Assembly: GCF_000236685.1 (NCBI RefSeq)
Contig: NC_016633.1
Coordinates: 3,477,815 to 3,541,814, forward strand
DNA length: 64,000 nt
Reading direction: 5' to 3'
DNA from: Sphaerochaeta pleomorpha str. Grapes
GTDB taxonomy: Bacteria > Spirochaetota > Spirochaetia > Sphaerochaetales > Sphaerochaetaceae
Below, piece by piece: positions 1 to 64,000 of this stretch. The notes under the pieces are model-generated. The model was given only the letters and a program-made list of their open reading frames with translations. It ran no database searches and was not told the DNA's origin. Made by a program: the position numbers and the translations under genes. Every line of letters starts with the position of its first letter. Position 1 is the first letter of the stretch.

Positions 1-108
1 AGTAATAATTTTCCAGTAAAACAGTAGGAATATTTTAAAGCCATTACCTATAAGTAGATGGAAGTGTTTTCATGTTTTTTTGTTTTTAGTAATTACCAAA
101 AGTATTTC

Positions 109-137
109 TTGACAGGCAGAGATTGGTAGTTTATATT
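109..137 (+). promoter_or_regulatory. sigma-70-type promoter of the tct operon
   Basis: TTGACA at 109-114, a 17-nt spacer and TATATT at 132-137 give a near-consensus promoter. The -10 box overlaps the left arm of the palindrome at 135-154, so repressor binding there would block initiation directly. Confidence 0.75.
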
Positions 138-154
138 TGTTGCATGCAACAAAT
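135..154. promoter_or_regulatory. 20-bp perfect palindrome, probable operator
   Basis: Half sites ATTTGTTGCA and TGCAACAAAT form a perfect dyad placed at the -10 box and expected transcription start of the tct promoter. Position and symmetry are typical of a repressor operator. The LacI-type gene at 3688 in the same gene cluster is the obvious candidate binder, but the centre is A/T rather than the C-G step usual for that family, so another dimeric regulator (for example GntR type) is possible. Confidence 0.6.
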
Positions 155-193
155 TTGCAGAATCCTTTCGCTATGCTCCTAAAGGAGGAGAAA

Positions 194-1168
194 ATGAAGA
201 AAATCGTTCTATTGGCTCTTGTTTCCCTGCTTGTTCTCCCAATGTTCGCAGCCGGCACACAGGAAACCTCCAAGGCTTACCCTGCTCGGAATGTGAAAGT
301 CATTATTCCCTGGTCTGTAGGCGGTATGACTGATGTGTTGACAAGACCTATTGCAAGCTACCTTGAGAAGAGCTTTGGCGTTCCCTTCGTAGTTGAGAAT
401 AAGCCAGGCGGTGGCGGAGTCGTTGGTTCCTTGGAAATTGAAAATTCAAAGAACGATGGCTACACCATTGGAACAACCTCAATGTCAACCGTATCGGCAA
501 AGTATGTTTCACCCATGTACCCCGATATCCACAATGTGGAATTGATCAGCCAGGTTATTACCATTCCTGCAACGGTAACGGTCAATGCAGACAGTCCCTT
601 CAAGACCCTTGCAGACTTGCTCGCCTATGCAAAGGCAAACCCCGGGAAACTGAAGAATTCGAATTCAGGAACCGGCGCCAGTGCACATATCTATGCTGCT
701 TATTTCGAGGCTGCCGCAGGTATCAAGATGAACCACATCCCGTATCCTGCCTACGCTGAAGCAATTACCGCTTTGCTTGGCAATCATGTTGACTTGACGA
801 ACATTCCCCTTCCTGATGTTGCTGCCCATGTTGATGCAGGCGAGTTGAGATTGCTTGCAATCGCATCGGCTGAACGTCACCCTTCCTATCCTGATGTACC
901 AACCCTCAGGGAACTGGGACTTGATGTAGTTATGGGGAACTATTCTGGTTTTGTTGCCCCGAAGGGAACTGACCCTGCCATCATCAAAACCCTTGACGAG
1001 GCTATCGCAAAGAGTATGCAGGATCCTACCATCCGCAAATTCCTGGTCGATGCAGGATACCAGCCCGTATATCTCAATTCAGAACAATTCGCACAGGTCA
1101 TCAAGGATGCTGAGCACCAGCTTGACTATCTGGTAAATGAACTCGGGGTAGAGTTTATCGACGACTGA
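194..1168 (+). CDS. tctC: TctC-family periplasmic binding receptor of a tripartite tricarboxylate transporter
   Basis: Extracytoplasmic solute receptor of a TTT system, which captures a carboxylate and delivers it to TctAB. The start at 194 follows AAAGGAGG at 181-188; an in-frame TTG at 137 lies on the -10 box and is rejected. The 324-residue product opens with a signal peptide (MKKIVLLALVSLL, cleaved near PMFAAG) without a lipobox cysteine. The mature chain starts with the family-typical YPARNVKVIIPWSVGG and carries VENKPGGGG, both usual in Bug/TctC receptors. It is followed by tctB and tctA after a stem-loop. The ligand cannot be read from sequence; Bug receptors bind citrate, other carboxylates, amino acids or nicotinate-like compounds. 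Confidence 0.93.
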   Translation: MKKIVLLALVSLLVLPMFAAGTQETSKAYPARNVKVIIPWSVGGMTDVLTRPIASYLEKSFGVPFVVENKPGGGGVVGSLEIENSKNDGYTIGTTSMSTVSAKYVSPMYPDIHNVELISQVITIPATVTVNADSPFKTLADLLAYAKANPGKLKNSNSGTGASAHIYAAYFEAAAGIKMNHIPYPAYAEAITALLGNHVDLTNIPLPDVAAHVDAGELRLLAIASAERHPSYPDVPTLRELGLDVVMGNYSGFVAPKGTDPAIIKTLDEAIAKSMQDPTIRKFLVDAGYQPVYLNSEQFAQVIKDAEHQLDYLVNELGVEFIDD

Positions 1169-1189
1169 TACACTGTTTTGATTACGAGT

Positions 1190-1222
1190 GATGTCCCTCT
1201 CCTTTTTGGAGGGGAGGGCATC
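1190..1222 (+). terminator. stem-loop between tctC and tctB (attenuator or mRNA-end stabiliser)
   Basis: GATGTCCCTCTCC (1190-1202), loop TTTTT, GGAGGGGAGGGCATC (1208-1222) pair with one bulge and G-U steps. No T-run follows, so it probably uncouples abundant receptor mRNA from the membrane-component mRNA rather than terminating fully. Confidence 0.5.
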
Positions 1223-1262
1223 CTTCCTTACTTGCTTGGATGCTCACAATCTGGAGATTGAA

Positions 1263-1748
1263 ATGACAAAAAGAAAATCCGATATTATTGCAGGAGCCAC
1301 TCTCTTCGCCTTCTCTGGTCTCCTCTATATTGGCGCTGGTTTTATGCCTACACGCAGTGAAGGCTCAAGAATACTCAACACCGGCTTTTACCCACGAATG
1401 CTCGCAATCATTCTTGCATTCCTATCAATAATCATGGTCATTGAAACCATGCAGAAATTCAAAAAAGAAGGCGATACGGAGGCCGAAGTCTATTGGAAGA
1501 ATTCCACATCCTTTTTTTTCTTCGCAACGACCCTCATCCTCTTGACCCTGTTTCCCTTTGTTATGAAAATTCTGGGATTTGCCCTAACGAGTTTCCTTTT
1601 CATTGCTTCAATGGTTTGGCTGCTCTCTGAGAAGAAAAACCGGCATCCACTGAAAATTGTCTTGGTATCAGTGGTTATTGCCTGTATCGTGTATGTAGTT
1701 TTCAAAATCATATTAGCAATCCCGTTTCCTACGGGAATCCTGCTTTGA
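1263..1748 (+). CDS. tctB: TctB-family small membrane subunit of the TTT transporter
   Basis: A 161-residue hydrophobic protein with about four transmembrane segments, the size and layout of TctB, the small integral subunit that partners TctA. The start MTKRKSD at 1263 follows GGAG at about 1253; the longer reading from 1188 runs through the tctC-tctB stem-loop and is rejected. N-terminal SDIIAGATLFAFSGLLY and the C-terminal IPFPTG are typical of the family. It lies 21 bases before tctA. Role in the complex is known from the family; nothing in the sequence defines the substrate. Confidence 0.88.
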   Translation: MTKRKSDIIAGATLFAFSGLLYIGAGFMPTRSEGSRILNTGFYPRMLAIILAFLSIIMVIETMQKFKKEGDTEAEVYWKNSTSFFFFATTLILLTLFPFVMKILGFALTSFLFIASMVWLLSEKKNRHPLKIVLVSVVIACIVYVVFKIILAIPFPTGILL

Positions 1749-1769
1749 TAAAAATGAAGGGTTAGAATC

Positions 1770-3272
1770 ATGGATATATTCTCTTTAGACCTGTATCTCT
1801 CAGGACTCCACTTCTTTGCAAATCCGATGATGTTTGTTTCATCGTTTCTGGGAGTCCTTGTCGGCATCATTTTCGGAGCCCTCCCGGGTTTGACCGCCAC
1901 GATGACGATTGCGGTTTTCATACCCTTTACCTTTGGTCTTGCCCCGACCATTTCGTTCGCTTTCCTTTTGGGACTCTATACCGGTGCGGTATACGGAGGG
2001 TCGATCTCGGCAATCCTGATCAATATCCCAGGGACTCCCTCAGCTATTGCAACGTGTCTTGACGGCTATCCGCTTAGCCAGCAGGGAAGGGCAGGGGAAG
2101 CTATCGGTGTGTCGACTATCAGTTCTGCAGTCGGCGGTTTCATCAGTGTTATCGTTTTGGTCTTTGCAGCCCCGCTCATCGCAGGTTTTGCCTTGAAGTT
2201 CAGCGCAGAGGAATATGTCGGGATTACCCTCATTGGTCTGAGTATCATCGCCATCATCTCCCCTGGATCAACGGTAAAAGGTTTGATCAGTGGGGTCTTG
2301 GGCTTGATAGTCGGCATTGTCGGGCTCGACCCGATTACCAGTTATCCTCGGTTTATCATGAACCAGGCTGAACTGATCGATGGTATCAACGCAATACCGG
2401 TGATGATCGGTATGTATGGCTTGTCCGAAATGCTCATCCAGATTTCGGATGTCCAGTATAACGTGATTGTAAAACAGGCTCTGAACAAACTGATTCCTCC
2501 TTTCAAAGAATTGAAACGGATAACAGGAACCGTAATCCGTTCTTCCTTCATCGGAGTACTCATCGGGGCTCTCCCTGCAGCCGGTGGTTCAATTGCCTCT
2601 TTGGTTGCCTATGGACAGGAAAAACGCCTTGGGAAACGGAAAGAGTTATTGGGAACCGGTATAATTGAAGGTATCGCCGCGCCGGAAGCAGCAAACAATG
2701 CAAGCACCGGTGGAGCTCTTATTCCCATGCTTACCTTGGGAATTCCTGGGGATGCAATGACAGCGGTACTCATGGGTGGTCTGATCATCCAGGGTCTGCG
2801 ACCGGGTCCTCTTTTGTTCCAACAGCAGATGCCGTTTGTTTCCTCGATATTCCTCAGCCTGCTTCTTTCCGTAGTGTTTATGTTGATCCTTGGACTGCTG
2901 GGCGCACGGGCCTTTGCAAAATTGATCAGTTTCCCCAAGAAATTTTTGATACCTGCCATTTTGCTTTTCAGTTTGGTTGGTTCCTATGCCATCAGCAACT
3001 CTGTTTTCGATATCTGGGTTCTTATAATCAGCGGTATCATTGGGTTTGTCTTGCGTAAGCTATCCTTCCCGATTGCTCCAATCGTGCTGGGTATGATTCT
3101 GGGACCGCTTTTTGAAAGTAACTTCAGGAGGGCTCTCATGCTTTCTGAGGGGAATTGGGCTACGTTTATCCAAAGGCCCATCAGCCTTTTCTTCTTGGTT
3201 GTGGTTATCCTTGTCCTTGCAGGACCAGTGTTATTGGTTCAGGTAAAGAAATTAGGGAAAAAGCACCAGTAA
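1770..3272 (+). CDS. tctA: TctA-family large permease subunit of the TTT transporter
   Basis: Main membrane channel subunit, 500 residues with roughly a dozen hydrophobic segments, normal for TctA. Family signatures seen: GIIFGALPGLTATMTIAVF near the N-terminus, the glycine/proline-rich NIPGTPSAIATCLDGYPL, and LTLGIPGDAMTAVLMGGL around residue 325-345, a second copy of the GxPG-type motif. Uptake in this family is driven by an ion gradient. The preceding GGGTTAGAATC is a modest ribosome-binding site. With tctC and tctB it forms a complete transporter feeding the flavoprotein at 4684 or another enzyme elsewhere. Confidence 0.94.
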   Translation: MDIFSLDLYLSGLHFFANPMMFVSSFLGVLVGIIFGALPGLTATMTIAVFIPFTFGLAPTISFAFLLGLYTGAVYGGSISAILINIPGTPSAIATCLDGYPLSQQGRAGEAIGVSTISSAVGGFISVIVLVFAAPLIAGFALKFSAEEYVGITLIGLSIIAIISPGSTVKGLISGVLGLIVGIVGLDPITSYPRFIMNQAELIDGINAIPVMIGMYGLSEMLIQISDVQYNVIVKQALNKLIPPFKELKRITGTVIRSSFIGVLIGALPAAGGSIASLVAYGQEKRLGKRKELLGTGIIEGIAAPEAANNASTGGALIPMLTLGIPGDAMTAVLMGGLIIQGLRPGPLLFQQQMPFVSSIFLSLLLSVVFMLILGLLGARAFAKLISFPKKFLIPAILLFSLVGSYAISNSVFDIWVLIISGIIGFVLRKLSFPIAPIVLGMILGPLFESNFRRALMLSEGNWATFIQRPISLFFLVVVILVLAGPVLLVQVKKLGKKHQ

Positions 3273-3324
3273 GGAATCGTACCAGTCAGGAAACGGACTG
3301 GACGAAAGCCAATTTTACAAGAAA

Positions 3325-3356
3325 CTCAAGCTGGCCGTAAGCAAGGCCAACTTGAG
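3325..3356 (+). terminator. stem-loop after tctA
   Basis: CTCAAGCTGGCC and GGCCAACTTGAG pair (6 bp, one mismatch, then 5 bp) around GTAAGCAA. No uninterrupted T-run follows, so termination would be weak or factor-assisted. Confidence 0.45.
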
Positions 3357-3687
3357 GGAGGCAGAAGGATTTCTTATACTCTAAAGAGTCTTTTCAGAAG
3401 GCTTGCGTGGCGTTAACGGTTTGCTTTTTTTTACACTTTCCGTTCGCTGACACTATCAGAGGGTTGGGTTTTCTTTGGTATCTACGGGAGAAAGCCCTGC
3501 TTTATGCCGATAATGATTTTTACGGAAGGGACCGGAAAACACGGTCGCCACTTTTTCTCCTCCTCGTTTGGGGAATCGAAATGTTGCTTATTGCAAGTAT
3601 TGGTCCTCATGTTCTAGACTAATGCAGATAAGAAGCAGGTTGGCGGCCTAGTGTTTCCAAAGCAAAAAAAATGAAATGGAATGTACA
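3357..3687. other. non-coding stretch between tctA and the LacI-type gene
   Basis: Apart from the hairpin at 3325-3356 I see no convincing gene. A 71-codon frame at 3407-3622 has no ribosome-binding site and no recognisable motif. A possible weak promoter (TTGCAA, 18 nt, TAGACT at about 3593-3622) lies upstream of the regulator gene. No copy of the 135-154 palindrome was found here. Confidence 0.35.
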
Positions 3688-4683
3688 ATGACAAAAAGAA
3701 CAACTGTATATGATATTGCCCATGAACTTGGAATTTCACCCAGTACTGTATCCAGGGTGCTGAACAACTCTTCTCTTATTAGTGATGAGAAACGGGAGTT
3801 GATCATATCCACTGCTGAGAGGATGGGGTATTGCAAGCGCTCTATCAAGCGTCAGAAAAACCGTACCATTGTGACTATCAGGTTGTTCCTGCCTCCTGCC
3901 AAATACAGTTATATTCATTTGTTCTATGATGTTGCCGAATTGATCGAGGGTATTCAGAAAGGATTCGATAATACTAAGGTCAATATAATCATCAGCGTCA
4001 ATGATGGGGATCTTACCCTGTTTGATTCTAAAAAACTTGGGGATATCGATGGTTGTATTTTTGCTTTTACGATGCCATCAGCACCTCTTGAGACAATGCT
4101 TGAGGAAAGGGAAATACCTTTTGTCCTGCTGAACCGTGAAGATCCTGAAAACAACTATGTGATGGTCGATAGCATCGGGGGGATGCAAAAGCTCGTAAAG
4201 GCAATGTGGAACAAGTATGGGGATGCCCTTCATCCTTGTTTCATTGGTTTCTCTCCTCTGTCAGCCGTTTCCAAACGGAGAGAAGAGGGTGTGCGAACAG
4301 GATGCCTTTCCTATTCCATTCCCTTTTGTGATGAAGATGTCTTCAATATCGATTCAATCGGTGAGTTGAAAGAAAAAGTATTGCCCATCATCCTTGAGCG
4401 TGGCTACAATGCCGTATTTTGTTTTAATGACTTGTTGGCAGTCTCTTTGTATCAGTCGGCCCTCAATCTCTCCCTGGCTATTCCCGAATCCTTTTCCCTT
4501 TCAGGATTCGACAATTCACCGATGCTTGATCTTTTGGATAAAAGAATCAATACCATCGAATTCTCTTTGCGAAAACTGGGTGTTGAGGCTGGTCTCTGGC
4601 TGCAAGGTAAAATTATTGAGCGAATTGAACTGCCCCTACAGAAAAACCTTGAGGGTACGTATATTCCTGGAGGGACAATTTGA
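3688..4683 (+). CDS. LacI-family transcriptional regulator
   Basis: DNA-binding repressor with a periplasmic-binding-protein-like sensor domain. The 331-residue chain begins with the helix-turn-helix TVYDIAHELGISPSTVSRVL, the strongest LacI signature; the start MTKRTTVYD at 3688 is preferred to an ATG 12 bases upstream because it gives the usual N-terminus. The segment after the third helix, GYCKRSIKRQKNRTI, lacks the leucine-containing hinge motif common in the family. The sensor part is complete to GTYIPGGTI. The stop abuts the ATG of the flavoprotein gene, so the two are co-transcribed. Its likely targets are the tct promoter palindrome and its own operon; the effector is unknown. Confidence 0.9.
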   Translation: MTKRTTVYDIAHELGISPSTVSRVLNNSSLISDEKRELIISTAERMGYCKRSIKRQKNRTIVTIRLFLPPAKYSYIHLFYDVAELIEGIQKGFDNTKVNIIISVNDGDLTLFDSKKLGDIDGCIFAFTMPSAPLETMLEEREIPFVLLNREDPENNYVMVDSIGGMQKLVKAMWNKYGDALHPCFIGFSPLSAVSKRREEGVRTGCLSYSIPFCDEDVFNIDSIGELKEKVLPIILERGYNAVFCFNDLLAVSLYQSALNLSLAIPESFSLSGFDNSPMLDLLDKRINTIEFSLRKLGVEAGLWLQGKIIERIELPLQKNLEGTYIPGGTI

Positions 4684-6735
4684 ATGATTGAGAAAGTCGG
4701 AACGGTTACTTTCGAAGGCATCTCTATACCTGTTTTCTTTTCCCATGTCCTGATAATTGGGTCTGGGGCTGCCTCTCTATCGTGTGCTTTGCACCTGAAA
4801 AGAATGGGCTGTGACGACATTACCATCGTAACCGATAATTCTTTGGGGGGGACCTCCCGCAACACGGGGTCAGACAAGCAGACCTATTACCGGCTCAATG
4901 ATTCCGGACAGGTTCCCGACTCCCCCTATGCAATGGCAGAGTCCTACCTTGAAGGTGGGGCCATGCATGGGGATATTGCCTTTGTTGAAGCCCAGGGGTC
5001 TACACAGGCTTTCTATAACCTTGTTTCTTTGGGGGTCCCGTTTCCCCATAATCGGTATGGTGGGTATACTGGCTACAAGACCGACCACGATCCCAGCAAT
5101 AGGGGCATTTCTTTAGGTCCGTACACCTCCAGGGTCATGATGGAGAAATTCCAATCGGAAATTTCCCGTCTGGATATCTGTGAATTGGATCACCAGGATG
5201 CCGTTCAATTGTTGATGGCAGCAGATGATCGTATTGCAGGGGCCCTCTTTGTTGATAAACAAGGTACTTTATCAGAAAACCTTGGGTTCTCTATCATCCT
5301 CAGTGACCACGTGGTTTTGGGTACGGGCGGCCCTGCAGGTTTGTATGCTGCGTCAGTCTACCCAAAAGTCCATACAGGCAGTATCGGGCTCGCACTCGAG
5401 GTTGGCGCTGAGGCTGTGAACCTTACCGAGTCACAGTTTGGCCTTGCTTCTACCAAGGTCCGCTGGAATCTGTCAGGCAGTTACCAACAGGTTTTGCCAC
5501 GCTATTTCAGTACCGATGCCCAAGGTGGGGATGAGCAGGATTTCCTTGTCCCTTATTTTAATGATTGGAAGGAATTGACTCGCGCAGTGTTTCTCAAGGG
5601 ATATCAATGGCCCTTCGATGCAGCCAAGATCCCTGACAATGGTTCTTCTTTGATCGATCTGCTCGTGTACCAGGAAACCCAGGTAAAGAAACGGCGGGTA
5701 TTTGTCGATTACCGTAACAACCTTAACGGCAAGGCTGGTTGGGGTGTTTTCTCAAAGCAGGTTGTCGATGAGGTTGCCTTGCACTATCTGGATAATTCAA
5801 GGGCTTGGGCCGAGACTCCCTTAAAGCGATTGCAATTACTCAATCCGGAAGCCTATACGATGTATCTGGACAAAGGGGTAGACCTCTCTCTCGTTCCCTT
5901 GGAAATTGATTTGTGCGCCCAACATAACAACGGTGGGCTCAGCGCTGATATCTGGTGGGAATCTACCAATATCAAGCGGTTGTACCCAATCGGGGAAGTA
6001 AACGGAAGCCATGGCGTGAGCCGGCCTGGCGGAAGTGCACTCAATGCAGGGCAGGTTGGTGCCAAACGGGCAGCTACCAGGATTGTCGGCTACGGAGAAA
6101 ACGATTCCCTCGATATTGATAGTGCAATAGTAGCGACGTCTTCCCAGGTGAAAAACGTTGTGGTTCTTGCCCATAGGTGGGTACGCCAGAATGCCTTGGA
6201 CCATTTTTCGGTTCCCGCTGCAAAAGAAGTGTTGTCGGGTATACGAAGCGAGATGCAACTGAGGATGTCTGAATGTGCAGGTCCTGTAAGGAGGGCCAAA
6301 GCCGTTGAGCTCGCTTGCCTAAAAGCTAGGCAGCAACGCATGCATGCCCTGGAAAACCTTTCGGTTCCCCCGGTGTTACTCACTGTAGCCCTGCAGCTAC
6401 GGCATATGCTCATCTCCCAAGATTGGTATCTTTCTGCAATAAAAGGATATCTTGCTAATGGAGGGGGAAGCAGGGGGTCCTATCTTGTGTTTGATGAAGC
6501 TGGAGATTCTGCGCACCCTTTGCTGCCTGCATACAGGATAAAGCAAGAACTTTTGGCCATGCGGTCAAAAATCCAGGTATTGTCATTGGATGCAAAAGGG
6601 CAGATTGTCCAGCGGTATGCTTCTGCCAGACCGATTCCCAAAACGGAATTCTGGTTCGAGCAGGTATGGGCAGAATTTCGGAACGGAGCATTTTTGCTTC
6701 CCCTCGACGATGCGGGGAAGGCCAAAGAGCAATAG
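4684..6735 (+). CDS. FAD-dependent oxidoreductase of the fumarate reductase/succinate dehydrogenase flavoprotein family
   Basis: Large 683-residue flavoprotein. A dinucleotide-binding fold opens at about residue 22 with VLIIGSGAASLSCALHL, followed by the SLGGTSRNTG segment that contacts FAD in this family; the second FAD-contact region is GEVNGSHGVSRPGGSALNAG near residue 440. There is no signal peptide, so it should be cytoplasmic. The C-terminal 200 residues include an arginine-rich helical part resembling the capping end of SdhA/FrdA-like proteins. The start at 4684 touches the stop of the LacI-type gene. Co-location with a carboxylate transporter suggests it oxidises or reduces an imported carboxylate (compare tricarballylate dehydrogenase), but the substrate is unknown. 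Confidence 0.82.
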   Translation: MIEKVGTVTFEGISIPVFFSHVLIIGSGAASLSCALHLKRMGCDDITIVTDNSLGGTSRNTGSDKQTYYRLNDSGQVPDSPYAMAESYLEGGAMHGDIAFVEAQGSTQAFYNLVSLGVPFPHNRYGGYTGYKTDHDPSNRGISLGPYTSRVMMEKFQSEISRLDICELDHQDAVQLLMAADDRIAGALFVDKQGTLSENLGFSIILSDHVVLGTGGPAGLYAASVYPKVHTGSIGLALEVGAEAVNLTESQFGLASTKVRWNLSGSYQQVLPRYFSTDAQGGDEQDFLVPYFNDWKELTRAVFLKGYQWPFDAAKIPDNGSSLIDLLVYQETQVKKRRVFVDYRNNLNGKAGWGVFSKQVVDEVALHYLDNSRAWAETPLKRLQLLNPEAYTMYLDKGVDLSLVPLEIDLCAQHNNGGLSADIWWESTNIKRLYPIGEVNGSHGVSRPGGSALNAGQVGAKRAATRIVGYGENDSLDIDSAIVATSSQVKNVVVLAHRWVRQNALDHFSVPAAKEVLSGIRSEMQLRMSECAGPVRRAKAVELACLKARQQRMHALENLSVPPVLLTVALQLRHMLISQDWYLSAIKGYLANGGGSRGSYLVFDEAGDSAHPLLPAYRIKQELLAMRSKIQVLSLDAKGQIVQRYASARPIPKTEFWFEQVWAEFRNGAFLLPLDDAGKAKEQ

Positions 6736-6780
6736 TACTGAAAAAAGGAATAAGCCTTGCCTTCAGGCCTGGCATAAAAG

Positions 6781-6816
6781 AAAACCGGAGCAACGCACCT
6801 ACGTTCTCCGGTTTTT
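6781..6816. terminator. bidirectional intrinsic terminator
   Basis: AAAACCGGAG (6781-6790) and CTCCGGTTTT (6806-6815) form a perfect 10-bp stem with a 15-base loop, with a T-run on both strands. It separates the converging flavoprotein and pncB genes. Confidence 0.85.
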
Positions 6817-6829
6817 AGCTTTCAAGGGG

Positions 6830-8296
6830 TTACTGGTTGGCCATAGCCTCTTCTTCCTTGGCTTTTCTTCTTTGTGCTACCAATAAGTCCATCTTGAGTT
6901 TTTTCAAACGGGAAGACAGGCTTACCTTGTAGATATGTGGATTGATCTGCCTCAGATAGCTTTTATGGAAGGAGTCCAAGCCTTTTTGGGCATTTTCCCT
7001 GATTTCGGTCAAAGGTGGTTTTTCCCCGATTCTTTTCCCGTTTTCCATTCGCTTGATTAGCAATGGTACACAGGTAGCAAAGTTCTCCTTATGCATCTCA
7101 AAGAAATCAGCTTCGGCAAACGGGTGGTAGAAAGTATAGTTCTTGCCGGTTACCACTTGTTCGCTGTCCAGGGTAATGAGATCGGCCAGGGCCCCGCCAT
7201 CTTTGTCAAAGAATCTCCAAACCTGTTTGATGCCAGGGTTGGTGGTCTTTTCAAAGCTATTGGAAATCTTCATGGTCGGGATGATTGTCCCATCCTTTCC
7301 CTCTTTTGCAGCGAGCTTATACACGCCGTTGAGTGAGGATTGGGCACCTCCGGTAACCAAATGGGTTCCGATGCCCCAGCTGTCGATTGGTACCTCATCA
7401 TGGATCAAAGTCTGTACAATTTCCTCGGTAAGGTCGTTTGATACACAAATGGAAGCGTCAGTTAGCCCTGCATCGTCAAGTTTCTTGCGGATTACCCTTG
7501 GCAGATAGGAAAGGTCCCCGCTATCAATCCTGACACCGATTTTCTTCCCTAGCTTTTTTTGTTCAAGACCGACAATGATGGCATTGTCGATACCGGAGCC
7601 GAGTGTATCATAGGTATCGATGAGCAGTACCGCATTGTCCGGATAGAGGCGTGCAAAGGACCGGAAAGATTCCAGCTCGCTACCGTAGGCCATTATCCAG
7701 GAGTGAGCCATGGTCCCTGAAACCGGAATTCCATAGGTTTTTCCTGCAAGGGTGTTGCTTGTTACTACCGAACCGCCAATGAAAGAGGCCCTGGAGGCAC
7801 TCAGTGCCCCATCTTCCCCCTGTGCCCTGCGAAGACCGAATTCCATGAGAAGCCCACGGTTGGCAGCTAAGGCCATACGTGAGGCTTTCGTGGCGATTAG
7901 GCTTTGGAAATTAAGGTTATTAAGGAGTAGTCCCTCGATGAGCTGGGCCTCAATCAGGGTTGTATGGACCCTGACCAAGGGTTCGCCAGGGAAAACTACC
8001 GAACCTTCCTCGATTGCGTATATTTCGCCGGCGAAGTGATATCCCGCCAGGTATTCGAGGAAGTCGTCGGTAAACTGGTTGAGTCCTTTGAGGTACTCAA
8101 GGTCTTCTTTACTGAAAGAAAAAGATTCAAGTTTGTCTATCAGTTCGTTCAACCCTGCAAAAATGGTATAGCCACCTTCAAACGGATTTGTTCGGTAAAA
8201 CATGTCGAAAACCACTTGGGGATTCAAATTGTTCGAGAAATATCCCTGCATCATGGTCAATTCATAGAAATCCGTGGTCAGTGCACTGATATGCAT
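6830..8296 (-). CDS. pncB: nicotinate phosphoribosyltransferase
   Basis: Converts nicotinate, PRPP and ATP to nicotinate mononucleotide in NAD salvage; cytoplasmic. The 488-residue protein begins with the family-typical ALTTDFYELTMMQGYF, has the conserved EFGLRRAQGEDGA at about 150-165 and GIPVSGTMAHSWIMAY around 190, and IRIDSGDL-like GVRIDSGDLSYL near 255, all diagnostic of the type II nicotinate enzyme. The start is fixed by AAGGAG 6 bases upstream. It is the last gene of a minus-strand run behind serS (10-base gap). No sign of truncation. Confidence 0.95.
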   Translation of the reverse strand: MHISALTTDFYELTMMQGYFSNNLNPQVVFDMFYRTNPFEGGYTIFAGLNELIDKLESFSFSKEDLEYLKGLNQFTDDFLEYLAGYHFAGEIYAIEEGSVVFPGEPLVRVHTTLIEAQLIEGLLLNNLNFQSLIATKASRMALAANRGLLMEFGLRRAQGEDGALSASRASFIGGSVVTSNTLAGKTYGIPVSGTMAHSWIMAYGSELESFRSFARLYPDNAVLLIDTYDTLGSGIDNAIIVGLEQKKLGKKIGVRIDSGDLSYLPRVIRKKLDDAGLTDASICVSNDLTEEIVQTLIHDEVPIDSWGIGTHLVTGGAQSSLNGVYKLAAKEGKDGTIIPTMKISNSFEKTTNPGIKQVWRFFDKDGGALADLITLDSEQVVTGKNYTFYHPFAEADFFEMHKENFATCVPLLIKRMENGKRIGEKPPLTEIRENAQKGLDSFHKSYLRQINPHIYKVSLSSRLKKLKMDLLVAQRRKAKEEEAMANQ

Positions 8297-8306
8297 CGAA
8301 TTCTCC

Positions 8307-9587
8307 TTATTTTCTTGCAGGAATAACAGTAAACCCTGTAAGTGGTACTAAAGCTTCCGGCATGCTGATGGAACCATCGGCATTCTGGTAGTTTTCCAAA
8401 ACTGCAACCATTGCCCGGCTGAGTGCCATTGCAGTTCCATTGAGCATATGTACGAATTGCAGTTTCCCTTCGCTATCGCGATAGCGGATCTGCAGGCTTC
8501 TTGCCTGGTAGTCGGTACAGTTGCTTGTTGAGGTTACTTCACCATATTCGCCTTGATCGCCACGACCTGGCATCCAGGCTTCGATATCGAATTTTCGGTA
8601 GGCAGGGGCTCCCAGGTCACCGGTGCAGGTATCGACGATACGGTAAGCAAGGCCAAGTCCGCTGAAAATCTCTTCTTCGATGGCAAGCAGCTGTTCATGG
8701 TAGGAATCGGAATCCTCAGGGAGGCAGTAGATGAACATTTCCAGTTTTGAAAATTGATGGACCCTGTACAGACCCTTTGAATACTGTCCGGCCCCACCAG
8801 CTTCCCTTCTGAAACAATGGGAAAGTCCGGTCATTTTGATAGGCAATTGTGATTGGTCGAGAATCTGGTTGGCATAATATCCACCGAGGGTAATTTCTGC
8901 AGTCCCTACCAGGCAGGTACCTGTTCCTTCCACTGTATAGATGTTGCTTTCTGCACCGCGGGGATTGAAGCCGATTCCGTTGAGAATTTCTTCTTTTGCA
9001 ATATCGGGGGTGATGAATGGGGTGAAGCCGTGTTTCATCACGATGTCCATGGCATATCGCTCAAGGGCCATCTGTAGGATTACCGCTTGGTTCTTCAAGT
9101 AGTAGAATTTAGGACCCGATACGCGTGTGGCTGTATCAAAATCAATGAGGTCAAGGCTTTCCCCGAGTTGGACATGGTCCAAAGGCTTGAAATCGAATTT
9201 GGGAGGTTCACCAACGAATTTGATAGCAGTGTTATCTTTGTCTTCCTTACCTACGGGAGCCTTCGGGTTGTAGTAGTTGGGGATGGTCTTTGCCTTTTCC
9301 TGATAGTCTTTCTCAATCTCGTTGAGTTCAGCTTCCATGGCGGCAATGGCTTCCTTGATTTGTTTCCCTTCTGCTATCAAAGCCTGGCGGGTCTCATTGT
9401 CGAGCTTGGTTTTCATTTTCTGGGCATTCTCATTGCGTTTTGCCCGGAAGGCTTCGCTTTCCTGCATCAATGCAGAGCGTTTGTCCTGAAGCTCAATGAT
9501 TTCATCAATATTGACATGCATGTTACGGTCGCTGATATTCTTTGCGATTTCGTCATGTCTGGTTTTCAATTCTTTCAAGTCTATCAT
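8307..9587 (-). CDS. serS: seryl-tRNA synthetase
   Basis: Charges tRNA-Ser (and tRNA-Sec where present). The 426-residue chain has the N-terminal antiparallel coiled-coil arm (about residues 30-105, rich in E/K/Q) and the class II core: motif 2 region TGLSHCFRREAGGAG near 257-271 and motif 3 NGTAMALSRAMVAVLENYQ near 383-401. Length is normal. The start ATG at 9587 has GAGGA upstream. Lies between proC and pncB in one transcription unit. Regulation is not visible: no T-box leader is seen in the 39 bases before it. Confidence 0.97.
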   Translation of the reverse strand: MIDLKELKTRHDEIAKNISDRNMHVNIDEIIELQDKRSALMQESEAFRAKRNENAQKMKTKLDNETRQALIAEGKQIKEAIAAMEAELNEIEKDYQEKAKTIPNYYNPKAPVGKEDKDNTAIKFVGEPPKFDFKPLDHVQLGESLDLIDFDTATRVSGPKFYYLKNQAVILQMALERYAMDIVMKHGFTPFITPDIAKEEILNGIGFNPRGAESNIYTVEGTGTCLVGTAEITLGGYYANQILDQSQLPIKMTGLSHCFRREAGGAGQYSKGLYRVHQFSKLEMFIYCLPEDSDSYHEQLLAIEEEIFSGLGLAYRIVDTCTGDLGAPAYRKFDIEAWMPGRGDQGEYGEVTSTSNCTDYQARSLQIRYRDSEGKLQFVHMLNGTAMALSRAMVAVLENYQNADGSISMPEALVPLTGFTVIPARK

Positions 9588-9626
9588 GATTTATCCTCGT
9601 TGATATGAAATGCGTTGGTATTGGTA

Positions 9627-10433
9627 TTATTTTTGTTTTGCCAGTTCTTCGAGTTGCCGTGATTTCTCGGCTGAGGCGCTCACAGCTGACATAACGGTTG
9701 CATCGAAATTCCCCTGGGCGAGGGCTTTCATTCCCTTGATCGTGGTTCCCCCTGCCGAGCAGACCATGGTAGCAAGTTCTACAGCACCCTTTCCTGTTTC
9801 CTTTTGTAGGGTTGCGGCACTGATGCAGGTATCACGGGCAATAGCCAGGGCAGTTGGGTAGGGAATGCCTTCTTCCACTCCTCCCATTGCCAAGGCATGG
9901 AAGAATTCGAAGACATAGGCGATTGCAGAACCGCTAATGCCGATAAAAGCCGCAAACTGGCTTTCTGGAAGGGCAAAGGCAGAACCGAAGGACGTTGCAA
10001 TTTCCATCGCCGTATCGGTAAGTTCCTTATCTGCATTTTCACAGGAGGCAACTGCAGTAACTGCTTTTTTTGCCTTTGCAGCAATGTTGGGCATGAATCG
10101 AACTACATTGCCTGTTCCCAGTTTTTCACAGAGCACCGAAAGGGGAACCCCCGCCGCAATACTGATCCAATATTTTGAAGGGGCGTTGTTTTCCGAAAAA
10201 ATCTGGTAGAGAGAGGGAAGGATCTGTGGTTTGACTGCCAAAATGATATATTGGCAGTTTCTGATCATTTCTGTTATTGACGGTGAAGCGATGCAACCAA
10301 GCTCAATGGCAAGACCCGTAGCCAGGTCGTCGTTGCTGTCATATAGGGTAATTGACCAATCTTTGTTGGTGCTGAGGGCCGTTGCAATCGCACCACCCAT
10401 GTTTCCGCATCCGATAATACCAATTTTTTTCAC
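9627..10433 (-). CDS. proC: pyrroline-5-carboxylate reductase
   Basis: Last step of proline synthesis, reducing pyrroline-5-carboxylate with NAD(P)H. Product of 268 residues: Rossmann motif KKIGIIGCGNMGGAIA at the N-terminus, VVRFMPNIAAKA in the middle, and the C-terminal substrate-site run GGTTIKGMKAL preceded by TMVCSAG, as in ProC. It uses a GTG start that overlaps the trmL stop (GTGA), with GGGGGGAAACAAA as ribosome-binding site, so translation is probably coupled to trmL. Confidence 0.95.
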   Translation of the reverse strand: MKKIGIIGCGNMGGAIATALSTNKDWSITLYDSNDDLATGLAIELGCIASPSITEMIRNCQYIILAVKPQILPSLYQIFSENNAPSKYWISIAAGVPLSVLCEKLGTGNVVRFMPNIAAKAKKAVTAVASCENADKELTDTAMEIATSFGSAFALPESQFAAFIGISGSAIAYVFEFFHALAMGGVEEGIPYPTALAIARDTCISAATLQKETGKGAVELATMVCSAGGTTIKGMKALAQGNFDATVMSAVSASAEKSRQLEELAKQK

Positions 10434-10936
10434 TTTGTTTCCCCCCAGGAAAGTCTATGGAGTTTTCCCTCTCGTTGCAATGAGGGAAACTGCTTCTGGC
10501 GCATATATTCATAGGCGGCAATGGCCACGCTGTTGGAAAGATTCAGGCTTCGGGCTTCCTCGATCATAGGGATCCTGACACAGGCATCGGGATGCGAGAC
10601 CAGTATGTGTTCGTCAATCCCTGCACTTTCTTTCCCGAATACCAGATACGTATCATCACTGTAGGAAATATCGGTATAGTCGCAATGGGCTTTGGTTGTA
10701 AAGAAGTAGAGGTTGTCCTTGCCATGGATTTCCATAAAGGCTGCTACGCTTTCATACTCGGTTATGGTAACAAGGTGCCAGTAATCGAGGCCGGCACGTT
10801 TGAGATGTTTTTCGTCAAGGCTATAGCCTAGGGGATGAACCAGGTGCAATCTTGCATTGATTGCAGCACAGGTCCTGGCAATGTTGCCGGTATTCTGTGG
10901 GATCTCGGGTTCAAACAATACAATATTCAGTGCCAT
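10430..10936 (-). CDS. trmL: tRNA (cytidine/uridine-34-2'-O)-methyltransferase TrmL
   Basis: SPOUT-class RNA methyltransferase that 2'-O-methylates the wobble base of leucine tRNAs. The 168-residue protein shows all three knot motifs: PEIPQNTGNIART at residue 10-22, YLVFGKESAGID near 95 and IPMIEEARSLNLSNSVAIA near 120-140. The start at 10936 is chosen because AAGGAG sits 6 bases upstream; the alternative GTG start five codons earlier would lie within that Shine-Dalgarno. First gene of the run trmL-proC-serS-pncB. Confidence 0.94.
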   Translation of the reverse strand: MALNIVLFEPEIPQNTGNIARTCAAINARLHLVHPLGYSLDEKHLKRAGLDYWHLVTITEYESVAAFMEIHGKDNLYFFTTKAHCDYTDISYSDDTYLVFGKESAGIDEHILVSHPDACVRIPMIEEARSLNLSNSVAIAAYEYMRQKQFPSLQREGKLHRLSWGETK

Positions 10937-10960
10937 CGGTTGCTCCTTCACTCTGTGCCA

Positions 10961-10989
10961 AATCTACCACTTGTGGCAAATCAACACAA
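10961..10989 (-). promoter_or_regulatory. candidate promoter of the trmL operon
   Basis: On the minus strand, TTGTGT (10984-10989), 17 nt, TAGATT (10961-10966), about 25 bases before the trmL start. Only a partial consensus match. Confidence 0.4.
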
Positions 10990-11182
10990 GGCATCGAAAA
11001 GCATGACTGACAGCAATTACTTGTCCGTATGCTATCTGGAGTAGGTTTACCCATGTTTTTCCCAGCAAAGGATTCTTTCTTTCTTTTTTCTCTTCCTTTG
11101 TTTGGTATTGGGAAGAGAGCCAACCAAATGCATTCAGAAATGTGCCTCTCAGGTGTCCTGAAAAAGGTTGTCTTTTTGCAAA

Positions 11183-11194
11183 GAAATTAATTTC
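11183..11194. promoter_or_regulatory. operator copy 1, GAAATTAATTTC
   Basis: Perfect 12-bp palindrome (14 bp with flanking A/T), 23 bases upstream of the -35 box of the sugar operon promoter. Same motif recurs at 11254 and 11273. Confidence 0.6.
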
Positions 11195-11216
11195 TGGTCA
11201 GATAAAGAAAAAAAAG

Positions 11217-11245
11217 TTTACAGATTGGGAAATACAGCATATATA
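11217..11245 (+). promoter_or_regulatory. promoter of the sugar operon
   Basis: TTTACA (11217-11222), 17 nt, TATATA (11240-11245). It is flanked by operator-like palindromes on both sides, which suits repression by looping or by blocking clearance. Confidence 0.6.
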
Positions 11246-11253
11246 TAGATATT

Positions 11254-11265
11254 GAAATTAATTTA
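11254..11265. promoter_or_regulatory. operator copy 2, GAAATTAATTTA
   Basis: 11 of 12 positions match the perfect palindrome at 11183; lies at about the transcription start. Its start is 19 bases from that of copy 3, near two helical turns. Confidence 0.5.
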
Positions 11266-11272
11266 AAAGATA

Positions 11273-11284
11273 GAAATTAATTTC
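11273..11284. promoter_or_regulatory. operator copy 3, GAAATTAATTTC
   Basis: Perfect palindrome identical to copy 1, just upstream of the regulator's Shine-Dalgarno sequence. Implies autoregulation by the SorC-type protein encoded immediately downstream. Confidence 0.6.
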
Positions 11285-11299
11285 AAGATGGGGGATGGT

Positions 11300-12259
11300 A
11301 TGGGTATTTTAGATAATACAAAATTCATTTTCATGGTTTGTGAATTATTTTATCAACAGGGATATAGTCAAAAGGAAATCGCTGCAGAACTAAAAATTTC
11401 AAGGCCACAGGTTTCTCGGATAATTGCAACGGCAATAGAGCGAAACCTTGTTACAATTCAGATTAATTACCCAAATGAAGAAGAAAACCTATACCAACGC
11501 ATTTTACGTGAAGAATTCGGGATTGGGGAAGTCTATGTCTATGATACGGGCAACCTTTCTGGTGGTGAAGCAACAAGGAAACTTGCAGAAGTTTCGAAAG
11601 GGTTGTTTCCCATCTGCGTAAAAGATAATGAGCGATGTGGGGTTATGGCAGGAAGGACAATCAGTTGTTTGGCCTCTGCGATAGAGAAAAGTAAAAATAG
11701 GGGATTGTCATTTGTTCCACTTTGCGGAGGGACTGCAGGGAATGGCTCTGATTGGTATGCAAATTCAATTGCACAGAGTTTCGCGAAGAAAACAAATGGA
11801 ACCTATTTTATTCTGAACGCCCCCCAATATCTCAACAATTGTGAAGTCAAGAAATTGTTGCTGAATGAGCCGAGTATCAAGGAAATCCTTGACCTAGGAA
11901 AGTCCTGTGATTCTGTATTGATGGGAGTTGGAAATCTTGAAGTCAGTTCAACAGGGGTACAAGCCGGAAATCTTTCAGTTCAAGATATCCAGTCTCTCAA
12001 GTCACAAGGGGCGGTAGCGAATATCTGCTCTTCGTACATAAATAAAGACGGAAAGATACTAGATAGCGAAATCAGCGATAGAATCATCGGTCAGACAATC
12101 CTTGATGTCAAAAATGCCAGAAAAGTTTGTGTGGCTCGGGGACTTTCAAAAGTCGAAGCGATAAAGGCCGTTCTTATAGGTGGTTACTTGGATGTATTGA
12201 TAACATCTTTGGATACAGCAAAAAAAATAGTCGAAAACAAAAGAGAGGGAATCAAATGA
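11300..12259 (+). CDS. SorC/DeoR-family (LsrR-like) sugar-binding transcriptional regulator
   Basis: Repressor with an N-terminal helix-turn-helix (CELFYQQGYSQKEIAAELK then SRPQVSRIIATA) followed by a sugar-phosphate isomerase-like effector domain; 319 residues is the normal SorC length. The C-terminal NARKVCVARGLSKVEAIKA and LIGGYLDVLITSLDTAKKI are hallmarks of the effector domain (PF04198). Start at 11300 is preferred because GGGGGA lies 4 bases upstream; an in-frame ATG at 11288 has no ribosome site. First gene of the sugar operon and overlaps the binding-protein gene by ATGA. The three palindromes upstream are its probable targets; the inducer is probably a phosphorylated sugar made by the kinase at 16546. 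Confidence 0.88.
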   Translation: MGILDNTKFIFMVCELFYQQGYSQKEIAAELKISRPQVSRIIATAIERNLVTIQINYPNEEENLYQRILREEFGIGEVYVYDTGNLSGGEATRKLAEVSKGLFPICVKDNERCGVMAGRTISCLASAIEKSKNRGLSFVPLCGGTAGNGSDWYANSIAQSFAKKTNGTYFILNAPQYLNNCEVKKLLLNEPSIKEILDLGKSCDSVLMGVGNLEVSSTGVQAGNLSVQDIQSLKSQGAVANICSSYINKDGKILDSEISDRIIGQTILDVKNARKVCVARGLSKVEAIKAVLIGGYLDVLITSLDTAKKIVENKREGIK

Positions 12260-13191
12260 AAAAGAGAACTTATTTGGTCGTGGGGTTAGTTCTGTCGATG
12301 GTATTTGCGATGCTCCTTATGGGCTGTGGCAAGAAAACCGAAAGCGTTCAACAGGAGAAATCTATAGAGGTAGCGATCTGCACGCCGTATTTGTCATCTG
12401 TAACAACAAAACAAATGGTTGAGCTCATGCAGTCGAAGTTAGGTGCTATGGGGTACAAGGTGTCTGTATATGATTCTGCAAATGATACCAGCAAATTGGC
12501 GTCTGACATTGAGACATGCGTCGTTTCGAAGGTTGATGCTATTGTAATTGTCAGTGTCGACCCCAGCCTGTGCAAGTCCCAGATTCAGGAAGCTTCTGAT
12601 GCGGGTATTTCGGTATTTGGTTGTGACTCGGGTTATTTTGATGCTATGCAGATGAATGCGACCAGTGACAACTACCAAATGGGAACCATGATGAGCAAAT
12701 ATCTTTTCGAGAAAATTGGAAAACAAGGGAATATTGTTCACCTCACCCATCGCCCCCATCCCGGTGTAGTGAAGAGAACGTTGGCCATGGAAGATGTTTT
12801 GAAAGAGTATCCTCAGATCAAACTGCTAAGCGAACATCATATAGATGTTCCGAATCAAATCAACAATTCCAAGGAAATCGTAGAGAATTTACTTACTGCT
12901 TACCCCCAGAAAGGATCAATTGATGCAATTTTATGTGCATGGGATGAACCTGCGATTGGTGCTACCCAGGCTCTTCAAGAAGCTGGCCGTGATGAAATCT
13001 TAGTCGTAGGTGTAGATGGAAACGAACAGGCAGTGAAACTGATCAATGAAGGTACAAACCTCGTTGCTACCTTGGGTCAGGATTTTGATGGGATGGCTTC
13101 TATGGTTGCCTCTGAAATTGTCAAAGTCGTGAAAGGGGAGTCCACGGAAAAGGGTGAAAAATATGTTCCTGCACTCTTAATCGAGAAATAG
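12256..13191 (+). CDS. sugar ABC transporter lipoprotein binding protein (RbsB/LsrB type)
   Basis: Captures the sugar outside the inner membrane. 311 residues: signal peptide ending in the lipobox LLMGC (cysteine about residue 23), then a two-lobe Peripla_BP_4 fold with typical VDAIVIVSVDP, ISVFGCDSGY and ILCAWDEPAIGATQAL segments and the late VVGVDGNEQA stretch. The ATG at 12256 overlaps the regulator stop, implying coupled translation. A perfect hairpin follows the gene, then the ATPase. Ligand not predictable by eye; a pentose, furanose or AI-2-like sugar is in the range of the family. Confidence 0.9.
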   Translation: MKKRTYLVVGLVLSMVFAMLLMGCGKKTESVQQEKSIEVAICTPYLSSVTTKQMVELMQSKLGAMGYKVSVYDSANDTSKLASDIETCVVSKVDAIVIVSVDPSLCKSQIQEASDAGISVFGCDSGYFDAMQMNATSDNYQMGTMMSKYLFEKIGKQGNIVHLTHRPHPGVVKRTLAMEDVLKEYPQIKLLSEHHIDVPNQINNSKEIVENLLTAYPQKGSIDAILCAWDEPAIGATQALQEAGRDEILVVGVDGNEQAVKLINEGTNLVATLGQDFDGMASMVASEIVKVVKGESTEKGEKYVPALLIEK

Positions 13192-13206
13192 CATTGTATG
13201 ACTTCA

Positions 13207-13233
13207 ATCCTTGCCGGAACTATCGGCAAGGAT
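13207..13233 (+). terminator. stem-loop after the binding-protein gene
   Basis: ATCCTTGCCG, loop GAACTAT, CGGCAAGGAT: a perfect 10-bp stem with no T-run. Same position as the tctC-tctB hairpin, suggesting differential expression of receptor versus transporter. Confidence 0.6.
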
Positions 13234-13323
13234 GTTTACCAGAGTGGCTTGCCGTTAAAGCAGATTGTTGTTTGTGAGTAGTTTATTCTTGCCCTACAAA
13301 TCTTTGGGGTCTATGGGAAAATA

Positions 13324-14811
13324 ATGATATTAGAGACAAAAAACCTAACTAAAAGATTCGGGAGTATGTATGCCTTGCAGCATATCGATTTCTCCCTGGA
13401 AAAAGGTGAAATACATGGATTGGTCGGGGAGAATGGCGCCGGGAAGTCTACCCTTATCAAGATAATTACCGGTGTTTATCATCCTAGCGAGGGAGAAATC
13501 ATTTTTGATGGAAGGAAAGTTGAGATCACGAGGCCATCGGAAGGTAGAAAACTGGGAATAAATGTCATCCATCAGGACCGGAATCTTGTTCCGTCTTTCA
13601 ATGGGATTGAGAATATATTTTTGGGGCTACCATCCGAAAAAAAGCATTTTTGTACGGTCGATTTCAAGGCTATGAGGGAACGGGTTGCTGCTGTCATGGC
13701 AGAATATGAAATTGATGTTCCCTTGGATAAGATGGCTAGTGAACTGACCCCACCGCAGAAAACCTTGCTTGAAATTGTGCGTTCAATGATGACAGAGTGC
13801 AAGCTTCTGATACTCGATGAACCTACTGCCTCCCTGACTGATAAAGAGTCGGAAGTACTTTTCAAAATCATTAGAAAGGTGAACGCAAAGGGAACAGCAA
13901 TTTTATATATTTCCCACCGCTTGGATGAAATCTTTGCTTTGACAGATAGGATTACGGTTTTCAAGAACGGAGAACTGGTGGAGACGGTCAGAACAAAGGA
14001 AATCAATCAAGATGGGCTGGTCGGGTTGATGACAGATAACTGGGTAAGTGAACAAAAGGAAACCATTGCTACAGCTTTTAGCGAGATCGCCTATTCTGTC
14101 GAACATGTATCAACCACCGATTTGGTGGTTAAAGATGCTACGTTTTCAGTTCGAAAAGGGGAAATTCTCGGAATATTTGGTCTTGGGGGAAGTGGAAGGA
14201 CTGAGCTATTGGAAGCACTGTATGGTTATAAGTCAATCAAGGAAGGGATTGTTCGTCTGAATGGTAAGCAATTAGGTACCATGACACCGGCATTCTCCAT
14301 CAAACAGGGAATCGTCTTGATAAACGAAGACCGCCGGGGCTGTTCCCTTGTTGAGAGCAGAAGCGTGAAAGACAATATCGTCCTTTCGACTATTGCATCT
14401 TACTCCAAGAAAGGAAAATTTGATTCTAAATCGGAAAAGCAGGATGCAAGAGATAAGATTGCTGAGTTGAAAATAAAAACCACAGGAATTAACCAACCAG
14501 TATGGGAATTATCTGGAGGAAATCAGCAAAAGGTTGTTTTCGCAAAGGCCCTGATGTCTCATCCACAGGTTTTCCTCTGTGATGAACCAACCCAGGCTGT
14601 TGATATCAAGACGAGATTCGAGATTCATGAACTACTGCGCCAAAGAGCCAGGGAAGGAAGTTCTGTAGTCTATGTAACATCAGATCTCAAGGAAATGCTC
14701 ATGGTTGCCGATACAATAATCATAATGGCCAATGGAAGGACCTGGGAACAAATCCCAAATATAAGCGTTTCATCGGAGCAGATTCTTACATATTGCTACC
14801 AGCAAAGATAA
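13324..14811 (+). CDS. sugar ABC transporter ATP-binding protein, two ABC domains (RbsA/LsrA type)
   Basis: Energises sugar import. 495 residues, tandem ABC domains as in RbsA. Domain 1: Walker A GENGAGKST near residue 38, Walker B LLILDEPTASL near 160; its signature region reads LTPPQKTLLEIVRSM, without the LSGGQ core. Domain 2: degenerate Walker A (FGLGGSGRTELLEAL), intact signature LSGGNQQKVVFAKAL and Walker B VFLCDEPTQAVD. This asymmetry is usual in the family. Sits between the binding-protein gene (hairpin between them) and the permease gene (13-base gap). Confidence 0.94.
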   Translation: MILETKNLTKRFGSMYALQHIDFSLEKGEIHGLVGENGAGKSTLIKIITGVYHPSEGEIIFDGRKVEITRPSEGRKLGINVIHQDRNLVPSFNGIENIFLGLPSEKKHFCTVDFKAMRERVAAVMAEYEIDVPLDKMASELTPPQKTLLEIVRSMMTECKLLILDEPTASLTDKESEVLFKIIRKVNAKGTAILYISHRLDEIFALTDRITVFKNGELVETVRTKEINQDGLVGLMTDNWVSEQKETIATAFSEIAYSVEHVSTTDLVVKDATFSVRKGEILGIFGLGGSGRTELLEALYGYKSIKEGIVRLNGKQLGTMTPAFSIKQGIVLINEDRRGCSLVESRSVKDNIVLSTIASYSKKGKFDSKSEKQDARDKIAELKIKTTGINQPVWELSGGNQQKVVFAKALMSHPQVFLCDEPTQAVDIKTRFEIHELLRQRAREGSSVVYVTSDLKEMLMVADTIIIMANGRTWEQIPNISVSSEQILTYCYQQR

Positions 14812-14824
14812 GGCAGGAAAATAC

Positions 14825-15793
14825 ATGAAAAAAATAACAATGCGAACAAGTCTTGGAATCAAAGAATTCGTTCGTTCTTATGGTACGATATTGGCGCTGA
14901 TTGCTATAATTATAGTGTTCGGCTCACTCAAGCCGGATACATTCTTTTCAAAGACGAATTTCTGGAATATAACCCGCCAGATGGCTATCTTGGCTGTGAT
15001 CGCCTTAGGTACAACCCTCATTATGTGTGTCGAGGAATTTGACCTTTCCGTGGGTACTATTGCTTCTTTCAGCGGAGTATGCGCTGCTGTGCTGGCCATA
15101 TCCGGTGTTCCCTTCTTCTGGGCTCTGGTTGTTTCTGTCATAGCAAGTGCAATCCTCGGATTCCTTAACGGATATATCGTGACCAAATTCAGGGTAATGT
15201 CATTCATCATTACCTTGGCAATGAGCCGTGTAATATATGGAATAACCTATTGGTTGTCCGGGGGTGCAATTATATTCAACGGTATCCCTGAGGCATTCAA
15301 GTTCATCGGAACAGCAAAAATTGGGCCAATACCATATCTGACTGTTTTGATGGTTATTGTCTCTGCACTTTTCTACTATGTCACTAAAAGTACTGCCTTT
15401 GGACGAAAGCTTTACGCAATAGGGGGCAACGAACGTGCTTCACAGGTGGCAGGGATACAGGTTAGTCTGAACAAAACCCTTGCCTTTACAATCAGTGGGG
15501 CTATGGCAGGCTTTGCCGGGGTTCTTCTGGCTTCACGTGTAGGAAGTGCAGCCCCAACAGCAGGGGATGCCTATTGCTTGAATGCGTATGCGACAATCTT
15601 TATAGGTAAAACACTGTTTAAGGAAGGAGTTCCAAATATTGTCGGTACTATTGTTGGAGTTGCAATTTTTACCGTCCTTGCAAATGGATTGACAATCATG
15701 CAGGTACCAACTTTTTTCCAAAACATACTTACCGGAGGAATTATTGTACTGGCGGTAGTTGCCCAAAAACTAGGAAGCAAGGACCATGCCTAA
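14825..15793 (+). CDS. sugar ABC transporter permease (RbsC/LsrC type)
   Basis: Inner-membrane channel, 322 residues with about eight to ten hydrophobic segments. Motifs of the family: ALGTTLIMCVEEFDLSVGT around residue 60-78, GFLNGYIVTKFRV, and YAIGGNERASQVAGI, followed by FAGVLLASRVGSAAPTAGD. Only one permease gene is present, so it would act as a homodimer. Its end overlaps the TrpA-like gene by 8 bases, tying transport to the catabolic enzymes. Confidence 0.93.
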   Translation: MKKITMRTSLGIKEFVRSYGTILALIAIIIVFGSLKPDTFFSKTNFWNITRQMAILAVIALGTTLIMCVEEFDLSVGTIASFSGVCAAVLAISGVPFFWALVVSVIASAILGFLNGYIVTKFRVMSFIITLAMSRVIYGITYWLSGGAIIFNGIPEAFKFIGTAKIGPIPYLTVLMVIVSALFYYVTKSTAFGRKLYAIGGNERASQVAGIQVSLNKTLAFTISGAMAGFAGVLLASRVGSAAPTAGDAYCLNAYATIFIGKTLFKEGVPNIVGTIVGVAIFTVLANGLTIMQVPTFFQNILTGGIIVLAVVAQKLGSKDHA

Positions 15794-16544
15794 GATATAT
15801 TCCGAGAGAACAAAGACCGTGGTTTCGAGTGGGAAAAAATTTATAATCGGTTATTTCTTAGCAGGTTATCCAGATGAAGAAGACTTTTTCAATGTGCTTG
15901 AAATTGTGGAAAAAAACGCAGTGGACATTTGTGAGATTGGTTTCCCGTCCAAGAATCCCTATGCAGACGGGCAGGTTATTGCAGATATCCATGCAAAGGT
16001 AGACTTTGATACTGCAATTGATATTGCCTATTGGAAAAGAATACGGGAATCTACTGGGAAACCTATATGGGTTATGGCTTATTATGAAGATTTCGTTGCC
16101 ACGGGGATATATCGCTCCTTTGCCGAGGAAGGCGTTTTCGATGCCATGGTCATTCCCAATACGGATTTTGCAACCAGACGTGAGTTGCAAAAGGAAATGG
16201 CTCCTTTTGGTATTGATGTGGTAGGTTTTGCAAGTCCGGCAATGGCTGAGAATGAGCTTGCAAAGGTTCTTGAATCTTCATCATTGGTCTATGAACAACT
16301 GTATGTCGGGCAGACAGGTATTGCTCAATCAGATGAGATGTATCATCCGATGCTTGAATATACAAAGCAGTACCCCCAGGTAATCTGTTTTGCAGGTTTT
16401 GGCATAAACAGCTATGAGAAGGTCAATAAAGTCTTCCAGGATGGATTCCATGGTGCTGCAATCGGGACGGAATTGGTGAAACGGATTAATATATCCATGA
16501 ATAGTCTGGAAAAATTCCTTAGGGAGTTGGAGAGGGCCCATTGA
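15786..16544 (+). CDS. TrpA-like (tryptophan synthase alpha-fold) aldolase in a sugar operon
   Basis: 252-residue TIM-barrel protein resembling tryptophan synthase alpha. The two catalytic acids align: Glu50 and Asp61 in CEIGFPSKNPYADG correspond to Glu49 and Asp60 of the E. coli enzyme. The phosphate-site end, FAGFGINSYEKV and AAIGTELVK, is also kept, so a phosphorylated substrate is likely. There is no trpB or other tryptophan gene nearby; the gene overlaps the sugar permease and is 1 base from an FGGY kinase. I infer a retro-aldol cleavage of a phosphorylated sugar giving a triose phosphate. A paralogous true TrpA cannot be excluded, but the context argues against it. Confidence 0.75.
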   Translation: MPKIYSERTKTVVSSGKKFIIGYFLAGYPDEEDFFNVLEIVEKNAVDICEIGFPSKNPYADGQVIADIHAKVDFDTAIDIAYWKRIRESTGKPIWVMAYYEDFVATGIYRSFAEEGVFDAMVIPNTDFATRRELQKEMAPFGIDVVGFASPAMAENELAKVLESSSLVYEQLYVGQTGIAQSDEMYHPMLEYTKQYPQVICFAGFGINSYEKVNKVFQDGFHGAAIGTELVKRINISMNSLEKFLRELERAH

Positions 16545-16545
16545 T

Positions 16546-17994
16546 ATGAAATTGATAGTCACATTTGATTTTGGAACTACTGCGGTGAAATGTGTTGTTT
16601 TGGATGAGAACCAATCTGTAGTTTTTTCTGCAAAACAGCAAATACATACTTTTCACGATGGCTTGTTTCATGAACAGGACCCTGATGAATGGTATAGGGC
16701 TTTTTGCGAACTAGCAAAATCGTTCTTCGAAACGGGATTTTTGCCGTCGGATATCCTGGGCCTGGTCTTTTCCGGTCAAATGCAGGATCTAATCTTTGTT
16801 GACAACGGTGGTAAGAGCTTGAGGAGAGCGATTCTCTATACTGATCAAAGGGGGGATGCCTATGTAGACCAGATTGCCCCTTCGCTTCAGAGTGTCACTT
16901 CGGTTGCCATGAACGGAAGTATCCCCTTGGCTAAAATGTTCTGGATGAAAGAAAACCAGAGTCTCCTTCTAAAAGGGACCCATAAAATTCTTTTCTCCTC
17001 AAAGGACTACATTATTACAAAACTTACGGGTGCTTTTTGTTCCGATGTAACGAGCCTTGCTACTACAGGGATGATGGATATACTACGTAAGACCTATATC
17101 AGGGAATTCTCGGATTTCGGGTTCAATCCAGATCTGCTCCCCAGGATATGTTACTCAGATGAAATAGTAGGGCACGTTACAGAAAGGGCACAAATCGAAT
17201 CAGGATTTCTATCAGGTACCGATGTATATGCTGGTTCCGGGGATGCAGGGGCGACTACCTTGGCCAGTGGAATTCTCGAAGCCGGGGAAATAAATATCAA
17301 CCTGGGAACCAGTGGTTGGGTTGCAAGTATCTCGGATGGGGTACGTACTGATGCTTTTAACCTTGTTGCCATCAACAGAGGCAAATATATCAATGTCATA
17401 CCCGTTCTCAATGCAGGAAATGTGCATACTTGGGTTTCCGATTTCCTATTTCCAGGCAATCTTGAAAAATATGATATGGTGACCAGCCTGTTGGAAGAAA
17501 GCAGTGCTGGGGCCCATGGCCTTTTATTTCTTCCCTACCTGGTAGGGGAAAGGTTCCCTGTTTCCGATAACAAAATCAGGGGTTGTTTTATAGGGGCTTC
17601 CCCTGATACCGATAGGAGGGATTTTGCCCGAAGTGCTTTGGAAGGCGTTGCTTTTTCCATGAAACAAAGCCTTGAGGCATTAAAAATAACCCCCCGTAAA
17701 GTCTCGATGATTGGTGGGGGAGCTCAGGAATGCATCTGGAATCAGATTTTCTGTGAAATACTGGGTACAGAAGTCATTGCCTATGAGAAATCGGAATATC
17801 TTCCGAGTATGGCGATAGCCTCGTCAGTATTGCTCCATCTCGAGAAGATTTCTTCCTATAGTGAATTTGTTTTCGAAATGATTGATAAGACTCCCCATAC
17901 TACCTTTGTTCCCAATCTGGACAATGTAGCATTCTATGCAAAAAGATATGAAACATTCAAAAAGATATATCCTACAGTCAAGGGACTTTTTTGA
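16546..17994 (+). CDS. FGGY-family carbohydrate kinase (xylulokinase/LsrK-like)
   Basis: Phosphorylates the imported sugar with ATP. 482 residues, usual FGGY length. N-terminal phosphate loop TFDFGTTAVKCVVLD, sugar-site segment VFSGQMQDLIFVD, catalytic-base region LYTDQRGD near residue 105, and the second-domain ATP site GSGDAGATTLASG with INLGTSGW around 250. The C-terminal MIGGGAQECIWNQIFCEIL is the family's adenosine-contact motif. Last gene of the operon; a non-coding 150 bases with no clear terminator follow before uppP. The precise substrate (xylulose, ribulose or another) cannot be told by eye. Confidence 0.9.
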   Translation: MKLIVTFDFGTTAVKCVVLDENQSVVFSAKQQIHTFHDGLFHEQDPDEWYRAFCELAKSFFETGFLPSDILGLVFSGQMQDLIFVDNGGKSLRRAILYTDQRGDAYVDQIAPSLQSVTSVAMNGSIPLAKMFWMKENQSLLLKGTHKILFSSKDYIITKLTGAFCSDVTSLATTGMMDILRKTYIREFSDFGFNPDLLPRICYSDEIVGHVTERAQIESGFLSGTDVYAGSGDAGATTLASGILEAGEININLGTSGWVASISDGVRTDAFNLVAINRGKYINVIPVLNAGNVHTWVSDFLFPGNLEKYDMVTSLLEESSAGAHGLLFLPYLVGERFPVSDNKIRGCFIGASPDTDRRDFARSALEGVAFSMKQSLEALKITPRKVSMIGGGAQECIWNQIFCEILGTEVIAYEKSEYLPSMAIASSVLLHLEKISSYSEFVFEMIDKTPHTTFVPNLDNVAFYAKRYETFKKIYPTVKGLF

Positions 17995-18095
17995 GACTGT
18001 CTTATTGGTTTCCATACAAAAGGAAGAATGTAGGGTGAGTTATTCCTGCAAAAGGTTTCTGTGCTGATCCTTTTTCTCGGTATAGGTATTTTACC

Positions 18096-18124
18096 TTGTA
18101 TTGCATTTCCATTTGATTTAGACT
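18096..18124 (+). promoter_or_regulatory. candidate promoter of uppP
   Basis: TTGTAT (18096-18101), 17 nt, TAGACT (18119-18124). Moderate match, 25 bases before the uppP start. Confidence 0.35.
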
Positions 18125-18127
18125 GAA

Positions 18128-18141
18128 TCCCAATATTGGGA
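18128..18141. promoter_or_regulatory. 14-bp palindrome over the uppP ribosome-binding region
   Basis: TCCCAATATTGGGA is perfectly palindromic; its right arm contributes the GGGAGGG that serves as ribosome-binding site. It may be a protein operator at the transcription start or a small RNA stem that masks the site. Confidence 0.4.
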
Positions 18142-18148
18142 GGGTGAA

Positions 18149-18973
18149 ATGATGGAACTTTTGAAGGCTTTGTTGCTTGGAATCGTACAGGGTATTACCG
18201 AATGGCTTCCTATTAGTTCAACAGGGCACTTGCTCTTGCTTGACGAACTTATCCAATTGCAGATTAGCCCTGCCTGCAAGGAACTGTTTATGGTTATTAT
18301 TCAGCTTGCTTCAATCCTTGCTGTCATCATCCTGTATTTCTCTACCCTCAACCCATTTTCTACAAAGAAAGGGCAACTGGAAAAGAAACAGACCTGGAAT
18401 CTTTGGGGTAAAGTGTTGGTAGCAACCCTACCTGCCGGAGTCGCAGGGGTGCTGCTCAATGATTTTATGGATACCTACCTGTATATCTGGCCGGTAATCG
18501 TAGTGGCCCTTGCTTCCTATGGTCTTGTCTATATTCTTCTGGAAAAGAAGGGAAGGGGAACAAGAAAACCTAGAATTACCACCCTTTCTGAAATCTCCTA
18601 TGCCGATGCTGCGAAGATGGGAGCTTTTCAGATGCTCGCCTTGGTGCCTGGGACCAGCCGTTCGGGTTCTACCATCCTCGGGGGGATTATTATCGGGATA
18701 GATAGGCCTATAGCCGCACAGTTTTCGTTTTTCATGGCCATACCGATCATGGCAGGAGCCTCCCTGCTGAAACTGTTGAAAATCGGGTTTTCCTTTACAA
18801 ACAGCGAGTACCTGATTCTTGCCGTTGGGTTTATTACTTCCTTTGTCGTCTCACTGTTCTGTATCAAGGCTCTGGTTGCCTATGTAAGGAAACATGACTT
18901 CTCAATCTTCGGCTTCTACCGGATTGCCCTCGCTCTGGTCGTCACCATATTTTTCTTGACCACGGGGCGATAG
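18149..18973 (+). CDS. uppP: undecaprenyl-diphosphatase (BacA family)
   Basis: Integral membrane enzyme that recycles undecaprenyl diphosphate, the lipid carrier of cell-wall synthesis. 274 residues, normal length; diagnostic motifs QGITEWLPISSTGHLLL at residue 13-29 (catalytic Glu and Ser region) and LVPGTSRSGSTI near 168. About eight transmembrane segments. Two adjacent ATGs (18149 and 18152) follow GGGAGGGTGAA; the first is reported. Stop is one base from the MFS start, so both share a transcript. Gives bacitracin tolerance when abundant in other bacteria. Confidence 0.96.
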   Translation: MMELLKALLLGIVQGITEWLPISSTGHLLLLDELIQLQISPACKELFMVIIQLASILAVIILYFSTLNPFSTKKGQLEKKQTWNLWGKVLVATLPAGVAGVLLNDFMDTYLYIWPVIVVALASYGLVYILLEKKGRGTRKPRITTLSEISYADAAKMGAFQMLALVPGTSRSGSTILGGIIIGIDRPIAAQFSFFMAIPIMAGASLLKLLKIGFSFTNSEYLILAVGFITSFVVSLFCIKALVAYVRKHDFSIFGFYRIALALVVTIFFLTTGR

Positions 18974-18974
18974 C

Positions 18975-20126
18975 ATGGCCCTCCTGGTAATTATCTACCT
19001 ATCGTTTATTTCTCTGGGGTTGCCTGACGGGGTACTTGGAAGCGCTTGGCCCGTGATGCATGTACAATTGAACCTTCCCCTCTGGTCAGCCGGGGTCATC
19101 GCTTTGGTAACCAGCGGAGGGACGGTAGTCTCCGCCTTATCCAGTGCAAAGGTAATACGGCGCTATGGAACCGGAAAAGTCACAGCAGTCAGTGTCCTGA
19201 TGACCGCAGTTTCGTTACTTGGGTACTCTTTTGCCCCTAATCTTTTGACGCTTCTTTTGCTTGCTGTCCCTTTGGGGCTTGGAGCCGGATCGGTTGACTC
19301 TGCATTGAATAACTATGTAGCTTTGCATTACAAAGCCCGCCATATGAGCTGGTTACACAGTTTCTGGGGATTGGGGGCAAGCGGTGGCCCTGCGATTATC
19401 TCGCTGGTGTTTACGCTTGGCTATGGCTATAGGCAAGGGTACCGTGCAATAAGTGTAGCCCAGTTTGTCTTGGTTGCTCTTTTATTCCTCTCACTTCCCT
19501 TCTGGCAGGGGAAAAAAAGCGAGAATCAAGGGAAGGAAGCGAAAGCGAGTGTGAACCCACTTTCCCTACAGGGCGTGCCGTTTGCGTTGCTGACCTTCTT
19601 CTTCTATTGTGCGATGGAATCTTCGACAGGCCTTTGGGCAAGTACCTATCTGGTACAGGTCAAGGGAATCGGGGTGGAACAAGCCGCACTGTGGGGATCA
19701 TTATTCTTTTTGGGCATTACCGTAGGCCGCATGGCCAGTGGCTTTATCACCTTCCGTGTTTCCAATAACACTATGATCCTTGGTGGCCTTACCGTTTGTT
19801 TTGTGGCCTTACTGCTGTTTTTCTCTCCCTTTGTACATCTTTCAGGTATTGCCTTGGTCACCTTTGGCCTTGGCTGTGCACCTATCTTTCCCTGTATGAT
19901 CCATGAAACCCCCAGACGATTCGGAGCAGAAAACTCTCAAGCCGTTATCGGCCTCCAGATGGCCTCTGCCTATGTGGGTAGCATGATTATGCCACCGCTT
20001 TTCGGTTTGATGGCTTCAACTCTCGGGTTGGAATGGATGCCACTTGTACAACTGGTTTTCACCCTGGCTATGGTCTTGTGTGTTACAAAGCTCATCCGTA
20101 TCGCAAAGCAAAAGGCAAAGCGTTAA
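18975..20126 (+). CDS. MFS transporter (FucP-like layout)
   Basis: Twelve-helix major facilitator carrier of 383 residues. N-terminal FISLGLPDGVLGSAWPVM and the segment SWLHSFWGLGASGGPAI resemble the sugar-type MFS group that includes fucose permease-like proteins and bacterial relatives of unclear substrate. A conserved-type loop 2-3 motif appears as SAKVIRRYGTGKV. No signal peptide. Its 3' end overlaps the convergent lipoprotein gene by 4 bases, with no terminator between them, so antisense read-through is possible. Substrate unknown. Confidence 0.8.
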   Translation: MALLVIIYLSFISLGLPDGVLGSAWPVMHVQLNLPLWSAGVIALVTSGGTVVSALSSAKVIRRYGTGKVTAVSVLMTAVSLLGYSFAPNLLTLLLLAVPLGLGAGSVDSALNNYVALHYKARHMSWLHSFWGLGASGGPAIISLVFTLGYGYRQGYRAISVAQFVLVALLFLSLPFWQGKKSENQGKEAKASVNPLSLQGVPFALLTFFFYCAMESSTGLWASTYLVQVKGIGVEQAALWGSLFFLGITVGRMASGFITFRVSNNTMILGGLTVCFVALLLFFSPFVHLSGIALVTFGLGCAPIFPCMIHETPRRFGAENSQAVIGLQMASAYVGSMIMPPLFGLMASTLGLEWMPLVQLVFTLAMVLCVTKLIRIAKQKAKR

Positions 20127-23050
20127 GGCTCTGGATTTGCCGGTAGGACATCATCAGGCCAAGGGGTAACCAAATCTGTCTTTGACGATGCATTAAAGGG
20201 ATTGGTAAGCGTATTGCCTGAAATTGCATTTGAATCCTTGACCTTTGGGGAAGGTATAAAACCCGAATATGCAACCGTGGTAATATAAACCCCTCCTCCG
20301 TTTGTCTTTGCCTGGTTGCCGCTGATAGTATTTTGAGCAAAGCTCTCACCAAGGGCATGGATATATAGCCCACCTCCGATTGAAGCAGAATTGTTTGCTG
20401 TAATTGTATTGCCTGTGAAAATTCCATCAGGGAACAACTGGGAAATGTAGACTCCGCCCCCATAGCCAAATTGTCCGGCATTGGAATTGTTTGTAATACG
20501 GTTGTCAAGTACCGATCCTTTCAAATGGAAAATATACAGGCCTCCTCCGTCGGACGAGGAATGCAGTATAGCGTTTCCCGTAAAGGTATTTTTTTGTATG
20601 CTTCCGCTTGGTTCAAGGTATTCTACCTGCAACCCTGCACCGTCTTCGCTATTAGTAGCTGAAATGGTATTGGCAGAAAACAAATTGTCCTGGACCAAGC
20701 CCTTTACAGTCTGGACTTGCATCCCCCCTTCGCTATTGCTTTGTATGGTATTGAGGGAAAATACGCTTTCTGATGCCAATTCGCCCGCATAGACACCCAG
20801 CGTATTGCCAGAAATAGTATTCTCGGTAACCAGGCCTTCCAGCAGATACATGGACAAACCTGTTCCGTTAGTATTGGAAATGGTATTTCCCTTGATGATT
20901 GCCCCTGCCATCGGGTACCCGATTGAAACAGAGGAAAAATTGTCGGTAACCAGATTGTCTTGGAAAACCCCGTCGAATTTGTCGAGATCGACACTGCTTG
21001 ACTCCAGGTTTCTGAAAATGTTGTTCTGTATGAATCCGGTGACAGGAACCTCATTAGGGTAAAAATCAAAACCTAGTCCATACCCGTCTTCAATGATACA
21101 GTCTTTGATTTCTACGTAGAATTCCTCCATGGAGGAATAATCCTTGTTGCTTGTCACATTCCATATTCCGCTGTTATTGGTCGATGCCACCGTCTTGATT
21201 GTGAAACCCTCCAGATGGGTATCCTCATTGAGGTAAACCCTCCCGTCTATGATGGTAGACTCTCTACCGGCTCCTATGAGCGAAGTGCCTATAGGAATAG
21301 TGATCGTCCCGACATAGGTGCCGCTTGGTACGTGTATGGTTGCCTTTTCTCCATAGTAGTCGATGATGTCCTGTAAGGTCTCGGTGACATCGATTCTGGT
21401 AGTAGCCGTTGCCCAGTATCCCCTGATATCCTCGACCCTGACGCCGACCTCAAAATAATCGTCATCTGCGGTGAACTCATGGGTAACCGAGGAAGATGCA
21501 GTAGTTAGGTCTGACCCATCATCGAAATCCCAGATAAATTCCATCGATCCCGGGACAAAGGCGTTGTTTGGTTTTGCACTGAACGTCACAGAGAAGGGTA
21601 CTAGCCCTGTATTGGGAGAGGCAGTGAGGGTGACGGAGAAGTCATCGTTTACAGGGTCGTCGACAACCGTGACGTCATCGAGAAAATCGGGAAGCCCGCT
21701 GTCAGAGTCTACCTGTTCCTTTTTTGTCTGTGCAGTGTTGACAGTGGGGTCCCAATCCTCGGCAAAGGCATCGAAAGCATTGCTCATGGCCTCCACTTGG
21801 CTATACAGGCCTGACACTTCGTCATAGAGGTCTTCCCAGAGTTGTTCATCCCCCCAGTCAAAATCTGGGTAGGCCCAGCTGTCGAATTCGACATCGGGAA
21901 GATTGTAGTCCCCCGAGGGGAGGATAGCCTTGGCAGACTCACTGGAAGCTATGTTGATTTCGCTAGGGGTAGTTTCGAGTATTGGTGTCTTGGATACCTT
22001 CACTCCGCCTTCCTGTACTGTGAAGAACGTAGTGGTGATGTCATTGCCTGCCCCTATGATGGCAACGGCTTTCTCACCGGATGAAGAACCGGTGAATCCT
22101 GTTTTTCCTCCAAGTACTATTGACAGGTACCCATTCACTGTCGTGGCAGTCTTGAAAGCCGGGGGAATATTTTTCTCATCGACTGCCATATTTACGACGT
22201 TTCCGGTGAATGTCATCACCGCACTGGCATTCTCGACGACGGTGACTGCTGTCTTTGCCTTTGCAACCCATCCGATGGCAGAGGCTGCCGTGGCTGTTGC
22301 CCCGCCTTTTACGATGGCGGTAACCGGGTTGACCAGAGCCAAGGTAGAATTGACCGTGTTTGCCGTATCTCGTACTGTCTCGATATATTTGATTTCCTTG
22401 CCGTATTCAACCTCATCGACAATATCGACATTGAGTGCAATATGGTCGTTGGTCTGGTGGAGCAGGAAAAAGAGTTTCGACATGCCCACCCCGGTACGTC
22501 TCGAAATGTCTTGCAAGGAATACTTTGTGCCATATTCAGGGTCGAGCATCATTTCGATGAGCCGACGGGCGTGCCAGGTATCCTCACCCTTTGCCTGAAG
22601 GGTCTTTGCCTCTTTTTGATAGTCTGCATAGGTCTCTGTCAGCCGGAAAGCTTCCAAAGCCGGTTCAAACGTATTCTTTGCATACGATTCCATCTCACGG
22701 CAGAGGTCGAGCAGGGCGTCCGTCTCCTCTATTGCTGCATCGAGGCGGCTGGTAAGCAGAGCCCTATCGGTGACCGAAAGGTCGGCTAAGAATACTGAAT
22801 TGGAAAGCGCTACCACACGGTTGTAAGATTCGACATAGGCAAATAGGTAATCATTCACACGCTGGTCATACAGTCTGATAAACGCTTCCATATCAGATGA
22901 AACCGGTAGGAACGTGAGCAGGTCTGATCCCGCAGTATCTTCTATTGCCCCAGGCGGTTCACTCGGGCAAGATACCAGTAGCAAAGACAAAAGGGAAATC
23001 AAGGCCAAAAACAAACAGGGAAGGGATGGTCCTTGGGGTTTCAACCTCAT
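20123..23050 (-). CDS. large lipoprotein with PKD domain and right-handed beta-helix repeats
   Basis: 975-residue surface protein. The signal peptide ends in a spirochaete-like lipobox (LLSLLLVSC, cysteine near residue 28). Residues about 30-270 look helical and include a stretch of alanine/threonine/valine (NTVNSTLALVNPVTAIV); 475-560 is a PKD domain (FIWDFDDGSDL, then VRVEDIRGYW); from about 570 to the end are parallel beta-helix turns of the NTISGN / NTIQSN type, with repeated GGGLYI/GGGVYI steps, as in NosD-like or DUF1565 proteins. GGAGG precedes the start. Probable role: carbohydrate or host/mat surface binding, or a scaffold; no catalytic residues recognised. Confidence 0.75.
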   Translation of the reverse strand: MRLKPQGPSLPCLFLALISLLSLLLVSCPSEPPGAIEDTAGSDLLTFLPVSSDMEAFIRLYDQRVNDYLFAYVESYNRVVALSNSVFLADLSVTDRALLTSRLDAAIEETDALLDLCREMESYAKNTFEPALEAFRLTETYADYQKEAKTLQAKGEDTWHARRLIEMMLDPEYGTKYSLQDISRRTGVGMSKLFFLLHQTNDHIALNVDIVDEVEYGKEIKYIETVRDTANTVNSTLALVNPVTAIVKGGATATAASAIGWVAKAKTAVTVVENASAVMTFTGNVVNMAVDEKNIPPAFKTATTVNGYLSIVLGGKTGFTGSSSGEKAVAIIGAGNDITTTFFTVQEGGVKVSKTPILETTPSEINIASSESAKAILPSGDYNLPDVEFDSWAYPDFDWGDEQLWEDLYDEVSGLYSQVEAMSNAFDAFAEDWDPTVNTAQTKKEQVDSDSGLPDFLDDVTVVDDPVNDDFSVTLTASPNTGLVPFSVTFSAKPNNAFVPGSMEFIWDFDDGSDLTTASSSVTHEFTADDDYFEVGVRVEDIRGYWATATTRIDVTETLQDIIDYYGEKATIHVPSGTYVGTITIPIGTSLIGAGRESTIIDGRVYLNEDTHLEGFTIKTVASTNNSGIWNVTSNKDYSSMEEFYVEIKDCIIEDGYGLGFDFYPNEVPVTGFIQNNIFRNLESSSVDLDKFDGVFQDNLVTDNFSSVSIGYPMAGAIIKGNTISNTNGTGLSMYLLEGLVTENTISGNTLGVYAGELASESVFSLNTIQSNSEGGMQVQTVKGLVQDNLFSANTISATNSEDGAGLQVEYLEPSGSIQKNTFTGNAILHSSSDGGGLYIFHLKGSVLDNRITNNSNAGQFGYGGGVYISQLFPDGIFTGNTITANNSASIGGGLYIHALGESFAQNTISGNQAKTNGGGVYITTVAYSGFIPSPKVKDSNAISGNTLTNPFNASSKTDLVTPWPDDVLPANPEP

Positions 23051-23118
23051 AGCCGGCCTCCAGCTTTCTTGTTGCGATTCAGGTATTGAAGTACGATATA
23101 TCTATCTTTTATTTTTAC

Positions 23119-23138
23119 ATACTCTGAGTATATGTCAA
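23119..23138 (-). promoter_or_regulatory. candidate promoter/operator upstream of the PKD/beta-helix lipoprotein
   Basis: Minus-strand TTGACA (23133-23138) abuts the palindrome ATACTC-A-GAGTAT (23119-23131), which would occupy the promoter spacer; the -10 region is poor (AAAATA). A further inverted repeat ATACAT/ATGTAT lies at 23145-23166. Confidence 0.4.
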
Positions 23139-23166
23139 GAACTTATACATAACTAAATATATGTAT

Positions 23167-23505
23167 TTCATTGATTAGCATGCCCTGATAGGGCGAACCC
23201 GCAAGGGCAGGTTTTTTCCCACACTGGAAACTGTCCCGTTTCCAAAATGTTGGCTCCAAGCTTCAATGGCGGCCTGACTTCCTTCTGAGGAACTCCACTA
23301 CATACTATCTGATAACCTCCAAAAGAAGGTGTTGCCATTGTCTCTATCCTGTTCATAGGCAGCATCAGCCATGAAAGAAATAAGGTTTAGTGTGTTGAAT
23401 GGGCCTTTTTTGATGGTTTCGAAGGTGGGGATCATTGAACTGAAAGCATTTACCAAGGTCTTGTAATATCCAAAAATCACAATTTGTTCTGTTTGTATAC
23501 CAAGC
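23167..23505. other. non-coding or decayed stretch between lipoprotein and catalase genes
   Basis: Two overlapping minus-strand frames (23168-23365 and 23298-23480) show no recognisable family and no ribosome sites. Small hairpin GCCCT-GAT-AGGGC at 23182-23194 and an enclosing TGCCCT/AGGGCA pair followed by GGTTTTTT at 23181-23216 resemble a rightward terminator without an evident gene. Could be remains of a lost gene; I cannot identify it. Confidence 0.3.
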
Positions 23506-23539
23506 CGAAGCAGAAAACAATACGTTATTTTCTGCTTCG
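23506..23539. terminator. hairpin after the catalase gene
   Basis: CGAAGCAGAAAA and TTTTCTGCTTCG form a perfect 12-bp stem with a 10-base loop, 34 bases past the katA stop. The A/T inner end makes it weak as a classical T-run terminator but position fits. Confidence 0.6.
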
Positions 23540-23572
23540 ATATAGGATTGGTTACAACCTGTCTTGTGTTAT

Positions 23573-25081
23573 TCAGGAGGTCTCGTTCACTCGCTCTTCC
23601 TGACTGAGAAGCGACAATCGTTTCACTTCATCGAGATCTAGCGCCAGGGCCTTGGCTATGCGAGAGCCATAGTCCTTATCGGTTTTATAGAAAAGGGCAC
23701 ATTGTCTCATCTGAATCTTATGCTTGGCATTAATCAGGTGACTTGCAATATTATTGATTAGATGCTCCTTGTCCTGTTCGTTCATCACTCTCCGGTAAAG
23801 TTCTCCCGGCTGAATAAAATCGATATCTTCACTCGGACGTTCATGTCTGGCAAGGATTGCCTGTACTTCAATCTGGGGAGGAGAAAACGATGCATCTGGT
23901 TTTGGTTGCCCTTCAATAGAATTAGGCCAGTAGTTCGGTTCCTTTCCCTGGTTTCCCCCGATGCTCATTGAACCGTCACGTTGATAGGTCTTTGCCTTAT
24001 GTTTGCTCATGTTGATGGGAATCTGTTGATGGTTGGTCCCTAACCGGTAGAGATGTGCATCATGATAGGCAAACAGCCTGCCTTGTAGCAGCTTGTCAGG
24101 GGACCAGCCGATACCTCTGACCAGATTTGAAGGGGCAAATGCAACTTGCTCTGTTTCTTCAAAATAGTTTTCCGGGTTTTTGTTCAGTGTCATTTTTCCC
24201 AGGGGAATCAAAGGGTAGTCACTCTGATACCAGACTTTGGTGACATCGAAGGGGTCGAAAGGATAGTCTTTTGCCTGTTTACTCGTCATGATCTGGACAT
24301 ATACCGACCAGATAGGGTAGTCGCCCCGCTCTATGGCATCAAAGAGATCGCGGGTTGCATGGTCACTGTCTTTTGCCTTCATGGCTTCTGCCATCTGGGC
24401 ATCCATGGTTTTGTTTTTCTGGTCGGTCTTGAAATGGTATTTTACCCAGACATATTCTTTTTTACTGTTATACCACATGAAGGTATGGCTTCCGTACCCA
24501 TTCATATGCCTGAAATCGAGCGGGGTTCCCCGGTCTGAAAAAAGAATCGTGACTTGGTGCATTGACTCAGGGGTCAAGGAAAGGAAATCCCAGAACATGT
24601 CTGCATCTTTGAGATTGGTCTGGGGGTTGCGTTTCTGCGTGTGGATGAAGTCTGGGAATTTGATGGCATCGCGGATGAAAAATACCGGAGTGTTGTTGCC
24701 CACCAGATCGTAATTGCCTTCCTCGGTATAAAACCTGACGGCAAATCCCCTCGGGTCGCGCTCAGAGTCGGCACTTCCCCGTTCTCCGCCGACAGTAGAG
24801 AATCGCACAAACACTTCAGTCTGCTTTCCGATAGTGGAAAGGAAGTCGGCGCAACAATATGCACTGAGATCGTTTGTTACTTCGAAAACCCCATGAGCCC
24901 CGGCTCCTTTTGCATGTACTACCCGCTCGGGGATGCGTTCCCTGTTGAAGTGGGCAAGTTTTTCCGTAAGATGGGCATCTGCTAAGAGGGTATACCCTTC
25001 TTTCGCCCCCGTCGTGAGAGAAGCCTGGTCACTAGGAACAGGTAGGCCGCTTGCAGTGGTAAGCTTTTTGTCTTTAAACAT
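23573..25081 (-). CDS. katA: monofunctional haem catalase (small-subunit clade)
   Basis: Breaks hydrogen peroxide to water and oxygen. 502 residues, typical of small-subunit catalases. Catalytic His56 lies in RVVHAKGAGAHG, the partner Asn in VGNNTPVFFIRD (129-130), and the haem-ligand tyrosine in GRLFAYHDAHLYRLG near residue 340. No export signal. AAGGAG 10 bases before the ATG. Transcribed alone, divergent from korA, and followed by a strong hairpin. Its presence next to oxygen-sensitive korAB suits an anaerobe that meets oxygen. No PerR-type box was convincingly seen. Confidence 0.96.
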   Translation of the reverse strand: MFKDKKLTTASGLPVPSDQASLTTGAKEGYTLLADAHLTEKLAHFNRERIPERVVHAKGAGAHGVFEVTNDLSAYCCADFLSTIGKQTEVFVRFSTVGGERGSADSERDPRGFAVRFYTEEGNYDLVGNNTPVFFIRDAIKFPDFIHTQKRNPQTNLKDADMFWDFLSLTPESMHQVTILFSDRGTPLDFRHMNGYGSHTFMWYNSKKEYVWVKYHFKTDQKNKTMDAQMAEAMKAKDSDHATRDLFDAIERGDYPIWSVYVQIMTSKQAKDYPFDPFDVTKVWYQSDYPLIPLGKMTLNKNPENYFEETEQVAFAPSNLVRGIGWSPDKLLQGRLFAYHDAHLYRLGTNHQQIPINMSKHKAKTYQRDGSMSIGGNQGKEPNYWPNSIEGQPKPDASFSPPQIEVQAILARHERPSEDIDFIQPGELYRRVMNEQDKEHLINNIASHLINAKHKIQMRQCALFYKTDKDYGSRIAKALALDLDEVKRLSLLSQEERVNETS

Positions 25082-25122
25082 TCCTTTTTCTCCTTTTCAA
25101 AAAGATTACCCTTCTGCCTAAA

Positions 25123-25151
25123 AATAGAACATGAACCGTTTGATTTGTCAA
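25123..25151 (-). promoter_or_regulatory. katA promoter
   Basis: Minus strand: TTGACA (25146-25151), 17 nt, TCTATT (25123-25128), 42 bases before the start codon. Confidence 0.6.
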
Positions 25152-25215
25152 TGTTTTCACTTTGAAATGCTTTCCAAGGAAATAGTTAGCTCCTTATGAT
25201 ATCTGAACTTTCCTG

Positions 25216-25224
25216 TGCTATACT
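25216..25224 (+). promoter_or_regulatory. extended -10 promoter of korAB
   Basis: TGCTATACT is an extended -10 element (TG-N-TATACT). Transcription would begin near 25231, which rules out the in-frame start codon at 25196 and supports translation from 25265. Confidence 0.5.
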
Positions 25225-25264
25225 GAACATGGTATGTATGAAACCAAAAAAAGGAGCGATACCT

Positions 25265-26950
25265 ATGAACAAAGGGTCATATAGCGTTGTGCTTTCAGGT
25301 GAGGCAGGACAGGGTTTGAAGACGATAGAGTCGCTTTTTATGGCTCTATTGCAGAAAAGCGGATACCATGCCTTCCTTTACAAGGAATTCATGTCACGGG
25401 TACGGGGAGGCAACAATACCAGCGAAATCAGGATTGCTTCCACTGCAGTATCAGCCTACGTCAACAAAATCGATTTGCTTTTGGTTTTCAGTAAGGATGG
25501 GCTTGACCGGTTGCTCGACCGCATAGATGAGGACACCCTTATCGTTGGGGAAGAGATGTACATCACGGCAAAAAAGACCAAGGGAAAACTCCATCCGATC
25601 CCAATCGTAGAACATATGGAGAAACTGGGAAGCCAGATATATGCGAACAACTTTGTAAACGGGCTGCTCTGCGACTTGTTTTTCTGCGATGCAACCTATG
25701 CTTTCGAGGCGATCGAGAAACAGTTTTCGAAAAAAGGCGAGGAAGTTGTCGAGAAAAACCGTCAGGCTTTCCAAATGGGGCAGGAGATCGGGAAGACGTT
25801 CAATGGTACGTTCAAACTTCCCCCTGACCCTGCGGTAAAAAAAAGGTATTCGCTCAGCGGTTCTGAGGCGATAGGGATAGGAGCCCTTGCAGGGGGGTGT
25901 AATTTTATCGCTTCCTATCCGATGTCTCCTTCAACAGCCGTTTTGGTATATCTTTCCAAGCATGCCCGTTCCCACGGGATTGTCGTGGAACAGGCCGAGG
26001 ATGAAATCGCTGCAATTAATATGGGTCTGGGAGCTTGGTATGCAGGAGCCAGGGCAATGGTTACCACCTCCGGTGGCGGTTTTGCCCTCATGGGGGAAGG
26101 GGTAAGCCTTGCAGGGATTATCGAGTCGCCGATGGTAATTCACCTTGCCCAGCGGCCTGGGCCTGCGACAGGACTTCCGACAAGGACTGAACAAGGCGAC
26201 TTGAATTTGGCCATCTATGCCGGACAGGGTGATTTTCCCCGTATTATCTATGCACCGGGAACGTTTGAGGATGCAATCCGGTTGACCCATCGGGCCTTTG
26301 AGATGGCTGACGCGTTCCAAGTACCTGTTTTTGTACTCACCGACCAATATTTTCTGGACAGTGAGGGCCAACTTGATCCAATCGATTTTTCCACCCTTAC
26401 GGTAACAAACAATATTGTAAAGACAGAAAAGGAATATTTGCGCTATGAACTGACGCCTTCGGGACTTTCCCCTAGGGGCATCCCTTCGTTCGGTGAGGGG
26501 TTGGTCTGTGTAGATAGCGATGAGCATACCGAGGAGGGAAGGATTACTGAATCTGCAGCAGTGCGTGTTTCCATGGTGGACAAACGCCTTCGCAAGATTG
26601 AGGGATATAAAGAGGTCGAAGTGGAAATCGTAGGGGAAAAAGACTATGAGACATTGGTTGTTTTGTGGGGGTCTCCCTATGGTGCTGTAAAAGAAGCTGT
26701 GGAGAGGATAGGGGATAAGACAATTGCAATTGCCTATTTCAAGCAGGTTTTCCCACTCCCTTTGGCAACCCGTGCAATTCTTTCCAAAGCAAAAAGACGT
26801 ATTCTGGTTGAAAATAATGCTACCGGGCAATTGGGTGAATTGATAGCCAGGGACCTGCAGCTTACCTTCGATGCAAAGATCCTGAAATATAACGGGTTTG
26901 CCTTCTCCGTCGAGGAGCTTGCCACACAGATCAAAGGAGCACTCAAATGA
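25265..26950 (+). CDS. korA: 2-oxoacid:ferredoxin oxidoreductase, fused gamma-alpha subunit
   Basis: With KorB, oxidatively decarboxylates a 2-oxoacid (2-oxoglutarate is the usual call) to an acyl-CoA, reducing ferredoxin. The 561-residue chain fuses a gamma domain (VVLSGEAGQGLKTIESLF at residues 7-24, then RVRGGNNTSEIRI) to the alpha domain from about residue 190 (SEAIGIGALAGGCNF, YPMSPSTAVLVYLS, VEQAEDEIAAINMGLGA). Start 25265 follows AAGGAG; upstream in-frame starts lie before the predicted transcript start. Overlaps korB by ATGA. Substrate choice (2-oxoglutarate, branched or other 2-oxoacid) is not fixed by what I can see. Confidence 0.92.
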   Translation: MNKGSYSVVLSGEAGQGLKTIESLFMALLQKSGYHAFLYKEFMSRVRGGNNTSEIRIASTAVSAYVNKIDLLLVFSKDGLDRLLDRIDEDTLIVGEEMYITAKKTKGKLHPIPIVEHMEKLGSQIYANNFVNGLLCDLFFCDATYAFEAIEKQFSKKGEEVVEKNRQAFQMGQEIGKTFNGTFKLPPDPAVKKRYSLSGSEAIGIGALAGGCNFIASYPMSPSTAVLVYLSKHARSHGIVVEQAEDEIAAINMGLGAWYAGARAMVTTSGGGFALMGEGVSLAGIIESPMVIHLAQRPGPATGLPTRTEQGDLNLAIYAGQGDFPRIIYAPGTFEDAIRLTHRAFEMADAFQVPVFVLTDQYFLDSEGQLDPIDFSTLTVTNNIVKTEKEYLRYELTPSGLSPRGIPSFGEGLVCVDSDEHTEEGRITESAAVRVSMVDKRLRKIEGYKEVEVEIVGEKDYETLVVLWGSPYGAVKEAVERIGDKTIAIAYFKQVFPLPLATRAILSKAKRRILVENNATGQLGELIARDLQLTFDAKILKYNGFAFSVEELATQIKGALK

Positions 26951-27804
26951 AACAGACACGATTCGATTATACAAAGAATTCAGATATTGCCTGGTGCCCG
27001 GGTTGTGGAAACTATGCCTTGTTACCCTTGCTTAAACAATCGCTTGAGGATTTGGATATGGATCCGAAAAATCTGGTTATTTCCTCTGGGATCGGGCAGG
27101 CGGCGAAGATGCCGCAGTATGTGCATACTAACTTCTTCAATGGACTACACGGACGGGGTGTCTCGGTTGCGACAGCAATCAAGATGGCTAACCCAAACCT
27201 TACCGTCATTGCAGAAGGTGGGGACGGTGATATGTATGGGGAAGGAGGAAATCATCTGATCCATACCATCAGGCGTAATCCCAATATTGTCCACATTGTG
27301 CACAACAATATGGTCTATGGCCTTACCCAGGGGCAAGCCTCCCCGACAAGTCCCCGTGGTTTCAAGACGCCTCTCCAAAATGAGGGTGTGATTCTGGAAC
27401 CCCTCAACCCGCTCGCCCTTGCCTTGGCCCTCGGGGCCCCGTTTGTAGCTAGGACGTTCGTGGGAAATGCGGAGCTTACCAAAAGGATTATCAAGGAAGC
27501 TATCCAGTACAATGGGTATGCCCTCATTGATGTGTTTGACCCCTGTGTTTCGTTCAACAAGGTCAATACCTTCGCCTGGTACAAGGAAAACTCGTATGTA
27601 CTTGATGAGTCCTACGATTTTTCTGATCGCATGCGCGCTATGGCGAAAGCTTTCGAGCAGGGGCCCTTCCCGTTGGGAATCCTGTATAAAAACCAAGAGC
27701 ATAAGCCAACGATTGAAGAACAGCTTCCTGCCTATCAGGAGGATAAGAATCCACTCTTTTTGCGAAAACGTTCGGTTTCCGATTTGAATAAGCTAATGGC
27801 TTGA
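26947..27804 (+). CDS. korB: 2-oxoacid:ferredoxin oxidoreductase, beta subunit
   Basis: Thiamine diphosphate-binding subunit, 285 residues. WCPGCGNYALLPLL at residues 16-29 supplies iron-sulfur-ligand cysteines; EGGDGDMYGEGGNHLIH and HNNMVYGLTQGQASPTSP are the TPP/Mg site and the KorB signature. FDPCVSFNK carries the further conserved cysteine. No separate delta (ferredoxin) gene is present, as in the two-subunit KorAB type. Followed by a strong terminator. Confidence 0.94.
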   Translation: MKQTRFDYTKNSDIAWCPGCGNYALLPLLKQSLEDLDMDPKNLVISSGIGQAAKMPQYVHTNFFNGLHGRGVSVATAIKMANPNLTVIAEGGDGDMYGEGGNHLIHTIRRNPNIVHIVHNNMVYGLTQGQASPTSPRGFKTPLQNEGVILEPLNPLALALALGAPFVARTFVGNAELTKRIIKEAIQYNGYALIDVFDPCVSFNKVNTFAWYKENSYVLDESYDFSDRMRAMAKAFEQGPFPLGILYKNQEHKPTIEEQLPAYQEDKNPLFLRKRSVSDLNKLMA

Positions 27805-27811
27805 TTCTGTT

Positions 27812-27833
27812 ACCGCCCGGTTTTCCGGGCGGT
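27812..27833. terminator. intrinsic terminator after korB
   Basis: ACCGCCCGG, loop TTTT, CCGGGCGGT: perfect 9-bp GC-rich stem, then TCCTGTTTT. Lies between convergent korB and the MFS gene. Confidence 0.85.
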
Positions 27834-27840
27834 TCCTGTT

Positions 27841-29055
27841 TTACTGGTCAGTTATCCCCTCGATTCCTTTTTTTGTCCGATGGAAGAGGCTGAGGGCAAG
27901 AAGGGCCAAGGCCACTCCACAGGTTCCCAGTATCCATTCGATTCGGATTGCATCGCCGAGAGGCCCGAAGAGAAGCATTCCTAGGGGCATTGCAAGCCCG
28001 GAAAGGATTGTCTGCAAAGAGAAAACCCTTCCGAGCATGGCCGTTTCGGTGTTCTTCTGGATGATTACGGTGCTGCTGATATTCGTCATAGGGACAAACA
28101 GCCCCGAAATAAAAAGGCACAGAAGATACAGCGGAAATGTGGGCATGATGGCCATGAGGATAAAGGTTATCCCGATTGCCAAGAATCCTACCCAATAACT
28201 GGTCAGTAGGTTTTTGAATCCACCCCACATCGACATGGCGATTCCCCCGACCATAAACCCTATGGACCAGGCCATTTCGTTTGCCGTAAGGTTCCAGACC
28301 AAATTGCCAAAGGTACGCGAAACCATCAAAGGGGTGAGGAAGGCTGCCGGGGAGATCAGGAAGAAGAATATCCCCGAAAAGAAAATGACTATTTTGAGTA
28401 TGTCATGGTTGTTGGTATAGAGGACTCCAAGTTTCAACTCAGTGAGGAAGTGCTGTTTTTCGGTTGTCCTGACAAATGGTTTGACAGCCACAAAGAGCAA
28501 TACGACGCTTGCAAGGATTGCCGTTGTCACATCAATGAGCAGGATATTCCCCAGGCTCCAGGAAGTAAGCAGAAAGGCTCCCAGAGCCGGGCTGCCCAGC
28601 ATGATGATACTGGTTGTTGTAGCCTGCAGGGAATTGAACCGGGTGAGTTTCTCTTCTGAAACAATCTGGGGGATGACTGCGAGAATGCTTGGGTCCTGGA
28701 TGCCTTCGGCCGCTGATCGTACACCCAGTACAAGGTAAATCAAGAGAAGGGATTCGGTTTTGCCGAGAATCATGTAGACAGCGAGCACAATAGTGGCCAA
28801 TGCTATGAAAAGGTCACTCGCAATAATAAGGATTTTCCGGTTATACCGGTCTGCAAGAACCCCGCCAAGTGGTGATACAAAAACCAAAGGGAGGCAAATG
28901 CAGAGCGTTGCTATGGCCATGACCGAGCCGCTTTGTGTTTCCATGGTCAAATACCAGCTGATGGAATAGCTTACGATCATGGAGCCGAACCGGGACAGGG
29001 CTTGGCTCATTAAAAAGAGGATACCGGCTTTTGCTATATGTTTTTCGCTTTGCAT
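27841..29055 (-). CDS. MFS transporter, MFS_3 (EntS-like) type
   Basis: 404-residue, twelve-helix carrier. FGSMIVSYSISWYL, the loop motif GGVLADRYNRKILI, and the mid-protein ASVVLLFVAVKPF pattern match the group of multidrug/siderophore exporters related to EntS. The start ATG at 29055 is chosen over a TTG two codons upstream; neither has a clear ribosome site. It lies 51 bases behind dinB in the minus-strand run. Likely a drug or metabolite exporter; no substrate evidence. Confidence 0.8.
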   Translation of the reverse strand: MQSEKHIAKAGILFLMSQALSRFGSMIVSYSISWYLTMETQSGSVMAIATLCICLPLVFVSPLGGVLADRYNRKILIIASDLFIALATIVLAVYMILGKTESLLLIYLVLGVRSAAEGIQDPSILAVIPQIVSEEKLTRFNSLQATTTSIIMLGSPALGAFLLTSWSLGNILLIDVTTAILASVVLLFVAVKPFVRTTEKQHFLTELKLGVLYTNNHDILKIVIFFSGIFFFLISPAAFLTPLMVSRTFGNLVWNLTANEMAWSIGFMVGGIAMSMWGGFKNLLTSYWVGFLAIGITFILMAIMPTFPLYLLCLFISGLFVPMTNISSTVIIQKNTETAMLGRVFSLQTILSGLAMPLGMLLFGPLGDAIRIEWILGTCGVALALLALSLFHRTKKGIEGITDQ

Positions 29056-29106
29056 GGCCAAACTATTCAGGAAATATATTTTCCAGTCAAGGGGAATGGC
29101 TAATTA

Positions 29107-30291
29107 CTACTCTTTTACTTTGATTTCGTTCTGTTCAAGGTTGGTGGCCTTGAAAACGTTCTGTCCTTTTTTATGCATTTCCAAAATGAGTTTCTCAAGT
29201 TCCCTCTTTTTACTATAGGGGTCTTCGAATAATTCTTCCTGCATGGGTTTATCCCCTTCATACAACTGGTAGAGGCCAACACCGAGTAGCCGAATGGGGA
29301 TTCCCTCATGCCACTTTTGGGCAAGCAATTGCTTGGAGTAGCTGAATATCTGCTCGGCACTGTAGATGTTTGCCTTCGGGGTGGTCTGGCAGGTATAGGT
29401 AGTAAAGTCGGGGAGTCTGACTTTTATACCAATGGTCCTCCCGATTTGTTTCTCGTCAAGCGACCTGAACATCACCTCATGGCTCATCTGGAGCAAGTAT
29501 TGTTCCAGTATAGAGGCACTGGATATGTCTTCGTCAAAGGTAATTTCACTTGAAATGGAATGGCTTTTCGCTTCACAGGTAAAGAGCCCAGGATCGATAC
29601 CCCGTGCCGCGTTATACAGAAAGGATCCCATCGATTGTCCGAAAAGCGACTGCAGGGTACTTTGGGTAAATCCCCTGAGTTGTTCTGTTGTCATGATATG
29701 GTGTTTTTCCAGCAAGGCCCTGGTTACTTTCCCGACTCCCCAGAGTTTTTTCAATCCTACGGCATCAATGAACGCAATTTCTTTTCCCGGGGAAACCCTG
29801 CACAGTCCATCGGGTTTGTTATAGTCGCTTGCCATTTTTGCTATGAACCGGGAAGGTGCAATCCCAACGGAGATGGTCAAACCGGTTTCTTCGGTTACCT
29901 TCTTTTTAAGCAGCATTGCCGCTTCGCGGGGCAGCCCATAGAGCCGGCGGGTCCCGCTCATATCCAAAAAGGCTTCATCGATCGATAATTGCTGGACTTC
30001 GGGAGAGAACGTGCGGCAAATCTGCATTATGCCCTTGCTGACTTGGCTGTAGTGTTTCATGTTGGGTTGCACAACGATTGCCGAGGGGCAGAGCCGCAGG
30101 GCCTGACCCATGGGCATGGCTGAATGTACCCCGAATTTCCTTGCCGCATAGGATGCGGTAGAAACGACACTTCTTGGCCCCAAACCTCCGATTACCAGAC
30201 ATTTTCCCTTGTATTCGGGATGGTCTCGCTCTTCGATAGCGGCAAAGAAAGCATCCATGTCAACGTGAAAATACACCTTTTCCGTGTTCAT
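29107..30291 (-). CDS. dinB: DNA polymerase IV (Y family)
   Basis: Translesion DNA polymerase. N-terminal YFHVDMDAFFAAIEER contains the first catalytic aspartate, VVSTASYAARKFGVHSAMP the fingers motif, and LSIDEAFLDMSGT the catalytic DE pair; VGIAPSRFIAKMASDYNKP is the palm/thumb motif. About 394 residues with a little-finger domain. A C-terminal beta-clamp peptide is not obvious; MQEELFEDPYSKKR may serve. ATG at 30291 used rather than a TTG three codons upstream. Sits behind ddl with 5 bases between. No LexA-type box noticed. Confidence 0.95.
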   Translation of the reverse strand: MNTEKVYFHVDMDAFFAAIEERDHPEYKGKCLVIGGLGPRSVVSTASYAARKFGVHSAMPMGQALRLCPSAIVVQPNMKHYSQVSKGIMQICRTFSPEVQQLSIDEAFLDMSGTRRLYGLPREAAMLLKKKVTEETGLTISVGIAPSRFIAKMASDYNKPDGLCRVSPGKEIAFIDAVGLKKLWGVGKVTRALLEKHHIMTTEQLRGFTQSTLQSLFGQSMGSFLYNAARGIDPGLFTCEAKSHSISSEITFDEDISSASILEQYLLQMSHEVMFRSLDEKQIGRTIGIKVRLPDFTTYTCQTTPKANIYSAEQIFSYSKQLLAQKWHEGIPIRLLGVGLYQLYEGDKPMQEELFEDPYSKKRELEKLILEMHKKGQNVFKATNLEQNEIKVKE

Positions 30292-30296
30292 ATCGA

Positions 30297-31451
30297 TCAA
30301 ATTCCTGGTGGAACGTAGGTACGTCCTTTTTCCTCTTGGGCACGTAGAATCGTATGATCCAAGAGTGTCTGCACGACTTGCTCAAGAGAATACCCGCACG
30401 ATTGCATAAGTACCGGGTAGTGGCTGGTAGCAGTCATTCCCGGTAGCGTGTTGATCTCATTGATATACAGTAAACCGTCACTAAAGAAAAAGTCCACCCT
30501 GGCATACCCATCCCCTTTGATTGATAAAAAGGCTTTCTTTGCGTAATCGCGGATTGTCTTTTCGGTTTCCCCGTCTAAAGTGGAGGGGATTTGCATATGG
30601 GCGGTGTCTATCTGCCCGTATTTGTGTGCATAGGTGAGAAACCCTGCATTTTGTTTTGCCGGGTCGATTACGAGTCCTGGGCCTGCGACGAGAAGCCCTT
30701 TGTCTTGTGTGGTAAGGACTGCGCACTCGATTTCTACCATGGGCTCGATCAAACGCTGGAGAAGTACGCATTCACTGAATTTTGCTGCATAGGCTATTGC
30801 CGAGAGAAGTGTTTCCCCCGTTGGGGTTTTTAAGGCGGTGACTCCAACCGATGATCCGCTGTTTTCCGGTTTTACCAGTAGGGAGGGCCCCAGTTGTTTG
30901 AGAATGCGCGGTAGCGCTATCTCGATGCGGGTAGTGCAGGTGCTGCAAAAGAAATGTTCGCCGAGGAAGGCGGGCAGGCTTGCCCCTTCAACTTCCTTAA
31001 GCCAGGCAATTGCGTTGGCATTGAGACTTAAGGTGGGGACCGTAGGGATGCCGGCACTGGCAAACAGCTGTTGGGCAAGTTCCTTATGCATGCCGAGCGC
31101 ACTTGAAACGGTGTCGCAACCGCATAAAGGTATCTGGGCAAGAAAACAAAGTCCTTGGAGATTCCCGTCTTCCCCTCCCATTCCATGGGTTACCGGAAAG
31201 GCTACCTCGATGGGAAGAAGGTTGTTGTTGCAGCTGAACCCAAGACCAGGCAGCACAGTGACGTTTTGTCTCTGATCGATGGTTTCCTGTATCGGTTTGT
31301 CTTCCTGTAAATGAAAGGTGCCACTAAGCGAGATGCCTATTGGCAATACCGCATGGCCAAGTTTTTTCAAGATGGTGTATATGTTCTGGGCACTCTTGAT
31401 CGATACGTTGTGTTCGCTGGAGCGTCCTCCGTAGAGTAGGGCAACATGCAT
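30297..31451 (-). CDS. ddl: D-alanine--D-alanine ligase
   Basis: Makes the D-Ala-D-Ala dipeptide for peptidoglycan. ATP-grasp protein of 384 residues: GGRSSEHNVSIKSA near the N-terminus, THGMGGEDGNLQGL with the substrate-site region at about 90-105, VKPENSGSSVGV, and the metal site ARVDFFFS with YINEINTLPGMT near 345. The omega-loop region reads YAHKYGQID, with a KY as in D-Ala-D-Ala enzymes and not the VanA pattern. AGGAG 9 bases before the ATG. In a run murE-ddl-dinB; murE-ddl gap is 15 bases. Confidence 0.93.
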   Translation of the reverse strand: MHVALLYGGRSSEHNVSIKSAQNIYTILKKLGHAVLPIGISLSGTFHLQEDKPIQETIDQRQNVTVLPGLGFSCNNNLLPIEVAFPVTHGMGGEDGNLQGLCFLAQIPLCGCDTVSSALGMHKELAQQLFASAGIPTVPTLSLNANAIAWLKEVEGASLPAFLGEHFFCSTCTTRIEIALPRILKQLGPSLLVKPENSGSSVGVTALKTPTGETLLSAIAYAAKFSECVLLQRLIEPMVEIECAVLTTQDKGLLVAGPGLVIDPAKQNAGFLTYAHKYGQIDTAHMQIPSTLDGETEKTIRDYAKKAFLSIKGDGYARVDFFFSDGLLYINEINTLPGMTATSHYPVLMQSCGYSLEQVVQTLLDHTILRAQEEKGRTYVPPGI

Positions 31452-31466
31452 CTGTTGATTCTCCTT

Positions 31467-32945
31467 TTAGGCTTTCTGATAGGTATGCAAGGCAATTCTG
31501 ACTTGTTCTTCTTCATTCCAGGGTATTTTACCCTCTGCTCGTTCAATGGAGGTTTCATGGCCTTTTCCCAGAAACAAGAGGGTATCTCCGTTGTGGGAAA
31601 GGGAAAAAGCCCGTTCGATTGCTTTTTTTCTATCTGGTATTTTTTCGATGATAAGGTTTTTATCCCCAACTTCTGTAACGAGGCTCAAGAGGTCTGAGAA
31701 AATTGCTTCGTTCCCTTCTTTACGGGGGTCTTCCTCGGTGAGGATGAGGATATCGGCATAGGTTGCGGCAATGTAGCCCATGGGGGCTCGTTTACTGGTG
31801 TCCCGTTCGCCTGCACAGCCGAAGACGGCGATCAGTTTGCCTCTTTCGTGCTCAGTTGCAAAGGAAGAGAACAATTTTTCATACGCATCGGCGGTATGTG
31901 CGAAGTCTATGAAAATTTGCAAGCCAAAGGGGTTTTCGATGGTGTTCATCCTACCTGTAACCGGTTGGAGTTCTTCTAATGAGGGGAAAAGGGTGGTAAA
32001 TGGGGTATGCAGAAGATAGGAGGCTCCGAGGGCTGCGAGCATGGCGTTGCTTGCAAGGCAGGGCAGTACACAGGAAAGCGCTACTGTTTTGTTTCCTACG
32101 GTGCAGAGAACCTGTCCTGCTTCCTTTTTTTCGATGGTGCATTGTATGTCGCGGTGGAGGATACATGCCTCTTTGTCTTTTGTAAGGCAGGAAAGGAAAG
32201 CTTGCAGCGAAGGGTTGTCGGTTGTCGATATGAACTTGCCGTTCTTTTTGAGGTTTCTCACTAGGTTGCATTTTGCATCGACATAGGCGCTATGGGTCTT
32301 ATGGAATTCCATATGCTCACTGGTTACGGTAGTTACGATAGCCACATCATAGGTTAGCGTTGCAAGCCGGTCATATTCTTTGCTTAGTGCATGGCTGGTG
32401 CATTCCAAAATCACATGGGTCAGTCCATTGTCTGCACATCGACTGAGGAATTGTTGTAGGGAATCAGCTTCCGGGGTGCTTTGGCGATAGGGTGAGATTT
32501 GTTTTTTTTTGCCGTCATCCATGGATACGGTTCCCAGTAATCCTGTCTTTATTCCATGTTTAGTAAGGATTTGATGCAGGTAGTCACAGGTGGTGCTTTT
32601 CCCGTCGGTTCCCGTTATTCCTATGAGAATAAGCTTTTTTGCAGGATAATCATAGAAGGCTGCACACATGTTGGCAAAGAGGGAACGGGGATTTGGAGTT
32701 TGGAAATAGTAGATTCCCTGTTGTTTGTCCTTGGGTTCTGTTTTGCTGATTATGCAGATTGCACCGTTTTCGATGGCTTGGGGTATATAGTTCTGTCCAT
32801 CGGTGTGAATGCCGTCAAAGGCAAAAAAGGCGCAATCTGGTTTGCATTGCCTGGAGTCGTAGCAGAGCGAGGTCAAGCAAAGGTTGCTATCGACGATAGA
32901 TCCGTCCAACCCGGTCGCATTCAGCAAATCTGCAAGCTTTTCCAT
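31467..32945 (-). CDS. murE: UDP-N-acetylmuramoyl-tripeptide synthetase (MurE)
   Basis: Adds the third residue to the UDP-MurNAc peptide. 492 residues: P-loop GITGTDGKSTT at about 108-118, substrate motif QSTPEADSLQQFL, and central-domain ECTSHALSKEYDRL. The specificity motif near residue 403 reads EEDPRKEG, where DAP-adding enzymes have DNPR; the incorporated amino acid is therefore uncertain (spirochaetes often use L-ornithine). Start MEKLADLL at 32945 chosen from alignment to the family; the frame stays open upstream but passes a tandem repeat. No strong ribosome site. Divergent from the TSCPD gene. Confidence 0.93.
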   Translation of the reverse strand: MEKLADLLNATGLDGSIVDSNLCLTSLCYDSRQCKPDCAFFAFDGIHTDGQNYIPQAIENGAICIISKTEPKDKQQGIYYFQTPNPRSLFANMCAAFYDYPAKKLILIGITGTDGKSTTCDYLHQILTKHGIKTGLLGTVSMDDGKKKQISPYRQSTPEADSLQQFLSRCADNGLTHVILECTSHALSKEYDRLATLTYDVAIVTTVTSEHMEFHKTHSAYVDAKCNLVRNLKKNGKFISTTDNPSLQAFLSCLTKDKEACILHRDIQCTIEKKEAGQVLCTVGNKTVALSCVLPCLASNAMLAALGASYLLHTPFTTLFPSLEELQPVTGRMNTIENPFGLQIFIDFAHTADAYEKLFSSFATEHERGKLIAVFGCAGERDTSKRAPMGYIAATYADILILTEEDPRKEGNEAIFSDLLSLVTEVGDKNLIIEKIPDRKKAIERAFSLSHNGDTLLFLGKGHETSIERAEGKIPWNEEEQVRIALHTYQKA

Positions 32946-32975
32946 GTGGCTATGGTAGCAGGGTTGCAAAACCAA

Positions 32976-32999
32976 TGCAACTGATAGTGCAACTGATAG
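32976..32999. repeat. tandem repeat, 2 x 12 bp
   Basis: TGCAACTGATAG occurs twice head to tail in the short divergent region between murE and the TSCPD gene. Possibly paired binding sites or slippage. Confidence 0.5.
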
Positions 33000-33039
33000 T
33001 GGTTTGTTTGTTTTGTTTTTGGTATGCTTGGGTATTATT

Positions 33040-33288
33040 ATGAAAACCTATACATATAAACCCCAAGGGGTCTGTTCCCGTGGTATAACTGTAACTGTGG
33101 ATGAAAGGAATATCATAACAGATATTCATATTGAAGGTGGTTGTGAGGGTAACCATAGCGGAATTATCGCCCTTTGCCTTGGTCAGGAAGCTTCTGTGGT
33201 GGTGACCAAGCTGGAGGGGATAACCTGCGGGAAAAGAAAAACCAGTTGCCCGGACCAGCTGGCAAAGGCTCTCAAGGCAGTTTCATGA
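33040..33288 (+). CDS. TSCPD-domain protein (TIGR03905-like), 82 residues
   Basis: Small cytoplasmic protein with the layout of free-standing TSCPD proteins: MKTYTYKPQGVCSRGITV, FEGGC-like IEGGCEGNHSG in the middle and GITCGKRKTSCPDQLA at the end, giving conserved cysteines at the family positions. TSCPD domains are otherwise found at the C-terminus of anaerobic-type ribonucleotide reductases; free versions have no firmly known role. Start 33040 has only a weak ribosome site. The stop overlaps the next start by ATGA. Confidence 0.8.
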   Translation: MKTYTYKPQGVCSRGITVTVDERNIITDIHIEGGCEGNHSGIIALCLGQEASVVVTKLEGITCGKRKTSCPDQLAKALKAVS

Positions 33289-34358
33289 AAAAAAGGTTTG
33301 TGCTTGGTTGTGTTCTTACATTCTGTCTCGCAAGTCTAGGCTCTTCGCCTTTGGATCGTACCGATCTCAGTTCGATTGGTTCTGGTTCGGCAGGTCTGGC
33401 TTTGACTTCCTCAACTTCATTTTTTGCTAATCCTGCTGCGCTTTATTTCCGTGATGTTACCGATTCCTCATTCTATGTGTCGGGTAGCTACAAGGATTAT
33501 ATGGTTCCTACGAACTTTAGCAATGGCGAACCCAATCCCTTTGTCGATAGTCCTGTTTCAGATTTTTGTGTTTCGTTCAGCGGTAGAAGCCTTGCCTTGA
33601 CTTTGGAATCCCAGACTTCTCTTTCTGATCGTACTGTCTTTGCCGATTATACTACCTATGTAGCAAAGTCGAGCACTTTGTTTCAGCTTGACTGGGCTGT
33701 AGGTTCTAATAAAATTGCCTTTGGTCTCAGTCTGAGGGCTGTTTCTTTTTCCGAGCGGTCACCGATTCTTGTCAGGGATGCCTATACTGTCGGGGATTAT
33801 TTTGTAGAGACTGTCTTGGGTAAGTATGAGACTCTGGAGGAAGATGCCATTGTCTCAGCAGGTCTGGGGCTTCTCTTGAATTATGACTGGTTTAAAATGG
33901 GTGTAACCAGTGATGCTTTTGCCTATGCCCAAGGTGATGACTCTTTGGCAATTAGCTCAGAGTCTTTGTTCAAGACTTTACGATGGGGGTTTGCACTCAG
34001 TTCCCCGACGTACGACAGTACCAATCAGCTTAATCTTTTTAAAATCGAGTCAGCGCTTGATTTATGTAATATCGGGGATCTTGAAACGAGGGAAGTGCGA
34101 TTTGGGTTGGATATCAAGTTGCAGCTACTGCCTTTCTGGTCGGTGAGCCTGAATAACGGGTATCGGGAGATTAAGCCTGACATTGGCGATTTCTTTGCAA
34201 TTGTCCCTGAAAACGGCATCCATACCATTGGCCTCGAAATCCAACTCAATAGGGTCTCTCTTGACCTAGCCTGTTCCATTCCCTTGGATTGGTACCTGGG
34301 AACAAAAGATGATGACTCTTCTGTTGCCATTACCTTGGCAATGAGCTTCGCAGTGTAA
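33285..34358 (+). CDS. hypothetical outer-membrane beta-barrel-like protein
   Basis: 357 residues with a signal peptide (MKKRFVLGCVLTFCLASLG) and, after it, alternating hydrophobic/polar strands and many S/T/Y/F residues (SSFYVSGSYKDYM, VSLNNGYREIK, VAITLAMSFAV at the end), the pattern of an outer-membrane barrel. N-terminal GSGSAGLALTSSTSFFANPAAL resembles spirochaete outer-membrane proteins that begin with a similar SAGLA...NPAAL stretch. Translationally coupled to the TSCPD gene by a 4-base overlap, an odd pairing. Function unknown. Confidence 0.65.
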   Translation: MKKRFVLGCVLTFCLASLGSSPLDRTDLSSIGSGSAGLALTSSTSFFANPAALYFRDVTDSSFYVSGSYKDYMVPTNFSNGEPNPFVDSPVSDFCVSFSGRSLALTLESQTSLSDRTVFADYTTYVAKSSTLFQLDWAVGSNKIAFGLSLRAVSFSERSPILVRDAYTVGDYFVETVLGKYETLEEDAIVSAGLGLLLNYDWFKMGVTSDAFAYAQGDDSLAISSESLFKTLRWGFALSSPTYDSTNQLNLFKIESALDLCNIGDLETREVRFGLDIKLQLLPFWSVSLNNGYREIKPDIGDFFAIVPENGIHTIGLEIQLNRVSLDLACSIPLDWYLGTKDDDSSVAITLAMSFAV

Positions 34359-34764
34359 GAGTGCCGTGGTATTGACACTAAGATTTTACCAGCTTTAAAG
34401 CAAGCAATATTTTGTTTTTGGCCTTTATCATCTCCAAATAAATAACACCTCTTTGATTATCGATTACTAGACATGAAGATTTTGTCTGGCTTTATTGCGT
34501 CATGAAGGGTGTCTCCTATTTCTAAAATCAAGGACTCATATCCAATATGTTTCCGTAAAGATATACCTGGAAGAAAATAGGAAAAGCAATGATTTTATTC
34601 TTTTGCCCTTACCTATGACACTATATGTCATTGGGTATGGGTAATACTGTAAAAACCAGATAGGGAAAAAGTTTGACAAAGTCATTTTGGAAGGCTAGTG
34701 TTATGAACAATTAGCAAAGAAATATTTCATATAGCTTTGTTTTGGTAAAGGAAAAATATTAAAA
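34359..34764. other. A+T-rich intergenic region upstream of the cas operon
   Basis: No gene. Holds the inverted repeat ATGACA-CTATA-TGTCAT at 34615-34631 and a possible weak promoter TTGACA (34673-34678), 17 nt, TAGTGT (34696-34701). The base composition shift starts here, consistent with the left border of an acquired block. Confidence 0.4.
34615..34631. promoter_or_regulatory. inverted repeat upstream of cas3, candidate operator
   Basis: ATGACA and TGTCAT separated by CTATA, about 40 bases before the putative cas promoter -35 box. Type I cas operons are often controlled by dedicated regulators, none of which is encoded here. Confidence 0.35.
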
Positions 34765-37008
34765 GTGAAAGCTAGAGTTGATATTGCCCATTGTAAAAAA
34801 GATGAGAACGATCACTGGGATACTCCCCAGAACTTGATAGATCATTTAGAGAATGTGGCAAGAATGGCTTCAGACTTTTCAGCAGAATTTTGTTCTTCCT
34901 CTTGGGGCTATGAGGCCGGTATCAATCACGATACAGGTAAGGGAACAGATGAATGGCAGGAATACATACGTCAGCAAAGTGGTTATGAATCCCCCGACAG
35001 TGACGGTAAAAATTCTCGGCTTGATCATTCTTCACCAAGCTCAAAATTAGTAGAGCAGAAAATCCCAGGTATTTCTGGAAGGATTCTTTCCTATCTTATT
35101 TCAGGTCATCACACGGGTCTTCCTGATTGGGAAGGCTCCCAGAGTTCATTGCATTTTCGGCTGCAGCAAACAAAAATAGATGGGATTCATGCAGAATACA
35201 GGAAATCTGATAATTTGGAGAGCAGGTTGACGCCTCCGTGGCAGTTTCCTACTACTGGCCTTGATATATCTCTTTGGATGCGTATGGTTTTTTCTTCTTT
35301 AGTTGATGCTGATTTTTTAGATACTGAGAGCTATATGGATTCTAGTGCCTCTGCTCTGCGTTCAAGCTATCTTCCTTTTTCTGTCTTAATCAGTATGTTT
35401 GAACAGTATATGCAAAATTTGGTAACCCAAGTAAGCATAAAAAAGGACACTCCAATATATAAGGTTCGGCAACTGGTTCTTAAAGATTGTAAGAATGCAG
35501 CAAAGAAAGCACCAGGGATGTTTTCGTTGACTGTACCTACAGGAGGAGGAAAAACCCTTGCTAGTCTTGCTTTTGCATTAAGTCATATTGAAATTTATGC
35601 AAAGAAAAGAATTATTTATGTTATTCCCTACACAAGTATCATTGAACAGACAGCAAATATTTTCAAACAAATTTTCGGTGAGGACCAAGTTATTGAACAC
35701 CACTCCAACTTTGACATGAGTCTCTCATCCCAAAAGGTTCGCCTTGCTTCTGAAAATTGGGATGCACCGATTATTGTAACAACCAGCGTTCAGTTCCTTG
35801 AATCTTTATTCGCTTCCAAGCCTAGCCGTTGCAGAAAGCTGCATAATATTGCAAATAGTGTGGTTATTTTCGATGAGGTACAGCTACTGCCGATAGAATA
35901 TCTGAAGCCTATTTTAGAAAGTTTGGAATTGATTTGTAGCCATTATAAAACCACAACCCTGTTTTGCACAGCCACACAACCTGCATTTGAAAAACAAGAT
36001 GATTTTCCACAGTTCCCTGGCTTCGCAAAGGGAAAAGTCAGGGAAATCATACAAGATGTCCCATTTCTGTATAAAGCCTTGAGAAGAGTTGAATTACAGA
36101 GTGTAGATATCAATACTATAAGGTCTTTTGAAAGCATCGCTTTTGAACTTACAACATATGAACGAGTTTTGTGTATTGTTTCTGACAGAAAAAGCTGTAG
36201 GGAATTGCATGCCTTGATGCCAGTAGGCACGTATCATCTATCTGCTTTGATGTGCCCTGAGCATAGAAGCGATATCATTGCTGAGATTAAGGAAAAGCTC
36301 AAAGGGAATGGGCCAGTCAGAGTGATAAGCACCCAGCTTATTGAAGCCGGAGTTGACATAGATTTTCCCGTAGTCTATCGATCCATTGCTGGCTTTGATT
36401 CTATTGCTCAGGCAGCAGGGCGTTGTAATAGGGAAGGGGTATTGGAAAAGGGTAAGCTTGTTGTGTTTGTTTCTCCCCGTAGACCTCCTGTTGGTATCCT
36501 CCGAAAAGCTACAGATGCATCGATTAGTTTACTAAATGAAGGATTTTATGATTTTCTGGATCCTTCACTATATAGGAATTATTTCTCGCGTTTGTATTGG
36601 CTTGCGAATTCTTTCGATGCTAAAGGTATCGTTGATTTGCTAGAAATTTCTGACCCTAAGAACCTGGGGATCCAGTTCAGGACAGCATCAGAACAATGCA
36701 AAATTATTGATGATAGTAATATGGTAAGTATTTTTGTTCCTTACTGTAAAGGTTCCAAATTACTCGAAGAACTTACTTCAGGTGGGCCCTATGAAAAAGA
36801 TAACAAAAACTACAGGGCGATTTTTCGAAAATTACAGCGATATTCAGTTTCAATCTACAAAAATGAATATACAAAACTTCTGCGACGAGGCTCACTAGTT
36901 GAAGTGTTTCCTGAAGTTTATGCATTAAATAGTATGGTTGAATATGATTTTCAAAAAGGGCTTTTGGTGGATGAGACTTGCCAAAACCCTGAAACTTTTA
37001 TGGTTTGA
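34765..37008 (+). CDS. cas3: Cas3 helicase-nuclease, type I-C
   Basis: Effector nuclease-helicase that degrades DNA marked by Cascade. 747 residues starting with GTG. The N-terminal HD nuclease shows HLENVARMAS, INHDTGKGTDEWQEY (HD pair near residue 54) and ISGHHTGLPDW. The helicase has Walker A TVPTGGGKTL near 258, Walker B VVIFDEVQLLP near 373, LFCTATQPA (motif III) and motif VI QAAGRCNREG near 555. HD and helicase fused in one chain is normal for I-C. The ribosome site AAAGGA is somewhat far (about 10 bases). First gene of cas3-cas5-cas8c-cas7. Confidence 0.96.
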   Translation: MKARVDIAHCKKDENDHWDTPQNLIDHLENVARMASDFSAEFCSSSWGYEAGINHDTGKGTDEWQEYIRQQSGYESPDSDGKNSRLDHSSPSSKLVEQKIPGISGRILSYLISGHHTGLPDWEGSQSSLHFRLQQTKIDGIHAEYRKSDNLESRLTPPWQFPTTGLDISLWMRMVFSSLVDADFLDTESYMDSSASALRSSYLPFSVLISMFEQYMQNLVTQVSIKKDTPIYKVRQLVLKDCKNAAKKAPGMFSLTVPTGGGKTLASLAFALSHIEIYAKKRIIYVIPYTSIIEQTANIFKQIFGEDQVIEHHSNFDMSLSSQKVRLASENWDAPIIVTTSVQFLESLFASKPSRCRKLHNIANSVVIFDEVQLLPIEYLKPILESLELICSHYKTTTLFCTATQPAFEKQDDFPQFPGFAKGKVREIIQDVPFLYKALRRVELQSVDINTIRSFESIAFELTTYERVLCIVSDRKSCRELHALMPVGTYHLSALMCPEHRSDIIAEIKEKLKGNGPVRVISTQLIEAGVDIDFPVVYRSIAGFDSIAQAAGRCNREGVLEKGKLVVFVSPRRPPVGILRKATDASISLLNEGFYDFLDPSLYRNYFSRLYWLANSFDAKGIVDLLEISDPKNLGIQFRTASEQCKIIDDSNMVSIFVPYCKGSKLLEELTSGGPYEKDNKNYRAIFRKLQRYSVSIYKNEYTKLLRRGSLVEVFPEVYALNSMVEYDFQKGLLVDETCQNPETFMV

Positions 37009-37021
37009 ATGGAGGATACCG

Positions 37022-37726
37022 ATGGACGATTGGATATTGGAAGTGTGGGGTGATTATGCTTGTTTTACTCGTCCTGAAATGAAAGTCGAACGAGTAAGCT
37101 ACGATGTTATAACACCTTCAGCTGCTAGGGCTATTTTTGAGGCGATTTTTTGGAAACCTGCTATCGTTTGGCATATTACCAAGATAGAAGTATTGAATCC
37201 TATAAAATGGGTTTCGGTGCGGAGAAATGAAATCGGGAAAATCGCTTCTATGCCTTCAAAATCCCAAATGGAAGGGACTGTAGAAGAAATGCCGGAGATT
37301 ATCATTGAAGAGAATAGGCAACAACGCGCAAGTATGATTCTATGTGATGTTCATTATAGGATCCATGCTTATTTTGAATATTTACCTCCTGAAGTACGAA
37401 ATACTACTTCCAGTGAATCTGAAGACGATAGGACAGACGAATCGCCTGCAAAGTATGCTGCAATGTTTGATAGAAGAGCTCGGAAGGGACAGTATTTTCA
37501 TCATCCCTATTTAGGGTGTCGAGAGTTCGCTTGTTATTTTAGTCTTATCGATTCTTCAACTTCTAGTCAGGGGAAAAAGCCAATTGCAACAGACCAAGAT
37601 TTAGGTTGGATGCTTTATGATATGGATTTTTCTAAAAATGATTTTCCAACACCTACATTCTTTAAAGCACGAATGGTCCAAGGTTGTATTGATACCGATG
37701 CACGAACTTTGGAGGTCCTCTCATGA
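37022..37726 (+). CDS. cas5c: Cas5c (Cas5d), type I-C pre-crRNA endonuclease and Cascade subunit
   Basis: In type I-C systems Cas5 replaces Cas6: it cuts the repeat RNA 3' of its hairpin and stays on the crRNA 5' handle. 234 residues beginning DDWILEVWGDYACFTRPEMK and followed by SYDVITPSAARAIFEAI, the two strongest Cas5d signatures. Start at 37022 is set by GGAGG 6 bases upstream; upstream ATGs are in the cas3 end. The stop overlaps the cas8c start by ATGA. Confidence 0.95.
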   Translation: MDDWILEVWGDYACFTRPEMKVERVSYDVITPSAARAIFEAIFWKPAIVWHITKIEVLNPIKWVSVRRNEIGKIASMPSKSQMEGTVEEMPEIIIEENRQQRASMILCDVHYRIHAYFEYLPPEVRNTTSSESEDDRTDESPAKYAAMFDRRARKGQYFHHPYLGCREFACYFSLIDSSTSSQGKKPIATDQDLGWMLYDMDFSKNDFPTPTFFKARMVQGCIDTDARTLEVLS

Positions 37727-39480
37727 TACTACAAGCTTTGTCGGAGTATTATTATCGCCTGGATGGAAATGGAAAAGATCTAATCGCTCCATTAGGTTGG
37801 GAAAAAAAGGAAATTCCGTTTATATTTGTCTTGGATGAACAGGGATCTCTTTTAAATGTGGAAGATACAAGGGAGGGGGAAGGCAATAAAAAACTTGCCA
37901 AGACCTTTCTAGTCCCTCAAGGAGTCAAGAAAACATCAGGTGTTGCAGCAAATCTTCTATGGGATACTGTTGGTTATGTCACGGGGTATCTAGATACAAA
38001 AAAAATGTCCGAGACTCAGGCAAAAAAGAAAATCGAAAGACTACCCAAAGAACATCAAGCTTTCATTGAACGCATAGAAACAGAACTGATTGACTCGCCC
38101 AAAAAGAGTGCCTTGATTCATTTCCTACATTCGATAAGTTTGGACGATCTTCGTAGCTTTCCTTGCTGGGAAGAGATTGCAGTGGTTAACCCCAACGTTA
38201 GTTTTCGTTTTTCTCAAGATCTTCAGTTGTACTGCCAGAACAATGAAGTAAAGAAGGCTTTGGCTAAGATCGAACCGAAAAAAAATGATGCAACTCAGCA
38301 GGTATGCTTGGTTTCTGGTGAAAAGGATAGCATCTGTACTTTACATACAGCCATCAAAGGGGTGTATGGTGCCCAGTCTTCTGGTGCAAATATTGTTTCC
38401 TTCAACCTCTCACCTTTCAATTCATATGGCAAAAAACAAGGTGAGAATGCTCCTATTAGTGAAAAAGCAATGTTTACCTATACTACTGCTTTAAATACCT
38501 TGTTAGGAAAAAACTCAAAACAAAGAATGCAGATTGGGGATGCCTCAACAGTGTTTTGGGCAGGTAGGATGAATCAATTTGAAAAAGATTTCCTAAAATT
38601 TTTCGCAGAACCTTCAAAGGATGATCCGAATGCAAATACCCAAAGTATTCGAAGTCTGATGGATTCACCTAAGACTGGTGAATATTATGCTGATTCCTGT
38701 GAAGACCCCTTTTATGTCCTAGGTCTTTCTCCTAATGCGGCACGAATTTCTATCCGGTTTTGGTTTAATGGCATAGTTTCGGATTTTTCTAAAAGAATTA
38801 GGGTATATTTTGAGGATCTTGCAATTGTGAAGCCGCCGAACGAACCGGAATATTATTCAATATGGCGTCTTTTGGTCAATATTGCTGTCCAAGGAAAAAG
38901 TGAAAACATTCCACCGAATATTTCATCTGACTTTATGCGTTCAATACTTATGGGAACTCCCTATCCGCAGAGTCTACTGCAAATGACTTTACGGAGAATA
39001 AAAAATGATGGGGAAAACAGGGTTCCCCCTGTTAGGGCAGCATTGCTTAAAGCAATTTTAAATAGGAATTTACGATTATATCCAAAACAAAATCAAAAGG
39101 AGTTAGATATGTCACTAGATATCGATCAACCTTCGATAGGGTATCAGCTAGGGCGTTTGTTTTCAACACTAACCAAGATTCAGGAAGAAGCAAACCCAGG
39201 GATAAATGCGAGTATCGCTGATAGGTATTACGGGTCGGCGTGTAGCACCCCTGTATCTGTTTTTGGAACATTGATGCGCTTAATGCGACACCACCTGGCG
39301 AAAATCGAGAATCCAGGAAGAAGAATCCAACTTGAACGGCAGATAAATGAGATTGTAAGTCATATTGATGAATTTCCTGCACATCTCAATCTGAATGAAC
39401 AGGGAAGGTTTGCAGTTGGTTATTATCACCAGCGACAAGCTTTTTTCACAAAAAAAGAAACTGAATTGTCTGATAAATAG
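37723..39480 (+). CDS. cas8c: Cas8c (Csd1), type I-C Cascade large subunit
   Basis: PAM-sensing large subunit of the I-C Cascade. 585 residues, usual Csd1 size: N-terminal [13 protein letters not shown], then [19 protein letters not shown], the cysteine/glycine segment ACLVSGE-like [15 protein letters not shown] near residue 192, and [21 protein letters not shown], all typical. The C-terminal half includes the small-subunit region, which in I-C genes can be translated separately from an internal start; an ATG with GGAG upstream occurs at 39109 (MSLDIDQP), a good candidate for an internal Cas11c start. Confidence 0.94.
39109..39480 (+). CDS. possible internally initiated small Cascade subunit (Cas11c) within cas8c
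   Basis: In-frame ATG at 39109 preceded by AAAAGGAGTTAGAT, a strong Shine-Dalgarno inside the cas8c gene, would give a 123-residue helical product ([17 protein letters not shown] to ELSDK). Internal translation of Cas11 from cas8c genes is established for type I-C, and the size agrees. Not a separate gene; listed because the ribosome site is plain. Confidence 0.7.
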
Positions 39481-39490
39481 GAGGTTTGAA

Positions 39491-40366
39491 ATGGAATTGC
39501 AAAAGCGTTATGACTTCATTCTGTTATTTGATGTACGTGATGGTAACCCCAACGGAGACCCTGATGCTGGTAACTTGCCAAGGATTGATCCTGAAACTGG
39601 CAATGGTTTGGTGACAGATGTCTGTATCAAACGGAAAATTCGTAATTATGTAGATATCGTCAAAGGAAACCAACCTCCTTATGAAATTTACATAAAGGAA
39701 AAGGCTATCCTCAACAATTCTAACAAACGAGCTTTTGAAGCCTTGGGAGTCGATCTTGCAAAGGATACCTCAAAACGAAAGGGTGGGGACAAGACAGAGG
39801 AAGCTAAGCTTTGGATGTGTAAGAACTTTTTTGATATCCGGACTTTTGGTGCTGTCATGACCACAAAAATCAATTGCGGTCAAGTTAGAGGACCAGTCCA
39901 ATTCACATTTGCCCGTTCGATTGACCCTGTCATCGCGGCCGAACATAGTATCACAAGGATGGCTGTAACTACAGAAGAAGAAGCTGAAAAACAATCCGGA
40001 GATAACAGAACTATGGGAAGAAAATACACGATTCCCTATGGTCTCTACCAAATTCACGGTTTTATTTCTCCTCATTTAGCTCGTCAGACAGGATTTGATA
40101 CTGATGATTTAGAGCTTCTTTGGGATTCATTGTTAAATATGTTTGACTATGACAGGTCAGCTGCAAGGGGGTTCATGAGTACACAGCGGTTAATTATATT
40201 TGAGCATTCCTCACTACTAGGTGACAAGCCGGCACAAGATTTGTTTGCAAGGGTTTCTGTTGAGCGAAAAACAGATCAGGACAAGCCAGCAAGAAGTTTT
40301 TCTGATTATAAGGTTACCTTGGATGGGCAATTATTGGATAATAAGAAGAACATAATCCCCGTGTAA
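39491..40366 (+). CDS. cas7c: Cas7c (Csd2), type I-C Cascade backbone
   Basis: RAMP-fold protein that forms the helical backbone along crRNA. 291 residues; [23 protein letters not shown]-type N-terminus (residues 7-28) and [13 protein letters not shown] are the Csd2 signature, with [19 protein letters not shown] and [11 protein letters not shown] further on. Start at 39491 set by AGGAGG 7 bases upstream; the frame continues upstream into cas8c. Followed by a strong hairpin with T-run before cas4. Confidence 0.96.
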
Positions 40367-40377
40367 AAATTGTTAGT

Positions 40378-40424
40378 AAATAGAGCCAAACCTAAGGAAT
40401 CTACCCAAGGGTTTGACTCTATTT
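40378..40424 (+). terminator. terminator or attenuator between cas7 and cas4
   Basis: AAATAGAG (40378-40385) pairs with CTCTATTT (40417-40424), then a 2x2 internal loop, then AAACC (40388-40392) with GGTTT (40410-40414); the run of five T at 40422-40426 closes it. It divides interference genes from adaptation genes. Confidence 0.7.
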
Positions 40425-40449
40425 TTGTCAGAATGATAAGGAGTGGATT

Positions 40450-41127
40450 GTGTTTGATGAAAGGGACCTCCTTCCAATATCTTCTATACAGCATCTACTT
40501 TACTGCGAAAGACAATTTGCCTTGATTCATTTGGAAGGCCTTTGGGATGAAAATAGATTCACAGTAGAAGGGGATATTCTTCATGAACGGGTTGATATGA
40601 TTCACCATGAATCAAGGAAACTGTTTTATCAGGAGTACAGTCTTAATATCAGATCCATGGAAATTGGTTTGGTTGGTATTTGTGATCTTGTTGAAGTTTT
40701 ATACACGCCCAATAGAGAAATTGAAACTATCTGTCCGGTTGAGTTCAAAAGGGGAAGCGCAAAACAGACTGATGTCGATTTGGTCCAACTTTGTGCCCAG
40801 GCAATATGTCTTGAGGAAATATTTGCAATAAAGATTCCAAAAGGACAGATATTTTACCTACAAGACCATAGGCGAGTTGATGTGCTTTTTGATAATTGTT
40901 TAATTACTAAAACAAAAGGATTGGTTAGGCGTGCTCAAGAATTGTTAAAGGGTTCGTTTACACCTTTGCCTGTTTATCATCCAAAATTATGTGATGCTTG
41001 TTCTCTGAAGGAGATTTGCTGTCCAAAAATCATAAGCTCGAGGCAACTTGCTGTTTCTGACTATGTTAAATCTCAAATTTCCTTTAATCGAATGGAGTAT
41101 ATAACTGAAGGATTGAGCAATGATTAA
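40450..41127 (+). CDS. cas4: Cas4 nuclease, spacer-acquisition accessory
   Basis: RecB-like exonuclease with a 4Fe-4S cluster that trims prespacers and selects PAM. 225 residues from a GTG start with AAGGAG 7 bases upstream. First cluster cysteine in HLLYCERQFALIHLEG (about residue 17), last three in CDACSLKEICCPK near 185-197. Nuclease residues fall in CPVEFKRGS (E and K of the RecB motif near 97) and QLCAQAICLEE. Overlaps cas1 by 8 bases. Intact. Confidence 0.94.
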   Translation: MFDERDLLPISSIQHLLYCERQFALIHLEGLWDENRFTVEGDILHERVDMIHHESRKLFYQEYSLNIRSMEIGLVGICDLVEVLYTPNREIETICPVEFKRGSAKQTDVDLVQLCAQAICLEEIFAIKIPKGQIFYLQDHRRVDVLFDNCLITKTKGLVRRAQELLKGSFTPLPVYHPKLCDACSLKEICCPKIISSRQLAVSDYVKSQISFNRMEYITEGLSND

Positions 41128-42151
41128 ATTATTGAATACTCTTTATGTCAGTTCTCAAGGGTCTTATCTCCGGAAGGAAGGTGAAACTGTAGTTGTTGAG
41201 TTGGCTACAAAGAAAGTTTTACAAATTCCAATACATACAATCAAGGGGATTGTTTGTTTTGGGAATGTCCTGTGTTCGCCTTTTTTACTTGGCTTTTGCT
41301 CAGAGAAAAATGTTTCGGTTTCTTTCATGACAGAATATGGTAGATTCTTAGCTTCTGTCCGCGGTCCTGTATCTGGAAATGTATTATTACGTCGTCAACA
41401 ATATCGTTTTGCTGATGATAGCGAGATATCGACGATAATCGTTAAGAATTTGGTTAGTGCTAAGATCGTCAATTGTCGTATTGTTCTTAATAGAGCTATG
41501 CGAGATCATGGCACCAAGTTTGATATAAAAAAGATGAAAGAAAGTTCTATAAGCATGGATAGGGCTGTTAGCCAAGTTTTAAGCGCTACTTCAGTGGATG
41601 AAGTAAGAGGATATGAGGGGCTTGCTGCAGCTGAATATTTTTCTGTTTTTAATGATTTGATTGTAAGTCAGAAGGAAGATTTTATCTTTCAGACTAGAAA
41701 CCGAAGGCCACCTTTAGATGAAGTAAATGCTTTACTCTCTTTTATTTATACACTTCTTTCCCATGATGTTCGGTCTGCTCTAGAAACGGTAGGTCTCGAC
41801 CCTTCTGTAGGGTTTTTGCATTGTGATCGTTCTGGGCGATATGGATTGGCCTTAGATATGATGGAAGAGTTCAGGCCTGTTATTGCGGATCGATTGGTTC
41901 TGTCGCTAATTAATAGAGGCCAAGTAAAAAAGAATGGCTTTTATAAAGCAATAAATGGGGCGATTACTATGGATGATGATACAAGGAAACTTGTTCTTGT
42001 AGAGTATCAAAAGAGAAAGCAGGAACAAATTCATCATCCCTTTATAAATGAAGATATCCAGATTGGATTGCTCTTTCATGTTCAAGCTACTTTATTAGCG
42101 AGGTATATTCGGGGTGATATTGATGGTTATCCACCATTTTTCTGGAGGTAA
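41120..42151 (+). CDS. cas1: Cas1 integrase
   Basis: Integrates new spacers at the leader with Cas2. 343 residues, type I-C length: N-terminal LLNTLYVSSQGSYLRKEGE, the metal-site glutamate in EVRGYEGLAAAEYF (near residue 163), the histidine in VGFLHCDRSGRYGLALDMMEEFRP with the acidic pair in LDMMEEFR (about 230-253). All catalytic positions appear intact, so the locus can in principle still acquire spacers. Confidence 0.96.
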   Translation: MIKLLNTLYVSSQGSYLRKEGETVVVELATKKVLQIPIHTIKGIVCFGNVLCSPFLLGFCSEKNVSVSFMTEYGRFLASVRGPVSGNVLLRRQQYRFADDSEISTIIVKNLVSAKIVNCRIVLNRAMRDHGTKFDIKKMKESSISMDRAVSQVLSATSVDEVRGYEGLAAAEYFSVFNDLIVSQKEDFIFQTRNRRPPLDEVNALLSFIYTLLSHDVRSALETVGLDPSVGFLHCDRSGRYGLALDMMEEFRPVIADRLVLSLINRGQVKKNGFYKAINGAITMDDDTRKLVLVEYQKRKQEQIHHPFINEDIQIGLLFHVQATLLARYIRGDIDGYPPFFWR

Positions 42152-42154
42152 ATC

Positions 42155-42445
42155 ATGATGGTTCTTGTCAGTTATGATATTATGGTTTCGAGTGAGGATG
42201 GACCTAAGAGGTTGAGAAGAATTGCAAAAGAATGCACAAATTATGGGCAACGTGTTCAGTTTTCTGTTTTTGAATGCATTGTGGAGCCTGCCCAATGGAT
42301 CTTCTTGAAACATAAGCTTGAGTCAATCATGGATAAAGAGAAGGATAGTTTGCGTTATTACTATCTTGGAGCAAATTGGACGAGAAAGATTGAGCATGTT
42401 GGTGTCAAAGAATCAATAGATTTACAAGGCCCAATTATTGTTTGA
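42155..42445 (+). CDS. cas2: Cas2
   Basis: Small partner of Cas1. 96 residues; MMVLVSYDIMVSSEDGPKRL opens with the Cas2 strand and Asp, YGQRVQFSVFECIV is the conserved second strand, and YYLGANWTRKIEHVG the end. Start 3 bases after cas1 stop. The array leader begins immediately after. Confidence 0.96.
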   Translation: MMVLVSYDIMVSSEDGPKRLRRIAKECTNYGQRVQFSVFECIVEPAQWIFLKHKLESIMDKEKDSLRYYYLGANWTRKIEHVGVKESIDLQGPIIV

Positions 42446-42641
42446 TATTTCAAAGAAAATGATTTTGCGAACCCTAAGCATACATAAATTACCATTAGGT
42501 TCGCAAATTAATTAATTACCTATAAGTTAGATATTTGAAATTTTTCAGCGTAGGATATGACATCTAAAACTATCCTTGTTTCCAACGTTCGCAAATAAGT
42601 AGTTGTAATTCCATTTCATGTAATATAATATTTTTAGTACC
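42446..42641 (+). promoter_or_regulatory. CRISPR leader with promoter and repeated GTTCGCAAAT motif
   Basis: A+T-rich 196 bases between cas2 and the first repeat. TATAAT at 42624-42629 lies 12 bases before repeat 1 and is the likely -10 box for pre-crRNA; the -35 is poor. GTTCGCAAAT occurs at 42499-42508 and 42587-42596, and in inverted form (9/10) at 42463-42472. Confidence 0.7.
42464..42507. repeat. inverted repeat at the start of the CRISPR leader
   Basis: TTTGCGAACCCTAA and TTAGGTTCGCAAA pair over 13 bp with one bulged C. Either the end of cas mRNA or a leader-binding site; no T-run follows. Confidence 0.55.
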
Positions 42642-45600
42642 GTCGCACCCTTCACGGGTGCGTGAATTGAAACAATGACCATCACCCAATAGGAACAACA
42701 CCAATGACGTCGCACCCTTCACGGGTGCGTGAATTGAAACCTTTACGGGCAATGTGCTTTGATCGATATGCACATAGTCGCACCCTTCACGGGTGCGTGA
42801 ATTGAAACCACGTCCAGTGCTTGGAGTGATTACAAAGGTACGTGTCGCACCCTTCACGGGTGCGTGAATTGAAACCTCAGCCGTTATGACCGAAGATGTT
42901 TCACACGAAGTCGCACCCTTCACGGGTGCGTGAATTGAAACAACCACCAAGCGTACCAATCATTAAAATAACTAGTCGCACCCTTCACGGGTGCGTGAAT
43001 TGAAACAACCACCAAGCGTACCAATCATTAAAATAACTAGTCGCACCCTTCACGGGTGCGTGAATTGAAACCGCGCATTGCACCCGGTGAACTGGACAAC
43101 GAAGAAGTCGCACCCTTCACGGGTGCGTGAATTGAAACCACATATTCGTAAATGAGGCACTGCTCAGGACCGTCGCACCCTTCACGGGTGCGTGAATTGA
43201 AACACAACTACCAGGTGTAGCTATAACGCTCAAATACTGTCGCACCCTTCACGGGTGCGTGAATTGAAACATCGATTACGAGGGGTCTGTCACTCTCAAA
43301 AATGAAGTCGCACCCTTCACGGGTGCGTGAATTGAAACCACCTTTTACCCTGTCGGTAACCGCACCAACTCCAAGTCGCACCCTTCACGGGTGCGTGAAT
43401 TGAAACCCGTTGATCAGATAGAAGAAATGTTTTCCCGCAAGTCGCACCCTTCACGGGTGCGTGAATTGAAACATCTCCACAGAATCGAAAGGTTGAGGTA
43501 TCTCGTGTCGCACCCTTCACGGGTGCGTGAATTGAAACCGCTCGGTGACATTGTGTTGCAGGGTGATGATATCGTCGCACCCTTCACGGGTGCGTGAATT
43601 GAAACACCATGTGGGCGCAGGATATCGCTTTTACGACTAGTCGCACCCTTCACGGGTGCGTGAATTGAAACTGTGCTCTATTAAGGACAAGGAGTTAACA
43701 AATGGTCGCACCCTTCACGGGTGCGTGAATTGAAACATTAGAAACAATGAATCCGATAGCGGCGGCAGTGTCGCACCCTTCACGGGTGCGTGAATTGAAA
43801 CAACGGATTGAGCATATATCTGCATCCAATGAGTTGTCGCACCCTTCACGGGTGCGTGAATTGAAACCAGTAGTCGTCAATGCTATCATAGTCATATGCG
43901 TGTCGCACCCTTCACGGGTGCGTGAATTGAAACCCCGATTGGAACATATCTAAGTTGGCAGACGTTCCGTCGCACCCTTCACGGGTGCGTGAATTGAAAC
44001 GCATCAAGAGAGATAAAGACAGAGCACGACCGCCTGGTCGCACCCTTCACGGGTGCGTGAATTGAAACTCGTACCAACCGGAAGTGTAGTGAGCGTCGTA
44101 TGGTCGCACCCTTCACGGGTGCGTGAATTGAAACCATCCATAATCAACAAGGTTTCCGAGATTCTAAGTCGCACCCTTCACGGGTGCGTGAATTGAAACG
44201 ATTTATCAGATGGATTGGAAATGCAGACTGATTGTCGCACCCTTCACGGGTGCGTGAATTGAAACATGGGCATCCTATGATGTCGGTGGTTTGATAGAGT
44301 CGCACCCTTCACGGGTGCGTGAATTGAAACTAAAGTACCCACCGCCACCCCCGGCAACCTTGCTGTCGCACCCTTCACGGGTGCGTGAATTGAAACCTGC
44401 TACTACAGCGGCTATTAGATATCAACATGCGTCGCACCCTTCACGGGTGCGTGAATTGAAACACACAATCCTATGTGATTAAGCTAAGCAATTTTGCAGT
44501 CGCACCCTTCACGGGTGCGTGAATTGAAACCAAGTGTTGGGAATTTTTTAGCATTCAAGGTATGTCGCACCCTTCACGGGTGCGTGAATTGAAACTCCAC
44601 ACTATCACTCAACTGGAAGGTGAACCATGAGTCGCACCCTTCACGGGTGCGTGAATTGAAACGCATTAATGAGCAAAGGGCTAGGCAAGAAATTGTCGCA
44701 CCCTTCACGGGTGCGTGAATTGAAACCAGCCGGATATCACCAGCGAAGCAGAGACTGTTGGTCGCACCCTTCACGGGTGCGTGAATTGAAACATATACAC
44801 CGCAAAAATTAAATGGGATTATTTTTGTGTCGCACCCTTCACGGGTGCGTGAATTGAAACTAGCTATGTAAGATAAGTGGTATAGTGCGAAGCGTCGCAC
44901 CCTTCACGGGTGCGTGAATTGAAACAATGGGTACCATGCCACCAAGCCTTGCGAGACGTGATGTCGCACCCTTCACGGGTGCGTGAATTGAAACAAACTG
45001 GTGGATCGGATAGGCGCTGGGCTGAATAGTCGCACCCTTCACGGGTGCGTGAATTGAAACCCTGTATCCTTGGTGTTTACAGACCAGATGAAAGTCGCAC
45101 CCTTCACGGGTGCGTGAATTGAAACTTGTTATTAACAGGCATATCATACCCTCCGTTGGTCGCACCCTTCACGGGTGCGTGAATTGAAACAAACAAGTTG
45201 TGGATGAGATACCAGGAGTAGATACGTCGCACCCTTCACGGGTGCGTGAATTGAAACGGTAGCAACCCCAGAAATGAAGCTACTCTACGATAGTCGCACC
45301 CTTCACGGGTGCGTAAATTGAAACCCCACATTGATATTTCGGGGGTTTGCGAGTGGAAAGTCGCACCCTTCACGGGTGCGTGAATTGAAACCAGTCGAAC
45401 AAGATACCGGCGTTGGAACTTGAACGTTGCACCCTTCACGGGTGCGTGAATTGAAACCCATTGTAGCAACGCAATCATCCCCGACACGCATGTCGCACCC
45501 TTCACAGGTGCGTGAATTGAAACCTGTACAGCCGGAGACAGCTGTTCCTGCTCACGTCGCACCCTTCACGGGTGCGTGAATTGAAACTTGCTCAGACTTG

Positions 45601-45838
45601 AGAGCATCTTGTAACTTCTGGTCGCACCCTTCACGGGTGCGTGAATTGAAACCGATGGCTATGACGGTAGAAGAAGAGTTGTATGTCGCACCCTTCACGG
45701 GTGCGTGAATTGAAACCCACTTGACACTCGATTGTGCGCACTATATAGGGTCGCACCCTTCACGGGTGCGTGAATTGAAACAAGAACCAGATCGAAGCAG
45801 CAAAGGTTTTGGTCAACGTCGCACCCTTCACGGGTGCG
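42642..45838 (+). CRISPR. type I-C CRISPR array: 48 full repeats, 48 spacers and a truncated 49th repeat
   Basis: The 32-bp repeat begins GTCGCACCC, has loop TTCAC, then GGGTGCGTG and ends AATTGAAAC; CGCACCC/GGGTGCG form the Cas5c-recognised hairpin. I counted repeat starts from 42642 to 45818; spacers are 32-37 bp. Spacers 5 (42942-42974) and 6 (43007-43039) are identical. Variant repeats occur only near the right end: repeat 41 at 45293 (GTAAATTG), 43 at 45426 (GTTGC), 44 at 45492 (CACAGG); repeat 49 at 45818 stops after 21 bases. Leader next to cas2 and decay at the right show polarity left (new) to right (old). Spacer 47 matches a promoter at 47192. Confidence 0.98.
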
Positions 45839-45844
45839 GGGTGG

Positions 45845-45860
45845 GTGCGTGGGGGCATGG
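45845..45860. repeat. 16-bp direct repeat, left copy, flanking the IS
   Basis: GTGCGTGGGGGCATGG, identical to 47165-47180. Reads as a target-site duplication of the IS inserted in a degenerate last CRISPR repeat. Confidence 0.65.
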
Positions 45861-47164
45861 CGCGAGCAGTAGTATTAACTGTCCACTAAAAAAAGGACGA
45901 GATGCAGAAAAAATAGAATCCCATGGGAACCGTGCTATCTTTGGTTTAACCACAAATCAAAAAACACACGGAGACACCATGGGACGTAGGAATCTTACAC
46001 TGGGAAAGCACTGCAGGGGAAGCCATTTCTCTTGGGGCGAGAGGCTTAAGCTGCAATACTACTTCGCAGGTAGCAACGGATACAGAAAAGAGCGAAGCCC
46101 TACGGTACTGGGAATGATTTTCCAGAAGAGCGCCAAAACGATAGGCAGGGAACTGCAACGGGGTATGGTGGAGCATGTGCTCGGAGAAATCCCGTTTTCC
46201 CGGGCGGAGTACAATGCGGACCATGCCCAGATCGATGCAGAGGAGAAGATGAAGTACAAGGGCCCGTTGCCCAAGTCGGGCAGGCACTACGCACTGGTGC
46301 AAAGGATATCACCCCTGATCCTGAAAGACAAATACAGCCCCTATGCCGTACTGAAGACCCTTGACAAGGATGAGGAGTGGCCGGAGGGGCTGAGAATCTG
46401 CGAGAAGACCCTGTACAACTGGATAGAAGCCGGGGACATCCCTGGTGTCACAATCGAGAACCTGCCGAGGAGAGGCAAGGTCAAGCACAACAAGGGCCAT
46501 GGGGGCAAGAGAAAGCACTCCAACGCGGAGTTCGCCGCCCGGTCCATAGAGCACCGCCCGAGGGAAATCCTCAGGCGCCTGGTGGCTGGTCACTGGGAGG
46601 GGGACACTGTCTACAGCAGAAAGAACGGATCAAAGGAATGCCTGCTGACGCTTGTAGAGCGGAGTACCAGGATGGAGCTGATACTGAAGATACCGGACAG
46701 GACCGCTAAGTCCGTGAAGGAAGCATTCGACAAGTTGGAGAGGCAGCTCGGAAGCCGCCTGTTCCGGTTGATATTCCTCTCGGTCACGTTTGACAACGGC
46801 AGTGAGTTCTCCGATGTGCTGGGGCTGGAGAAGTCGATACTTACCAAGGGAACCAGGACTGTATTGTATTGTATTTCGCCCATCCCTATTGTTCCTGTGA
46901 AAGAGGCACTAACGAGAACCACAACGGCATCATCAGAAGATTCCTTCCCAAAGGAACGGACTTCGCCTTCATCAAGGCTAAGGAAGTAAAGGAGATCCAG
47001 GACTGGATGAACACCTATCCAAGGAGAATCCTCAACGGTTCTACTCCCTTGCAATCCTTCAAGGAAGCATTCGGACTGATGGATCTTAACATCAAACTGC
47101 TGGAGGCATGCTGATGAAGAAAACCAAGAAAGAATTAAAGGGACATTTCTCTTTACAAGAAACC
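45861..47164 (+). mobile_element. IS30-family insertion sequence in the CRISPR trailer
   Basis: 1304 bp carrying a single IS30-type transposase gene (broken). The ends are bounded by identical 16-bp repeats, and the terminal inverted repeats are imperfect but symmetric: AACTGTCC starts 16 bases inside the left end and its counterpart (AAATGTCC on the other strand) 16 bases inside the right end, with a shared GTA at positions 9-11. Boundaries are inferred from this symmetry. Many IS30 members make only 2-3 bp duplications, so the 16-bp repeat is unusual. Confidence 0.75.
45979..47114 (+). pseudogene. IS30-family transposase, frameshifted
   Basis: DDE integrase-like transposase. Starts MGRRNLTLGKH at 45979 behind GGAG, with the N-terminal helix-turn-helix (SPTVLGMIFQKSAKTIGRELQ), HWEGDTVYS (first Asp) and VTFDNGSEFSD (second Asp). 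The frame then leaves the family after ILTKGTRTVLY and ends at 46989. The missing part, YFAHPYCSCERGTNENHNG with the catalytic Glu, to LEAC at 47114, is in the +2 frame. GTATT is tandemly present three times at 46861-46875; two copies would restore one open frame of about 377 residues. Catalytic triad is split, so the copy should be inactive. Confidence 0.85.
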
Positions 47165-47180
47165 GTGCGTGGGGGCATGG
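47165..47180. repeat. 16-bp direct repeat, right copy, flanking the IS
   Basis: Identical to 45845-45860. It is followed directly by ATTGAAAC (47181-47188), the tail of a CRISPR repeat, so the array once continued to here. Confidence 0.65.
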
Positions 47181-47188
47181 ATTGAAAC
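47181..47188 (+). CRISPR. remnant of the terminal CRISPR repeat beyond the IS
   Basis: ATTGAAAC is the 3' end of the array repeat; it stands immediately before the sequence TACTTGACACTCG that is shared with spacer 47. Marks the original distal end of the array. Confidence 0.7.
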
Positions 47189-47191
47189 TAC

Positions 47192-47220
47192 TTGACACTC
47201 GATTGTGCGCACTATATAGT
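47192..47220 (+). promoter_or_regulatory. strong promoter of the zinc-ribbon gene, duplicated as spacer 47
   Basis: TTGACA (47192-47197), 17 nt, TATAGT (47215-47220): perfect -35, ideal spacing, 5/6 of the -10. The sequence ACTTGACA to TATATAG here is identical over 30 bases to spacer 47 (45719-45748). Confidence 0.8.
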
Positions 47221-47258
47221 CAAACGGTAGATTGTATGAACCTGTAAGGAGTAATGAT

Positions 47259-47432
47259 ATGTCCAAAGCACATAGAGGAAGTGGCATCCGTACCGAAGTC
47301 AACCATGGACGTGGTGTTTGCCCTGTTTGTAAACGCACTGCAGTCAAGGTATTGTATGAAGCCACCGTTGAAGGCGAAAAGGCTAAAGTTTGTAAGTCTT
47401 GTAACGCCAGTCTCAAGGCTGCTGCTAAATAA
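47259..47432 (+). CDS. 57-residue basic protein with two CxxC pairs (zinc-ribbon-like)
   Basis: Starts MSKAHRGSGIR at 47259, with AAGGAG 8-9 bases upstream and the strong promoter at 47192. Contains CPVCKRTAVKVLYEATV and, 19 residues later, VCKSCNASLKAAAK: two CxxC pairs that could bind one zinc, plus a basic tail, the look of a small ribosome- or nucleic-acid-associated protein. I do not recognise a named family. Transcribed alone and closed by a strong terminator. Only its promoter is entangled with the CRISPR trailer; the codon usage looks native to the chromosome. Confidence 0.75.
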   Translation: MSKAHRGSGIRTEVNHGRGVCPVCKRTAVKVLYEATVEGEKAKVCKSCNASLKAAAK

Positions 47433-47451
47433 GTGAGCGCTCAGTGAGAGT

Positions 47452-47480
47452 AAGACTGTCTTTGCAGGCAGTCTTTTTTT
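47452..47480 (+). terminator. intrinsic terminator after the zinc-ribbon gene
   Basis: AAGACTGTC, loop TTTGCA, GGCAGTCTT (9 bp with one G-U), followed by T-run to 47480. It is only about 33 bases before murC, so some read-through may feed murC. Confidence 0.88.
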
Positions 47481-47512
47481 GTTTTGTTTTATGATTATAA
47501 AAAGAGGTAACA

Positions 47513-48994
47513 GTGAATTTCTCTGCCAAGAAAGTATATTTGGTCGGTATCAAAGGCACTGGAATGGCATCTCTTGCCGTCCTGTTACATAAAACCGGAG
47601 CGAATGTTTCTGGCTGTGACTCCCCTGAAATCTTTTCTACCGATACCTTGCTTGCAGAAAACAAAATACCTGTAATCTCTGGTTTTTCTATTTCCTCTCT
47701 CCCTTCTTCTACCAATATCGTCATCCATAGCAGTGCCTACCAGAGAACCCTTCCCATTCTACAAGAAGCTGAGAGAATAGGCCTTGAAATCTATTCCTAT
47801 CCTGAGTTTCTTGCTTTGTTATCAAAAGAGAGTGACAGCTATGCAGTAGCAGGGACCCATGGCAAGACAACCACTACAGCAGTTGCTTCTTATCTGCTAG
47901 CCTCCCTGGGATTCCACGATTTCCCTTTCTATAGCATTTACGGTTCGAACCTGCAGGGTGAGTCCTCGCTCCCTTACCAAGGCAGCGAGGTTGCCCTTTT
48001 CGAGGCCTGCGAGTATCAAGACCATTTTCTTTCCTATTCCTTACGAGGAGCCTTGGTAACCAATGTCGATTTTGATCATCCCGATTATTTCCATGACTTG
48101 GCCCACGTACAGGAAAGTTTTGAAAAGTTCGTAGTCAATATTCGCCCCAATGGATTTTTAATCTGTTGCAACGATGACCCAGGATCCAAAAAACTTGCCC
48201 AGTATTGTCGTGATCGTCGCCCCGATATCACTCTGATGACCTATGGTTTCAATGATAACGGACCGTTCTGGATCACGAAAAACCATTGGGACGGCACCTA
48301 TAGTCTCTCATGTCTGGGAGGCAGATACTTTGTCCTCCCTCCTTTAAGCGAACCGTTGCTTGACGATTACATCGGAGGAGCTGTTCTGGCACTGGCAATC
48401 ATGCTCGACAGACCTCAGGTAAAGTTGTATCTCGACGATAGCCAAATTATCAGCGAAGAGGCAATTCCTTCGGTAGCAGGAATGCTTACTGAGCGGCTTG
48501 TCTCCTTTCCCGGGTGCGTAGGCCGCTCAGAAGTGATGCTTGAAGAAGGTGGCATTACCTATATAGACGATTATGCCCACCATCCTATGGAGATAAAGGC
48601 AACTATCGATATGCTGCACATCAAGTATCCGAAAAGGCCTTTGGCCGTGCTGTTCTGTCCCCATACGGCAAGCAGGACAAAGGCCTTGCTCAAGGATTTC
48701 GTAATTGCCCTCAGCCTTGCCGATAAAGTCGTCATACAGCATTCCTATGCATCGGCAAGAAATGATACAGATCTCAGTGAAGACCCTGCAATCCTGTTGG
48801 AAAAAGCCCTTTCAACACATATCATGAGGACCTATCGCTGTCATCTACAGACGGTGAGTTATGCTCCCGATGACAAGACTGCCGTTAGTATTATGTCAGT
48901 CCAGTTGCAACCGGGCGATTTGTGTATTACGATGGGTGCGGGTAATAACCGCCTTCTGGGCCCTGAAATTGCCCAGGCAAGGAGATCTTTATGA
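47513..48994 (+). CDS. murC: UDP-N-acetylmuramate--L-alanine ligase
   Basis: First peptide-adding step of peptidoglycan. 493 residues from a GTG start after AGAGGTAACA. N-terminal nucleotide-binding VYLVGIKGTGMASLAVLL, P-loop AVAGTHGKTTTTAVASYLL near residue 113, central LVTNVDFDHPDYF near 182, and YIDDYAHHPMEI near 348 are Mur-ligase landmarks; the DYAHHP motif is typical of MurC. Mpl, a recycling ligase with similar motifs, is the alternative. Overlaps yicC by ATGA. Confidence 0.93.
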   Translation: MNFSAKKVYLVGIKGTGMASLAVLLHKTGANVSGCDSPEIFSTDTLLAENKIPVISGFSISSLPSSTNIVIHSSAYQRTLPILQEAERIGLEIYSYPEFLALLSKESDSYAVAGTHGKTTTTAVASYLLASLGFHDFPFYSIYGSNLQGESSLPYQGSEVALFEACEYQDHFLSYSLRGALVTNVDFDHPDYFHDLAHVQESFEKFVVNIRPNGFLICCNDDPGSKKLAQYCRDRRPDITLMTYGFNDNGPFWITKNHWDGTYSLSCLGGRYFVLPPLSEPLLDDYIGGAVLALAIMLDRPQVKLYLDDSQIISEEAIPSVAGMLTERLVSFPGCVGRSEVMLEEGGITYIDDYAHHPMEIKATIDMLHIKYPKRPLAVLFCPHTASRTKALLKDFVIALSLADKVVIQHSYASARNDTDLSEDPAILLEKALSTHIMRTYRCHLQTVSYAPDDKTAVSIMSVQLQPGDLCITMGAGNNRLLGPEIAQARRSL

Positions 48995-49860
48995 AAAGCA
49001 TGACCGGATATGGATCAGCTGAGACAATGAACGAAAAGTTCCAGCTCTCGGTAGAAATCAAATCCTATAACAATCGTTTTCTGGATATAAACCACAATAT
49101 TCCCTTTTTCCTCTCTCCGTTCGAGATGGATATCGACAAGGCAGTAGCTACGGTCGCTTCACGCGGGCATGTAGAAGTCAATGTGCGGGTCAAATCGCTG
49201 GTTTCCGATATGGAAATCGTAGTTGATACCCAAGCTGTCGAGCGGTACCGCGATGCCTTTGCCCAGATAGCAGCACTGTCAGGTAAGGCGCTCAAACCTG
49301 AGCTCTCTGATTTTCTTGCAGCTGAGGGTGTCATGACCAGTGTGCGCCAAGGTGACAGTGAAATGTACCGGCAACCCTTATTCTCAGTCTTGGATGAAGC
49401 TCTTGCCCAATTTGCCCAGAGCAAAGAGAGGGAAGGAAATTCCACCAAGGCAGACCTTACTGCCATGGGTAAAATTGTTGAAGAGGGGCTTTCTGTAGTT
49501 AGTGCACATGCTGGGGAACTGGAAGAATTGGTGAAGACAAATCTGAGAAATCGGTTTGAAGAAATGCTCGGGGACCAGAACTATGATGAGAACAGGATCT
49601 TGCAGGAAGTTGCTGTCATGTTGGTCAAATATTCAGTCAACGAAGAGATAAAGCGTCTTGCAGTCCATTTGAAAGAATATTTCAAGCTTCTCAACCAGAA
49701 TGAACCAGTAGGTAAACGCCTCGATTTCCTCTGTCAGGAAATGAACAGGGAGATCAATACTATCGGGAGCAAAAGCCAGATGGTAGAGATGAACCTCCAG
49801 GTGGTACGAATGAAAGACGGATTGGAAAATATCCGTGAACAGATCAGAAATATAGAGTAG
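48991..49860 (+). CDS. yicC: YicC-family endoribonuclease
   Basis: 289 residues, YicC length. Begins KSMTGYGSAE, the defining motif, then VEIKSYNNRFLDIN (NxRxLD motif) at about residue 20-33; the C-terminal half has KRLDFLCQEMNREINTIGSK, the second hallmark. YicC proteins are RNA endonucleases in studied bacteria. Translationally coupled to murC and 10 bases before the kinase gene. No export signal. Confidence 0.94.
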   Translation: MKSMTGYGSAETMNEKFQLSVEIKSYNNRFLDINHNIPFFLSPFEMDIDKAVATVASRGHVEVNVRVKSLVSDMEIVVDTQAVERYRDAFAQIAALSGKALKPELSDFLAAEGVMTSVRQGDSEMYRQPLFSVLDEALAQFAQSKEREGNSTKADLTAMGKIVEEGLSVVSAHAGELEELVKTNLRNRFEEMLGDQNYDENRILQEVAVMLVKYSVNEEIKRLAVHLKEYFKLLNQNEPVGKRLDFLCQEMNREINTIGSKSQMVEMNLQVVRMKDGLENIREQIRNIE

Positions 49861-49870
49861 GGGTTTTTAT

Positions 49871-50392
49871 ATGCGCATCGCAATCAGTGGCAAGAGTGGC
49901 TGTGGAAATACAACGGTTTCGACCTTGGTGTCGCAGGCTTTGGATTATCCTTTGATAAATTTTACGTTTCGCAACCTTGCAAACGAGAAACATATGGATT
50001 TCTGGGACTTCTGCAAGTTGGCGGAACAATCAGACGAATATGACAAAGAACTGGATACAAGACAGGTCGAAATGGCCATGGCCCAAAAGGACTGTGTTTT
50101 GGGTAGTAGACTTGCCATCTGGATGCTCGAACAAGCCGACCTCAAGGTATATTTGACAGCCTCGGCCCAGGAACGGGCAAGCAGGGTCTACAAGCGAGAA
50201 GGTGGATCCTTTGAAGAACGCCTTGCACAAACCATGATGCGTGACAAGAATGACAGCGCCCGTTACCAGCGCATCTACGGTATCGACAACAGTGATACCG
50301 CCTTCGCCGACCTAGTCATCGACACCTCGGATAAAGATCCCATCCAAGTGGCAAAGATTATCATAGCAGAAGTAAAGAAAAGATTGGCCTAA
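49871..50392 (+). CDS. cytidylate kinase-like protein (short archaeal-type form)
   Basis: 173-residue P-loop kinase: RIAISGKSGCGNTTVSTLV at residues 2-20, LDTRQVEMAMAQKDCVLGSRLAIWML with the substrate-site region, and a lid stretch ASRVYKREGGSFEE near 115. The short form without the usual NMP-binding insert resembles archaeal/spirochaete CMP kinases. The loop has Asn (GCGNTT) in place of the usual Lys (GKS/T), which may lower ATP binding or reflect a variant loop; the first Lys in GKSGCGN may serve. Third gene of murC-yicC-kinase. Confidence 0.7.
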   Translation: MRIAISGKSGCGNTTVSTLVSQALDYPLINFTFRNLANEKHMDFWDFCKLAEQSDEYDKELDTRQVEMAMAQKDCVLGSRLAIWMLEQADLKVYLTASAQERASRVYKREGGSFEERLAQTMMRDKNDSARYQRIYGIDNSDTAFADLVIDTSDKDPIQVAKIIIAEVKKRLA

Positions 50393-50586
50393 TACTGAAA
50401 GGAAACTATAGATTCAATACCAGGGGGCTTTGCCTAATCAACAAGAGAATGGCAGGCCTCTTCTTTATTTCTGTTCAAGGCAAATGTCTCATACTCTGAT
50501 ACTTACATCTCTGTTTTCCTGACAAATAGGTATCCATTTGTCCTCCTGTTTCCTATTATACTGACTCAAAGAACTGGGTGATGCTT

Positions 50587-51720
50587 CTAGGCTGTCATAA
50601 AGTCCTTGATCATAGCAATCAGGAAATCTCTCTCAGATGATGGGGGATATAATTCATGGATTTCGTCAAAAGCTTGTCCGAATAATTCGAAAGCCCGGCC
50701 TTTTGCTTTTTCCAGTGCTCCAGAGTCCTTGATCTTTTTGATCAAAGCAATAATCGAATCAGATGCTTTTTCGTAACCTGAACTTTGTGCAAACTGGAAT
50801 ACGGAAAAGAGGTGTTCGTTTTGATCAGGATTTGCATTGGCATACAGGATTATCGGAAGACTCTTCTTATTCTCTACAATGTCATCGCCCTGACGCTTTC
50901 CAGGATTGCCTTTTTCCAGATTGATAACATCGTCCAAGATTTGGAAGCCAACTCCTATCGTCTCTGCTATATGCCCTGCTTTCCTGATAATATTCATGTC
51001 GTCTACTGCAAGTGCTGCTCCGACTTCACTTCCCATCGCAGCGAGACAACCTGTTTTCAAACGACACATCAACTCATATTCTTCCAGGGTAGGGGTTTTT
51101 GTGTTGTCATGATGCCAGGAAATATCCATGCCTTGACCCAAATGAACCCGGCGCATATATTTTGCATAAATCTGATAGATACGTAACTTCACTGTATCTT
51201 CGACTAAGGATTCATCAATGGCTTTTGTTGGAAGGAAATAGAGTAAATTCCCTGCATTGATTGAGATATCCTCCCCATACATGAGATGAACGGCAGGCTT
51301 TCCACGCCTCAAATCAGATTTGTCTTCGATATCATCAATGATCAAGGTCCCGTTGTGAGGCATTTCAATCAATGAAACAAGTTTCTCAGCGAGTTCCAGT
51401 GCAGGTTCACCACCTAGCATTTTTGCTGTCAGCATCATGAGCAAAGGTCGCCAACGTTTACCTCCCCTTGCCAGGAGGTCTTTGGCAGGTTCACAAAAAT
51501 GGTTGAAAACATTCTTGTCAGCACCTAACGTTGAACAGTCGAGCATCCAATCGATCCATTTTTGGTCGAAAGATGCAGGAAATATACGATTCAGTTCGGT
51601 CTCTATTTGGTTTAGCCAATGTTGCATGTGCGGATTATAGGGAGACGGGATGTTTAATACAACCCATAGGGGGGCAGTAATGATTGCCTCGCTTTGATCA
51701 TATCCAAAATCAAGATCCAT
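50587..51720 (-). CDS. polyprenyl synthetase family protein (prenyl diphosphate synthase)
   Basis: Elongates isoprenoid diphosphates. 377 residues, somewhat longer than usual with an extra N-terminal 80 residues. GGKRWRPLLMMLTAKML is the first allyl-substrate region; the first aspartate motif is IIDDIEDKSDLRRGKPAVH (DDIED) near residue 130; the second is LDDVINLEKG near 275, with Asn at the usual third acidic position. Start at 51720 has no Shine-Dalgarno; an internal ATG at M32 also lacks one, so the N-terminus is uncertain. Stands alone, convergent with the kinase gene and divergent from the next gene. Confidence 0.88.
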   Translation of the reverse strand: MDLDFGYDQSEAIITAPLWVVLNIPSPYNPHMQHWLNQIETELNRIFPASFDQKWIDWMLDCSTLGADKNVFNHFCEPAKDLLARGGKRWRPLLMMLTAKMLGGEPALELAEKLVSLIEMPHNGTLIIDDIEDKSDLRRGKPAVHLMYGEDISINAGNLLYFLPTKAIDESLVEDTVKLRIYQIYAKYMRRVHLGQGMDISWHHDNTKTPTLEEYELMCRLKTGCLAAMGSEVGAALAVDDMNIIRKAGHIAETIGVGFQILDDVINLEKGNPGKRQGDDIVENKKSLPIILYANANPDQNEHLFSVFQFAQSSGYEKASDSIIALIKKIKDSGALEKAKGRAFELFGQAFDEIHELYPPSSERDFLIAMIKDFMTA

Positions 51721-51848
51721 AGACTTTTGCAGTCAGTCTCAACGAAACGCCAATGGAGTATATGAAGCATGCATACAAGGCTCAGCACGCCATATTTGTT
51801 AGTATCTCCCCGTTTACATCCATACCCCAGATATGGTAGTTTTGGCAT

Positions 51849-52337
51849 ATGAAAAAAGTTCTGCTGACAGCCTTGTTTATATGTATGGGATTAACCTTGT
51901 TTGCTAGCCCCTATATCGGGGTAAGCCAAGGCCTTGGAGCCACTTCAGTGGAGCTGGGGTTTATGACCAGTTCTTTTGAAGAGAATATCTTTGTCGGAAT
52001 CCCATCTTTAATGGCCATGGATAGCTATAATTCAGATTTCTACAAGACAGTTGTAGTCGGAACCGATTTGATTTACCGGTTCAGACCAATAGGTCCCCTT
52101 GTTATAGGATTTGGCCCTACCTTCCGCGCAGCATGGGAAACTGGTAATGCGTTCTCTCTTATGGCAGGGGTGGCTTACCAACTCTCCCTTGAGACTCCCG
52201 ATGTGATGGACATCCTGTATGTCGAGGGTGCCTATATTCCCGATTTCATGCAATATGAATCAGGAACGGTCACAAACGACTTCTTGGATAAAGCAGCAAA
52301 GCAAATCTTCCGCCTTGGATGGCGACATGCTTTCTAA
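51849..52337 (+). CDS. hypothetical small outer-membrane-type protein
   Basis: 162 residues with a signal peptide (MKKVLLTALFICMGLTLFAS), then amphipathic strands with aromatic residues (VELGFMTSSFEENIFVGIP, LVIGFGPTFRAAWETG, FSLMAGVAYQLSLET) and a C-terminal phenylalanine (RLGWRHAF), a common ending of outer-membrane barrels. Resembles in style the 357-residue protein at 33285, though not visibly a homologue. Function unknown; no operon partners. Confidence 0.6.
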   Translation: MKKVLLTALFICMGLTLFASPYIGVSQGLGATSVELGFMTSSFEENIFVGIPSLMAMDSYNSDFYKTVVVGTDLIYRFRPIGPLVIGFGPTFRAAWETGNAFSLMAGVAYQLSLETPDVMDILYVEGAYIPDFMQYESGTVTNDFLDKAAKQIFRLGWRHAF

Positions 52338-52417
52338 GTACTGTACATTCCTCTAAAAAACCAATATAGTGATATAGTTACATTTTAGTGTAGATACAGA
52401 CGCAAGGAGATTCCACG

Positions 52418-52621
52418 GTGAGCATCCCATTGAACAAACTTATCGATTACAAGGGAAATGTCTATGAGATTACCTGTGTTGCCATTAAAGAAGCCATTAT
52501 TCTCAGTAATCCTGGTTGCGGTGGTAAAGAAATAGAAGAAAATAACGGCAAAATTGTTAGTGAAGTCCTCAGCAGAGCTCTCAATGGCGAGATTCACTTC
52601 ATCCCAACTGACGAGCAATAG
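52418..52621 (+). CDS. putative RNA polymerase omega-like small protein
   Basis: 67-residue cytoplasmic protein from a GTG start, AAGGAG 9 bases upstream. The order GNVYEITCVAIKEAIIL, a short variable linker, then GKIVSEVLSRALNGEIHF follows the pattern of RpoZ (NRYELVLxAAKRA ... KVVxxALEEI), and spirochaete omegas are known to be short and divergent. I am not certain. Overlaps miaA by 38 bases, so both are co-expressed. Confidence 0.5.
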   Translation: MSIPLNKLIDYKGNVYEITCVAIKEAIILSNPGCGGKEIEENNGKIVSEVLSRALNGEIHFIPTDEQ

Positions 52622-53546
52622 TTCGTATAACCCAGTAATTTTCCTTTTCGGCCCTACCGGGGTCGGAAAGACTGAGCTGCTCTTGAATTTATTCAAAGAC
52701 AGGTTCTCGGTAGTCAATGCCGATTCCATCCAAGTGTACAGACATTTGGATATAGGGTCGGCTAAGGCGTCTAAACAGATTCAGGAAAAAATCCCTCATT
52801 ACCTCATTGATATTTTCGACCCCTGGGAGCAATTCTCCGTAGGGGATTTCATTGAGCTCGCAGACAAAGCCTGTGAAGAAATTCGTGCACAGGGGAGAAT
52901 ACCCATTTTAAGTGGGGGAACTGCCTACTATTTCAAGCATTTTCTCTATGGCCTGAGCGAGGCTCCTGCCAGTGACGAACACATTCGGGCCCGTGTCGCC
53001 CAAGAGCTTGAAGAGAAAGGGGGAGTGTGGGCGTATGCAAGACTTTGTGAAATAGACCCGGTCTATGCAAACAAAATCCATCCATCTGATCTCTATCGGA
53101 TATCGCGCGCCCTGGAGGTCTTTGAAACCAGCGGACGGCCCCTCAGCTCCTACGTAATTCCTTCGACTTATCGAAACAACATGCATCCTTTAATCCTCGG
53201 CCTTCATCGTGAAAAACAGGAACTGAAAGAAAGAATCATTGCCCGCGTACAGCAAATGTTCGACGAAGGTCTAATCGAGGAAATCCGGACCATCCTGCAA
53301 ATGGGTGGGAAGAGCGAATGGCCAGGCTTGCAGGGTATCGGGTACAAAGAATTCTTCCAAGCCATGGAAAGCGGAGAAGTCTCGCTTCCCATGATAGCCG
53401 ACCAGATAGCAAAAAACAGCCGCTCCTACGCAAAGCGGCAGATGACATTCTTTAAAAGCTTTGCAGAAGTGAACTGGATGCAACCAGATGACCAAGAGGC
53501 TATTGCCGAGATGGTTGCTGCCTACCTGGCCAAAGAAACCTTTTAG
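52584..53546 (+). CDS. miaA: tRNA dimethylallyltransferase
   Basis: Adds dimethylallyl to A37 of tRNAs reading UNN codons. 320 residues: P-loop IFLFGPTGVGKTELLL near residue 20, VNADSIQVYRHLDIGSAK (MiaA signature), IPHYLIDIFDPWEQFSVGDF near 70, ILSGGTAYYFKHFLYG and the tail RSYAKRQMTFFKSF. Start at 52584 (MARFTSSQL) chosen because an earlier TTG in frame is deep inside the omega-like gene; ribosome site is weak, suggesting coupling. Intact. Confidence 0.95.
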   Translation: MARFTSSQLTSNSSYNPVIFLFGPTGVGKTELLLNLFKDRFSVVNADSIQVYRHLDIGSAKASKQIQEKIPHYLIDIFDPWEQFSVGDFIELADKACEEIRAQGRIPILSGGTAYYFKHFLYGLSEAPASDEHIRARVAQELEEKGGVWAYARLCEIDPVYANKIHPSDLYRISRALEVFETSGRPLSSYVIPSTYRNNMHPLILGLHREKQELKERIIARVQQMFDEGLIEEIRTILQMGGKSEWPGLQGIGYKEFFQAMESGEVSLPMIADQIAKNSRSYAKRQMTFFKSFAEVNWMQPDDQEAIAEMVAAYLAKETF

Positions 53547-54346
53547 TTTTATAAAGACAAAACCATCAATTTTATGCTCAAGAGTGAAATGTAATGAAGC
53601 ACTACAGATGCATCATTCCATTTGCAGACTCCGTGTGCCCCAATGGAAATGTGGATTTTCCTTTGCTTACAATTACTGCAAGCGAAAATACTGGCTCAAT
53701 GAATGGAGTAAAATAGTCTACTGCAGGAATAGAAGACAAGAAGAAGTGTACTTTACTGCATTTTTTTTTATATTGTCTGACGGTGTTTTTATCTTTTGTC
53801 CATCTCCTTTTTCTTAGCGAAGGGTGTTGATATATGAGCGTGAGTAATGAAATAAATCTATCTAATGTAAAAAATTAAAATTAACTAATAGTACTCTGTT
53901 TGTTTACAAGGTGCAGTTTTGATGCTAGCCTAGTTTTATAGGCTTTGTTGTATGCAAATAGAAATGCAACATATGTTCAGCCGGCTTTCCTAGGCATTGA
54001 ACCTGTTCGGTAAGTCCTGATTGAAGGAGATTCAGAAGGGGGGAAAACAATCAGAAACCATACATGCGACAAGGCATACTCAATATTTAATTCTTTCCCT
54101 GCATACTCATTTTTTTTGTATTGTTACATTCGTTTTTTTCAGTTTGCATATCAACGGAACGTAAGGGTATTCACGGTTTAATCTTCCATGTTTTACAAGT
54201 AGTCTGGCTTCAATCCAAAGGAGGTAAGAAATAGTTCTATCGGAAAATGAATCCAATTTTCTTAGCAGCCATACTATTTGTTGCAAAAGAATTCGGGTGG
54301 TAATTTTCCCTCCCGAAGGTGAATTTTTTTTCACATTGGAGGAACT
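53547..54346. other. 800-base region without a convincing gene
   Basis: Holds the probable miaA terminator near 53707-53769 and a small hairpin AGCCTA-GTTTTA-TAGGCT at 53927-53944. A frame overlapping the miaA end (53488-53817) and a minus-strand frame at 54107-54334 lack ribosome sites and known motifs. TTCGGG/CCCGAA with a following T-run (about 54294-54331) lies just before the next gene and may be a leader attenuator. Confidence 0.4.
53707..53769 (+). terminator. candidate miaA terminator
   Basis: AGTAAAATAG and GTACTTTACT pair (8/10) across a long loop, then GCA and a run of nine T from 53761. The long loop makes this tentative. Confidence 0.4.
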
Positions 54347-56452
54347 ATGAATCGAAGATCATCATTTTCAGGTTTTTTGTTTCTTTGCTTTGCGATGCTT
54401 ATTGCAATTACCCTTATCGTAGGTTGTGAATCCAACATACAAAACAAAGTGGGATCCCTGACAGTATCTACAGGGGCCCAAGAGAAGACAATCTCCCCAG
54501 ATTCGACTCTGATCGAGATAGCATCGTACCAGGTGAGGGGCGTTTATTCGGATGGGGTAACAACCTTTAGCCAACAATCTCCAATAAACACTATCGTAAT
54601 TAATGATTTACTTGTTGGTGACTGGACAATTACCTTTGAGGGATTGAATTCCTTCGGCACGGTGATTGCCTCTGCCACACAGATGGTTACGATCAATGCA
54701 GGGTATAATACTACCGTAACATTCGTTTTAACCTCTGTCTCCGGTGTAGGGACCTGTGAGCTTACTCTCTCCTGGCCGGTCACGGTTACCTCGGTACATA
54801 GGATAACAGTTAGACTCACAGCTGCATCGAGTATGGATGTTTTCGATGTAGAGGCGTTTGCCTTTGAGGCAACACAGGTAGGTGATATACAACAAATCAT
54901 GAAGACAATCGCAGATATTCCTGTAGGTTCCTATGCGTTGAAGGCTCAGTTCTGGGATGTTTTTGATGCACAGATTGGTCTTACCCTGATGGAAACAGTC
55001 AATATCTACGCCGATATGACTTCTACCGGCCTCTTTGCCTTGCCAGAATTCCTGTTCCCGGTCGAGAAACCGACGTTCGATCCTATGGGCGGAAGAATTA
55101 CACCCGAACAGACAATTGAGCTGACAACAGCCAGCATTGGGGCAACCATCTATTATACGATTGATGGAACAGATCCAAATACTACCAGTATTGAATACGA
55201 GGGGCCTTTTACCTTGCCGCACAATGCAACGGTAAAAGCTATTGCGTTAAAAAACTGTATGTTTGCCTCGGCCATTGCATCTGCTGTATTTGAGATTCCT
55301 GCTGCCATGCCGACAATTCTACCGGTTTCAGGAACCTATTCCATGCCCCAGGAAGTGACTCTCTTCACGGAAACGGCAGGGGCAACAATCTATTACACCA
55401 CTGACGGGAGTGCTCCAGATACTTTTAGTATCCTGTATACAGGACCTTTTATGGTTTCCCAAGACACCACTGTCAGGGCAATCGCTACGCATCCCGATTT
55501 TGGGGTATCCGAAGAAGTGTCGGCCGAGTATATAATAGTGAACAGCGTTGGTCTGGTTACAGTCGATCCTGCAAACTATACAGTCGAGATCATAGTACCC
55601 CCAGAATGGACGGGAGGGCCGGTCATAACAAATGTATGGGCCAGGATCTGGGCAGATGTTGAACCTGATCCGACTGGTGTAACCTACACTTGGTATCTGG
55701 ACGGGGAGGAGGCAAGAAACCAGGGAGGCGAGATAGCCTCAACTTCCGATTATCTTGATTTGGGCATAGGCTTAGATAGGGTTGCCATCGGTCCCGGACC
55801 CCATTCGATCACAGTCACCGTTACCGCCGGTGAGCTTTCCTTCAGTGACTACTATTGGTTCTGTGCATCAGATACTGCAACGATAGGTGCTTCCTCCTTT
55901 GCTATCGGAGATGTAGGGCCTGCCGGAGGGCTGGTATTCTACGATGATGAGGAAGATGGTATCGATGACCTGCCAGGATACCGATATCTGGAAGCAGCCC
56001 CGGAGGAAACAGAATGGGAAAACAGACAGTGGGGTGCCTATGGATATTCTGTTGATCCAAGTGCCCTGGGTACTGCTCTAGGCTATGGGATGCCGAACAC
56101 TGAGAATATTGTGAGTTATCATGATAGTCTGGGCACCTTGTATCCTTTGAAAGGAGACTATTATACAAATCCTGGAGCGTACTACTTCAAAAATGATGGG
56201 TCTGTAGCAGCAAAGCTGTGTGCCGATCTGGAATACGGAGGGTATGATGACTGGTTCCTGCCATCGAAGGGCGAACTTGATCTTATGTTTACGATTATAA
56301 GAAAATGTTGTCCCAGTGATTGGTGCGAACACTCCTATTGGAGTTCCTCCGAATTCTCGCCTACCTGTGCATGGCTACAGAGCTTTGCCTGGTCACAATG
56401 GAAAAGCCCCAAATTTGAAAACCATAGGGTAAAGGCTGTAAGGGCTTTCTGA
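54347..56452 (+). CDS. lipoprotein with two chitobiase C-terminal-type domains and a DUF1566 (Lcl-like) end
   Basis: 701-residue secreted protein. Signal peptide with lipobox LIVGC (cysteine near 27). Residues about 35-235 form beta-rich N-terminal modules (GDWTITFEGLNSFG); 240-310 and 318-398 are two CHB_HEX_C-type repeats (GATIYYTIDGTDPN and GATIYYTTDGSAPD are near copies). The C-terminal 190 residues hold GDVGPAGGLVFYD, DWFLPSKGELDLMF, YWSSSE and HRVKAVRAF, the DUF1566 pattern found in collagen-/surface-binding Lcl-type proteins. GGAGGAACT precedes the ATG. Probably a surface adhesin or polysaccharide-binding protein; no enzyme motif. Confidence 0.75.
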   Translation: MNRRSSFSGFLFLCFAMLIAITLIVGCESNIQNKVGSLTVSTGAQEKTISPDSTLIEIASYQVRGVYSDGVTTFSQQSPINTIVINDLLVGDWTITFEGLNSFGTVIASATQMVTINAGYNTTVTFVLTSVSGVGTCELTLSWPVTVTSVHRITVRLTAASSMDVFDVEAFAFEATQVGDIQQIMKTIADIPVGSYALKAQFWDVFDAQIGLTLMETVNIYADMTSTGLFALPEFLFPVEKPTFDPMGGRITPEQTIELTTASIGATIYYTIDGTDPNTTSIEYEGPFTLPHNATVKAIALKNCMFASAIASAVFEIPAAMPTILPVSGTYSMPQEVTLFTETAGATIYYTTDGSAPDTFSILYTGPFMVSQDTTVRAIATHPDFGVSEEVSAEYIIVNSVGLVTVDPANYTVEIIVPPEWTGGPVITNVWARIWADVEPDPTGVTYTWYLDGEEARNQGGEIASTSDYLDLGIGLDRVAIGPGPHSITVTVTAGELSFSDYYWFCASDTATIGASSFAIGDVGPAGGLVFYDDEEDGIDDLPGYRYLEAAPEETEWENRQWGAYGYSVDPSALGTALGYGMPNTENIVSYHDSLGTLYPLKGDYYTNPGAYYFKNDGSVAAKLCADLEYGGYDDWFLPSKGELDLMFTIIRKCCPSDWCEHSYWSSSEFSPTCAWLQSFAWSQWKSPKFENHRVKAVRAF

Positions 56453-56488
56453 TTTTTTCCTAGCTGATCGAATTGGACAATAACTAAT

Positions 56489-56527
56489 GGGGGAACCCTT
56501 TTGGTTGATGACCATAAGGATTCCCCC
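56489..56527. terminator. bidirectional hairpin between convergent genes
   Basis: GGGGGAACCCTTTTGG and CCATAAGGATTCCCCC pair at 14 of 16 positions around TTGATGA. Followed by TCTTT on the plus strand. Confidence 0.65.
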
Positions 56528-56555
56528 TCTTTGCATGTTCTTTATCTATTCGTAT

Positions 56556-58058
56556 CTACTGGGCTTGAGCAGTCTGCCCAGATAACACCTTGTTAGGAGC
56601 AGGGTAGGTCTCTACCTCGATAATCCCCAAGTCCAGTATGCTCTCATTGGTAATGCTGGTTATCTCCGTCCAACCATGTTTAGACAAACCTAGGGTAAAC
56701 TTCTGAACCTGCTGATAGTGGTACATGAAGGCATGACCTGCACCGGGTTGTATTTCTTCGCTCCCATTTTCTTCAATATAGGCATAGGGAGTATAGAGTA
56801 TGCTGGTTGCCTTATAGGTGTTATCTCCGATTTGTTCAACCTGCACATCGGTAACCCCGTAGAGGTAAGTCCCTTCCATGATTGCCGGTTTGCCGTTGGC
56901 AATCCATTCGTTTGGGTTAACCTGGGTGTTCAGCCCTTCATAGGCCTGCCGCGTCTGTCTGGAAACAAACAGGTTCGAGACTTCCAGAGAAGCTGGGTTC
57001 TTTGCCTTCTTGGAAAGTGAAGCCTCCATTTTCTGTACGTCGAGCTCGCTCTGTCCCGTGTAGTACTCGTCAATGATCTGCACATTGGACATCCCTGCAG
57101 TGTAAGGTGGCGTGAGCGAAGCCTTAATTGCGCTCCCGGAAATCCAGAAGACAACAATAACCACTGCTGCGATACTTGCAACGATCCAACCCTTCTTTCT
57201 CCAGAAAATCTTCCAGTCAGCTCGCTTCTTCTGTTTTTCCAAAAACGGTCCGCATCCAAGATCGAGTTTCAAGTCCTCGCGGCTTGTAGCTTCGTCTCGG
57301 TCCTCGAGTGTCCACTGAAGGTCCTCGGTTGCACCGATGAACCAAGATAATACATCCTTGCTCTCTTTGTTTCCGCCAATATCCCTCTGTTTTGTCAGAC
57401 TGAGGCTAAGCGTTTTGTCGATAAACTGAGAGGTAGCAGTAGGGAGATGCAAAACTGAATACAGGGAAACAGGAAGGGCCCTGAAAGCATCTTCCCTTGT
57501 TTCGGGACTCTGGAAAGGAGGAAAGCCCATGCAGGCAAAATAAAGCAGCTGGGTCATCTGGTCACAGAGTGAAAAAGGCTTGTGGTTATCGTGGTGGACC
57601 CAGCACGTGCTCTGAAAAGAGCGTACTTCTTCGTTGGCACAGGAAGAAAACAGGTCTGCCAGGTTCTGCGGGAGAATGAGGAATCCTCCGTCCTCCAGAC
57701 CCCAGATTCTCCAAATGGGGATAATCCCGCTGGAAAGATCAAGAAATTTCGTGCTTACCAGAGAAAGCGCCTTTGCAAGGTCGCGGACAATTGCCAAGGC
57801 CTTTGAACGTTTCTTTGTGGCGATATCGGTAAGGGGGAACAAATCCATTTTCTTGAAATAGATGCACCGCTTTTCTTGGGCAATTGTCAGTCCATCCCAG
57901 TACCAGCTTTCCACAACGCCACCGCGAATGATATACCCACAGCTTTTCACACCCTGCATCATGAAAGTAGGAAGCTCGATGCCCTTTTCACCAATCGAAA
58001 TGCAACTGTATTCCTTTCCTTCAATAATTGTATTGAACGTCTCGACTCCGATATCCAT
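56556..58058 (-). CDS. single-pass membrane protein of unknown function
   Basis: 500 residues. About 285 residues that should be cytoplasmic (no signal peptide; GKEYSCISIGEKGIELPTF and DGGFLILPQNLADLF are its clearer segments), a basic stretch KKRADWKIFWRKKGW, one transmembrane helix (IVASIAAVVIVVFWISG, about 288-308), and a 190-residue outer domain. The inner domain vaguely recalls a degenerate kinase fold, but I see no lysine/HRD/DFG set and do not call it. Start after AGGAG. Begins one base after the MEMO-family stop, so it is the last gene of the fec-folC-rqcH-memo run. Not recognised. Confidence 0.6.
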   Translation of the reverse strand: MDIGVETFNTIIEGKEYSCISIGEKGIELPTFMMQGVKSCGYIIRGGVVESWYWDGLTIAQEKRCIYFKKMDLFPLTDIATKKRSKALAIVRDLAKALSLVSTKFLDLSSGIIPIWRIWGLEDGGFLILPQNLADLFSSCANEEVRSFQSTCWVHHDNHKPFSLCDQMTQLLYFACMGFPPFQSPETREDAFRALPVSLYSVLHLPTATSQFIDKTLSLSLTKQRDIGGNKESKDVLSWFIGATEDLQWTLEDRDEATSREDLKLDLGCGPFLEKQKKRADWKIFWRKKGWIVASIAAVVIVVFWISGSAIKASLTPPYTAGMSNVQIIDEYYTGQSELDVQKMEASLSKKAKNPASLEVSNLFVSRQTRQAYEGLNTQVNPNEWIANGKPAIMEGTYLYGVTDVQVEQIGDNTYKATSILYTPYAYIEENGSEEIQPGAGHAFMYHYQQVQKFTLGLSKHGWTEITSITNESILDLGIIEVETYPAPNKVLSGQTAQAQ

Positions 58059-58059
58059 C

Positions 58060-58896
58060 CTAAGCTTCTCCTCTCAGTGCAGCGCAATGCCAGACTATCT
58101 TGTCTTTTTCGTCAAACGTATCGGGTACTTCGTCAAATTTCTGGTCTTTGCATTGGAAGGATATAAAATCCCAATGGGAACTTCCCCATGTTTGCCCTCT
58201 CAGGGCCTCAAGCGCAGAAATCCCACAGGAAGAAACCTTCCCGTGCCTTTGCTCTTCCAAAAGCGGGGCTCCCGCCTTGAGCAGAGAAGCAAACTGTCTT
58301 GCCTGTTCCGTAGCAATTTCTGAGGGAAGAATAGCCGTCACATTTGCCGATACAACAAACAGGACGTCTTTTGTCTCTTCAGCAATCTGGGAAAGTAGGG
58401 CAGAAAGAGTCCTGACCTGTCTTGCATCAAGATTCCCCATCAGAAAAGGAAGAACCGGGACTTGGGGGAAATAACTGTGAATCATTGGCAATGTGAGCTC
58501 AATACAGGGCTCTTCGATAAAGTAGCTGTCCTGAAGGGAAAGCGCATCGGAAAACCGCGCAGTCAATTCGTCCCGTAGTTCTGTCGGGAACAGTACCTTT
58601 CCCGTAGGAATGGAAACACCATCCCCGCTTGGTGCAAAGATGAAGCAGGGCAGGTCACCCTGCAATTGTTCCTGATGCAGAGATCCCAGTAAAACAACCA
58701 GTTGCGGATGCAAGGTCTGTGCCCCGGCAAATCCATCGTGTAGTAAATCCAAGGACCAGTCATAGGATGCATGGGGAACCAAGATCGAGGCTGGCAGTTT
58801 TGTCAGTGACTTTTTTGGCTCCCTTTTGGTACAGGCTTCTTCGAGTTCGTCTTTATCCTGTGGATAAAAAATAGCATGGTGCTCGCTTTTATGCAT
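58060..58896 (-). CDS. MEMO1-family protein (AmmeMemoRadiSam system protein B)
   Basis: 278 residues with the family fold clues: ASILVPHASYDWSLDLLHDGF at residues 38-58 (PHA/Y of the MEMO core), VVLLGSLH, and VLFVVSANVT (in place of the common SSDLSHY). Histidines expected at the metal site include PHA. The bacterial members often lie with a radical SAM gene and an AMMECR1 gene; neither is present here. Start at 58896 follows AGAGG; a second ATG two codons upstream would be too close to it. Overlaps rqcH by 8 bases. Confidence 0.75.
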   Translation of the reverse strand: MHKSEHHAIFYPQDKDELEEACTKREPKKSLTKLPASILVPHASYDWSLDLLHDGFAGAQTLHPQLVVLLGSLHQEQLQGDLPCFIFAPSGDGVSIPTGKVLFPTELRDELTARFSDALSLQDSYFIEEPCIELTLPMIHSYFPQVPVLPFLMGNLDARQVRTLSALLSQIAEETKDVLFVVSANVTAILPSEIATEQARQFASLLKAGAPLLEEQRHGKVSSCGISALEALRGQTWGSSHWDFISFQCKDQKFDEVPDTFDEKDKIVWHCAALRGEA

Positions 58897-60322
58897 GTTC
58901 ATCCTCTAAAAGTAATCGTGCAAGCCGTCCCTCGTCCAGTACAACCGAAAGATTTTTTTCCTGGGTTGGCAAAACAAGACCGGCTTTTGCCCCTTTTGGT
59001 TTCCTCAGGTATTTTACCTGCGTATAATACAAGTCGGCCTTGCCGTCTTTCTTTGCCTTGCTGAATACCAAAGCCAGATTGCCTGCATCGAGGAGAACCT
59101 CCAGGGGAACGGTTTTTCCCTTGAGGTACTTGATAAAGACATAGCCTCCGGGGCAATCGCGGGTATGCATCCAATAATCGTTACCCTTCGCATAATGGCG
59201 AAGCAACTCTTCGTTTTCCTTGGCATTCCTACCCACGAGCAACGTATATAGCCCACTCTTGATCGTAAGCCCTACCGAGGGTACTACTGTCGGTTTGTCC
59301 GCTGTCTCACTGCCAAGCTCCCGTTTCAACCGTTGGATATCCTTGGTCTCATTGCCGGTGAGCGTAAGGATCTGCTCATATTTTTCACGAGTGGTTTCCA
59401 GTTCCTGGCGGGCTTTCTCGTATTCAGCCTTGGCATTCTCATATGTACCTTTTGCCTTCTGGTACCGATCATAGAAAAGAGTGATATTTGCATTGGGGGA
59501 AAGCTTTGGTTCAAGGGCGATAGTCAAAGGTTTTTTCGTGGTCCAGTCTTCCAGGGTTATCGTTTCCGCATGAGGCTTGAGTAAATGGATATTTGAAGAG
59601 AGCAGATCGCCATAAAGCTTATAGGTTTCGAATTTCCCATTTTCTAGCATCTTGCGTTTCAACGAGTTTGCCGTTGCTTCCAGTTGTTTCAACAGCCGGT
59701 CCCCTTTGACGGTAACCTTGTTCAGGACTTGATGGAGGGTTTCCTCATTGCTGCTTTTTGAGTACTCATCCTCAATTTGGCGGTTAAAGGAACCTTCAAC
59801 CCGTTCCCTTACCGAAAAATCCTTTAGGTCTTCGGTTTTTTCCGGCGGGAGAATGAACTGCGATCCGCTTTTCTCGTCTCTCCCGGGCCTGCGGTAGAGC
59901 AGGTCGAGGATCTCGTTGTTCTCATCGGTGGCAATGATGTTCGCTCCAGGGCCACTGTAAAAACGCAGATACAGGTTGATACGCTTGCCATGGTTGTCTA
60001 GTACAAGCTTGACTAGCCGGTCGAAAGGGACCTGGGTAACCGAGATAACCCTGCCACCTTCGAGATTCGCCCTGCAGAACTGAATAAACCGCTGTAACTT
60101 GGCTGTTTTTGTAAACTGTTGCACAGCCAAGGGACGGGTAACCATGTGAAGTCTGCTATAGGGAGTCCCCATCTCGGTATATAACGTCCACCGACCATGC
60201 TGAAAGTGGTAGAAATTCCAGCTCAAAGAGTGGAAGTCATGTTGTACGACACCCTGTAGGACACTGTCTTCGAACGGCAGTTCTTCAACGATTAAAGCAA
60301 TTTCACGCCAATTTAGGGACAT
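58889..60322 (-). CDS. rqcH: RqcH (NFACT-family ribosome quality-control protein)
   Basis: Binds stalled 50S subunits and recruits Ala-tRNA to add alanine tails. 477 residues, shorter than the usual 550-570. NFACT-N part: LYLRFYSGPGANIIATDEN; the essential Asp-Arg pair is in VPFDRLVKLVL (D101 R102). A coiled-coil arm with KAKGTYENAKAEYEKARQE about 295-345, then NFACT-R: LLVGRNAKENEELLRHYAK and DYWMHTRDCPGGYVFIKYL near 375-405. The start ATG is inside the folC end (20-base overlap). Older annotation would call it fibronectin-binding protein. Confidence 0.9.
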   Translation of the reverse strand: MSLNWREIALIVEELPFEDSVLQGVVQHDFHSLSWNFYHFQHGRWTLYTEMGTPYSRLHMVTRPLAVQQFTKTAKLQRFIQFCRANLEGGRVISVTQVPFDRLVKLVLDNHGKRINLYLRFYSGPGANIIATDENNEILDLLYRRPGRDEKSGSQFILPPEKTEDLKDFSVRERVEGSFNRQIEDEYSKSSNEETLHQVLNKVTVKGDRLLKQLEATANSLKRKMLENGKFETYKLYGDLLSSNIHLLKPHAETITLEDWTTKKPLTIALEPKLSPNANITLFYDRYQKAKGTYENAKAEYEKARQELETTREKYEQILTLTGNETKDIQRLKRELGSETADKPTVVPSVGLTIKSGLYTLLVGRNAKENEELLRHYAKGNDYWMHTRDCPGGYVFIKYLKGKTVPLEVLLDAGNLALVFSKAKKDGKADLYYTQVKYLRKPKGAKAGLVLPTQEKNLSVVLDEGRLARLLLEDEHA

Positions 60323-61664
60323 TGTTTCTCCGTAGCTTATCGTATGCTATTTTTATGCCACCTGCAAGGTAGAATGAGCCGCACACCAGAATTGCCTTTT
60401 CACCAGGAGTCGTTTCCAGAGCCAAGGAAAGTGCTTCTTGGTTATCTTCTACCAAAAAAAGCCCTATATCCTGATGGTTCTCCTTCGCCAGGGATTTGAA
60501 AGTCTCAGCTATCAGGGAAATGTCACTCTTTTTGTAACTCCCCGGTTTCGAAACGATAATATGGTCGAAATATTGAAGCACCAAGGAACACATTCCCCTG
60601 TGGTCTTTGTCTTCCAGGGCCCCATAGATGAGAGTATTCCCCTTTCCATACAGCTGGGAGAACGATTCAAACAAGCCCTGCAGGGAATGGATGGTATGGG
60701 CACCGTCTAAAAACACATCGGGCTCTGTCCCAATCTTCTGGAATCGTCCGGGAAGCGAATTCTGTTCGAGGGCTTCAAGCGTATGTTCATTGGTCAGGCC
60801 TAAGGTTTTAAGCACCAGCAAGGCTAGGGCACAGTTTTGTGCCTGCACCTGTCCAAGCATCTTCAGCGAAAGGTGTTCGCTCGAACCATCCTTCCACACA
60901 TAGGAAACTTTTTCGCCTTCCTTGGTCGTCTTGTAACTATAACTTTCCAGTTCCTGGGAAAGGAATCGAATGGGACTACCCTGTTCCCTCGCTTCCTTCT
61001 TGAAAACATCATAGGCTTCCTTGGTTTCGAATCCTACAAAGGAAGGAACGCCTTTTTTGATAATCTTGCTCTTTTCAAAGGCAATGGCCCCAATGGTATT
61101 GCCCAGAATTTTGGTATGTTCGAGCTCGATAGGGCAAAGGACGCTTGCCTCGGGAATAATCGTATTTGTTGCATCAAGCCGACCCCCAAGGCCTGTCTCG
61201 ATTACAGCCCACTGGCATTTGGCCAAGGAGAAAAGCAAAAAAGCATAGGCTGTATAGAGTTCGAATGTAGTAGGGGTGGTTTCGCCCCACTCGTCGGAGA
61301 ACGTGAATCCTTCAAGTCGGGAAAAGAGTTCATTACCTGCCTGTATGAGCATTTCGTCATCGAAGAACGTCCCGCCTAGTGTGAAACGCTCCCGGTAATC
61401 GACCAGATGGGGGGAAAGGTACAGACCGGTTTTATACCCGAGGGCGTGTAGGGCTGAGGCAAGGAAGCTTGCCGTAGAGCCTTTGCCTTTCGAACCTGCG
61501 ATATGGATTTTCTTGTAATCAAGCTCGGGGTGTCCGATGTATTTTAGGATTGCATGCATTCTGTCCAGCCGGTAGGTGCGGGTGGTGTAATGGGTGGTTT
61601 GTTTTTCCAAATTGGTGAAGGTTTCCATGTGGGAAACTATGTCATCGAAATGAGTAAACTGCAT
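60303..61664 (-). CDS. folC: bifunctional folylpolyglutamate synthase/dihydrofolate synthase
   Basis: Adds glutamates to folates, and glutamate to dihydropteroate. 453 residues; P-loop HIAGSKGKGSTASFLASAL near residue 55-73, LSPHLVDYRERFTLGG near 80, and AVIETGLGGRLDATNTI near 150 with DGAHTIHSLQGLF in the C-terminal domain, all typical. Start MQFTHFDD at 61664 follows GAGGT; a TTG start 18 codons upstream is possible. Two directions of overlap (fecE side gap 62, rqcH side overlap 20) put it within the fec-folC-rqcH run. Confidence 0.93.
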   Translation of the reverse strand: MQFTHFDDIVSHMETFTNLEKQTTHYTTRTYRLDRMHAILKYIGHPELDYKKIHIAGSKGKGSTASFLASALHALGYKTGLYLSPHLVDYRERFTLGGTFFDDEMLIQAGNELFSRLEGFTFSDEWGETTPTTFELYTAYAFLLFSLAKCQWAVIETGLGGRLDATNTIIPEASVLCPIELEHTKILGNTIGAIAFEKSKIIKKGVPSFVGFETKEAYDVFKKEAREQGSPIRFLSQELESYSYKTTKEGEKVSYVWKDGSSEHLSLKMLGQVQAQNCALALLVLKTLGLTNEHTLEALEQNSLPGRFQKIGTEPDVFLDGAHTIHSLQGLFESFSQLYGKGNTLIYGALEDKDHRGMCSLVLQYFDHIIVSKPGSYKKSDISLIAETFKSLAKENHQDIGLFLVEDNQEALSLALETTPGEKAILVCGSFYLAGGIKIAYDKLRRNNVPKLA

Positions 61665-61726
61665 ATCTGAAAGTACCTCGGGCGTAACTGTAGTACCATA
61701 CGCCGGTTTGGTCAACAAAACCCTGT

Positions 61727-62482
61727 TCAGAAAAACAGATAGGTGTACCCGTTTTTCCCCTGGACCTTCTCAGTCTGTACCGAAAAGGCCTTGCTGATCA
61801 ATGCTGATTGTTCAGTATGCCCAGGGGAATCATAGCTGAGGATCTTCCCGTTTTCCATCAGGCATATAGCATCACAATAAAGCAGGGCAGAATTGATATC
61901 ATGCAGTACGGCAACAACCCCTTTCCCTTCGTCCCTTAGTTCCTGCATAAGGCAGATAATTTCTCTTTGGAAGCCGAGGTCAAGAAAGGTTGTCGGTTCA
62001 TCGAGGAATACATAGTCGGTATCCTGGGCCAGAACCATAGCCAGATAGGCTTTTTGCCGTTCGCCCCCACTCAGTGACTGGAGGTTCTTATACCTGAGTT
62101 TTTCAAGATCCATTCGTTGGATGGCTTTTTGCACGATATGCCAATCTCTCTCTGAAGGGTTTCGGGAAAAATGCTGGTAGGGGAATCTTCCGTGCATGAC
62201 TAAGGTCTCAACAGAGAGGGAAGGATTTGATTGCATCTGCGAAAGCATCGATACCTTTTGAGCCCAGGGCTTCTCGCCATAAGCCTTTCGTTCCTTACCA
62301 TCCAGAAGAACCTTTCCTTTCGTTGGTTTGACAAGGGCACAGGCTGTTTTCACAAGCGTAGATTTCCCACAACCATTCTTGCCGATGATTGCAACAAATG
62401 AGGCTTTGGGAAAGCCGATGGATAGATTCTCGAGTATTTGCTTTTGACCGTAACTTGTGTATATGGATTCGAGGCTAAGCAA
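61727..62482 (-). CDS. ABC transporter ATP-binding protein, siderophore/haem/cobalamin type
   Basis: 251-residue FecE/FepC-like ATPase: Walker A IIGKNGCGKSTLVKT near residue 38, signature LQSLSGGERQKAYLAMVLAQ near 135, Walker B YVFLDEPTTFLDLG near 157 and the switch His in VLHDINSALLYCD. Start is a TTG at 62482 with AAGGAG upstream; the longer open frame from 62578 lies inside the permease gene. Overlaps that gene by 8 bases. Confidence 0.92.
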   Translation of the reverse strand: MLSLESIYTSYGQKQILENLSIGFPKASFVAIIGKNGCGKSTLVKTACALVKPTKGKVLLDGKERKAYGEKPWAQKVSMLSQMQSNPSLSVETLVMHGRFPYQHFSRNPSERDWHIVQKAIQRMDLEKLRYKNLQSLSGGERQKAYLAMVLAQDTDYVFLDEPTTFLDLGFQREIICLMQELRDEGKGVVAVLHDINSALLYCDAICLMENGKILSYDSPGHTEQSALISKAFSVQTEKVQGKNGYTYLFF

Positions 62483-63485
62483 GGATCGATCTCCTTTTTC
62501 TATCGAACAGCAAATACAGAAAGAAGGGGCTTCCCACAAAGGAAAGTACGATTCCCACAGGGATTTCATAGGGGGCAAACAGAATCCGCGAAAGGATATC
62601 GCATCCTATTGCCATAATGGCTCCGCAAATTGCGCAGAAAGGTATCATTGAACTTCGTTTGGTACCAAGCAACATCCTGACCAGGTGGGGGACTATAAGG
62701 GCAATGAATCCGATCAGGCCACACATGCTTACCACGCTGCCGGCAAGGAGGGCTGACAGAAATAGTGAGGCGAAGCGCACTCTCTCAATAGGTACTCCCA
62801 AAGACTTTGCCGTCTCATCACCTAAAAGCAACATGTGCAAGTTCTTCTGGAGTATTAGCGAAATGGCAATGCTTCCAAGGATGAACCAAGCACAAAAACG
62901 TAACTGGTTTTCGGTAACAAAGGAAAATGAGCCTATGAGAAAGTCAGTTCTCTGCATCTGGGTGTCCGGGAAAAGGGTGATAACAGTATCACTGCAGGCA
63001 GAAAAGAAACTCGAGAGAGCAACCCCTGCAAGGAGTATGGTCGTGCGGGAGGCTTTTGTAGTTTTTGTAAGAAAGTATACTAGCAAAACCGAAACCAAGG
63101 CTCCCAGAAAGGAAGCAAATAGCGTATAGCTTACGAGATGGGGGAACAAGGCTGAAAACAGAACCGTTGCAAACAGGGAACCGGCATTCACCCCGATGAT
63201 ATTCACACTAGCCAAGGGATTGTGCAAGGCTGTCTGCAATAGATATCCACTCACAGCGAGGGCCATTCCACACAGCAAGGCTGCAAGGGTTCTGGGAAAA
63301 CGTACAAATCTTACAATCCTGAAAGCTGTGGAGGTTTGGTCTTGGTGGAAGAGGATTTCCAAAAGTTGGTTTCCTGATATATTCGTTGAGCCCAGGCAAA
63401 GGCTGGAGAGGAACAACAAGGCCAATAGAGCGGTGGAACCCCAAAAAGGCGTGTTGTCAAAAGATAATGTTTTCAAGGTATGCAT
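62475..63485 (-). CDS. FecCD-family ABC transporter permease
   Basis: 336-residue inner-membrane permease with about ten segments. RFPRTLAALLCGMALAVSG and LLQTALHNPLASVNIIGVNAG (FecCD signature) near residues 60-95, and GLIGFIALIVPHLVRMLLG (the family's ATPase-coupling helix) near 260-280. Start at 63485 follows GGAG. Single permease gene, thus a homodimer as in many iron-complex importers. Confidence 0.94.
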   Translation of the reverse strand: MHTLKTLSFDNTPFWGSTALLALLFLSSLCLGSTNISGNQLLEILFHQDQTSTAFRIVRFVRFPRTLAALLCGMALAVSGYLLQTALHNPLASVNIIGVNAGSLFATVLFSALFPHLVSYTLFASFLGALVSVLLVYFLTKTTKASRTTILLAGVALSSFFSACSDTVITLFPDTQMQRTDFLIGSFSFVTENQLRFCAWFILGSIAISLILQKNLHMLLLGDETAKSLGVPIERVRFASLFLSALLAGSVVSMCGLIGFIALIVPHLVRMLLGTKRSSMIPFCAICGAIMAIGCDILSRILFAPYEIPVGIVLSFVGSPFFLYLLFDRKRRSILA

Positions 63486-64000
63486 AGCTTTCACTCCAAC
63501 GGGCATTCGGTTTGTACTGGAAGAGCTCTTTTGGCAAAAACAAATAGTGGGCTTGTTGCACTGCCTTAAGGTCTTTCCATGCAGGATTCGAGGCAAAGTA
63601 TTCTTTCATTGCTTGATTTGCCTGGTCGCTGTCTCCCATGGCAATGGCAAGGATAAAATCAGGGTTTTCTTCCAGAATAGCTTCCATTCCCAAATCAGAT
63701 AGCAAAGAAGGGCGGCGACTTACCAGGTTGTCAGCCCCCAATTCTGTAAGCATCACGTTGATCATGGTATCGGAAGCAAGGGCTTTGACTGAGAGTGCAG
63801 AACAGCGGACGAGTAAAACCGTGGGTTTTTGTACACGGTAGGTCCTTTTTGCCAGAAGAGACTGGATTTGTTCTTGCACTTCAAGTCCATTTTTCCTGTA
63901 CAGATCCTTTCTGCCTGTGATATCAGTGAGGATATTGAGCATCGAAAGAAAATCCTCAAAATGTTCTACTTTGAAAAAGGCATGGGCAATTCCCGACTGT
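63457..64000 (-). CDS. periplasmic iron-complex-type binding protein (C-terminal part, cut by the window end)
   Basis: The frame is open to base 64000, so the N-terminus with any signal lies outside. Visible 180 residues have ADNLVSRRPSLLSDLGMEAI and NPDFILAIAMGDSD, the back half of a TroA/FecB-like binding protein, with KPNARWSESYAYLENIIF at the end. Overlaps the permease gene by 29 bases. Together these three genes form a siderophore-, haem- or corrinoid-type importer; ligand unknown. No terminator between it and folC, which suggests one long transcript. Confidence 0.88.
   Translation of the reverse strand, partial: QSGIAHAFFKVEHFEDFLSMLNILTDITGRKDLYRKNGLEVQEQIQSLLAKRTYRVQKPTVLLVRCSALSVKALASDTMINVMLTELGADNLVSRRPSLLSDLGMEAILEENPDFILAIAMGDSDQANQAMKEYFASNPAWKDLKAVQQAHYLFLPKELFQYKPNARWSESYAYLENIIF

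Follow-up and report, generated by a model that had tools for sequence, protein, structure and literature searches.

Spacer 47 of a type I-C CRISPR array in Sphaerochaeta pleomorpha is a copy of the promoter that abuts the array

One spacer of a type I-C CRISPR array, spacer 47, is nearly identical to the promoter of the gene that lies beside the array. This raises the question of which of the two sequences is the copy, how the copy came to be a spacer, and whether the crRNA derived from it acts on the neighbouring gene. Positions (Table 1) are those of the window, i.e. the whole stretch of 64,000 nucleotides that was analysed; the genome searched is a single contig of 3.59 Mb.

Table 1. Coordinates of the features at the CRISPR locus and its flanks.
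Feature	Position	Strand	Remarks
Second zinc-ribbon promoter with the beginning of the 5' UTR, decayed	34359..34415	+	Follows the outer-membrane-type gene directly, at the left end of the module
Type I-C cas operon (cas3, cas5c, cas8c, cas7c, cas4, cas1, cas2)	34765..42445	+	Pfam and NCBIfam matches, e.g. TIGR01863 Cas8c, TIGR03640 Cas1c
CRISPR array, repeats 1-48 and 48 spacers	42642..45817	+	Repeats of 32 bp, perfect or nearly so, GTGAATTGAAAC type; leader on the cas2 side
Repeat 47	45685..45716	+	Perfect, GA type
Spacer 47	45717..45749	+	33 nt, 31 of them shared with the promoter beside the array
Repeat 48	45750..45781	+	Perfect, GA type
Spacer 48	45782..45817	+	Protospacer in the phage terminase small-subunit gene of five relatives, each with a TTC PAM
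Terminal repeat 49, 5' part, degenerate	45818..45860	+	Ends in the left target-site duplication (16 bp) of the IS
IS30-like element	45861..47164	+	1304 bp; transposase ORF broken into two frames
Target-site duplication on the right of the IS (47165-47180), followed by the 3' end of repeat 49 (47181-47188, ATTGAAAC, GG type)	47165..47188	+	Stands where the PAM would be
Zinc-ribbon gene promoter	47189..47220	+	-35 TTGACA 47192-47197; -10 TATAGT 47215-47220; boxes and UTR conserved in relatives
Gene for the 57-aa CPVC...CKSC zinc-ribbon protein	47259..47432	+	Conserved in Spirochaetia
Terminator-like hairpin of the zinc-ribbon gene	47452..47475	+	

Aligned without gaps to positions 47188-47220, spacer 47 matches at 31 of 33 positions, the mismatches falling at spacer positions 2 (C/T) and 33 (G/T). 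The 30 identical bases reported for spacer and flank by an earlier reading of the sequence, hereafter the first-pass annotation, were confirmed: the 30-mer ACTTGACACTCGATTGTGCGCACTATATAG lies at 45719-45748, within the spacer, and at 47190-47219, starting 1 nt past the last repeat remnant. These are the only two exact copies in the genome, and no third site was found anywhere in its 3.59 Mb when 3 mismatches were allowed. Since the match has a within-window BLAST E-value of 1.3e-12, chance is excluded. When the array spacers were compared with the rest of the genome and the window, no convincing self-match other than that of spacer 47 was found. An origin of the 30-mer in a phage or plasmid was rejected, the sequence being absent from the genome_contigs and viral_contigs collections; 27 spacers are without a phage match.

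The flanking copy is, as the first-pass annotation had proposed, a strong TTGACA/TATAGT promoter: it scores 11/12 against the sigma-70 consensus, the top score in the region. The 57-residue zinc-ribbon gene downstream and its own terminator also stood up, the latter as a terminator-like hairpin, while the spacing given for the gene had to be corrected to 38 bases between the -10 box and the ATG. The protein has no Pfam or NCBIfam family above cut-off; homologues are present in 32 of the 40 relatives searched, and the gene adjoins a murC-like gene in each relative fetched. That a random spacer would hardly contain such a promoter is borne out by controls, in that the boxes of spacer 47 reach at least 10/12 and an equally good pair on the same strand occurs in only 7 of 2675 control spacers (about 0.3%).

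The order dinB, ddl, murE, outer-membrane-type gene, zinc ribbon, murC-like gene, yicC, cmk is found in all 14 relatives fetched (dinB is only partial in one of them, at a contig start), and in none of these 14 does a cas module separate the outer-membrane-type gene from the zinc ribbon. In twelve of them both boxes (-35 TTGACA, -10 TATAGT) and a large part of the 5' UTR are conserved, the linker being variable; the two others, more distant, have TATATT as the -10 box. Relatives without an array at this locus thus have a promoter and 5' UTR of the same kind, which is the check that the first-pass annotation had suggested. Because promoter and UTR are orthologous in relatives that lack an array at this site, the promoter is ancestral, the module was inserted and spacer 47 is the copy, in agreement with the earlier claim that the spacer was taken from the promoter; an origin of the promoter from the spacer was rejected on the same grounds. 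Spacer 47 therefore has a significant and unique match on its own chromosome, outside the array, to a source older than itself. Since even the closest relative differs from this genome at 4 bases of the 30-mer, the source was an allele of the same species or one very near to it.

The inserted module has the gene order cas3-cas5c-cas8c-cas7c-cas4-cas1-cas2 and the Csd1/Cas8c signature of type I-C. The cas module, the array and a later IS30-like element came by insertion to lie between the outer-membrane-type gene and the zinc-ribbon promoter. The second promoter copy at the left end of the module aligns locally to the intact promoter as TTGACACT..GATT..CT.TA.AG plus CAA..TA..TTGT, with p about 0.0015-0.002 in dinucleotide shuffles, and 0.3% of other 60-nt windows reach its alignment score. 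This lends moderate support to a duplication of the promoter by the insertion, with decay of the copy on the left. An integrative element with the promoter as core of its attachment site was also considered and dropped, the relatives compared showing no insertion between both genes.

At the right end, the insertion sequence cuts the last repeat off from its own 3' end. Its boundaries were set by comparison with two related sequences at other places of the genome, one a full copy (71% identity) and one a fragment (94% identity); it has an rve domain match, below the curated cut-off, and a frame break near a GTATTGTATTGTATT run, and its target is the palindromic CRISPR repeat. The 16-bp direct repeat GTGCGTGGGGGCATGG flanks it. 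The IS30-type element IS1630 makes target duplications of 16 to 26 bp (PMC3317919), and the present element resembles it in its long direct duplication, here inside a palindromic repeat; the likeness concerns only the later insertion into repeat 49, not spacer 47. The "repeat remnant" that the first-pass annotation saw before the promoter is indeed repeat sequence, but it is the 3' end of repeat 49, split by this element. With the element and one duplication taken out, the terminal repeat reads GTCGCACCCTTCACGGGTGCG...CATGGATTGAAAC, followed directly by TACTTGACACTCGATTGTGCGCACTATATAGTCAAACGG.

The earlier description of the array itself was amended to 48 spacers, 47 of them distinct; spacers 5 (42942-42974) and 6 (43007-43039) are identical, one repeat-spacer unit having been duplicated in tandem. 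Spacer lengths range from 32 to 37 with modes of 33-34, so that spacer 47 has an ordinary length, and it is flanked by perfect repeats. Repeats 47 and 48 are of the GTGAATT (GA) type, whereas repeat 49 is of the GG type and carries an insertion. The terminal repeat (47175-47188) has the GGATTGAAAC form of the relatives and all other repeats (42642-45781) have GAATTGAAAC, which indicates that the repeat itself changed and that the change spread through acquisitions.

Spacers 14 and 48 define the PAM. For spacer 48, protospacers were found in five relatives, each time in a terminase small-subunit gene (L203-L207; PF03592, phrog_51); for spacer 14 there is one, in a gene of a single relative. Since TTC stands 5' of all six protospacers, TTC is the PAM and the orientation of the array is confirmed. 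In the relatives G018, G012 and G002, about 60 kb separate the terminase gene from the zinc-ribbon gene; no copy of it was detected in the genome that carries the array, and it may belong to a conserved prophage or gene-transfer agent. At the promoter copy the PAM position (47185-47187) reads AAA, contributed by the repeat tail, in line with the first-pass observation that TTC is missing there. Because AAA replaces TTC, crRNA 47 should, by the type I rule, neither target nor repress the promoter. Further PAM-plus-seed sites for crRNA 47 are at control level genome-wide and none stands out.

How, then, was the copy made? I consider it probable, with modest confidence, that spacer 47 is an inert self-capture, by Cas1-Cas2, of DNA abutting its own array; the first-pass annotation had also put forward self-acquisition at the array flank. 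Acquisition at the leader end is favoured because repeats 47 and 48 are GA against GG in repeat 49, because the junctions differ and because the spacer length is normal. Spacer 47 and the promoter are on the same strand, adjacent, and in a repeat register that agrees within 1 nt; a random self-spacer would land no more than 2 nt from the array edge in that orientation with p ~7e-7. Position, orientation and register therefore argue for this very site as the source. In addition, the 30-mer of spacer 47 shows 0/30 changes while the left promoter copy has decayed by about 25%, which fits acquisition after insertion of the module.

The sequence of events would be as follows. The type I-C module would have inserted before the zinc-ribbon promoter, leaving the terminal repeat in contact with it. 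Later, Cas1-Cas2 (with Cas4) would have taken about 33 bp of the chromosome abutting the terminal repeat, probably in response to a DNA break or a nick at the array, and the captured piece would have been integrated at the leader end as an ordinary spacer, newer spacers then moving it towards the trailer. It would have been kept because its sole genomic match lacks a TTC PAM, so that crRNA 47 would neither cut nor repress. I infer three elements of this scheme: that the piece was captured at this site once the module was in place, that a break occurred at the edge of the array, and that crRNA 47 is inert.

A precedent exists in Escherichia coli, whose CRISPR locus is a hotspot of self-acquisition (PMC12539621, PMC10011333) and stays one when relocated (PMC12539621). 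As there, chromosomal DNA near an active array would have been preferentially captured; however, the E. coli hotspot is a kilobase-scale signal in laboratory populations with a type I-E system, whereas spacer 47 is a single, natural, fixed event at an exact repeat boundary in type I-C. Two further points stand against capture from the array edge. Canonical I-C acquisition expects a TTC PAM, and there is none on either side of the current site; and both mismatches are at the spacer ends (positions 2 and 33), which this mechanism leaves unexplained.

The missing PAM would be accounted for if spacer 47 had instead been acquired, with a normal TTC PAM, from an empty-site allele, either in a module-free conspecific or in the same chromosome before the module arrived; the spacer would have survived since insertion of the module destroyed the PAM in this chromosome. 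One clade (L044-L047) does have TTC in the exact PAM register, as TTC-GT/GC-ACTTGACA, the base before ACTTGACA varies among relatives, and the CC of spacer 47 against T at the current junction is what a different source allele would give. By contrast, the closest relative has GCC at that place and seven others have GCC, ACC, ACG or ACT, and the decayed left copy of this genome has no TTC there. The final G of the spacer moreover conflicts with the invariant T of the TATAGT boxes, and adjacency to the array is explained through survivorship only. This origin is conceivable, though unlikely.

The first-pass annotation had also offered an unequal exchange, and recombination or replication slippage could have duplicated the terminal repeat and promoter as a unit into the array. 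Register, orientation and immediate neighbourhood agree with this, and the identity of spacers 5 and 6 shows that unit duplication has happened in this array. A unit copied in this way should resemble its parent in repeat type and in its junctions, but repeat 47 is perfect and GA where repeat 49 is GG with an insertion, the left junctions differ by one indel and one substitution (CC against T), and the right junction has an extra, untemplated G; an arbitrary slippage product would also seldom be 33 nt long, i.e. of spacer length, and joined exactly to base 1 of a repeat. An exchange is therefore not borne out, and I regard it as improbable.

More improbable again is a homing-like integration, in which the promoter was cleaved by, or recombined with, an earlier array that already contained this spacer, after which repair fused the array to its target and the PAM was lost. 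Adjacency, register, PAM loss and the coincidence of the insertion boundary with the repeat end would all follow, and a duplicated promoter at both module ends would be expected. The occupied allele lacks the PAM; the PAM position in the empty sites of relatives varies and is TTC in one clade. Yet a crossover within the 30-mer should leave CC before it, not T; the donor array would have to carry two copies of the spacer; and the left copy has decayed, whereas spacer 47 has not. With a chance that I put just as low or slightly lower, spacer 47 might guard the locus of the module: it would match the empty allele, where a TTC PAM is possible, so that incoming chromosomal DNA of module-free kin, through which homologous replacement could eliminate the module, would be cleaved, whereas the repeat tail would shield the occupied site. 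Were this true, the locus would act in the manner of a homing element or natural drive.

The least probable reading, and a very remote one, is that crRNA 47 brings Cascade to the promoter and so acts as a repressor of the zinc-ribbon gene, in the manner of CreA on creT: near-full complementarity to the strong promoter of a neighbour gene invites it, but the promoter copy has no TTC PAM, a full match with a PAM would bring Cas3 cleavage, and the gene is conserved and without a toxin feature. CreTA (PMC8501985, PMC9458426) is similar in that a crRNA-like sequence by cas genes matches the promoter of a small neighbour gene. CreA, however, has degenerate repeats and its target promoter retains a TTC PAM, cleavage being avoided by a partial seed match (PMC8501985), whereas spacer 47 has perfect repeats, a 31/33 match in place of a partial seed, no functional PAM at 47185-47187 and no toxin; the comparison with CreTA made in the first-pass annotation thus does not appear to hold. 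RNA targeting was likewise rejected, since the match lies upstream of the expected start site and the crRNA has the sense of the gene, so that it could not pair with the mRNA. The practical lesson is that a promoter-matching spacer such as this one should not be taken for a regulator.

Spacer 47 resembles the known self-targeting, or self-derived, spacers (reviewed in PMC6990116), with which it shares a match on its own chromosome, an apparently complete array and tolerance through blocked interference. It differs from them in that its match touches the terminal repeat of the array, in the same register and orientation, and that a repeat takes the place of the PAM. On the preferred reading, capture from the array edge, it would be a dated natural example of a source of self DNA for the adaptation machinery, namely the first bases past its own array. 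If it reflects breaks at the array, spacers from the trailer flank would be natural markers of that process; if it came from the empty allele, a CRISPR-Cas locus could protect the place that it occupies in the chromosome.

Such spacers were sought in a control set of 84 other distinct type I-C arrays with 2739 spacers, 58 of the arrays having at least 100 bp of trailer. None of the 84 has a spacer that matches the 150 bp beyond either array end, three apparent matches being set aside as artefacts (a scaffold gap in L110, a contig end in L135, a continuing array in L139). If capture from the array edge exists as a mechanism, it would therefore be rare or its products would usually be lost. In the relative G007, another I-C array (L076:1615-1760) ends about 100 bp upstream of an era-like housekeeping gene; none of its spacers matches its flank. 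Two arrays of G006 (L077 and L078) end in the same trailer, GAAAACTCATTTCGAAATCCC..., perhaps because of a common mobile element downstream.
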